Below are positions 1 to 36,862 of a stretch of DNA of 36,862 nt, one piece after another. Source of the stretch: Microcaldota archaeon (lineage in GTDB: Archaea; Micrarchaeota; Micrarchaeia; Anstonellales; Anstonellaceae); contig JAOAKE010000004.1 of NCBI GenBank assembly GCA_026413805.1, positions 1 to 36,862 of the forward strand. Reading direction: 5' to 3'. A model generated the notes under the pieces. That model was given only the letters and a program-made list of their open reading frames with translations. It was not told the origin of the DNA and did no database searches. How positions within the stretch are numbered: position 1 is the stretch's first letter; every line of letters begins with the position of its first letter. The position numbers were made by a program, and so were the translations under genes.

Positions 1-2
1 AG

Positions 3-488
3 CTTACCCTGTGGGATGAGGCTGGCGAGCAGGGGCTTGGCGGCAACGTCACCTTCAAGGTAAAGGTCAAAGTGACCACTGACGTAATGGACATGGGGGT
101 TGAGCCTTCTTTTCTGTCAGTTGGAGCTGGTCAGCCAGCGCGCTATACTATAACCGTGGTGAACAAGGGCATAGGAGCAGACACTTTCACAGTTGGCTCG
201 AGAGGAGTGCGAAATTGGCTTTTCCAACGCAGCCTCTACATCCCTGCAGGCACTTCTAAGTCCATAAGCTATGAAGTTGTGGGTGAAGAGGAATCAGAAT
301 ATTCCCTGAAGCTCTGGGCGCGCTCCTCCTCTTCTGAGCAGATTTATGCAGAAAGGGAGGTTTCTCTTAGGGTGCGCACAGACTTGTTCTCAGACTATCG
401 CGCAGTAAATCACGGCGTGCTCTTGTTTCCAATAACCCAAGCCCCACTATATTTTGTAGTCGGGCTTTTGTCCAACCTGCTTCCCTGA
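3..488 (+). CDS. C-terminal part of a secreted or membrane-anchored protein with NEW3/CARDB-like beta-sandwich domain (5' end outside window)
   Basis: Reading frame is open to the window edge upstream of the listed ORF; Ig-like pattern 'VGAGQPARYTITVVNKGIGADTFTV' and a hydrophobic C-terminal segment. Confidence 0.6.
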   Translation, partial: LTLWDEAGEQGLGGNVTFKVKVKVTTDVMDMGVEPSFLSVGAGQPARYTITVVNKGIGADTFTVGSRGVRNWLFQRSLYIPAGTSKSISYEVVGEEESEYSLKLWARSSSSEQIYAEREVSLRVRTDLFSDYRAVNHGVLLFPITQAPLYFVVGLLSNLLP

Positions 489-2156
489 GTGGTATTGATG
501 CGCAAAGAAAGTTATTCTGCAAGCAGCGGCTATGCTGCAGCAGCTATCCAGCGGCTTATTGGGAAAATCCCACCATTCAAGCCAAGAAAAGATAAAGAAG
601 GAGAGGCAGGGCAGCGAATTTCTGCTGCAAAAGAAGCTGCTGCGCTGTTGGTTGAAAAAAAATTTCCGCTCTCGCAGGTGAAAAAATCAATCTCAGAAAA
701 ATACAAAATCCCATACCTTAAAAATTCCGAAATCCTCCGCTTCGTACCTCGCTCGCAAACCGCCCTTCGCTCTTTGCTTTTGAAGTCACCCTCCCGCACG
801 CTTTCAGGGGTTTCGCCAATTGCCATAATGCCACCTCCTGCTTCTTGCGGGGGCAACTGCATCTACTGCCCAAGAGGCGAGAACGCCCCGCAGTCATACA
901 CAGGGTTTGAGCCAACGACAATGCGGGCAATCCAAAATGATTATTCTGCCAGCAGGCAGGTGCTGGCACGCATTCGCCAATACAATCAGCAGGGCCACCC
1001 GACCGACAAGTGCCACCTTATAATAATGGGCGGAACCTTCCTATGCGTTGGGAAGAGAAAGCGGCATCTATTCATGAAAGAGGCATTTGAGGCCCTGAAT
1101 GGGAAAAAGGCGCATTCGCTTCGCCAAGCAATAGATGAGAACGAGCATGCCCCTCACAGGGCAGTGGGGGTGACATTTGAAACCCGCCCAGACTTTGCCT
1201 TTGAGCCGCATGCAGACGAGATGCTGCAAATGGGCGGGACACAGGTGGAATTGGGAGTGCAGTCGCTCTCTGACATTGTATATCGCAAAGTGAATAGGGG
1301 GCACACCATCGGAGATGTTGTGCGCGCCACCGCAGTGCTAAAGGACAGCGGATTCAAGGTGCTCTATCACATGATGCCTGGGCTTTTTTCCACCCCCAAG
1401 CAAGACATATCCTATTTTCGCAGGCTTTTTAGCTCTCCTGACTTTCGCCCAGACATGCTCAAGATATACCCCGCGCTTGTTGTTGCAGGCACTGGGCTTT
1501 ACCAACTTTGGAAGGCTGGAAAATTCTGCCCCTATGGCACAGAAGAGGCAGCAGAGGTTATAGCAAAGGCTACGGAATACATCCCTCCCTATGTGCGAAT
1601 AATGCGGGTTCAGCGCGACATCCCCTCCCCTCTTGTCTGCGCAGGAGTGAAAAATTCCAACCTGCAACAAATTGTTGAAAAAAAGCTCTCCGAAAGAGGC
1701 AAAAGGTGCCGCTGCATAAGGTGCCGCGAAATCGGAAGCACTGCAAGAAAAGGTGCGCCAGTAAGGCAGCTTAACCTAAGCCTGCAGAGGATAGATTACC
1801 AGGCAAGCAAGGGCAAGGAGGTATTCCTCTCGTTTGAGGATGTGGAAAAAGGCCTGCTTGCTGCCTTTCTCCGCCTGAGAATCCCGCATAAAAGCCACCG
1901 CAAGGAAATAAGAGGCATTTCTTCAATAGTCCGCGAGCTGCACGTCTATGGGCAGGAGGCTGAAATAGGGCAGCGAAGCGAGGCCAAATTCCAGCACAAG
2001 GGATTGGGGAGGCGCCTGATGGAAGAGGCGGAAAAAATCACAAAAGAGGAGTTTGGCTTGGAAAAAATATGCGTGATTTCAGGGCCAGGGGCGCGAGGCT
2101 ATTACCGAAAGCTTGGCTACTCATTAAACGGGCCCTATATGGCAAAAAGAATATGA
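489..2156 (+). CDS. elp3: Elp3-family tRNA uridine-34 modification enzyme (radical SAM + GNAT acetyltransferase)
   Basis: Radical SAM cluster 'CGGNCIYCPRGENAPQSYTGFEPTTMRA', 'HLIIMGGTF', 'GVTFETRPD', C-terminal GNAT 'KGLGRRLMEEAEKI...SGPGARGYYRKLGY'. Confidence 0.96.
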   Translation: MVLMRKESYSASSGYAAAAIQRLIGKIPPFKPRKDKEGEAGQRISAAKEAAALLVEKKFPLSQVKKSISEKYKIPYLKNSEILRFVPRSQTALRSLLLKSPSRTLSGVSPIAIMPPPASCGGNCIYCPRGENAPQSYTGFEPTTMRAIQNDYSASRQVLARIRQYNQQGHPTDKCHLIIMGGTFLCVGKRKRHLFMKEAFEALNGKKAHSLRQAIDENEHAPHRAVGVTFETRPDFAFEPHADEMLQMGGTQVELGVQSLSDIVYRKVNRGHTIGDVVRATAVLKDSGFKVLYHMMPGLFSTPKQDISYFRRLFSSPDFRPDMLKIYPALVVAGTGLYQLWKAGKFCPYGTEEAAEVIAKATEYIPPYVRIMRVQRDIPSPLVCAGVKNSNLQQIVEKKLSERGKRCRCIRCREIGSTARKGAPVRQLNLSLQRIDYQASKGKEVFLSFEDVEKGLLAAFLRLRIPHKSHRKEIRGISSIVRELHVYGQEAEIGQRSEAKFQHKGLGRRLMEEAEKITKEEFGLEKICVISGPGARGYYRKLGYSLNGPYMAKRI

Positions 2157-2182
2157 CTCTCGCTCCTTAAAACAAGCAAGCA

Positions 2183-2626
2183 ATGTTGTGGGAGTCCTTG
2201 CTCACAAACAACTATGATTGTGACAACTCCTCATTTTTGGTGGCAGATGTTGCTTCAAGGCTGGGCATGCCAACATGGTTTCTTATTTTTCCTAACCATC
2301 TTGCCATAAGGACAGAAGATTTCTTTTTTGAAACCACTTGCGGACGATATTTCAGCTTGCCTTCTGCTGCAGGTAGTTTGCCTTTAAGCTGCAAAGAAAT
2401 TTCTGCATCAGATACCTCAATTGCTGCTTTCATATCCTACTCAAACAGAGGAGTTGCAAAATTCAGTCTGGGAGATTACATCGGTGCAATTGAAGATTTC
2501 ACAAAAGCGATAGAACTCAACCCAAACTATGCAGAAGCCTACTACAACAGAGGGCTTGCAAAAGTCAAACTGAAAGATTACGACAGCGCATTTATAGATA
2601 TCTTAAAAGCAAAAAGACTTATTTGA
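2183..2626 (+). CDS. Small transglutaminase-like/TPR protein (possibly truncated)
   Basis: 'DCDNSSFLVADVASRLGMP...PNHLAIRTEDFFFETT' resembles the Cys/His/acidic transglutaminase-like core; two TPR-like units 'SNRGVAKFSLGDYIGAIEDFTKAIELNPNYAEAYYNRG'. Confidence 0.6.
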   Translation: MLWESLLTNNYDCDNSSFLVADVASRLGMPTWFLIFPNHLAIRTEDFFFETTCGRYFSLPSAAGSLPLSCKEISASDTSIAAFISYSNRGVAKFSLGDYIGAIEDFTKAIELNPNYAEAYYNRGLAKVKLKDYDSAFIDILKAKRLI

Positions 2627-2645
2627 ACAAATGCGGCTGCCGGGA

Positions 2646-2672
2646 TTTTCAGCTTTTAGAAGCAAAAAAGCA
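2646..2672 (-). other. tRNA-Gly(CCC) intron 2, T-loop 59/60, 27 nt
   Basis: BHB: outer CCGGG/CCCGG, central TTCA/TGAA (4 Watson-Crick pairs), bulges AA|T and AA|T, inner GCTTTT/AAAAGC (6 bp). Confidence 0.88.
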
Positions 2673-2693
2673 TTTGAACCCGGGTCGCAAGCT

Positions 2694-2724
2694 TTCTCCA
2701 AACCTTTTTCGTTTTTTCAGGTTG
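2694..2724 (-). other. tRNA-Gly(CCC) intron 1, anticodon loop 37/38, 31 nt
   Basis: BHB: outer CGAGC/GCTTG, central TTCC/GGAG (one U.G), bulges CA|C and AA|A, inner AACC/GGTT. Confidence 0.85.
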
Positions 2725-2782
2725 TGGGAAGCTCGAATCCTACCAGGCTGGACTACAGCCGCACAGTATTCGTGTTCCAACC

Positions 2783-2812
2783 AGCTTGGTAATATAAAGC
2801 TTGGTAATATAA
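2783..2812. repeat. Perfect tandem duplication of AGCTTGGTAATATAA (2 x 15 bp), upstream of tRNA-Gly(CCC)
   Basis: Direct reading: agcttggtaatataa|agcttggtaatataa at 2783-2797 and 2798-2812; on the minus strand each copy carries TTATATTA, a TATA-like element. Confidence 0.9.
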
Positions 2813-2829
2813 ATATTGCTTGCAAAACA

Positions 2830-3075
2830 ATGCCATCAAGGCGCAAAGGCGCCTAGGCCGGAGACAACAAACCAATTATTGCAGCAATCCTAAGCTTCGT
2901 AATATCGGGCTTGGGGCACGTCTACCTTGGCAAGATAAAGAAAGGAATAGTATTCTTCATTGCAACAATCATCGGCACTTTCTTCTTTGTAATACCCGGA
3001 TTGATAGTCTGGGCAATAAATGTCTATGATGCATACATGGAAGCGCAGGGAAAGCCTGTTTGGAAGTTCGATTGA
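2830..3075 (+). pseudogene. TM2-like small membrane protein, reading frame interrupted by TAG at 2854-2856
   Basis: Frame 1 reads MPSRRKGA*AGDNKPIIAAILSFVISGLGHVYLGKIKKGIVFFIATIIGTFFFVIPGLIVWAINVYDAYMEAQGKPVWKFD*; TM2-like pattern 'AAILSFVISGLGHVYLGKIKKGI'. No ATG/GTG/TTG start between the TAG and the conserved part. Confidence 0.6.
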
Positions 3076-3113
3076 GGGAGACAAATTAAATTATTTTTGG
3101 GCGGAAGCTTTCT

Positions 3114-4112
3114 ATGAAGCTTCCGCGCCAGGCTATTTTTGCATTCAATGCCAACATAGACCATCTTAAAAGCGCGGGGGAAGAGGATATCCTAAAGATA
3201 GAACAGGAGTTTCCTGAGATTGCCTCCGCGATGTCTGAGTCTTTTTCATGGGGAGTCCAGCGGGAAATGGCAATTGAAGAGCGAGCCTGCAAATTTTTTC
3301 TTTCAAACTTTGAGTTTGAGATGAAAATAGTAGGAGGGCAGGCAGGAAATGCTGCCGAGCAAGCCTCTGCACTTGGGGTGGAGTGCTACCTGCACACCAA
3401 TTTTGCAAACAGCGACCTTGTCTCCCTCTTTTCGCATCCTGAAAAAATTTTCCTTGCATCTGAGAATGGCTTTGTGCGAGCAAATGAGTTGTCAGCTTTG
3501 CAGCCTTCTGCCCACCACTTTGTCTTTGAAAACAAAGAAAGCCGAACGCGCTTCATTGCTTCTTATGACCCATTCCCGCTGCACCCTGATTCCAACTTTT
3601 GCAGGAATATCCAAGGGGTGCTGCCACAAATTGACAAGGCATTCGTTGGCGGCTTGCACCTTGCCAAGTCCCCTGCACAACTGCAAAGGTTCTTGGATGA
3701 AATGAAAAAGTGGAAGGAAGCCAACCCCTCACTTTTGATTTTTTTTGAGATGGGCGAGTTTCTCTCGCGTGAAGTCCTCAAGGCAGCCGAAAGCGAGATA
3801 TTCTCAATCGCCGACATTGTTGGGCTGAACGAGGTAGAGCTTGCTTCACTTGGCTTTGAGCTGCACGACATTTCTAAAAATATAAAAACAGCGCTTTTTC
3901 ATACCCCTGAAGAGCAGCAGGTCTTTCCCCACGAGAAGACCAATGCGGCTGCCCTTGAATTTGCCCGCAGGTGTGCAAGCTTTTTTGCGCAGACCGGTAG
4001 GCGGGCAGGCCTTGAAGACATAGTTGGCTACAAGCCGCAATTTATTGGCTCGCCGAAGCGCACAGTAGGGCTAGGGGACACCTTCTCCTGCGCCTATTTT
4101 CTTGCAGTCTGA
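3114..4112 (+). CDS. ADP-dependent phosphofructokinase/glucokinase family sugar kinase (short form)
   Basis: 'AFNANIDHL', 'MKIVGGQAGNAAEQASALGV', 'FVGGLHL', 'VGLNEVELASLGF', and terminal 'KRTVGLGDTFSCAYFL' match the ADP_PFK/GK family pattern. Confidence 0.8.
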   Translation: MKLPRQAIFAFNANIDHLKSAGEEDILKIEQEFPEIASAMSESFSWGVQREMAIEERACKFFLSNFEFEMKIVGGQAGNAAEQASALGVECYLHTNFANSDLVSLFSHPEKIFLASENGFVRANELSALQPSAHHFVFENKESRTRFIASYDPFPLHPDSNFCRNIQGVLPQIDKAFVGGLHLAKSPAQLQRFLDEMKKWKEANPSLLIFFEMGEFLSREVLKAAESEIFSIADIVGLNEVELASLGFELHDISKNIKTALFHTPEEQQVFPHEKTNAAALEFARRCASFFAQTGRRAGLEDIVGYKPQFIGSPKRTVGLGDTFSCAYFLAV

Positions 4113-4141
4113 GCAGGAAGCAAAAGGTGCGACCGCCGGGA

Positions 4142-4160
4142 TTTCCACCCCTGCTTCGGA
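4142..4160 (-). other. tRNA-Gly(GCC) intron 2, T-loop 59/60, 19 nt
   Basis: BHB: outer CCGGG/CCCGG, central TTCA/TGGA (one U.G), bulges AA|T and AA|T, short inner CC/GG. Confidence 0.82.
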
Positions 4161-4181
4161 TTTGAACCCGGCTCGCGAGAT

Positions 4182-4213
4182 TTTTGCGGACGATTCTGCA
4201 AAAACCATTGCCC
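4182..4213 (-). other. tRNA-Gly(GCC) intron 1, anticodon loop 37/38, 32 nt
   Basis: BHB: outer CGAGA/TCTCG, central TTGC/GCAA, bulges CA|G and AA|A; inner helix weak (GG/CC). Confidence 0.82.
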
Positions 4214-4348
4214 TGGCAATCTCGAATCCTAACCAGGCTAGACTACGGTCGCACCGCAGAGTGGGATTTGCAAATTCCCATTTAAAACAATTGCGCTTTT
4301 TTTGGCTTCGCCGAATGTTTTTTATAATGTGTCTGAGCTTTTAGGTGC

Positions 4349-4978
4349 ATGAAGCGGTGCGGGTTCATCTTCTCACTGGACGCCTTTGTCGCATTCACAA
4401 TAATTACAATCACAGTCAGCCTCCTTATATTCATAATCGGGGTGCCAAAGGGCTACTATTCCATGCTGGAGCAAGCCCACCTTCTCTCATTTGACTGCCT
4501 GCAGGTCCTTTCTACCTCTTCTTTTTCAGGCTTTTCGCCGCCCACCTACCTGGACATAATTCTTTCAAATTCGCCGGGCCACCCCCTTTCAAGTGAGATA
4601 ATGAGAAACATTGTTGGAGGCAGCACAAATGTCTCGCGCAGGCCAATAATTCCAAAGGGATATGGGTTTGTTTTGGAAGACTTTGACTTCTCCACTGACA
4701 GCTGGAGGGTCCTTTACAATTCATCAGCAGACCCGCTTTCAGACCGTTTTGGAAAAGCCTATTCCAAGCTGCAAGCGTCATCAACAATCTTTGTCTCATC
4801 TTACAGCGTGCCTCCCTCTCCTGGAGAGTCCATGTATTGCTATATTTCTTGCAAGGGATACCAGCCAGACGGGTCTTATCGCTCCACTTGTGATGTTACC
4901 CCGTGCAGCAGGCCACTTGATAACTTCGGTGTAGGCGCAAACTCCCTTCACCTAGTCAAGCTCACAGTATTTGCGTGA
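4349..4978 (+). CDS. Pilin-like secreted protein (N-terminal 'FIFSLDAFVAF' hydrophobic helix)
   Basis: 'MKRCGFIFSLDAFVAFTIITITVSLLIFIIGV' short basic N-terminus plus single hydrophobic helix. Confidence 0.6.
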   Translation: MKRCGFIFSLDAFVAFTIITITVSLLIFIIGVPKGYYSMLEQAHLLSFDCLQVLSTSSFSGFSPPTYLDIILSNSPGHPLSSEIMRNIVGGSTNVSRRPIIPKGYGFVLEDFDFSTDSWRVLYNSSADPLSDRFGKAYSKLQASSTIFVSSYSVPPSPGESMYCYISCKGYQPDGSYRSTCDVTPCSRPLDNFGVGANSLHLVKLTVFA

Positions 4979-4982
4979 TATT

Positions 4983-6641
4983 ATGAAGAATTCAAGCAGC
5001 AGGAAAGGATTTTTATTTACTCTTCTTGCGCTCTCCATCCTGGGCTTTATCCTCATGGTCATGCCTATTTGGATTGCCACCTTTGAAAAGGCAGACCAGC
5101 GGGCAGCAGCCAGATTCAAAGGGGAGGCAATGCGCTCCCTCTTTCATGCAATTTCCGATGAAACCTTTTCTGATTTTGCAAACGCCTCCTCATTTTTTGC
5201 CCTGCGAAAGCTTACCTTGTATGCCTCCAATGTCTCCACCCCGCTTCCGTGGAAGGATTCAGCTGCAACAGACCCGCGCAATCCCCACACCGATGCAGTT
5301 GCGGAAAGCATCCTCTCATTGGTTTTGGAAGGGAATGCCACCCCCACATCTGTTCCGTTGGTTTATTCTGATGAGGAAAAGAACGCCTACACCTTTAAGG
5401 CTTGGAAGGACAGGGTTGCCAAAGCAGTAAACATGATGGGTTTCAACATCTCCTTTTCAGACCTTAAGAACTTCTCCTTCCGCCAAAGAGATGAATGGAC
5501 TGTTGAAGCCTATTTTGAAATGGAGATGAACATAAGCGATTTTGAAAAAACCATGCGCCAGTCCAAGAGGCTTCGCGCAAACGTCTCCTTTCCAATAAAC
5601 GGTTTTCGCGATGCCATGGTTTCAAGGATGGACGCTGTCCAGAGGTGCAATTCAGGGAGTTTGTGCACTAACTTTGTAGAACGACAGATATTCCGCAATG
5701 ACCAATATCCCTCGCCTGCGAGCTTGCAGCCAGTCTTGCTTAGCAGGCCGCCGCGCGCTGTTGGGGGAGGGGCAGGCTGGTTCTATGGCCCTATTACAAG
5801 CCTTTACCCATATGAAATGGAAATAGACCAGCTTGCCAACATCTCAAGCTACATCCTTGTAAGAAGCTGGGATGAAAACCTCACCAATTATGCCAACCTA
5901 TACGGAGGAATAATCATTACCAACCTGCCATCGGAAATTACTTACAATGTCACAGAAGGGAGCTGCGAGTACAACATTACTGAGCAAACACGCTGCATCA
6001 ACTGCATAAGGCGCTACACCTCAAACATGCCGGGCTGTGCTGCCAGGGTTGAGCTTGTTCCTGCCACCATAATAAACAGGCCTTTCTTGGAAATAGGCGG
6101 CTCAGATTGGATAAACGAAATAAGGGCGGTGCGCCGGGCAGGCCTTCCTGACGAGCGGTATGTCCTTATAGAAAACCAATATTCCCTGCCTGAGCAAAAG
6201 CTTGAGGGACACCACAGGCTGTGGGACTTAAGCAGCATTAGGGATGTTTTAATGTGCGGCTTTTATGTGAAAGGCAAAGGCCCCTCTTTCTTCCAGAGAA
6301 TGCTAGCAGATGCACAAAACATCAACAACCCTGCCCTTGGTATTGAAAGCTTTGTAGTAGGGACATGGGCGGGCGGGAGCGAAGACAGCAGCTACTCCAG
6401 CCCGCCACAGGATGCTTCCCATGAAACCTTCTCTCGGCTGGACTGGGAATTTTACAGGCGGTGGTCAGGCGAAAAGATAAAGGGCATGCCTGGCTGCAAG
6501 AGCCGCGAGATGTGCGGAAGCCCGGACAACAATGCCACCAAGCTCGGAGTGGGAAGGTTCACCCTTACAACCGATTCTATCGCAAGATATGGGCTGGGAG
6601 AGCTCTCATGCACAAAATATCCCCAAGCAGGATGCAGCTGA
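4983..6641 (+). CDS. Membrane-anchored secreted protein in pilin-like cluster
   Basis: 'MKNSSSRKGFLFTLLALSILGFILMVMPIW' N-terminal helix, long Cys-containing ectodomain; overlaps the 4349-4978 gene if a TTG start at 4971 is used. Confidence 0.65.
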   Translation: MKNSSSRKGFLFTLLALSILGFILMVMPIWIATFEKADQRAAARFKGEAMRSLFHAISDETFSDFANASSFFALRKLTLYASNVSTPLPWKDSAATDPRNPHTDAVAESILSLVLEGNATPTSVPLVYSDEEKNAYTFKAWKDRVAKAVNMMGFNISFSDLKNFSFRQRDEWTVEAYFEMEMNISDFEKTMRQSKRLRANVSFPINGFRDAMVSRMDAVQRCNSGSLCTNFVERQIFRNDQYPSPASLQPVLLSRPPRAVGGGAGWFYGPITSLYPYEMEIDQLANISSYILVRSWDENLTNYANLYGGIIITNLPSEITYNVTEGSCEYNITEQTRCINCIRRYTSNMPGCAARVELVPATIINRPFLEIGGSDWINEIRAVRRAGLPDERYVLIENQYSLPEQKLEGHHRLWDLSSIRDVLMCGFYVKGKGPSFFQRMLADAQNINNPALGIESFVVGTWAGGSEDSSYSSPPQDASHETFSRLDWEFYRRWSGEKIKGMPGCKSREMCGSPDNNATKLGVGRFTLTTDSIARYGLGELSCTKYPQAGCS

Positions 6642-6651
6642 AAGTGAGAAG

Positions 6652-7113
6652 ATGCAAGCAGAGAAAGAAAAGATGCAAACCTGCGCAATGCGCGCGCAAG
6701 CAGCAACAGAGGTGCTTGTCCTTGTGGGCTTTGCGCTTGCCTTTATTTTGCCCTTTGCATTCCTTTTTCTGTCTACCACCTGGGGCGAGATAGGAAAGTC
6801 CTCCACACTCCAGGCAAAGATTGCTGTGCGAACCATTGCTGATGAGGCAGGCGAAGTCTATCTTCAAGGGCCAGGCTCAAAAAAAGTGATTTATGTCTAT
6901 TTTCCATCGGGAGTGGTTGATGGAGGGTTAAACGAAGGAATAGTGAGGCTGACTGTGGAAAGAGAAGGGCTAAGGCAGGACATTGTAAGCTATACATTTG
7001 CCAACATCTCGGGCTCTCTTTCAGGAAAAAGAATAGCAGGGATTCAAAGAATAAGGCTACAATATGTTTTTCCAGGAGATTATGTAAACATAAGCTATGT
7101 TGATTCCGGATGA
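6652..7113 (+). CDS. Class III signal peptide/pilin-like protein
   Basis: 'MRAQAATEVLVLVGFALAFILPFAFLFLSTTWGEI' resembles archaeal class III signal peptides; start chosen at the internal ATG 6652. Confidence 0.65.
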   Translation: MQAEKEKMQTCAMRAQAATEVLVLVGFALAFILPFAFLFLSTTWGEIGKSSTLQAKIAVRTIADEAGEVYLQGPGSKKVIYVYFPSGVVDGGLNEGIVRLTVEREGLRQDIVSYTFANISGSLSGKRIAGIQRIRLQYVFPGDYVNISYVDSG

Positions 7114-7621
7114 GTTTATGGAAGTTGCAGTTGGCAAGCTTGGGCAGGCAGCAGTGGAGTTCTTTGCCTATGCATCGTTTTTCTTGTTCGTTGTCCTAGT
7201 GGCAACAGCTGTTTTCTTACAGATTCAACAGCAGGAGCTTTCAAAGGCAGAAACTGCCTTTGCCCAAGAAACTGCCTATGAGTTTGCAGACCAAATTCAC
7301 ACAACATTCATTGCTGGGTCTGGCTTTAGGCAGTCAGTCTCTCTGCCCCAATCAATTCTTGGAAGGCCCTACCAGATCAAGATAAGCCGAAGCGGAAGCC
7401 CAAATGTGAGAGAAACAGGGATGGTGTATGTGGAGTGGAAAGGGGCAGGAGGGCAGCTTAGCTTTTCAGCGCCAACAGTGACAACCGCCTATGATGCAAC
7501 TACACATGCAGGCTTCATTAATGTGTCAGGGGATTTTATAATAATAAATCCGGCGAGCTACCCCGGAGTAAAGCTAAATATTTCAAATGAGAATGGAAGG
7601 ATACGGTTCAGCAGGGGTTAA
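7097..7621 (+). CDS. Class III signal peptide/pilin-like protein
   Basis: 'VGKLGQAAVEFFAYASFFLFVVLVATAVFLQI' KxGQAxxEF motif plus hydrophobic helix. Confidence 0.65.
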   Translation: MLIPDEFMEVAVGKLGQAAVEFFAYASFFLFVVLVATAVFLQIQQQELSKAETAFAQETAYEFADQIHTTFIAGSGFRQSVSLPQSILGRPYQIKISRSGSPNVRETGMVYVEWKGAGGQLSFSAPTVTTAYDATTHAGFINVSGDFIIINPASYPGVKLNISNENGRIRFSRG

Positions 7622-7622
7622 G

Positions 7623-8186
7623 ATGGGCTTGAAAAAGGGGCAATATTTTTCCTTTGATGCAATTGTGGCAGCAGTAATAGGGATAATTGCACTTTCCACA
7701 CTGATAGCTTATTGGAGTGGCGCGCAGTCTGCGGTGGACAGCCGGGCCTTGCCTTTGCATTCCGAGGCAGCGCGCATGTCAGCAGCACTTCTTTCGCCAG
7801 GCGAGCCTGCCAACTGGACCAATTTCCTTCCACCCAGCGGTGGAATAGGCGGAAACATCAGGCAGGTTGGGATAGCCAGCCAATCCGGGGTATTAAATCG
7901 CACAAAGGTGAACGCCTTAATAGACAGGATAGGAGTCATTGGCGGGCCTTCCAGCCCAAAATATCCTGCTTATTTAGAGCTTGGCAGAATATTGCACACC
8001 CCTTCAAACTACTATATCCTTCTTGAAGCATCAGATTCAATTTATTCAAATATCTGCAGCACCTCTTCAGTCTGCCTCATCGGATGGCCTCCTCCTGCAA
8101 ATGCAACCGAAGTAGCCATCTTTCACCGCGGGGCAGTAAGTGAAGAGGGCATTCCTGTCCGCGTTCGCGTATTTCTTTGGCGCTAA
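7623..8186 (+). CDS. Pilin-like secreted protein
   Basis: 'MGLKKGQYFSFDAIVAAVIGIIALSTLIAYWSG' KKGQ-x-FSFDA motif plus single helix; start chosen at 7623. Confidence 0.6.
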   Translation: MGLKKGQYFSFDAIVAAVIGIIALSTLIAYWSGAQSAVDSRALPLHSEAARMSAALLSPGEPANWTNFLPPSGGIGGNIRQVGIASQSGVLNRTKVNALIDRIGVIGGPSSPKYPAYLELGRILHTPSNYYILLEASDSIYSNICSTSSVCLIGWPPPANATEVAIFHRGAVSEEGIPVRVRVFLWR

Positions 8187-8207
8187 CTGAAAAAAACCGA
8201 AAAGAAG

Positions 8208-9962
8208 CTATTCTACTGTCACCGACTTTGCAAGGTTCCTTGGCTTGTCAGGGTCGCGCCCAAGCTCCACTGCCATATAATAGGCAAGCATTTGCAATGG
8301 GATTGAGTATAAAATAGGGGAGGCAAGCTGGCTGCACGGCGGCATCCTGAATGACAATGCTGACTTTGAAAGCAGTTCTTCTGAATCTGACAACACCAAG
8401 AGAGTGGCATTCCTTGCTTTGCATTCCTGTATGTTTGAGGCTGTTTTTGGAAGTGATTCGTCAGATGGCGCAAGCGCCACAACCACGACCTCTTTGTCCA
8501 AAAGCGAAAGCGGTCCGTGCTTGAGTTCTCCTGCAGCGTATGCCTCTGCGTGCAGGTAAGTTATTTCTTTTAGCTTAAGTGCCCCTTCAAGGGCAACCGG
8601 GTAAGAGTAAGACCTCCCGATAAAGAAGAAATCCCTCCTTTTTGCAAGGGCAGAGGCAATCTTTTTTATTTCATTTGACCTAGAGGCAAGCCGCTCTATT
8701 TCCCAAGAAAGCGCGGCAAGCTCTCCTGCCAGTGCGCTTTTGCCTGCAAGGGAAATGGCGATTTTTGTAAGGACGGCAAGCTGGCAGGTGAATGACTTGG
8801 TGGCCACCACCGAAAGCTCAGGCCCAGCCCCAATGACTACTCTGGCGTCTGCTTCTCGGTAAAGGGAGCTTCCCACTACATTTGTTATCGCGATTATCTT
8901 CGCCTTGTCCTTCTTTGCAAGCCTTACAGCTGCAAGGGTGTCGGCAGTTTCCCCAGACTGGCTGATTGCCACAACCACTTTCTCTTTTCCTGTGCGCAGG
9001 TACGGGTATTCTGAGGCATAGGCCACTTCGCATGAGGCCCCAAGGAGCCTGTGCATGGCAAGTTTGAAAACCAAGCCTGCATGGTATGAGCTGCCAGAAG
9101 CAACAACTGCGATGCTGCTTTGGTTTTTCAGCAGCCCAACAGCTTCGCTGACATCAGCAGCCAACGCCTCCCTCACCTTTGACTGCTGCTCATTGATTTC
9201 CTTAATCATAAAGTGCGGGTAGCCGTCCTTTTGGGCCATCTGCGCAGTCCAATTTATGGCATGCACCTTTCTTGCCACCTTTTTTCCGTCTTTCCCAAAG
9301 ACTACAAACCCATCCTTGTGCATCTCGGCACGGTCGCCATCTTCCAAAAAAATAGCTTGGTTTGTGTATTCAAGCAGGGCGGCAACATCAGAGGCGCAAA
9401 TCATTTCTCCCTTCCCAACCCCCATCACCAGAGGCGGCCCATTGCGGGAAAGGTAAATTGCCTGTTCCCCCTCTGCCATCACTACTAAAGACCACGAGCC
9501 TGTCAGCCTCCCCACTGCCTTTTCAAACGCCTTCCCAAAATCCTTCTCTTTTTTTCGCGCATCCTCTATCAGGTGCGCCACAAGCTCGGTGTCTGTCTCA
9601 GAAGTGAAGCGGTGCCCAGCGGATAAAAGCTCCTCCTTCAGCTTTTCAAAATTTTCAATAACACCGTTGTGTATCACGAATATTTTTCCGCTGCAGTCTG
9701 AGTGCGGGTGGGCATTCTGTGGGGTGACGCCGCCGTGGGTTGCCCATCGCGTGTGCCCAATACCCATGTTGCCTTCAAGCTGCAGGAAATTCTTTTTTTT
9801 GTGGATTTCATCTATTTTTCCCACGTCTTTTATCACCCTTATTTTTCCATCCAGGGTGGCAATTCCTGCCGAATCATAGCCTCGGTATTCCAGCCGGCGC
9901 AGCCCTGCCAGTATTACTTCTGAGGCCTTTCGGTGTCCTATGTAGCCGATTATTCCGCACAT
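8208..9962 (-). CDS. glmS: Glutamine--fructose-6-phosphate aminotransferase (isomerizing)
   Basis: N-terminal 'MCGIIGYIGHRKASEVILAGLRRLEYRGYDSAGIA', 'GHTRWATHGGVT', SIS domains 'GSSYHAGLVFK', 'SQSGETADTLAA', C-terminal 'NLAKSVTVE'. Confidence 0.97.
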   Translation of the reverse strand: MCGIIGYIGHRKASEVILAGLRRLEYRGYDSAGIATLDGKIRVIKDVGKIDEIHKKKNFLQLEGNMGIGHTRWATHGGVTPQNAHPHSDCSGKIFVIHNGVIENFEKLKEELLSAGHRFTSETDTELVAHLIEDARKKEKDFGKAFEKAVGRLTGSWSLVVMAEGEQAIYLSRNGPPLVMGVGKGEMICASDVAALLEYTNQAIFLEDGDRAEMHKDGFVVFGKDGKKVARKVHAINWTAQMAQKDGYPHFMIKEINEQQSKVREALAADVSEAVGLLKNQSSIAVVASGSSYHAGLVFKLAMHRLLGASCEVAYASEYPYLRTGKEKVVVAISQSGETADTLAAVRLAKKDKAKIIAITNVVGSSLYREADARVVIGAGPELSVVATKSFTCQLAVLTKIAISLAGKSALAGELAALSWEIERLASRSNEIKKIASALAKRRDFFFIGRSYSYPVALEGALKLKEITYLHAEAYAAGELKHGPLSLLDKEVVVVALAPSDESLPKTASNIQECKARNATLLVLSDSEELLSKSALSFRMPPCSQLASPILYSIPLQMLAYYMAVELGRDPDKPRNLAKSVTVE

Positions 9963-9978
9963 GAGAAAAGCACCAAAA

Positions 9979-10173
9979 TCAGACCTTTTCCCCTACTGCG
10001 AAAGTCCTTTTTACAGCCGTGATTTTTATTTTTACTTTTTCGCCCACCTCTGCATTTGGCACAAATATAACAAAGCCTTCAATGTGGGCGATGCCATCTC
10101 CCTTTGCGCCCTTGGCATCAATTATAACTTCGTATTCCTTGCCTTCCTCAACAGGGCGACCGATTCCATCCAT
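9979..10173 (-). CDS. TRAM domain small RNA-binding protein
   Basis: 'PVEEGKEYEVIIDAKGAKGDGIAHIEGFVIFVPNAEVGEKVKIKITAVKRTFAVGE' classic TRAM pattern. Confidence 0.9.
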   Translation of the reverse strand: MDGIGRPVEEGKEYEVIIDAKGAKGDGIAHIEGFVIFVPNAEVGEKVKIKITAVKRTFAVGEKV

Positions 10174-10252
10174 AACACACACCCTCCACATAGAGCTTGG
10201 AAGGAGTGGTTAATAATATTTTGGCTTTTTGGAAGCAGCATTGCCTGCTTGG

Positions 10253-11338
10253 TTACCTAAAGGGGCGGGCATTCCTGCGAAGGCGCATTAGGGCAGGGCT
10301 CCGTCCCAGCCTGCTAAAAAGCGAGCCATATGCCTGCTCAAATTGGCGCCCATCTAATGCCGCGCGAAGGTCGGCTTCAATAAGCACAGGGGGATAGGCA
10401 TAGGATTTGTGGAGGCAAGAAAGCGAATGGACAAAGGAGGCTATTTCATCAAATCCCCTCTGCCCAGAAAGGAACTCCACCCGCAACGGCCGGTCATCCT
10501 TTACTGGCTTGAGGTAAAAGGCAAGTATTCTTTCGCCCCATTGCCCGAGCTCTTTGATTATCTGGTGCCTCTGTGGTTCCGCCGCATAGGAAAAGGCGCA
10601 AGTCCTCTCACCCTCATTCAGCATAAAAAACAGGAAATTAGTGTCGTTTGTGTTGGCAAACCCATTGCCCTGGGTGTGCTTGCTGACTATCTCTATGAAT
10701 CGCCTGCTTCTGCTGTCCTTTATCACTCCCAGCAAAGTGCAGTTTTTTTCCCAGGCAGCTTGGTAAAGCTTGCGGTATTCTTCTACTGTCTCGTTGTAAA
10801 GTGGCCTAATTTCCGACTCTTCTGGCGGCCTGTCTGACAGGAGGGGGGCTATTGAGCCATCCAGCAGCAGATAATCTGGAGAATGCTGTGCAATGAGCTT
10901 GCTTGCACAGGAAAGCTCGCTTTTAAGCCTGAACAATGACTTGTGCCATATAACCTCATAGCTGTCAAGCCCGCTTCGCACGTCATATTGCGTGTTTGGG
11001 ATTGCAGACGGGAAGTAGGTGTGCGAAATCACCTTGGAAGCGCGATATTCAAATATCACGCCCGCTGCCCTCAAGAGGAGAAAGTCAAAGCCGTGCAGCT
11101 CCTCCCCTATAATGCCGCTGTCCACGGCAGCGACCTTGCAGCTTATGGAAACCTTGCCCACAGGGTAAAAAAGGCTTTTTTCAAGGGTTTCAGGGTATTC
11201 TATCTTCCCTGAATTGAAGCGCAGCCTTTTTGCAAGCTCCCTTTTTTCATTTTCCGACTCCGAAATCTTTTTTGCAATTTCTTCCAAGCCAGAGTCAAGC
11301 ATAAGTAATATAACGCTGGGTTTGCTTTTTATCTGCAT
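10253..11338 (-). CDS. nurA: NurA-domain nuclease
   Basis: 'AAVDSGIIGEELHGFDFLLLRAAGVIFEY', 'YLLLDGSIAPLLSDRP', 'LLGVIKDSRSRRF' NurA-like motifs; start may be the internal Met at 11302. Confidence 0.8.
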   Translation of the reverse strand: MQIKSKPSVILLMLDSGLEEIAKKISESENEKRELAKRLRFNSGKIEYPETLEKSLFYPVGKVSISCKVAAVDSGIIGEELHGFDFLLLRAAGVIFEYRASKVISHTYFPSAIPNTQYDVRSGLDSYEVIWHKSLFRLKSELSCASKLIAQHSPDYLLLDGSIAPLLSDRPPEESEIRPLYNETVEEYRKLYQAAWEKNCTLLGVIKDSRSRRFIEIVSKHTQGNGFANTNDTNFLFFMLNEGERTCAFSYAAEPQRHQIIKELGQWGERILAFYLKPVKDDRPLRVEFLSGQRGFDEIASFVHSLSCLHKSYAYPPVLIEADLRAALDGRQFEQAYGSLFSRLGRSPALMRLRRNARPFR

Positions 11339-11343
11339 ATGCC

Positions 11344-11362
11344 GCGGAAATCCGATTTCCGC
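11344..11362. promoter_or_regulatory. Palindrome GCGGAAATC-C-GATTTCCGC
   Basis: Perfect 9-bp inverted repeat with a 1-nt centre in the nurA/pth2 divergent intergenic region. Confidence 0.6.
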
Positions 11363-11367
11363 TACTA

Positions 11368-11390
11368 AAAAATTTCCGGAGGAAATTTTT
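11368..11390 (+). promoter_or_regulatory. Palindrome AAAAATTTCC-GGA-GGAAATTTTT containing the pth2 Shine-Dalgarno-like GGAGG
   Basis: Perfect 10-bp inverted repeat ending 1 nt before the pth2 ATG (11392). Confidence 0.65.
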
Positions 11391-11391
11391 C

Positions 11392-11742
11392 ATGGCACTC
11401 AAGCAAGTGATTGTAATCCGCAGCGACTTGGGAATGGGCAAGGGCAAAATCGCTGCGCAGGTTTCCCACGCCTCCCTTTCTGCTTTTCGCCAGGCAGAGC
11501 TGCGCGACAAATTCACTGCGCGGAAATGGGAGGCAGAGGGGCAGAAAAAAATTGTCTTGAAGGTCGCAAGCGAGCAGGAGCTTCTTGCCCTCTATGAGAA
11601 GGTAAGGCGCGAGCTTCCATGCGCCTTGGTTCGCGACGCAGGAAGCACCCAGCTTGAGCCAGGCACAATCACTTGCTTTGCCGCAGGGCCTGCTGAGGAG
11701 GAAAAGATAGACAAGTTCACAAAAGAGCTCAAGCTTCTCTAA
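11392..11742 (+). CDS. pth2: Peptidyl-tRNA hydrolase, archaeal type
   Basis: 'KQVIVIRSDLGMGKGKIAAQVSHASLSA', 'WEAEGQKKIVLKVASEQELLALYEKV', 'LVRDAGSTQLEPGTITCFAAGPAEEEKIDKFTKELKLL'. Confidence 0.97.
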   Translation: MALKQVIVIRSDLGMGKGKIAAQVSHASLSAFRQAELRDKFTARKWEAEGQKKIVLKVASEQELLALYEKVRRELPCALVRDAGSTQLEPGTITCFAAGPAEEEKIDKFTKELKLL

Positions 11743-11776
11743 CCAGCGCCAAGCCCGCCTGCCAAAATGCAAAGGC

Positions 11777-13750
11777 CTAAGCCCGTGCCTTCTCTCCGGC
11801 TGCCAGCTGCTTTTTTTCTGCCACCTCGCCTGCGCTCTTTTTCACCTTGGTGTAAATCCTGAGGATTTCTGCAACAGACCACGCCTGTGAAATTGCCCCC
11901 CTCGGTTCCATCGTGGCAGGCTCATACAGCTCTGGCAGGGAGCCTATGCACCCCTTTCTTATTGCATCTGCAAATGGGCGAAGGGAAGCGAGAACCTGCG
12001 CTTCGCTTCCAGGATAGACGCTCAGCTGCGCGTCATAAAATGCCCCCAAAAGCCAAGGCCAAACCATCCCCTGGTGGTATGCAACATCCCGCTCTTGCTG
12101 GCTGCCTGCATAGTGCTCCTTGTAGCGCGGGTCTGCGGGGGAAAGGGTGCGAAGCCCAAGCGGGGTATAAAGCCTGGAGCGGACAACATGCAATACATAC
12201 TTTCTTTGCAGGGGGTTTAGTGGCGAGTGCGGAAGAGAGGCCGCAAATATCTGGTTTGGCCGGACTGATGCATCATTAGGCTCAATGACGTCAAACAGCC
12301 CCCCATCATCAGCGCAGAACTTTTGGAACGAAGATTCCACGCCCTCCAAAATCTTTGCAATTGCTTCCTCCCGCTTGCCGTCGTCAAAGCGTTTTGCAAG
12401 CTCGCGGAGAAAGCACAAGTTGGAATACCACAGGGCGTTTATTTCAACTGGCTTGCCATTCCTGGGAGTCACTGCCACGCCATTGACTTTTGCATCCATC
12501 CAAGTGGCAGCAGGCTCCTTTACAGAAAGCAGGCAATCTGCGTCCATATAGGCAAGCCTGTTGCCATGCATATAGGAGGAAACAAAGCTGCAGAGGTGCT
12601 TCCATAAGCCATTTTCCACAGTCCAATAGTCGTTAGTGTATTCAACATACTCTCTTACAGAATTGACAAACCACAGCGAGGCGTCAGCGCAGTTGTAGTG
12701 CGCTTGGCCGCTTTCATCTATGAAGTTTGGAACCAGCCCCTCTCGCATGAGCGAGGCATATCTTAAAAGAACCTCTGCCGCAAGCCCATGCCTGCCTGTG
12801 CAAAGAAGAAGCCCAGGCAAGGCAATCATCGCGTCCCTTCCCCACTCCGAAAACCAATGATAGCCTGCCAAGATGCCGTGCCCCTTTCCTCTTTTCGCAA
12901 TGAAGGTGTCGGCCGCATGCAAAAGAACCTCTAAAAAGTCTGTCCGCTCCAGCTTGTTCTGCTGGCAGTATTGCTCTGCAAAATGGTGTGAGCGGAGGGC
13001 TTGCCTGTCAAGAAGTTCCAGGGCATCAGAGGGCAAAAGCATCTCCAAGGAAATCGAAATGTGCAGTTCATCTCCCTTGCAAAGCTTTGCCAAAAAAAGC
13101 CCAGGCGAACAGAGCGTTTCAATGTAGGGATACCCCCTCTCTTTTTCAGCGCGGTATTCCATATTGCGGTATACTTCCCTTGCCTGCACAAACCTTCCGC
13201 CAGAGGCGCAGACGCGCATCTCTGAAGGCTTTCTTATCAAAAAGCCTGCACGGTCGCATTCAAATTCCAACGCAGGCTCAATGGCAGAGGGGTCGCTGTG
13301 AATCTGCCTTGGGGCAAGAAGTGGGCGGGCCGAAAGCTCAACTTCTTTTCCAGCCAGCACCCTATAGGAAACAAGGGCAGTGTTTTTGCCATGCACCATC
13401 CTGACCGATTTTTCAAGCCGCACGTCGCCAAGCGAATAGAGAAAGGTTGGATGGTGGTAGAAGGAAAAGCCTATTTGGTGGCGGAATCCCTCTGGGTAAA
13501 CTACCCCTGGGTAGCAGTTTGTTGAAAGGGGATATTCGCTCCCACCCACCTTGGCAAACTCCTCAAATTTTGAAAGCATTACATGCCTAGAGTGCGCTTC
13601 GCCAATAGGCGCAACTAGCAACCCATGGTATTTGCGCGTGTTCATCCCGATTACAGTAGAAGAGGAATACCCTCCCAGCCCGTTTGCAACCAGCCATTCC
13701 TTTCCTTTAGCCTGCGAAGGAGTCAAGTCAAAGGCAGAAAGCGATATCAT
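11777..13750 (-). CDS. Glycogen debranching enzyme, archaeal type (amylo-alpha-1,6-glucosidase)
   Basis: 'KEWLVANGLGGYSSSTVIGMNTRKYHGLLVA', 'ILAGYHWFSEWGRDAMIALPGLLLCTGR', 'AYHQGMVWPWLLGAFYDA'. Confidence 0.93.
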   Translation of the reverse strand: MISLSAFDLTPSQAKGKEWLVANGLGGYSSSTVIGMNTRKYHGLLVAPIGEAHSRHVMLSKFEEFAKVGGSEYPLSTNCYPGVVYPEGFRHQIGFSFYHHPTFLYSLGDVRLEKSVRMVHGKNTALVSYRVLAGKEVELSARPLLAPRQIHSDPSAIEPALEFECDRAGFLIRKPSEMRVCASGGRFVQAREVYRNMEYRAEKERGYPYIETLCSPGLFLAKLCKGDELHISISLEMLLPSDALELLDRQALRSHHFAEQYCQQNKLERTDFLEVLLHAADTFIAKRGKGHGILAGYHWFSEWGRDAMIALPGLLLCTGRHGLAAEVLLRYASLMREGLVPNFIDESGQAHYNCADASLWFVNSVREYVEYTNDYWTVENGLWKHLCSFVSSYMHGNRLAYMDADCLLSVKEPAATWMDAKVNGVAVTPRNGKPVEINALWYSNLCFLRELAKRFDDGKREEAIAKILEGVESSFQKFCADDGGLFDVIEPNDASVRPNQIFAASLPHSPLNPLQRKYVLHVVRSRLYTPLGLRTLSPADPRYKEHYAGSQQERDVAYHQGMVWPWLLGAFYDAQLSVYPGSEAQVLASLRPFADAIRKGCIGSLPELYEPATMEPRGAISQAWSVAEILRIYTKVKKSAGEVAEKKQLAAGEKARA

Positions 13751-13930
13751 GCCCACCTATCGCTTCTTTAAAATAAAAAGTTTGCGCTGCTAGGCGCGTG
13801 GCTTGGCTAATTGCTGTGCAGCGCGCTGCTAGGATTAGCTTAATTTGCCGTAGGTTCGCCAAACTTAATCTGCTTGCTTTAAAAATATTGCCAAATTTAC
13901 AAATGCCAGCATCAGCTTAGAGGTGGGAGG

Positions 13931-15133
13931 ATGTCTGAAAAACCATCTGCAATTGAAAGAGGGGAATATATAATCGGAATCGCAATAATCCTAGCGGCGC
14001 TTTTTGTCTCTGCCACAATATACATTTCAATGGCAGATGTAAAGACCGCCATTTATTCTGCAAAAATCCAGCAGGGGCAGCTTCCAGGCGCCCAAGTGCA
14101 GCAAAACAATTCCTCTACTGCCGAGCTTAAAGTGATAGTCATAAATGACAAAAGATGCACCGACTGCCAAGACCGAGCCGAATTTCTAATTGCACAAATT
14201 CGCTCTTTGTTCCCTGATGCAAAACTGGAAAAATACGATTACTCCGATGCCGAAGGAAAAAAAATCTACTCTGAAATTGGCGGCAAGGAGAAAATCCCCC
14301 TCGTTCTTTTTACCCCTGCAGTAAAAGACAGCGATTCCTACTCAAACGTAGCTGCCTACCTTGTCAAGAAGGGGAACTATTTCATGCTCCGAGTTGGCTC
14401 AGAGTTTGACCCAACAGCAGAGATTTGCGGAAACGGGATTGATGACGACTCCAACGGCGCTGCTGACTGCAACGACCCTGCTTGCTCTACCCACATAAGC
14501 TGCATGCCAAAGCTTGACAAGCCAGTAGTTGAGCTTTTTGTGATGAGCCACTGCCCATACGGCACGCAGATGGAAAAGGGGATGCTGCCAGTCATTGACT
14601 TGCTTGGCAACAAAGTGGACTGGAACATCCGGTTTGTGTCTTATGCAATGCATGGGGAAACCGAGGTGCGCGAGCAGCAGCTCCAATACTGCATCCAAAA
14701 ATATAGTAAAAGCAAGTACTTTGAGTACCTCCGCTGCTTCCTCAACTCCAGCAAGACAGAGGAGTGCCTTGCAGCAACCGGGCTTTCACGCTCTCAATTC
14801 CAAAAATGCTATGACGAGGCAGACAAGAAGTTCAACATAACTGCCATCCTCAATGACCGATCCTCTTGGCTGAACGGGGTGTACCCTAAATTTAACATAG
14901 ATGCAGAGCTAAATGAGAAATACGGAGTGGGAGGCTCGCCAACCTTTGTAATAAACGGCATTGTCAATGAGGGGCAAGGAAGGGACCCGGCAAGCATCCT
15001 GCAGACTGTTTGCTTGGGCTTCAAGGTCAAGCCACCCGAGTGCGACCGGCAGCTTTCAACACAATCATATACACCTGGCTTTGGGTTTGAGTTTCAGTCA
15101 ACAGGGGCAATAGCAGCAGGAAGCTGCGGCTAG
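13931..15133 (+). CDS. Membrane-anchored DsbA-family/thioredoxin-like protein
   Basis: N-terminal TM, Cys pair 'NDKRCTDCQDRAEF', DsbA-like 'PVVELFVMSHCPYGTQMEKG' and cis-Pro-like 'GVGGSPTFVING'. Confidence 0.8.
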   Translation: MSEKPSAIERGEYIIGIAIILAALFVSATIYISMADVKTAIYSAKIQQGQLPGAQVQQNNSSTAELKVIVINDKRCTDCQDRAEFLIAQIRSLFPDAKLEKYDYSDAEGKKIYSEIGGKEKIPLVLFTPAVKDSDSYSNVAAYLVKKGNYFMLRVGSEFDPTAEICGNGIDDDSNGAADCNDPACSTHISCMPKLDKPVVELFVMSHCPYGTQMEKGMLPVIDLLGNKVDWNIRFVSYAMHGETEVREQQLQYCIQKYSKSKYFEYLRCFLNSSKTEECLAATGLSRSQFQKCYDEADKKFNITAILNDRSSWLNGVYPKFNIDAELNEKYGVGGSPTFVINGIVNEGQGRDPASILQTVCLGFKVKPPECDRQLSTQSYTPGFGFEFQSTGAIAAGSCG

Positions 15134-15136
15134 CTG

Positions 15137-15664
15137 GTGTGCCGATTGAATGGGCTTTCAGGAAAGGCAGTCTATCTTGCCATTGCAGCGTTAGTCCTTG
15201 TGGCGCTGCTTGTCCTTGCTGTTTATTGGGCAGCAGGCAGCAGCCCAGAGGAAAAAGAGCCGATCAGCATCAACCAGCCAAGCCCTGGGGAGGGCGGCGG
15301 AAAGGAAAGCGCAAAGCAGCCTGCCTCAAAGCAACAAGGCGAGCCAGAGGTGGTGCTTGAATTTCTCTACGCTGACTGGTGCCCCCACTGCCAGAAAATG
15401 AAGCCCATAGTCCAAAAGATTGCAGGCGAGATGCCATCAGAGAGGCTTAAGATAGTCTATTGGAGAGATGAAGATGTGCAAAAAGACCGCGCCACTTACG
15501 ACCGGTTTTCCTACTACCGCCAAAAGGGCATTTTTGTTGGCTTTCCGACATTTGTAATAAACAATGGCGAAGACTACCTTGCAGGAGAAGTGAGCGAGCC
15601 TTATTTTCGCGACTGGCTCTGCAGACATTTCTCCAGCCCAAAGCCAGAAAAATGCAATTCATAA
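15137..15664 (+). CDS. Membrane-anchored thioredoxin-like protein
   Basis: Signal anchor then 'VVLEFLYADWCPHCQKMKPIVQKIAGEM' (CPHC) and 'VGFPTFVINNGEDYLAGE'. Confidence 0.85.
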   Translation: MCRLNGLSGKAVYLAIAALVLVALLVLAVYWAAGSSPEEKEPISINQPSPGEGGGKESAKQPASKQQGEPEVVLEFLYADWCPHCQKMKPIVQKIAGEMPSERLKIVYWRDEDVQKDRATYDRFSYYRQKGIFVGFPTFVINNGEDYLAGEVSEPYFRDWLCRHFSSPKPEKCNS

Positions 15665-15722
15665 GGCAGCCACTTTAAAGTAGTGTTTTTTATTCTTTAT
15701 TTCCGCTTTACTTCTTGGTTTT

Positions 15723-16613
15723 ATGCCAAAAAAGAGAAAAAAGAGGCAAACAGCGCAACCAGTAGGGCAAAAAGCAAAGCCGCCTATTCAAGCTAAAAAC
15801 GCGCCCCCTCCGCGTGCATTCTTTTTCTTTCTTGCAGCATTTGCCATCATTGCCTTGGCACTTTTTGCAGCTTGGATGATGGTGGGCAAGCCACCTGAAA
15901 AAAGCGACGCGCCCAATGGCACAAAGGCCAAAGATGAGCCGCCAACCCTCTCAACTGCGCCGCATTACCAGCTTTCTGCTTCTTCCTTTGACTCTGCTTA
16001 TGCGCGGGGAAGCCCGAACGCAGAAATAATCCTTGTTGAATACTGCGATTTTGAGTGCCGATTCTGCCAAGCCGCTTCTTCTACCCTCTCCTCTCTCCAA
16101 AAAAGCAACCCCAATGTGAAGGTCGTCTATAGGCACTATCCTGTAAAGGGCCATTCATTCTCCCAAAAGGCCGCAGAGGCAGCAGAATGCTCTGGAGAGC
16201 AGGGGAAATTCTGGGAGATGCACGACCTGCTGTTTGAAAACCAAAATGACCTTGCCCCCTCCTCCCTCAAAAAATATGCAGAAAAAATAGGATTGGACCT
16301 AGCGAGATTCAATTCTTGCCTTGAATCAGGAAAATACCAAGAGCTTGTTTCTTCGCAGGCAGCAGAAGGGAGGAAGGTTGGGATTTCGGCAACCCCTGCA
16401 TTCATTGTATTTTCCAAAGGCACAAAAGACCCTGCGCTGGAGGCAAGGCTGCTGGAAAAGGCACAGGAGGTCTCCTCCCAATATCCCACCTATGAATTGG
16501 GCATGCAGCTAGTCTCAATCAATGGCGCAAGGGGGGCCTTGCTGTTCTTTGGGGCGCTGCCCCAGTCAGACTTTGAAAAGATAATGGAAGCATTTCAAAA
16601 AAGGGCAAGCTAG
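15723..16613 (+). CDS. Membrane-anchored DsbA-family thioredoxin (thioredoxin_4)
   Basis: 'GSPNAEIILVEYCDFECRFCQAASSTL', 'VVYRHYPVKGHSFSQKAAEAAECSGEQGKFWEMHDLLFENQ', 'VGISATPAFIV'. Confidence 0.9.
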   Translation: MPKKRKKRQTAQPVGQKAKPPIQAKNAPPPRAFFFFLAAFAIIALALFAAWMMVGKPPEKSDAPNGTKAKDEPPTLSTAPHYQLSASSFDSAYARGSPNAEIILVEYCDFECRFCQAASSTLSSLQKSNPNVKVVYRHYPVKGHSFSQKAAEAAECSGEQGKFWEMHDLLFENQNDLAPSSLKKYAEKIGLDLARFNSCLESGKYQELVSSQAAEGRKVGISATPAFIVFSKGTKDPALEARLLEKAQEVSSQYPTYELGMQLVSINGARGALLFFGALPQSDFEKIMEAFQKRAS

Positions 16614-16637
16614 CCTAAGGGTGTTTTTTTGCCTTCT

Positions 16638-17411
16638 ATGAAACTCTTCATTGAATCTTGCCTTCGCGACTCTGCCCGGCTGATTGAAAAAATGAGGGCA
16701 AGGGGGCTGAAAATAACAGCCAAAAAGCGAAACGACATGGTAACCTCGGCAGACTTCGCATCGCAGGCGCTTATAGAGGCAAGGATTAGAAAGGAATTTC
16801 CAGGCGCACACATCCTGTCCGAAGAGGGCGACTTTAAGGCGGATCTTCTTGCAGACTCGCTGTTTGTGATAGACCCGATTGACGGCACGCACAATTTCAT
16901 ACAGGGAATACCGATTTACGGAGTTTCGCTTGCCCATTTTTCAGGCGGCAAGCCAACTGCCGGGGGGACAATCATCCCGCGCCAAAACATGCTTTTTTAT
17001 GCAGAGAAAGGGAAGCCTGCGCTGCTGAATGGAAAAAAGATTTCAGTTTCCAAGACTGCCAAGTTGGAAGACTTCTTTTTTTTGTGCGACAGCCGACTGC
17101 ACACCATCAAAGACCAAGGTTTTTTGAAGGCAGTAGTGGAGCTGGAGCGCCTCAGCCAGCACACTCGCTTTACAGGCTGTTCTGTGTTTGAGCTTGGCGC
17201 AGTTGCATGTGGCATGGTAGATGCGGGGCTGTACTTTAAGCTCAAGCCCTATGATTTTGCTGCAGGGGCGCTCATAGTGGAGCAGGCAGGCGGCAAAGTG
17301 ACAGATTTTGATGGAAAGCGCTGGAGCCTTTCCACAAAGCAGTTTGTTTTTTCAAACGGCAGGCAGCACCGCCAAATCGTTGAGTTCCTCCAATCAAACA
17401 AGGAAAGTTAG
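16638..17411 (+). CDS. Inositol monophosphatase family phosphatase
   Basis: 'DMVTSADFASQALIEARI', 'GAHILSEEGDF', 'LFVIDPIDGTHNFIQGIPIYGVSLA', 'PYDFAAGALIVEQAGGKVTD'. Confidence 0.93.
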   Translation: MKLFIESCLRDSARLIEKMRARGLKITAKKRNDMVTSADFASQALIEARIRKEFPGAHILSEEGDFKADLLADSLFVIDPIDGTHNFIQGIPIYGVSLAHFSGGKPTAGGTIIPRQNMLFYAEKGKPALLNGKKISVSKTAKLEDFFFLCDSRLHTIKDQGFLKAVVELERLSQHTRFTGCSVFELGAVACGMVDAGLYFKLKPYDFAAGALIVEQAGGKVTDFDGKRWSLSTKQFVFSNGRQHRQIVEFLQSNKES

Positions 17412-18065
17412 CTATTTATCTGCAGGCTCCTCCTTTGCCCAAAACCTGCTTTCAGCCAAAGAGGCAACTGCAAGGAAGAAGACCGAGGCAAATAGCAAGG
17501 CAGATGCAAATGCAATGGCAAAAACCGCCAGCTGGACTGCGCCGATGCCTTTTTTCAGCGCCCCCCTTGCCTCTTCAAGAGCCGCCTTGGCCTCTGATGC
17601 CTTGCTGGCGCTTTTCATTATAGCTTCTGAAGTTTTCCCAAAAGAAGAGGCTGATTGGTTTAGCGAGAGGCTTGCTGCTGAAAAAGAAGAGGAAGCGTTC
17701 TTGAGGCTGCCTGCTGCTTCTTGGATTCGCTTGTCCAGTGAAAAGGGCGGAACTGCAGAAATGCTCTCCAAGACCGAAGCAAGGGCACTGCTTGATTTTG
17801 AAAATTGCGCAAGGGCTATTGAGGCATTTTTAGTCCCTTCCTCAAGCCTTGCACTCCCGCTGCCTGCATCTGCGCTTGCCTTTTCAAGAAAAGCGGCTGT
17901 GCCAACTGCAGAGTCTAATTGCCGCTCAATTGCTGCAGAGGCATTTGAAAGCATAAAAAAAATCGCTGCTGCTGCCACTATTGACAAGACAAAGCCAGCG
18001 CAAGAGAGCAAGGCAGAAAGTGCAAACAAGGAAGCCCGCGCTTTCTTGATTAAATCCTCATCCAT
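17412..18065 (-). CDS. Coiled-coil protein with N- and C-terminal TM helices, Ala/Ser-rich
   Basis: TM 'LFALSALLSCAGFVLSIVAAAAIFFML', long heptad-like Ala/Ser stretch, second TM near the C-terminus. Confidence 0.6.
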   Translation of the reverse strand: MDEDLIKKARASLFALSALLSCAGFVLSIVAAAAIFFMLSNASAAIERQLDSAVGTAAFLEKASADAGSGSARLEEGTKNASIALAQFSKSSSALASVLESISAVPPFSLDKRIQEAAGSLKNASSSFSAASLSLNQSASSFGKTSEAIMKSASKASEAKAALEEARGALKKGIGAVQLAVFAIAFASALLFASVFFLAVASLAESRFWAKEEPADK

Positions 18066-18076
18066 CTGCTTTCCCC

Positions 18077-20116
18077 CTAATCATCCTTCCATATTTTGAC
18101 TTGCCCTTCTTCGCCGCTGCCTTCATCTTCTTCAGTGGCTCCCCTGTTTTTTCTCCTCTTGCGTGCGTAGAGGTGCAGCGCAAAGGCAGCGGCAATGATT
18201 CCTGTAAGGCCAACCATGACCAATATGGCTGAGACTGCAACTGACAATGACTGCGCCTCAGCCATCTTTATCCGGGCTGATGAAATTGCCTCGAGGGCCA
18301 TCTTGGATGCAGCCTCTGGCTCAGAATATGCAAGCTCCTCCGCATCGCCCATTTTTTTCTTTTCTTTTGAAAAGTCAGGCCGAATAAGGGGCGACTTTGA
18401 GGAGTAGTTGGCCAGCTCTTGCTTGAAGGCAGATATGTTTTTCAAAGCCTCTTCTATCGCAGGCACTATCTCCTCAAGTCTTTTTTCATAAGAGGAGATT
18501 TCAAGCTCTGCAATTCCAAGCGAGCGGTTTGCCCCCGCGTAATCTCCGCCTGCCATTGAAGAGTTTGCTGCCAAAAGGGCTTCCATCGCAGAGCTGAGGT
18601 TTATCCTCTGGCGGAACATGGCAGCCTTTCCTTCTAACTCGCCTGCACGCTTGTTAAGGAGCTCCATCCTTTGCTCTATCCATGAAGAAACCAGCGCAGT
18701 GTCAGTTGCGTTTTTGGCAGCCTGCTCTTTCTGTGCAGCCGAAATGTATTTTTCTGCCATGCTTGAAAGGGAAGGCAAAAGGCCTATTGCTTCGCTGTAA
18801 TACTTGCTTTCAGCCTTGTTTTTGATTTCTGCAGCCAGCCTGTCAAATTCTGGCAGCTGCCCCAAAAGGCCCGCAGAAAGGTTTTTTCGGCGGTAAGGCT
18901 CTACTTTTTCCTGCTCCGCCTTTACCATCTGCTTTATTTTTACCTCTATCTTCTGGGAAAGGTTAAGCTTTGCCTCGTTTGCAGATTCAATTGCCTTGCT
19001 TGCAAGCCTTTCGGCAGCAGAAAAGGCAAATCGCGAATACTCTTCTTTAGCTGCAACCACATGTGCTGCAAGGTAGCTGTAGTCCTCCACAGTCATGTTG
19101 AGCTTCAAAGCCAGCTGCTGCATGCTATAAAGCTTTTTTACCGAATCATTTGCTTGCGAAATCAGGGCCAATACCTCTTTTTTTCCCTCAACCTCTTTGA
19201 TTTGGTAAACCAGCACCTTTTTTGCTTGAGGGTCTGCCAAGTAGAGCTTTCCATCATATATTGAAAGGTCCTCTGGCTCAGAGAGGTTGCCGCCAGAAAC
19301 GTTTGAATCAAGCACATCTGCCAAATAGCCCTCCAAAGTGAAAACAAGCACCTTTTTAGCGTAAGCATCTGCCACATAAATAAAATCATTGTATATTGCC
19401 ATCCCCCGAGGAGACGACAGCCCTCCTTCCCCTCCCCCAATTGAGTAAAGGAAGGTGAAATTCCTGCTGTAGGCATATATTGCTTTTTTGCCCCGGTCTA
19501 GCACAAACACCTTGTCCTTGTAAATCTCAACGTCTGCTGGCATGTTCAGAAAGCCATCTGAAGGCCCTCTTTCGACCGCAATCCTTTCAAAGGTGCGAGT
19601 CTCTTTTGAATAAACATACAGCCGCCCATTTTCCATGTCAGTAATGTAGGCGTGTTCATTGTCAAAAGCAATTGCAGAGGGCCGTTTTAGGTTGGAAGAC
19701 TCCTTGCGGTTCCACAGCTCTATGGCCCGCCCCTCCCCGGGGTAAAAGCGTATGATGGTGCTGACGCCGTCTGCGATATAAACGCTCCCATTGTAGTAAG
19801 TCATTTTATGGGGGCTTTCAAGCTGGACATATTCTGCGCTGTTTTTCAAGAACAATTTGCGCGGGCTGGCATTTTCACTTTCGTTGTAGTAGCCGCTTGA
19901 GTTGAAGATGTAAAACGCATTGGTGAGGTCGTCTGCTACATATAATTTGCCTCCAGCCGCAAGAACGCTGCTTGGGTGCCTAAACAAATACGTCTCGTCA
20001 GTGTCTTCAAAATTCGTCCCATTGAAATACCCAAGGTAGCTAAATCCTGCGAATATGCTGCTTGAAAAAACAAGAAGCAATGCCAGTAGCCTGCAATATC
20101 GCACTTGCTTCACCAA
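18077..20116 (-). CDS. Secreted NHL-repeat beta-propeller with C-terminal coiled coil and TM anchor
   Basis: Repeated 'LSSPRGMAIYNDFIYVADAYAKKVLVFTLEG'-type units, signal-like N-terminus, terminal TM followed by 'YARKRRKNRG'. Confidence 0.8.
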   Translation of the reverse strand: MVKQVRYCRLLALLLVFSSSIFAGFSYLGYFNGTNFEDTDETYLFRHPSSVLAAGGKLYVADDLTNAFYIFNSSGYYNESENASPRKLFLKNSAEYVQLESPHKMTYYNGSVYIADGVSTIIRFYPGEGRAIELWNRKESSNLKRPSAIAFDNEHAYITDMENGRLYVYSKETRTFERIAVERGPSDGFLNMPADVEIYKDKVFVLDRGKKAIYAYSRNFTFLYSIGGGEGGLSSPRGMAIYNDFIYVADAYAKKVLVFTLEGYLADVLDSNVSGGNLSEPEDLSIYDGKLYLADPQAKKVLVYQIKEVEGKKEVLALISQANDSVKKLYSMQQLALKLNMTVEDYSYLAAHVVAAKEEYSRFAFSAAERLASKAIESANEAKLNLSQKIEVKIKQMVKAEQEKVEPYRRKNLSAGLLGQLPEFDRLAAEIKNKAESKYYSEAIGLLPSLSSMAEKYISAAQKEQAAKNATDTALVSSWIEQRMELLNKRAGELEGKAAMFRQRINLSSAMEALLAANSSMAGGDYAGANRSLGIAELEISSYEKRLEEIVPAIEEALKNISAFKQELANYSSKSPLIRPDFSKEKKKMGDAEELAYSEPEAASKMALEAISSARIKMAEAQSLSVAVSAILVMVGLTGIIAAAFALHLYARKRRKNRGATEEDEGSGEEGQVKIWKDD

Positions 20117-20323
20117 AAGGCTTTGGAGCAGTTAATTAAAAAGAGTTCTGATTTTGCAAGCCCTGTCTTGTGCCTCAAGCCAGCTACACAATGTAATTTT
20201 TAGTTATTAAATAGTTAAAATATTGCGAATTTAGTATTTATAAAACAAAAAAATGCTTTTTTCAGCCAAAAAATTACGAATTATTTATAAACCCTTCGCA
20301 CAACAGCCATAGCGGTGAGATAA

Positions 20324-20695
20324 ATGCATGCACAAAATAAATTCCCGAATAGGGCAAACCCACAGCCTGCAAACCAGGCAACCCAAAGGAGCACAAGGGC
20401 TTTCGAAGGAAGAAGCATTCATGAGGTATTTGGCGGCATTGTAGGGAAGGGCAACCCAAATAGCAACAGCATCAGCTTAAACCAACTTGCACATGTTTTA
20501 AATGAAAGGCAAAATATGCTGAATAATAACAGGAATAATAATGACTGGAACATTGCATACGAAATAGCGGGGCAACTTAAGAACCCACCTAATGGCCCGT
20601 TCCAAGATCTAGTTTTTCGCGTAATCCAAATAGCAGTGGAAAAAGGCATCCTGCCCAAAAACCCAAACCCGAATGACTTTGGAGGGCCAATCTAG
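20324..20695 (+). CDS. Hypothetical Asn/Gln-rich small protein
   Basis: 123-aa ORF preceded by an AT-rich promoter-like region with TTTATAAA motifs; no recognised family. Confidence 0.5.
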   Translation: MHAQNKFPNRANPQPANQATQRSTRAFEGRSIHEVFGGIVGKGNPNSNSISLNQLAHVLNERQNMLNNNRNNNDWNIAYEIAGQLKNPPNGPFQDLVFRVIQIAVEKGILPKNPNPNDFGGPI

Positions 20696-20709
20696 CCAAG
20701 CCTTGCCTT

Positions 20710-21135
20710 TCACTTCCATTTTTTCATTATTATGCTTGTCTTTGTTTTTCTTATTTCCTCAAGGGCGCGCAGTTCATCCACTCGCCTGTTGAGAGATTCC
20801 ATGTCAGCGGCAGAAAGAAGGATGGCGAAGTCCATCTCCCCTGAAACCTCCCAGATGCCCATTACTCCTTCTTCCTTTTCAAGTGCCTTTGCCACCTTCT
20901 CCGAAGAGGCATGCGGCGAAGTAGATAGAAAGACAAGGGCATTCACAGTGTCTTTTTCATCAACTTCAATGGTAAAGCGCCTTATTATCCCGCGCGCGAC
21001 TAAGTTGGAAACGCGCCTCCTTGCGGCAGGCTCAGAAAGCCCAACCTTTTTGCCCAGCTTTTGGTTGGGGATGTCTGCGTTTTCGCGCAGGATTTGAAGT
21101 ATTTTTTTATCAATTTCGTCAATTTTCCACGCCAT
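20710..21135 (-). CDS. Lrp/AsnC family transcriptional regulator
   Basis: 'KIDEIDKKILQILRENADIPNQKLGKKVGLSEPAARRRVSNLVARGII' HTH and an AsnC-type C-terminal domain. Confidence 0.93.
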   Translation of the reverse strand: MAWKIDEIDKKILQILRENADIPNQKLGKKVGLSEPAARRRVSNLVARGIIRRFTIEVDEKDTVNALVFLSTSPHASSEKVAKALEKEEGVMGIWEVSGEMDFAILLSAADMESLNRRVDELRALEEIRKTKTSIIMKKWK

Positions 21136-21231
21136 GTTGCTCTTCTGCCTCTGCAATTAATATAAGGCTATCTCAAAGTAAATTAATCAAAGCGGACGTA
21201 GTATAACCTGGCTAGTATCTTGGCCTTCCAT

Positions 21232-21250
21232 AGGGAAACCCCCCGGCAAT
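21232..21250 (+). repeat. Direct repeat copy 1 AGGGAAACCCCCCGGCAAT
   Basis: 19-nt perfect match to 21302-21320. Confidence 0.95.
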
Positions 21251-21301
21251 CCCTTGGTGGTTTCCTCTACCTTCCCCACAGGTTGCAAGAAGGTAGGATA
21301 A

Positions 21302-21320
21302 AGGGAAACCCCCCGGCAAT
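21302..21320 (+). repeat. Direct repeat copy 2 AGGGAAACCCCCCGGCAAT
   Basis: 19-nt perfect match to 21232-21250. Confidence 0.95.
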
Positions 21321-21369
21321 TTGGGGCGGTTTTCCGCAAGCAGAAGAAAGTCAAAGGTCCGGGTTCAAA

Positions 21370-21420
21370 AACCAGCCATTCCTGCAATTTTGCAAGCAGG
21401 CTTGGAATTGGCCCTGAAAA
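21370..21420 (+). other. tRNA-Gly(TCC) intron 2, T-loop 59/60, 51 nt
   Basis: BHB: outer CCGGG/CCCGG, central TTCA/TGAA, bulges AA|A and AA|T, intron helix GCCATTCC/GGAATTGGC with one bulged nt. Confidence 0.85.
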
Positions 21421-21599
21421 TCCCGGCGTCCGCATTTCTTTTTCATGCGCCTGGCGTTTGAAGTGGAGCCCCTGCATTCTTTCTTGTTCATTCTCCCCGA
21501 GAAAGCGCACTAATTTTAAACTATAGCCGCGTTTTAGTGGTGGTCGGGAGGCAGGATTTTTCCAATTTAGCCTAAGGGCTTTGGGCAAAAGGTGGTAAG

Positions 21600-22919
21600 A
21601 TGGCAGTTTCGCCTTTGGAAGGCAGATACAAAACAGAAATGAACGAGCTTTTTGATGAAGAGGCAAAGCTTGCCTCTCGGCTTGAGGTAGAAGTAGCGCT
21701 GGCATATGCGCACGCCGAGCTTAAAAACATCCCTGTGGAAGCTGCCGAAGAAATAGCCTCTGCGGCAAAAAAGGTGAGCTTAAAGCGGGTAGATGAAATT
21801 GAGGCTGAAATCCACCACGACCTAATGGCGATGGTGAAGGCTCTTTCAGAGAACTGCAAAAAATACGGCGGCTATGTCCATTATGGGGCAACATCATACG
21901 ACATTGAGGATACTGCGACTGCCCTGCTTTTAAAGCGGGCCCTCGGGCTGGTAAGAAAGCGCCTGTTGGAGACACAAGGCATACTCAAAAGGCATGCGCA
22001 GCAGCACAAGGAGACAGTCTGCATAGCGCGGACACACGGCCAGCACGCAGTCCCTACAACCTACGGAATGAAGTTTGCCCTGTGGTTTGCAGAAATCGGC
22101 CGCCACCTTGAGCGGCTTGAGCAGGCAGAAAAAACAATTTCAGTCGGCAAGATGTCAGGCGCAGCAGGCACCATGGCAACCTTCCAAGGCAAAGGCACGA
22201 AAATCCAAGGCCTTGTCATGAAGAGGCTTGGGCTTGAGCCAGCGCCAATCACCAACCAAGTAATACAGCGCGACAGGCACGCGCAGGTTCTTTTTGCCCT
22301 AGCCCTGATAGCCTCCACCCTTGAAAAGATAGCAAAAGAAATCCGCAATTTGCAGCGCACAGAGATAATGGAAGTGGCAGAGCCATTTGCCTCAAAGCAG
22401 GTCGGCTCCTCTACCATGCCGCAGAAGCGCAACCCTCACAAGTCCGAAAGGGTATGCTCCCTTGCGCGCCTTGTAAGGGCAAACGTAGCAGTTGCACTTG
22501 AAAACATAGCGCTTGAGCACGAGCGGGACCTGACCAATTCAGCAAACGAGCGGTTTATCTTTGCCCAGAGCTTCATCCTGACAGATTACATGCTGAAAGA
22601 GACAAACAAAATACTCTCGGGATTGGAATTTTTCCCCGAAAACATCGCGCGCAACTTGGAGCTGACAGGCGGCGCAGTCATGGCTGAAAAGATAATGATT
22701 GAGCTTACCGAGCGCGGGATGGGGAGGCAGGAGGCCCACGAGCTTATGCGAAGGTGCAGCCTGGAGGCCTTCAAAAACAAGAAAAAGCTCATTGAAGTGC
22801 TAAAAGAGCAAGAAGAGGTCCGGAAATTCATCCCAGTTGGCGAGCTTGAAAAGATGTTTAACCCGCGAAACTACATAGGCGAGGCAGTGCAGATAGTGGA
22901 GCGGGTTGTCGGAAAGTAA
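21600..22919 (+). CDS. purB: Adenylosuccinate lyase
   Basis: 'SPLEGRYKTEMNELFDEEAKLASRLEVEVALA', 'YVHYGATSYDIEDTATALLLKRAL', signature 'GSSTMPQKRNPHKSE'. Confidence 0.97.
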   Translation: MAVSPLEGRYKTEMNELFDEEAKLASRLEVEVALAYAHAELKNIPVEAAEEIASAAKKVSLKRVDEIEAEIHHDLMAMVKALSENCKKYGGYVHYGATSYDIEDTATALLLKRALGLVRKRLLETQGILKRHAQQHKETVCIARTHGQHAVPTTYGMKFALWFAEIGRHLERLEQAEKTISVGKMSGAAGTMATFQGKGTKIQGLVMKRLGLEPAPITNQVIQRDRHAQVLFALALIASTLEKIAKEIRNLQRTEIMEVAEPFASKQVGSSTMPQKRNPHKSERVCSLARLVRANVAVALENIALEHERDLTNSANERFIFAQSFILTDYMLKETNKILSGLEFFPENIARNLELTGGAVMAEKIMIELTERGMGRQEAHELMRRCSLEAFKNKKKLIEVLKEQEEVRKFIPVGELEKMFNPRNYIGEAVQIVERVVGK

Positions 22920-22941
22920 AAAGGCAAAGGAGGAATAATGT

Positions 22942-24186
22942 ATGAACAGGCTAAACTCAACTGACCCGGACATTTACCACTTCATAAAAATGGAGCTTCA
23001 GCGCCAGAGGGATGGGCTGGAGCTGATTCCATCTGAGAATTTCTGCTCGCTTGCCGTGATGGAGGCGCAGGGGAGCGTGCTTACAAACAAATACTCTGAA
23101 GGCTACCCAGGCAAGCGCTACTATGGAGGCAACCAGTTTGTTGATGAGTGCGAGCGGCTTGCCATTGAGCGCGCAAAGCAGCTTTTTCACGCCGACCATG
23201 CCAATGTCCAGCCGCATGCAGGCTCTCAGGCAAACATGGCAGTCTATTTTGCCCTTCTCCAGCCAGGGGACAAGATAATGGGGCTGAACCTTTCCCATGG
23301 CGGGCACCTGACCCATGGCTCGCCTGTCAATTTCTCAGGGAAGGTCTACAAGATAATCCCATACAACGTCCATCCACAGACCCACCTTCTTGATTACGAC
23401 GCAATTGAAAAGCAGGCAAAAGAAGAGAAGCCGCAGCTTATTGTAGCTGGCTTCACCGCCTACCCGCGCCAGGTCGATTTCAAGAGATTTGCAGAAATTG
23501 CAGAAGCCTCAGACTCCTATTTGATGGTGGATATGGCGCACATCGCAGGCCTTATTGCAGGAGGCCAGCACCCCCACCCATTCCCTCATGCAGATGTAGT
23601 TACAACTACCACCCACAAGACACTTCGCGGGCCGCGGGGTGCGATGATTCTTTGCAAAGAGGAATATGCACAGCTTATTGACAAGGCAGTGTTTCCTGGG
23701 CTTCAGGGCGGGCCATTTGACCATGCAATTGCCGCCAAGGCAGTCTGCCTCAAAGAGGCAATGCAGCCTGAATTTTCAGATTATGCCCGCCGGATAGTTG
23801 AAAATGCCCGTGCCCTTGCAGATTCCCTCATTGAAGAGGGAATGACGCTGATTTCAGGAGGGACAGACACCCACCTTTTGCTTGTTGACTTGAGGAACAT
23901 GGGAATAACTGGGAAAGAGGCGCAGCTTGCACTGGAAGAGGCGAACATAACTGTGAATAAGAACACCATCCCATATGACCCCCAATCGCCATTTGTAACA
24001 AGCGGTATTCGCCTTGGCACTCCAGCCCTCACCACCCGCGGGATGGGGAAAAGCGAGATGCAGCAAATCGGAAAGATGATAAAGAAAGTGTGTGCCGCAC
24101 CTTCTGATGCTTCACTGAAGGCAAGGGTGCGAGAAGAAGTGCTGGAACTTACCAAGAGGTTCCCGCTTTATCCGGAGCTTGGTTAG
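22942..24186 (+). CDS. glyA: Serine hydroxymethyltransferase
   Basis: '[46 protein letters not shown]', '[22 protein letters not shown]'. Confidence 0.98.
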
Positions 24187-24260
24187 ATGGGGCCTACAAA
24201 CAAGCCAGAGCCAAGATGGGCAAAATGGACGCCAAAATAAAAAGGCAAAAAGGTGTTCTA

Positions 24261-25100
24261 ATGCCGCACGTAGTCAATGGCAATTCACTTGCCGATTCCA
24301 TACTGGAAAAGGCCAAGGGGCAAATTGCCTCATTTTCCCGCCCGCCATGCCTTGCAATAGTGATGGTGGGCAACAACCCTGCCTCGCAAGTCTATGTCCG
24401 CAGGAAAGAAGAGGCCTGCAAGAAGGTTGGGATAAAGACAAAAAACATCCACCTGCCTTCCTCTGCAACAGAGGGCGAGGTAATGGAGCAAATCCTTGCG
24501 CTCAACTCGGATTCATCAGTTGATGCCATACTTGTTCAGCTTCCCCTCCCGCCCCATATTGACGAAGAAAGGGTGCTTTGCCAAATATCCCCAAAAAAGG
24601 ATGTTGATGGCTTCCACCCAGAGAATTTTGGAAGGGCAGCCCTCGGCACAGGCCAGCTGCTTCCTTGCACGCCAAAAGGAGTCCTCCATATCCTAAAAGA
24701 AAGCAAGATAGGGTTGGCTGGAAAGCACGCAGTGATAGTGGGAAGAAGCCGAATAGTTGGAAAGCCGCTTGCCTTCCTTTTGCTAAATGAAGACTGCACA
24801 GTTACCATTTGCCACAGCAAGACCAAGAACCTAAAAGAAGTGGCGCGGCAGGCAGACATACTCTGCGTTGCTGTCGGCAAGCCGAGAACCATAACAGCAG
24901 AGATGGTAAAAGAAGGCGCAGCAGTCATTGACATCGGGATAAACCGGGAGGGCGAAAAGCTCGTAGGCGATGTAGATTTTGAAGGAGTAAAGGGCAAGGC
25001 ATCCATTATCACTCCTGTCCCAGGCGGGGTAGGGCCAATGACTGTTGCCATGCTGATTGAAAACACCCTATTGTGCTACAAGCTTCAAGGCGGAAAGTGA
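24261..25100 (+). CDS. folD: Methylenetetrahydrofolate dehydrogenase/cyclohydrolase
   Basis: 'AIVMVGNNPASQVYVRRKEEACKKVGI', 'LVQLPLPPHIDEERVL', 'PKKDVDGFHPENFG', 'VIVGRSRIVGKPLA', 'TPVPGGVGPMTVAMLIENT'. Confidence 0.97.
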   Translation: MPHVVNGNSLADSILEKAKGQIASFSRPPCLAIVMVGNNPASQVYVRRKEEACKKVGIKTKNIHLPSSATEGEVMEQILALNSDSSVDAILVQLPLPPHIDEERVLCQISPKKDVDGFHPENFGRAALGTGQLLPCTPKGVLHILKESKIGLAGKHAVIVGRSRIVGKPLAFLLLNEDCTVTICHSKTKNLKEVARQADILCVAVGKPRTITAEMVKEGAAVIDIGINREGEKLVGDVDFEGVKGKASIITPVPGGVGPMTVAMLIENTLLCYKLQGGK

Positions 25101-25106
25101 GGCACA

Positions 25107-26375
25107 ATGTCTTCTTATCAAAAGGCGCTAAAAGGTCTCTATTCCCTTGACAAGTTTGGAAGCCAGCTGGGGTTGGAAAGAATAAGGCACCTGCTTGAAG
25201 CCCTCGGCCATCCTGAGCGGAAATACAAATGCGTTGTTGTTGGCGGAAGCAACGGGAAGGGCTCAACTGTAGAGATGCTGGGAAGCATCCTTCAGCAAGC
25301 TGGTTTTAAGGTAGGGACGTATTTTTCCCCGCAAATTGAGGAGTTCCCAGAAAGGATAAGGGTGAATGGAAAGAATGCTTCAAATGAGGAAATCGCCGAG
25401 GCATACTACAAGGTTGCAGATGTTTGCGCAAAAAGGTCAATCCAGGCAACCTTCTTTGAAGTTGCCACTGCCATGGCACTGTGCGTGTTTGAAAAGCAAG
25501 GGGTTGATTTTGCAGTGCTTGAGGTAGGGCTTGGCGGCAGGCTGGATGCCACCAATGCAGTTGAGCCTTCAGTTTCTTGCATAGCCTCAATCTCGCTTGA
25601 GCACACGCACATACTGGGCGACACTGAGGAGAAAATAGCGCTTGAAAAATGTGGGATAGCGCGAAAGGGGAAGCCCCTTGTAGTCGGGCAGGTAAATGGC
25701 ATTGTGAAAAAAACCATTGAGTCTCGCTGTGCAGAAATTCTGGCAAAGCCGATATTTGTCTCCGAATCTGCGGAGGTTTCTTCAATTAAAAAGTCAGGAT
25801 TTAACTACTCATTCAAGGTGAAGACCAAAAAAGAAAGCTACTCTGTTTTCCTTGGGGCTCCCGGCAGGTTCCAGATAAACAATGCATTGGTTGCCTTGCT
25901 GGCAGCAGAGGCGCTGGGAGTGAAAAAAGCCGCGATTGAAAAAGGGCTTGCCCTTGCAGTGCCAAAATACCGCTTTGAGCTAATCTCCCGCTCCCCCAAG
26001 GTCTTTGCAGACTGCTGCCACAACCCTGGGGCTGCCTTTGCCCTTGTTTCAGAATTGAGGCAGCTTAGAGGTAAAAAGGTTCTTCTTTTTTCTGCCATGG
26101 CTGACAAAGACTATGCTCGGGTGCTGGACATACTCGGCCCATTTTTTGGCAAGGTTGTGCTCACTCAGACTTCCCTGCCGAGGGCCGCCAGGCTTGGAGA
26201 CTTGAAGGCAGCGGCTTCCCACCACAGCCTGCCTTTTGTCGCAGTGAAGAAGCCTTCGCTTGCGCTAAAAGAGGCAAAAAGGCTTGCAGGCAAAAATGGA
26301 ACGGTAGTAATTGCCGGCTCTATTTACCTGTTGGGTGAGCTTTTCGGCAAAGATAAAATAAGGATTGCACAATAA
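25107..26375 (+). CDS. folC: Folylpolyglutamate/dihydrofolate synthase family ligase
   Basis: 'VVVGGSNGKGSTVEMLGSILQQAGFKVGTYFSPQIEEFPERIRVNG', 'VLEVGLGGRLDATNAVEP', 'LEHTHILGDTEEKIALEKCGI'. Confidence 0.95.
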   Translation: MSSYQKALKGLYSLDKFGSQLGLERIRHLLEALGHPERKYKCVVVGGSNGKGSTVEMLGSILQQAGFKVGTYFSPQIEEFPERIRVNGKNASNEEIAEAYYKVADVCAKRSIQATFFEVATAMALCVFEKQGVDFAVLEVGLGGRLDATNAVEPSVSCIASISLEHTHILGDTEEKIALEKCGIARKGKPLVVGQVNGIVKKTIESRCAEILAKPIFVSESAEVSSIKKSGFNYSFKVKTKKESYSVFLGAPGRFQINNALVALLAAEALGVKKAAIEKGLALAVPKYRFELISRSPKVFADCCHNPGAAFALVSELRQLRGKKVLLFSAMADKDYARVLDILGPFFGKVVLTQTSLPRAARLGDLKAAASHHSLPFVAVKKPSLALKEAKRLAGKNGTVVIAGSIYLLGELFGKDKIRIAQ

Positions 26376-26390
26376 AAAAAGAGTGAGGAC

Positions 26391-27587
26391 ATGAAGTCGC
26401 AGATACGAAGAGAAATGATGCAGAAGCGCGATGCCCACCATTCCTCAGGCGGGCACATTCACTGCCTCAATATAATGGAGCGCTTTGTCCAGCTGCCAGA
26501 ATTTGAAAAGGCAAGCTGCATGCTGCTTTATGCCTCAAAGGGAAGCGAAGTGCACAGCGATTTTATAATCCGCTCCGCCCTTTCTCTTGGAAAATGCGTT
26601 GTCTTGCCCCGCACCATAAAGGAGGAAAAAAGGCTGGAGCTCTACCGCATAGAATCCATAGAAGAGCTTTCGCCAGGGGCATTCGGGATATTGGAGCCGC
26701 CCCCCCTGCCTGAAAGAAAGGTAAGCCCTGACGAGGTGGACTTGGCAGTAGTCCCCGGCGTGTGCTTTGACAGGAGAGGCCATAGGCTCGGCTACGGAAT
26801 GGGGTATTACGACTCCCTTCTTGGGAAGCTACGCTGCAAAAAAATAGGGCTTGCCTATGACATGCAGCTTGTGGAAAAAATACCTGAAGAGCCTCACGAC
26901 ATTGCAGTAGACATGATTGTTACAGAGAGGGAAGTTATCCACTGCTCCAGCACAGCAGGAGGCAAAAGGAAATTTCGCATAGTGGTCCTTGCCTCTGGGC
27001 GCGGAAGCGATTTCCAGTCAATAATAGATGCCAACAAAAGGGGGGAAATAGACGTGGAGATCGCAGGCTTGATTACTGACAACCCCCAGGCAAAGGCAAT
27101 TGAGCGGGCAAAGGAAAACAACATTCCTGCCTTTGCAATTGAATGGGCGACCCGCGAAGAGCTGGACAGGAAGATAAAGGAAAAACTTGACGAGCTTTCG
27201 CCTGATTTGGTGGTGCTTGCAGGCTACATGAAAATAATCAAAAGCAAGGAGCTGCTTTCTGCTTACCAAGGCAAAATAATCAACATACATCCCTCCCTTC
27301 TTCCAAAATACCCAGGCGCACATGCGCAAAGGGATGCATTTGAGGCAGGCGAGAAGGTTTCAGGCTATACCATTCACTTTGTAGATGAGTCCCTTGATGG
27401 CGGCCCGATAATCTACCAAGAGGAAGTGGACATATCTGATTGCAAGACATGGGAGGAGGCAGCAGCCAAAATACTTTCGCGCGAGCATGTCGGGTTGCCA
27501 AAGGTAGTCGGGATGGCTTCGCGAGGCGAATTCTGGCTGGAAGGAAAAAAAGTGGTCTTTAAGCCTAACAAGGCATCTTCTTTATAA
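26391..27587 (+). CDS. Fusion: 5-formyltetrahydrofolate cyclo-ligase (N-term) + phosphoribosylglycinamide formyltransferase (C-term)
   Basis: N-terminal MTHFS 'VDLAVVPGVCFDRRGHRLGYGMGYYDSLL'; C-terminal PurN 'FRIVVLASGRGSDFQSIIDANKRGEIDVEIAGLITDNPQAKAIERA', 'LVVLAGYMKIIKSKELLSAYQGKIINIHPSLLPKYPG', 'GYTIHFVDESLDGGPIIYQE'. Single uninterrupted ORF. Confidence 0.93.
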   Translation: MKSQIRREMMQKRDAHHSSGGHIHCLNIMERFVQLPEFEKASCMLLYASKGSEVHSDFIIRSALSLGKCVVLPRTIKEEKRLELYRIESIEELSPGAFGILEPPPLPERKVSPDEVDLAVVPGVCFDRRGHRLGYGMGYYDSLLGKLRCKKIGLAYDMQLVEKIPEEPHDIAVDMIVTEREVIHCSSTAGGKRKFRIVVLASGRGSDFQSIIDANKRGEIDVEIAGLITDNPQAKAIERAKENNIPAFAIEWATREELDRKIKEKLDELSPDLVVLAGYMKIIKSKELLSAYQGKIINIHPSLLPKYPGAHAQRDAFEAGEKVSGYTIHFVDESLDGGPIIYQEEVDISDCKTWEEAAAKILSREHVGLPKVVGMASRGEFWLEGKKVVFKPNKASSL

Positions 27588-27627
27588 TTTTTTATCAGCT
27601 AAACGCCTCTGATACGCAAGTGGTAAT

Positions 27628-28248
27628 ATGCTGGATAAAATAGTAGGTTGGCTAAAAAGGCTTTTTATGAGGAAAAAGAGTGTTTCCCTCGGGATATACG
27701 GCTCGCCCAATGTCGGAAAGACCACCCTTGCAAACAGGATATGCGTGGATTTAGTCGGGGAGCCAATGGGCGCCATAAGCCCAATCCCCCATGAGACAAG
27801 GGTGGTGCAAAAAAAGGACAAGGTTTCACTAAAGCTGCACGGCTATACCCTCACCATGAGCCTCCTTGACATGCCAGGCATAGCTGTAAAGGTAGATTAC
27901 CGCGACTTTTTAGGCTATGGGCTTTCCAAGGAAGAGGCACAGAAGAGAGCGCGCGAGGCAACCCGCGGCGTTGTAGAGGCAGTCCGGCACATGGATAAGG
28001 TAGACGCCGCACTGTTCATAATAGATGCTACGCAGGACCCATACACCCAGGCAAACATAACCATTCTTGGAAACATGGAAGCGAGGGGCATTCCAGTGAT
28101 AATAGTCGCCAACAAAATAGACCTGCCTGAAGCAAATGTCTCGCGGGTAAAAGAGGCATTCCCTGGCTACAACTTTGTTGAAGTCTCTGCAATGACTGGC
28201 GAAAACATTGACAAGCTATACAGCGAAATCGTCCAAAAACTCACCTGA
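27628..28248 (+). CDS. Era/Der-like small GTPase
   Basis: G1 'GIYGSPNVGKTTL', G3 'LLDMPG', G4 'VANKIDLP', G5-like 'VSAMTGENI'. Confidence 0.92.
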   Translation: MLDKIVGWLKRLFMRKKSVSLGIYGSPNVGKTTLANRICVDLVGEPMGAISPIPHETRVVQKKDKVSLKLHGYTLTMSLLDMPGIAVKVDYRDFLGYGLSKEEAQKRAREATRGVVEAVRHMDKVDAALFIIDATQDPYTQANITILGNMEARGIPVIIVANKIDLPEANVSRVKEAFPGYNFVEVSAMTGENIDKLYSEIVQKLT

Positions 28249-28264
28249 TTCTGCGGTGTTGGAA

Positions 28265-28741
28265 ATGCACAAGTGCGCAAGGTGTGGCAAAACCGTTAAC
28301 TCACTTGAAGAGGTAAGCAATGGCTGTTCTTGCGGCTCAAAAATATTTGTGTTTGACAAGGAGGCAATCAGCGCCCAAAAAGAGCTTGAATGGAGAGAGG
28401 TATCTCCTCCATGGGCGGGGCTTCCGCCAGAATATGCAAAAAATGAAGGCAGCAGCGGGAAAAGCCAGCAGGCTGAGGCCGACGTCTCAAAGGCAGAGGG
28501 CGACGGCCGGCCGCCCCCCTCCTACTTTGCGCGGGCAACCTTCACTTCCGAGGATGTTGAAAACATAAAAATACTTGGGGAGGGAGTTTTCCTGCTGGAC
28601 ATAAAGGCAATCTCAAACGAGCCGCTGGTAATAAAAGACGAGGAAGAAGTCTATTATATCCGCCTTCCTTTTGAAAACAATTTGAGGATAGTCAGCCCCC
28701 AATCAAAAGACGAGGGGCAAAAAGCAAAACCAGGCCAATAG
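28265..28741 (+). CDS. Archaeal Zn-ribbon protein
   Basis: 'MHKCARCGKTVNSLEEVSNGCSCGSKIFVF' zinc ribbon; C-terminal 'VENIKILGEGVFLLDIKAI'; immediately downstream of the GTPase. Confidence 0.85.
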   Translation: MHKCARCGKTVNSLEEVSNGCSCGSKIFVFDKEAISAQKELEWREVSPPWAGLPPEYAKNEGSSGKSQQAEADVSKAEGDGRPPPSYFARATFTSEDVENIKILGEGVFLLDIKAISNEPLVIKDEEEVYYIRLPFENNLRIVSPQSKDEGQKAKPGQ

Positions 28742-29942
28742 CAATCAGTATCAATGCCCCAATGGCATGCCCCCATGAAGCTATCTTGTCCCCAAGCGCC
28801 CCGCCAGCTGCAAAGAAGGCAAGCAAGAATACTGCTATGTCGTCAATCATGTAAAGGAAGCAATAAACCAACACATAGCCATAGGTCTGCCACCATGGAA
28901 GGTTCTGCAAGGCAAGGACTTGGGTAAATACCACTGGAATCGCAGAAGAGCACACAAATTCTATTGAATTGACTGTGAATGCCAGAAGGACTATGCCTGC
29001 AAAGGTTGCCAAGGTAAGCGGCTGGTGCAGGATGCCTTTTGCTTCCTTCTTTATCTTTGACTTCTGGGCAATGTCACCAACTTGGCAGGCAATCTGCCCC
29101 CTGTTTTTTACAAACTCCCGCAGTGACAGCACACCCCACCATATTGCAATCGCGCCGACTATCACCATCACTATTCTTGCATATCCGACGAACATGAATG
29201 CATTTAGCCAAGCAGTCATAATCAGGAAATAAAGCGCGCCTTCTGCAAACAGGAAAGTCCCAACCACCAACAAAAAGCGCTTTCTATCGTGCAATGTCAG
29301 GGCTATTGATATCAAGTAAACAAGTATCCACATGGCGCATGGGTTGAAGCCGTCAATAAACCCAAGTATGATTGCAAGGGAAAGCAAAGAGTGCTGCCTT
29401 AAGTCAAACTCCCCGATAAATGGCAGGTTTATTACTCCCGTTCTCGGCTGCGCTGGTTTTCTTTCCCCGTCACTTTCTGTCCTGTTCCCTCCGAGCCCTT
29501 CCTCTATTGCCTTTCTTATCATTTCAGGGGTGGTCTTTGAGTCAAACCCAACAATTATTGTGTCGTTTATTATTGTGGTCGGAGTGCCTGTCGGCTTTGC
29601 GCCTCTCTCCTTTAGCATCTGTTCCATCAAGCGGGCTTCCTTTTCATGTGTAATGTCGTGGTAAACCCAGCGTGCCTTTGGGTATTCCTCTGCAATTTTT
29701 TGGTTGTAATCCACTTGCTCTTTGCAGTGCGGGCAGGCAGGGTGGTAAAAAAAATGGACCTCGATTGCCGCCTCGCCAGCACCAAATTGTTGCGGTGAAA
29801 TTGGGCCTGCCACAGGCCCAAAAACGAAAGAATAAAGCGCAAGAATGACAGCAAGCAGTGTTATGAACCTGTTGAACGGCTCTGCAAGGAATTCGCCTGC
29901 CTTTTTTGCCAATTCTGAAAAAACTCTGCTGCCAAAATTCAT
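28692..29942 (-). CDS. Thioredoxin-like domain fused to CcdA/DsbD-like membrane domain
   Basis: 'IEVHFFYHPACPHCKEQVDYNQ' and 'GTPTTIINDTIIVGF' followed by multipass region 'GFIDGFNPCAMWILVYLISIAL', 'VNSIEFVCSSAIPVVFT'. Confidence 0.88.
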   Translation of the reverse strand: MNFGSRVFSELAKKAGEFLAEPFNRFITLLAVILALYSFVFGPVAGPISPQQFGAGEAAIEVHFFYHPACPHCKEQVDYNQKIAEEYPKARWVYHDITHEKEARLMEQMLKERGAKPTGTPTTIINDTIIVGFDSKTTPEMIRKAIEEGLGGNRTESDGERKPAQPRTGVINLPFIGEFDLRQHSLLSLAIILGFIDGFNPCAMWILVYLISIALTLHDRKRFLLVVGTFLFAEGALYFLIMTAWLNAFMFVGYARIVMVIVGAIAIWWGVLSLREFVKNRGQIACQVGDIAQKSKIKKEAKGILHQPLTLATFAGIVLLAFTVNSIEFVCSSAIPVVFTQVLALQNLPWWQTYGYVLVYCFLYMIDDIAVFLLAFFAAGGALGDKIASWGHAIGALILIAIGLVLLFAPRLLIGG

Positions 29943-29952
29943 CTAAAGCGCC

Positions 29953-30351
29953 TTAAACATCCAATATAATCCTTATTGTCCAGCCATCCTTGTCTTCCTT
30001 TACCATCAACTCATGGTAAGTCACTGCCTTGACAGAGTCCCGAGGCCTTTTCTTCTCCCCCCAAGCCTCAAGCTCAACTGAGCATTTTTCCCCGTCAAAC
30101 TTTCTTACCTTCATTCGTGAGAAGACAACCTCATGCGTGTCAGCATAAGCCAAAAGGTCAGCAAGTGCCTGCACTGTCAGCTCTTCAAGGCTGTGCGCAG
30201 AGACAGACAAAACAACGCGCTCCTTTTCTTTTGCGCTTCCAATAACGCTGAACATCGCCTTCGCAGCATTTTCGAGCGCCTCAGGGTAGCTTTTGCCATA
30301 AGCCTCAAACATTATGTCTGCCGTGTGTTCCAAGAAGCGATACTCCATCAA
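29953..30351 (-). CDS. Archease (RtcB tRNA ligase activator family)
   Basis: 'YRFLEHTADIMFEAYGKSYPEALENAAKAMFSVI', 'DLLAYADTHEVVFSRM', 'VKAVTYHELMVKEDKDGWTIRIILDV'. Confidence 0.95.
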   Translation of the reverse strand: MMEYRFLEHTADIMFEAYGKSYPEALENAAKAMFSVIGSAKEKERVVLSVSAHSLEELTVQALADLLAYADTHEVVFSRMKVRKFDGEKCSVELEAWGEKKRPRDSVKAVTYHELMVKEDKDGWTIRIILDV

Positions 30352-30354
30352 AGC

Positions 30355-30618
30355 TCACTTCTCCTGTATCTCGATCTCTGTCCCGAGCGCCTGCCCTGGC
30401 AGCCCCTTGTCAAACTTTACCAAAACCGCCCCAGAGTTGCCATGTGCCTTGCTAACCTTCCCAACAATTTCCTTTCCAGTTGCAGTTTTCCAAACCACCC
30501 TGCTCCCTACGATGCCGCTTGCAGCGCTTCTGTCCTTTACCCCTTCCACCTGCACCACATATTGGTTGGTGTATTCAGTGTGCACTCCGCGGCGATAGCT
30601 AACCAGCCTTCCTTTCAT
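30355..30618 (-). CDS. Ribosomal protein L35Ae
   Basis: 'MKGRLVSYRRGVHTEYTNQYVVQVEGVKDRSAASGIVGSRVVWKTATGKEIVGKVSKAHGNSGAVLVKFDKGLPGQALGTEIEI'. Confidence 0.92.
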   Translation of the reverse strand: MKGRLVSYRRGVHTEYTNQYVVQVEGVKDRSAASGIVGSRVVWKTATGKEIVGKVSKAHGNSGAVLVKFDKGLPGQALGTEIEIQEK

Positions 30619-30693
30619 CAGAACGACCTCCGCTTTCTTCTGGCAGAGGTTTGTTAAGTGAAACTTATTTATATGTATTCTCAAAGTTGGAGC

Positions 30694-31500
30694 ATGGCGC
30701 GCATTCGCGAAAAGGTTCGGCTATTTTACGAGAGGCATCCCTACCCTTCCCAAAAAGTAAATTCAAGAGAAGACCTGTTGCATTCGCTTCACTCAAAGGT
30801 GATGGAAAAAATTCTTGCAGCCGCAGGCCTTTCTCTAAAATCGCTGGAAGGCATGCGTGTGCTTGATGCAGGCTGCGGGACAGGGGAAAAGGCAGTCTTT
30901 TGCTCTTTGCTTGGCGCCAAGGCAGATGCCTTTGACATCTCTTGCACTTCAATAAGCGAGGCAAGGAAGCTTGCCGCCAAGCTCTCTGCACCCGTGCATT
31001 TCCAGGTAGCTTCATTTGAGGGAGTGCGCCTGAAGCAAGAATATGACCTTATCTTGTGCATAGGCTCGCTCCATCACACTGAAAACCCAAAAAAGAACTT
31101 CATGAAGGTTGCGGGTTTTCTCAAGCCAGGAGGCTTCATAGTATTGGGGCTTTACAACTTATACGGCAGGCTTGCCTTCAGGCTTTACCGCAGCCTCTTG
31201 TGGCTCGGGGAAAAAGACCCAGAGAGCATAATCAAAAAAACAGGCATCTTCAAAGAAAAAGACAGGCACAGGTACAGCATTCTTGCTGACCGCCTTGCTT
31301 CCCCACATGAGACCTACCACTCGGTAGAAGAGGTTCTTGGCTGGTTTTCAGAGGCAGGCATTTTGCCAATTGCATCTGAGCCGCCAGTCAGGCTCACTTC
31401 CAAGCCTCACATCCTATTTTCTCAGCTTTGCTGGCTTGCAAAAAGGAGGGGATTCTTTTTTATCGGCGGCAGAAAGCAGCTGCCAAACCCGCCAAAATAA
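30694..31500 (+). CDS. Class I SAM-dependent methyltransferase
   Basis: 'FYERHPYPSQ', motif I 'VLDAGCGTGEKAVF', 'YDLILCIGSLHHTENPKKNFMKVAGFLKPGGFIVLGLYN'. Confidence 0.9.
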   Translation: MARIREKVRLFYERHPYPSQKVNSREDLLHSLHSKVMEKILAAAGLSLKSLEGMRVLDAGCGTGEKAVFCSLLGAKADAFDISCTSISEARKLAAKLSAPVHFQVASFEGVRLKQEYDLILCIGSLHHTENPKKNFMKVAGFLKPGGFIVLGLYNLYGRLAFRLYRSLLWLGEKDPESIIKKTGIFKEKDRHRYSILADRLASPHETYHSVEEVLGWFSEAGILPIASEPPVRLTSKPHILFSQLCWLAKRRGFFFIGGRKQLPNPPK

Positions 31501-32905
31501 GCATTGCAGAGGCGCAAGCAGGCGGTATCCAGTCCTCTCTTCGCACTGGTTGTGCCGTGTTGCCAGCCTCCCTGCTTTCGTTTTGCCCCCTTTCCTCCAG
31601 CTTAAGGCTTATCTCTTCGTTTAGCTTGCTCCTTATCTTGACAGCTTCATTCTCCATCTCAGAAATCTCTTCAAGGGAGGGCACAGCTGCTGCACCTGCC
31701 TCTAAAAGGGCAATTTCTTGCCTGTAGGCTTCTGCACTCTCATTTCCAATTAGCCATTCTGCGCCATCCACCTTTCTTTTGAGGGCGCCTATGCTCTTGT
31801 TCAGGCCAATTAGCCTATCTTTGCCAGAAGTCATCCTCGCCGATAGCCTGTCCCTGAGCGCCTCAAACTCCTTTCCTGCTGCAAGCGCCTTGCGGTATTC
31901 CCCTGCATCCGCATGCCGCTCTATTTTGGAGGACAGGTTGGAAAGGTTGGCCAGCTCCTCTTCTGCAATAGGGTCTTCCACAAGCAAAGAGAATGCCCCG
32001 AAGCTTCGGTTAAGGCTTCGCAAGTCAGACCACATCCTCATCTTTAATTCAGCGTATTCCCTCCCCCGCCTTGACAGGTAATCCTCATTTTCCAAGGTGT
32101 TTTTTACAATCGCCTGCGCGCGCGCAGCCTGTTTTGCTATCTCTTCGTTTGCCACGCGCAGCGCTTGCATTTCTTCAATTGCCCTTTCAATCCTCTTTGT
32201 GGAATAGTCTATTTTTGGGCAGTATTCATAGCACTTTTTTGCATCCTTTCCGCTGCACCCCTCATCAGTCCTGTTAAGAAAAAGTTGGTTCTTGCTCATA
32301 TTTATTGAGAGCTCGTGCAGCTCCTCAAGCAATTGCAGCTTGGATGAGGCTGCCTCATTGCTTTCAGCTATGCTATCAATATTTTCTGAATACTGCGACA
32401 CAAGAGAGCCAAACTTCTGCCTGTTTTCATTCCATTCCATAAACGCCTCTAAAAAGCCATCAGCATAAATTACGCCGCTGCACAGTGGCACAGAGAAGCA
32501 GCTTAATATGCAGCTTTCCTTGTCGCTGCAGGGCATCCTGTCTAGCCCAAGGAAAAGCATGCATTTTTTTTCATTCTCTTCTTTCGCTTTCAGGATTTCG
32601 CTGCCCAGCCCTGCAAGGGAGGAGGCCAGCTTCTCAAAGCCCTTCCTGTTTTTGGCATCTTCTTGCAGTATTTCTGTTGCAAGGGAAGTATTGTTAATGG
32701 CAGGCCCTCCGCTTCCACTTACGATATATGTCTCCACAGAGTCGGCAATTACAAGGTAGTAGTCCCCTTTGGAAAGCAGCTTCTGGTAGGAAACATTCTG
32801 GTCCGGCTCAAACGAATAATCAACAAATTTTTCAAGCGGGGTTTTTGCTGCCCATGCTAAGGAAAGCATGGCGAAGAAGCAGAAAAGCAAGAGTTTTCTT
32901 AGCAT
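31460..32905 (-). CDS. Secreted coiled-coil protein with C-terminal TM
   Basis: Signal-like N-terminus 'LRKLLLFCFFAMLSLAWA', long helical Glu/Lys-rich region, Cys-containing central part, terminal 'ASAMLILAGLAAAFCRR'. Confidence 0.7.
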   Translation of the reverse strand: MLRKLLLFCFFAMLSLAWAAKTPLEKFVDYSFEPDQNVSYQKLLSKGDYYLVIADSVETYIVSGSGGPAINNTSLATEILQEDAKNRKGFEKLASSLAGLGSEILKAKEENEKKCMLFLGLDRMPCSDKESCILSCFSVPLCSGVIYADGFLEAFMEWNENRQKFGSLVSQYSENIDSIAESNEAASSKLQLLEELHELSINMSKNQLFLNRTDEGCSGKDAKKCYEYCPKIDYSTKRIERAIEEMQALRVANEEIAKQAARAQAIVKNTLENEDYLSRRGREYAELKMRMWSDLRSLNRSFGAFSLLVEDPIAEEELANLSNLSSKIERHADAGEYRKALAAGKEFEALRDRLSARMTSGKDRLIGLNKSIGALKRKVDGAEWLIGNESAEAYRQEIALLEAGAAAVPSLEEISEMENEAVKIRSKLNEEISLKLEERGQNESREAGNTAQPVRREDWIPPACASAMLILAGLAAAFCRR

Positions 32906-32990
32906 TTTGCATCTCCTACCGCCCTATTGGATTGGTTAATCTTTTAATTAGTGGCAGTCAAATCCCCATAAAGGCGCCAGAGGCTCTTGC

Positions 32991-33521
32991 ATGCTGTTCT
33001 CAAAAAAATACACCATTGAGCGAAGGCTGCAGATAGCAATCGCATTCATACTGCTGAGCTTTCTTTTGGTCTTCGCAGGCGCGGACAGGATAGTTTCGCT
33101 GCACTTGGTGAATTTGGGCGTATTTGGCGCTATCATAGCAGGCGCTTTCTACACATTTGGGATAACCACGCCATTTTCAATGGTAGTCATACTTGAGCTT
33201 ATGAAGCTTGAAGGCTCTTACATCTTGGCCATTCCCGCCTGCCTTTCAGCCACCGCAGTGGATTGCTACTTTTTTTACCTTGTTCGCCAAAGCCTTGAGG
33301 CAAATTCCAAAAAGCTTGTCCACTACCTTCGCTCAAAATTCAGCAGGTTTTCCCCCCTTTTTCCTTTTGCAGGCTTTTTTGTATTCGGGCTGCCCCTGCC
33401 AGACGAGCTTGGGCTTGCCCTCATGGAGATGACGGACATCAAGCTTTCCAAGCTGGCGGCTGTGATATTCCTGGCAAAGCTCCTTACCCTCCTTATTTTC
33501 TGGCAAGCGCTTGGCGTGTAA
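32991..33521 (+). CDS. Small multipass membrane protein
   Basis: Several hydrophobic helices; no family recognised with confidence. Confidence 0.65.
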   Translation: MLFSKKYTIERRLQIAIAFILLSFLLVFAGADRIVSLHLVNLGVFGAIIAGAFYTFGITTPFSMVVILELMKLEGSYILAIPACLSATAVDCYFFYLVRQSLEANSKKLVHYLRSKFSRFSPLFPFAGFFVFGLPLPDELGLALMEMTDIKLSKLAAVIFLAKLLTLLIFWQALGV

Positions 33522-33575
33522 GAGCGTCGCATGCCTTTAATTTGTTTGCACACCCAATCAAATAGCAGCCGATTA

Positions 33576-33684
33576 GGGGTCGTGGCGTAACCTGGTAGCG
33601 CGGCAGGCTCCAGATCACGCTTGTGCCCGCTGCACAAGCACCAGAATACACCTGCATGTTAGGGTTCAAATCCCTACGATCCCA
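33576..33684 (+). tRNA. tRNA-Trp(CCA) with anticodon-loop insertion
   Basis: GGGGTCG-TG-GCGT-AACCTGGTA-GCGC-G-GCAGG-CTCCAG[insert]A-CCTGC-ATGT-TAGGG-TTCAAAT-CCCTA-CGATCCC-A; all stems pair. Confidence 0.9.
33614..33649 (+). other. Putative tRNA-Trp intron (about 36 nt; boundaries set only by restoring a 7-nt loop)
   Basis: Contains 8-bp hairpin GCTTGTGC-CCGCT-GCACAAGC; no BHB found by eye. Confidence 0.6.
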
Positions 33685-34198
33685 ATTTTCGCGCCAGTGC
33701 AAAGGCAGGGGGAAAAAGAAGCACAATAATTGCAAATGGGCAGATGTTAAGCCCGCCTCCGGGCAAAAGCTCATACATCACCCTCTGCCCTATTTTTACA
33801 AGCTCTTCTTCGCTTGCCCCGTCCTTCCTTACGCTTATCTGGTAATAGCTTCCGTCAGCATACGTTTCAAAGCCACACACAGAGTTAGCTTCCCAAAAGA
33901 CGCAGTAGTAGTAAAACTCAAGCCCCTTGCCGGTTATCCCTTTCCCATCCACTTTTTCATGCTCAGCGGCAATGTCCTTCCAATCTTCGCTGCTTATCGG
34001 CTCTGCCTGGATGGACACCTCAGTCATGTTGTCGCTGCTTAAATAAACAGCACTGCCATTTCCAAGAACTCCTTCCACGCTTTCATTTGCAAGATAAAGC
34101 CCAGCCCTTTCGAGCTTTTCAGGGAAAGGAGCTGCTGAAAAAGAAAGGCCAAGCAAGACAAGGAAAAATGCCGCTTCTCTCATGCAGTCCTTTTTCAT
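33674..34198 (-). CDS. Hypothetical secreted protein with C-terminal TM
   Basis: Signal-like 'MREAAFFLVLLGLSFSAAPF', terminal 'LNICPFAIIVLLFPPAFALARKLGS'; stop codon lies inside the tRNA-Trp T-arm. Confidence 0.65.
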   Translation of the reverse strand: MKKDCMREAAFFLVLLGLSFSAAPFPEKLERAGLYLANESVEGVLGNGSAVYLSSDNMTEVSIQAEPISSEDWKDIAAEHEKVDGKGITGKGLEFYYYCVFWEANSVCGFETYADGSYYQISVRKDGASEEELVKIGQRVMYELLPGGGLNICPFAIIVLLFPPAFALARKLGS

Positions 34199-34245
34199 CG
34201 GCAATTTAAAACTTTTTCGCAAAAGCTTTGCTTGGAGTTTTTTGC

Positions 34246-34764
34246 ATGGAGGCTTCTCCCGCAATTGTAAATTCATGCCGCTTTTGCACAGCCCGCTGCT
34301 GCAAGGGATTGGCAGTTGTCCTTACCCTGCCTGAAGCAAAGCGCCTGGCCCAAGCAACAGGCCTTGCCCCAGAGAAGATATTTGAATTTACAACCAGTGT
34401 GGACTCAAGGGGAACCCCGCATTACCCATTTCTTGTCAGGCACAGCCAGGGGGTTGCCGAATACTTCCTAATACTAAAAAGGCGGCGCAAGAAGGAGTGC
34501 ATATTCTTGGAAAAGGACCACAGGTGCAGCATCTACCCTCATCGCCCGCACGTCTGCAGGCTTTACCCATTTGAGCTTGATGGCAAGAAAGTGAAGAAAA
34601 ATGCGCTCTGCCCTGTGAAATTCCCAAAAGATGCAGAAATTGAAGAGGCGGCAAGGCAGCTTCAGGCCGACTTGGTAGAGCATGGAAAAATGGCACGGCG
34701 CTGGCATGCCAAATTCGGCAAAAATGCGCCAGACATTGAGAGGTTCTCCGAATACTTCCCTTAA
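34246..34764 (+). CDS. YkgJ-type cysteine cluster protein (CxxCxxxCC)
   Basis: 'CRFCTARCCKGLAVVLTLPEAKRLA', 'ECIFLEKDHRCSIYPHRPHVCRLYPFEL'. Confidence 0.9.
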   Translation: MEASPAIVNSCRFCTARCCKGLAVVLTLPEAKRLAQATGLAPEKIFEFTTSVDSRGTPHYPFLVRHSQGVAEYFLILKRRRKKECIFLEKDHRCSIYPHRPHVCRLYPFELDGKKVKKNALCPVKFPKDAEIEEAARQLQADLVEHGKMARRWHAKFGKNAPDIERFSEYFP

Positions 34765-35366
34765 AGCCTAACAAGAAGTGTAGTGCGGTAAAGCCGCCTG
34801 CCTTCTCTTTGGCCTGCAAGCTTCTCTGTCCGCACGAACCCCAGCCCAAATGAATTGAGGGCAGCTATGGCCTCGCTTCGGCTTCCGCAATAAATGTCTA
34901 TTCCCTCCTTTAGCCTCTCTATTTTTGGGACAAACGACTTCCTTTCAATCCTCGCAGCCAGCAAGCCTGCCATTTTTTGTGCCTTGCGCCCATTCCCGCG
35001 AAGCTGTATTATTGCCTCAAAATACTGCGAGGCTGCGCGCGAGCACACATTGCACGCTGCCTCTGACAAAGAAACCTTTACAGGCAAGCGTATTTTTTCC
35101 CCAGCAAGCTCATATTCTACCTCGCCTTTTTCCTCATCAAATGATGCACCCTTTCTTTGCAGTTTTAAAAGCCGCAATACCTCCTCGCCAAGCGACGCCT
35201 CCTTTCTTTTTCGTGCCTTGTCAACAAGAAAGCCGCATCTTTTGCACCTTGTTATCTTAAGCTGCGGAAAAGGCGGGATGCGGCTTTTTGCACAGTCCAG
35301 GCAGAGCTCCCCGAGAAATCTTTTTTTCCCCTCGGGCTCTCCGCAAAGCGGGCAGTAGCGGGCCAT
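34761..35366 (-). CDS. NMD3-like zinc-binding protein
   Basis: 'MARYCPLCGEPEGKKRFLGELCLDCAKSR', 'ITRCKRCGFLVDKARK', 'EAACNVCSRAASQYFEAIIQLRG'. Confidence 0.85.
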   Translation of the reverse strand: MARYCPLCGEPEGKKRFLGELCLDCAKSRIPPFPQLKITRCKRCGFLVDKARKRKEASLGEEVLRLLKLQRKGASFDEEKGEVEYELAGEKIRLPVKVSLSEAACNVCSRAASQYFEAIIQLRGNGRKAQKMAGLLAARIERKSFVPKIERLKEGIDIYCGSRSEAIAALNSFGLGFVRTEKLAGQREGRRLYRTTLLVRL

Positions 35367-35384
35367 AACCAATTGATGCTAAGA

Positions 35385-35398
35385 TACATATTTATAGG
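35385..35398. promoter_or_regulatory. TATA-like element between the NMD3-like gene and the 35420 ORF
   Basis: 'tacatatttatagg' in a short divergent intergenic region. Confidence 0.4.
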
Positions 35399-35419
35399 CG
35401 CATCTGCCTTTATTCTACC

Positions 35420-35635
35420 ATGGAAGAGGAAAGAGAAAGCGAGTCTGCTGCAAACTCAGAGATAAGGTTTATCACCCTTGAGCTGATGAAGCTCGCCCAG
35501 CGCTCAGGCAAAACCTTTGACGAGGTCGCCGCAGAGTACATGCGAAATGCCGAAAAGCTTCAGCTCATGCTGAGGCAGGAAGACTGGCCTGCAAGAAGAA
35601 GCGGCAGGGGCGCCATTTCAAAGAACAACAGGTGA
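35420..35635 (+). CDS. Small hypothetical helical protein
   Basis: 71-aa ORF directly downstream of a TATA-like element, charged N-terminus, upstream of the DUF2070-like gene. Confidence 0.55.
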   Translation: MEEERESESAANSEIRFITLELMKLAQRSGKTFDEVAAEYMRNAEKLQLMLRQEDWPARRSGRGAISKNNR

Positions 35636-35664
35636 AATCCGCATCTTGCGAATGGGTTTTGTTT

Positions 35665-36862
35665 ATGCAAAAGGCAAAAAAAGAAGCCCTTATGCTGACA
35701 AAATACTTCGTCTGCCTTCCGCACCCTGCAAAAACCTCCCTGTTCATACTCGCAGTCTCCTTCATTTTCGGGATTATGTTCAGCATTGCCCGAAAGCAGC
35801 CTCTTGGCCCATTTGAATTGTTTGCCGCAGGGGTTGATGGCATCTTTGTGCTTGCCATTCCCTCAATGCTTTCTGCGCTCTGCCTGTTTTTTATGCGGCG
35901 AAAGGCAACCTTTAGGCGCAGCGCATTCATGGGGCTTATCTCTGTATTCATCTACGGGCCGTTTTACCTTGCAGCTTCTGCCCTTGCCCCAGTGGGCGAG
36001 TGGGCTTCAAACCTGGTTTTTTTGGGATTTGCCTTTTCCTTTGGGATATGGTTTTTTACCCTCTTTTTGGTCTTTGACTTTCGCAGGAGCGCCTTTCTTT
36101 TTGCTGCAATTCAGGCGATTTTCTTCGCACTATTCTTCCTAATACAGGGCGGCTTTCCTGCTGAGGCAAATTTCCAAGAGCTTCTTTTGAAAATATACTT
36201 TGCCTCTTTCGTGCTGCTTGCCCTTTTCTACTCACTCTTCTATTTTGTCTCCTTGCCCCTGAAAAAGAACCTTGGAATCTCCTCTTTTGACGCCCTTTCC
36301 ATGTTTGCTTCCCAGTGGCTTTATGGAGACACTTCGCTTGAAGAGGCATTTGAGGAAATAGGGGAAGAGGCAGAAACGCTTGTCTGGGTGGGCAAGTTCC
36401 AAGGCAGGAAAAACAGCGCCATTTTCGTAGTGCCCCATATCCACTTTGGCCCTTTTGGAAACCTTGGCGGCAGCGAATTTACTTACCGCATTTCCCAGCT
36501 TCTATCTTCTCCTGGCCCAAAAAAAAGCGAAGTCTTCGTCTTTCACGGCACAGCCACCCATGACCTCAACCCCGTTTCTTCAAGCGAGATAAGCAAGGTG
36601 ATTGCAGCCTGCAGGCTCGCCCTTTCAAGGCTGAAGCTCCAAGAGGCCAAAATGGCGCACTCCTGGTGCAAGGTAGGCTCGGTGAGGGCGCAGGCATTCT
36701 ACTTGAATGACTCTGCTTTCCTCTCATTTTCTCGCGCTCCTCAGACAACTGAAGATGTTAGCCTGGGGCTTGGGCTGGCAGTGATGGAGAGGGCAAAGCG
36801 CATCTGCTCCACTGTCGCAGTGGTGGATGAGCACAACTCAGAAACAGGTGACATCTCTTCTG
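35665..36862 (+). CDS. DUF2070-like archaeal membrane protein (3' end outside window; absent from the ORF track)
   Basis: I translated 35665 to window end with no stop: multipass N-terminus, then 'NSAIFVVPHIHFGPFGNLGGSEFTYRI', 'VFHGTATHDLNPVSSSEI', 'VAVVDEHNSETGD'. Confidence 0.85.
   Translation, partial: MQKAKKEALMLTKYFVCLPHPAKTSLFILAVSFIFGIMFSIARKQPLGPFELFAAGVDGIFVLAIPSMLSALCLFFMRRKATFRRSAFMGLISVFIYGPFYLAASALAPVGEWASNLVFLGFAFSFGIWFFTLFLVFDFRRSAFLFAAIQAIFFALFFLIQGGFPAEANFQELLLKIYFASFVLLALFYSLFYFVSLPLKKNLGISSFDALSMFASQWLYGDTSLEEAFEEIGEEAETLVWVGKFQGRKNSAIFVVPHIHFGPFGNLGGSEFTYRISQLLSSPGPKKSEVFVFHGTATHDLNPVSSSEISKVIAACRLALSRLKLQEAKMAHSWCKVGSVRAQAFYLNDSAFLSFSRAPQTTEDVSLGLGLAVMERAKRICSTVAVVDEHNSETGDISS

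Follow-up and report, generated by a model that had tools for sequence, protein, structure and literature searches.

A single open reading frame (ORF) of a Micrarchaeota genome joins a full-length 5-formyl-THF cyclo-ligase (MTHFS) to a full-length GAR formyltransferase (PurN). Both enzymes are known, but their fusion is new and restricted to one lineage, and we infer, with a probability of about 0.8, that it represents a lineage-specific bifunctional enzyme. The ORF with its complete domains, the catalytic residues of PurN, the conservation across species, the gene order and the relatives with split genes are direct observations; both activities, the co-transcription and a benefit of the link are deduced from them. 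The window, i.e. the whole stretch of DNA that was analysed, covers 36,862 nucleotides of contig JAOAKE010000004.1. It belongs to an archaeal assembly (GCA_026413805.1) of 0.88 Mb in 63 contigs, about 93.5% complete, and the gene is known from draft, mostly metagenome-derived assemblies. The ORF extends from an ATG to a TAA through 398 codons with no internal stop (see table for coordinates).

Table. Gene neighbourhood of the fused ORF, with the parts of the fused protein
Feature	Coordinates	Strand	Basis	Remarks
purB, adenylosuccinate lyase	21600..22919	+	TIGR00928	upstream of glyA in most same-family relatives
glyA, serine hydroxymethyltransferase (SHMT)	22942..24186	+	NF000586	order conserved
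folD, methylene-THF dehydrogenase / methenyl-THF cyclohydrolase	24216..25100	+	Pfam, NCBIfam	order conserved; true start probably downstream of 24216
folC, folylpolyglutamate/dihydrofolate synthase	25107..26375	+	TIGR01499	15 bp upstream of the fusion; order conserved
Fused MTHFS + PurN ORF	26391..27587	+	Pfam, NCBIfam	398 aa; fusion also in 11 other genomes
MTHFS domain, residues 2-179	26394..26927	+	Pfam PF01812, TIGR02727, alignment, PDB 1sou/1ydm/2jcb, Foldseek	
Linker, about 12 residues (~184-194, HCSSTAGGKRK)	26940..26972	+	alignment, AlphaFold	
PurN domain, residues 196-373	26976..27509	+	Pfam PF00551, TIGR00639, alignment to E. coli 1c3e, Foldseek 3auf/2ywr	
Small GTPase-like gene	27628..28248	+	PF01926	directly downstream of the fusion; kept neighbour in two fused genera and in G012

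A preliminary description of this DNA, made from the letters alone, had proposed that one ORF contains a complete MTHFS followed by a complete PurN, joined by a very short linker. Both points hold, since each half gives full-length matches in Pfam and NCBIfam, in that order, and only about a dozen residues lie between the domains. In the N-terminal half, the Pfam 5-FTHF_cyc-lig profile is matched over its entire length (positions 1-186 of 186, E = 4.2e-39), and the NCBIfam equivalog TIGR02727 (MTHFS_bact) scores 158.7 bits against a cut-off of 84.9. This half carries the DRRGHRLGYGMGYYD motif; the family motif G-x-R-[LI]-G-x-G-x-G-Y-Y-D is matched by GHRLGYGMGYYD, together with K2 and R6 at the N-terminus. 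In an alignment of eight fused proteins, K2, R6, R132, G134, G136, G138, Y139, Y140 and D141 are invariant. Foldseek comparison with solved cyclo-ligases gave TMt values of 0.84-0.91, the value for 2jcb being 0.91. These matches confirm the N-terminal half as a 5-formyl-THF cyclo-ligase at the family level, with a predicted ATP-dependent activity. The C-terminal half covers positions 2-181 of the 181 of the Pfam Formyl_trans_N profile (E = 4.1e-54) and reaches 203.5 bits with the NCBIfam equivalog TIGR00639 (PurN; cut-off 150.1), while the rival formyltransferase profiles of NCBIfam stay below their cut-offs (119.3 against 286 for PurU, 74.4 against 201.5 for Fmt). Residues N298, H300 and D336 align with the catalytic N106, H108 and D144 of E. 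coli PurN (1c3e) and are invariant among the eight fused proteins. The assignment to PurN is likewise confirmed at the family level, and the predicted activity is the 10-formyl-THF-dependent formylation of GAR.

One could suspect that one of the two domains is degenerate and has been retained just as an appendage with a structural or regulatory role. The MTHFS domain indeed diverges faster than its partner (dN of 0.19 versus 0.11 for G000 compared with G004), and the genus has an M in the GYGxGYYD motif where the solved homologues 1sou, 1ydm and 2jcb have K or G. But both halves score above the equivalog cut-offs and retain their motifs, and both are under purifying selection, with a dN/dS of about 0.05-0.16 (NG86), a rough estimate because dS is near saturation in several pairs. 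Moreover, the fused ORF is the only MTHFS match and the only Formyl_trans_N protein found in its own genome, i.e. no second copy of either enzyme was detected; gene content was assessed by targeted searches, and an absent gene may sit in the missing part of the genome. We therefore consider a degenerate domain very improbable. One fused protein deviates: that of G006 (locus L009) lacks about 12 residues of PurN just before VVLAGYM, and on its contig folC is split between two ORFs. The gap and the broken folC may reflect either assembly error or decay, and, unless the gap is an assembly error, not every fused copy may need to be active in both domains.

A more trivial explanation would be that a sequencing or assembly artefact, by loss of a stop codon or by a frameshift, has merged two ORFs. 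The same in-frame junction is present, however, in 12 of 12 genomes from two genera (10 of 10 of the window's genus and the two sampled members of g6), which represent separate, independent assemblies with linkers of differing length and sequence. The copy of G001, though cut by a contig end, still spans the junction. A missed stop or frameshift, one of the two reservations of the preliminary description, is thus ruled out for all practical purposes. The alignment shows no conservation of the linker among the fused relatives, which differ freely in its length and sequence. It appears unlikely that PurN is also made on its own from an internal start: near the junction, the window's ORF offers just one in-frame start codon, a GTG within the first PurN strand, and comparison of the linkers revealed no conserved start codon common to the fused relatives.

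The fusion was found in 12 of the 301 Micrarchaeota genomes and in none of the other 289; the two genera that possess it differ by ~45% at the protein level. Five other apparent fusions (G013, G018, G084, G096 and G272) proved to be two ORFs parted by stop codons and merged by the search. Outside this phylum, 1,548 genomes were sampled from the five phyla to which a Diapherotrites, an Acetobacterium, a Deltaproteobacteria-labelled, a Nitrospirae and a Woesearchaeota genome belong, and none of them gave a match as strong as would be expected of two joined domains. Single-domain matches in such phyla have values of ~1e-30 to 1e-57, so that a fused pair, unless it had diverged strongly, would be expected to score better than 1e-64; taken alone, an empty search of this kind proves nothing. 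Among the best 80 loci of a wider contig search, one was fused (L021, from the same group) and one was a split relative (L022). No report of an MTHFS-PurN fusion was found in the open-access papers searched. As far as sampled, the fusion is rare and lineage-restricted, which we do not take to mean unique; a common architecture is ruled out within Micrarchaeota and in the samples of the five other phyla, in agreement with the initial impression that the architecture was not a standard one.

How the fusion arose is suggested by the relatives, in which the order purB-glyA-folD-folC-mthfs-purN is found with mthfs and purN as separate and usually adjacent genes; of 20 split pairs inspected, 13 consist of immediate neighbours. 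In three different lineages, only one stop codon separates the two genes, which share a reading frame: TAG in G018 (L126), TGA in G084 (L101) and TAG in G096 (L102). In G084 the ATG of purN immediately follows the stop, and in G029 the split genes overlap by a few bases. The same-frame pairs imply that a single substitution can be enough to produce a fusion, and the present one would most simply have arisen when mthfs and purN, already neighbours on the same strand in an old folate/purine operon of Micrarchaeota, lost the stop codon that separated them. Other arrangements were also met with. In G017 (L124), purN and the MTHFS gene lie on opposite strands, the sole such case in the 20 split pairs, and in genus g39 (L106 of G092, L108 of G089) purN comes after folC and no MTHFS gene was found between them. 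A single origin of the fusion seems likelier, two origins being possible: in the PurN tree all 12 fused sequences are on one side of a branch (92/89), while in the MTHFS tree the two genera, g1 and g6, are separated with weak support, and a single clade is not rejected (AU p = 0.48).

Such an origin raises the possibility that the fusion is neutral, the stop codon having been lost by chance between neighbours with no selection for the link. Both the existence, in other lineages, of adjacent pairs that are one substitution away from fusion and the lack of conservation of the linker speak for it. On the other hand, all sampled genomes of these two distant genera retain the link, and no reversion was seen. 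We give neutrality a substantial chance, though somewhat short of even. It should be noted that this explanation denies only the benefit of the tether; it is compatible with both domains being active and overlaps in that respect with the bifunctional enzyme that we favour.

What this bifunctional enzyme could do is best seen from its metabolic setting. 5-Formyl-THF is a by-product of SHMT that inhibits folate enzymes, and it is recycled by 5-FCL (PMC9426524). The N-terminal domain would convert this inhibitory compound, with ATP, into 5,10-methenyl-THF, from which FolD would form 10-formyl-THF; the C-terminal PurN would then use the latter to formylate GAR in purine synthesis. In this way, the MTHFS half would return 5-formyl-THF to the folate pool that feeds PurN. 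The product of MTHFS is 5,10-methenyl-THF, whereas the substrate of PurN is 10-formyl-THF. Since PurN cannot use what MTHFS releases, the FolD cyclohydrolase (or spontaneous hydrolysis) must act between the two halves, and FolD is encoded by a separate, unfused gene located two genes upstream. The simplest reading is that the halves act in the same pathway at non-consecutive steps. In the genome itself, a targeted search did not detect Fhs (formate-THF ligase) and found a PurH formyltransferase domain. Given this lack of Fhs and of any further Formyl_trans_N protein, formyl-folate appears, from gene content, to be derived from serine through GlyA and FolD and to be used only by PurN and PurH. 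A 2025 study of Micrarchaeota (PMC12892359) noted that de novo purine pathways are complete in several orders and, when discussing gene transfer, named purN as one of the purine genes; its main text nowhere uses the word 'fusion'.

A stronger version of the functional link would be channelling or delivery, in which folate stays bound to the MTHFS domain and passes as methenyl- or 10-formyl-THF directly to the tethered PurN. It would be the archaeal equivalent of the link proposed in mammals, where MTHFS is reported to be located with the purinosome and to be a tight binder of 10-formyl-THF, which it is proposed to channel (PMC6416297; PMC10758965, the latter citing Field et al. 2011). The fact that the gene pair is held together across Micrarchaeota and fused in two genera also argues in this direction. 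But the product of the first site is not the substrate of the second, as judged from the known chemistry of the assigned families, and the enzyme of the intervening cyclohydrolase step is unfused. The predicted structure, in which the preliminary description had suggested looking for channelling contacts, leaves the relative orientation of the halves undefined. AlphaFold produced two well-formed, rigid domains (mean pLDDT 93.1, pTM 0.60) with no predicted fixed packing, from an alignment of only 31 rows, with which a weak interface could be missed; the linker, free to vary between relatives, appears disordered, with a pLDDT <50 at residues 188-191. By Foldseek, each half matches its own family, and none of the PDB matches listed spans both halves. 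Physical channelling in the fused protein is thus unsupported by the model, and we regard direct hand-over as unlikely. It also seems quite unlikely that selection has made the fusion a working unit for MTHFS-to-GARFT delivery, in which the tethered MTHFS retains folate and supplies 10-formyl-THF to PurN; if true, this would provide, in minimal and covalent form, a model of the channel proposed for MTHFS and the mammalian purinosome. The initial proposal that the fusion couples recovery of 5-formyl-THF to purine formylation consequently survives in part. Its metabolic side is plausible in view of the operon (glyA, folD, folC, purB), the sole Formyl_trans_N protein and the mammalian literature, whereas a physical hand-over is not supported, given the intermediate FolD step and the lack of a fixed interface in the model. 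The main effect of the fusion in the bifunctional enzyme is probably to ensure that a folate-repair enzyme and a consumer of 10-formyl-THF are always expressed 1:1 and located together, rather than to form a molecular tunnel.

Each half has the full-length domain and the fold of a stand-alone enzyme: MTHFS, also known as 5-FCL or YgfA (PF01812, TIGR02727; 1sou, 1ydm, 2jcb), whose motif is shared, and PurN (PF00551, TIGR00639; E. coli 1c3e/1cde), whose catalytic N/H/D are shared. The difference is that here the cyclo-ligase forms the N-terminal half of a PurN fusion and PurN bears an extra N-terminal domain. Multifunctional proteins with PurN are not new. Human GART is a PurD-PurM-PurN trifunctional protein. 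PurN is likewise its C-terminal domain, but the partners in GART are enzymes of the purine pathway, whereas the partner here is a folate-recycling enzyme. Another example is provided by halobacteria, in which a PurN-PurH1 fusion is known (PMC3261824): this too is an archaeal PurN joined to a further protein of the folate-dependent purine pathway, but the partner is AICAR formyltransferase, i.e. another consumer of 10-formyl-THF rather than a folate-repair enzyme. The mammalian MTHFS-purinosome system similarly ties MTHFS to purine formylation, through a condition-dependent protein association and not, as here, through a covalent fusion. In mammals, MTHFS may either feed folate into the making of purines or do no more than clear away inhibitory 5-formyl-THF, and a review calls its full role 'somewhat elusive' (PMC10758965). 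The fusion of two genes is a good indication that their products cooperate. A natural MTHFS-PurN fusion that lies in an operon with the genes for SHMT, FolD and FolC, in a genome with neither Fhs nor another Formyl_trans_N protein detected, lends independent genomic support to the MTHFS-purine link. The fused ORF also offers a small recombinant protein suited to a direct test of folate delivery.

Elsewhere in the window, a 556-aa protein (4971-6641, + strand) has no Pfam match and a 481-aa protein (31460-32905, - strand) has no match in Pfam or NCBIfam, while a 679-aa protein (18077-20116, - strand) matches beta-propeller/NHL repeats that yield no definite assignment. Several thioredoxin/DsbA-like thiol-redox proteins are encoded at 28692-29942 (- strand) and 13931-16613 (+ strand), among them a membrane protein whose N-terminus resembles thioredoxin and a weak GILT-like match, a set that suggests a disulfide-forming system.
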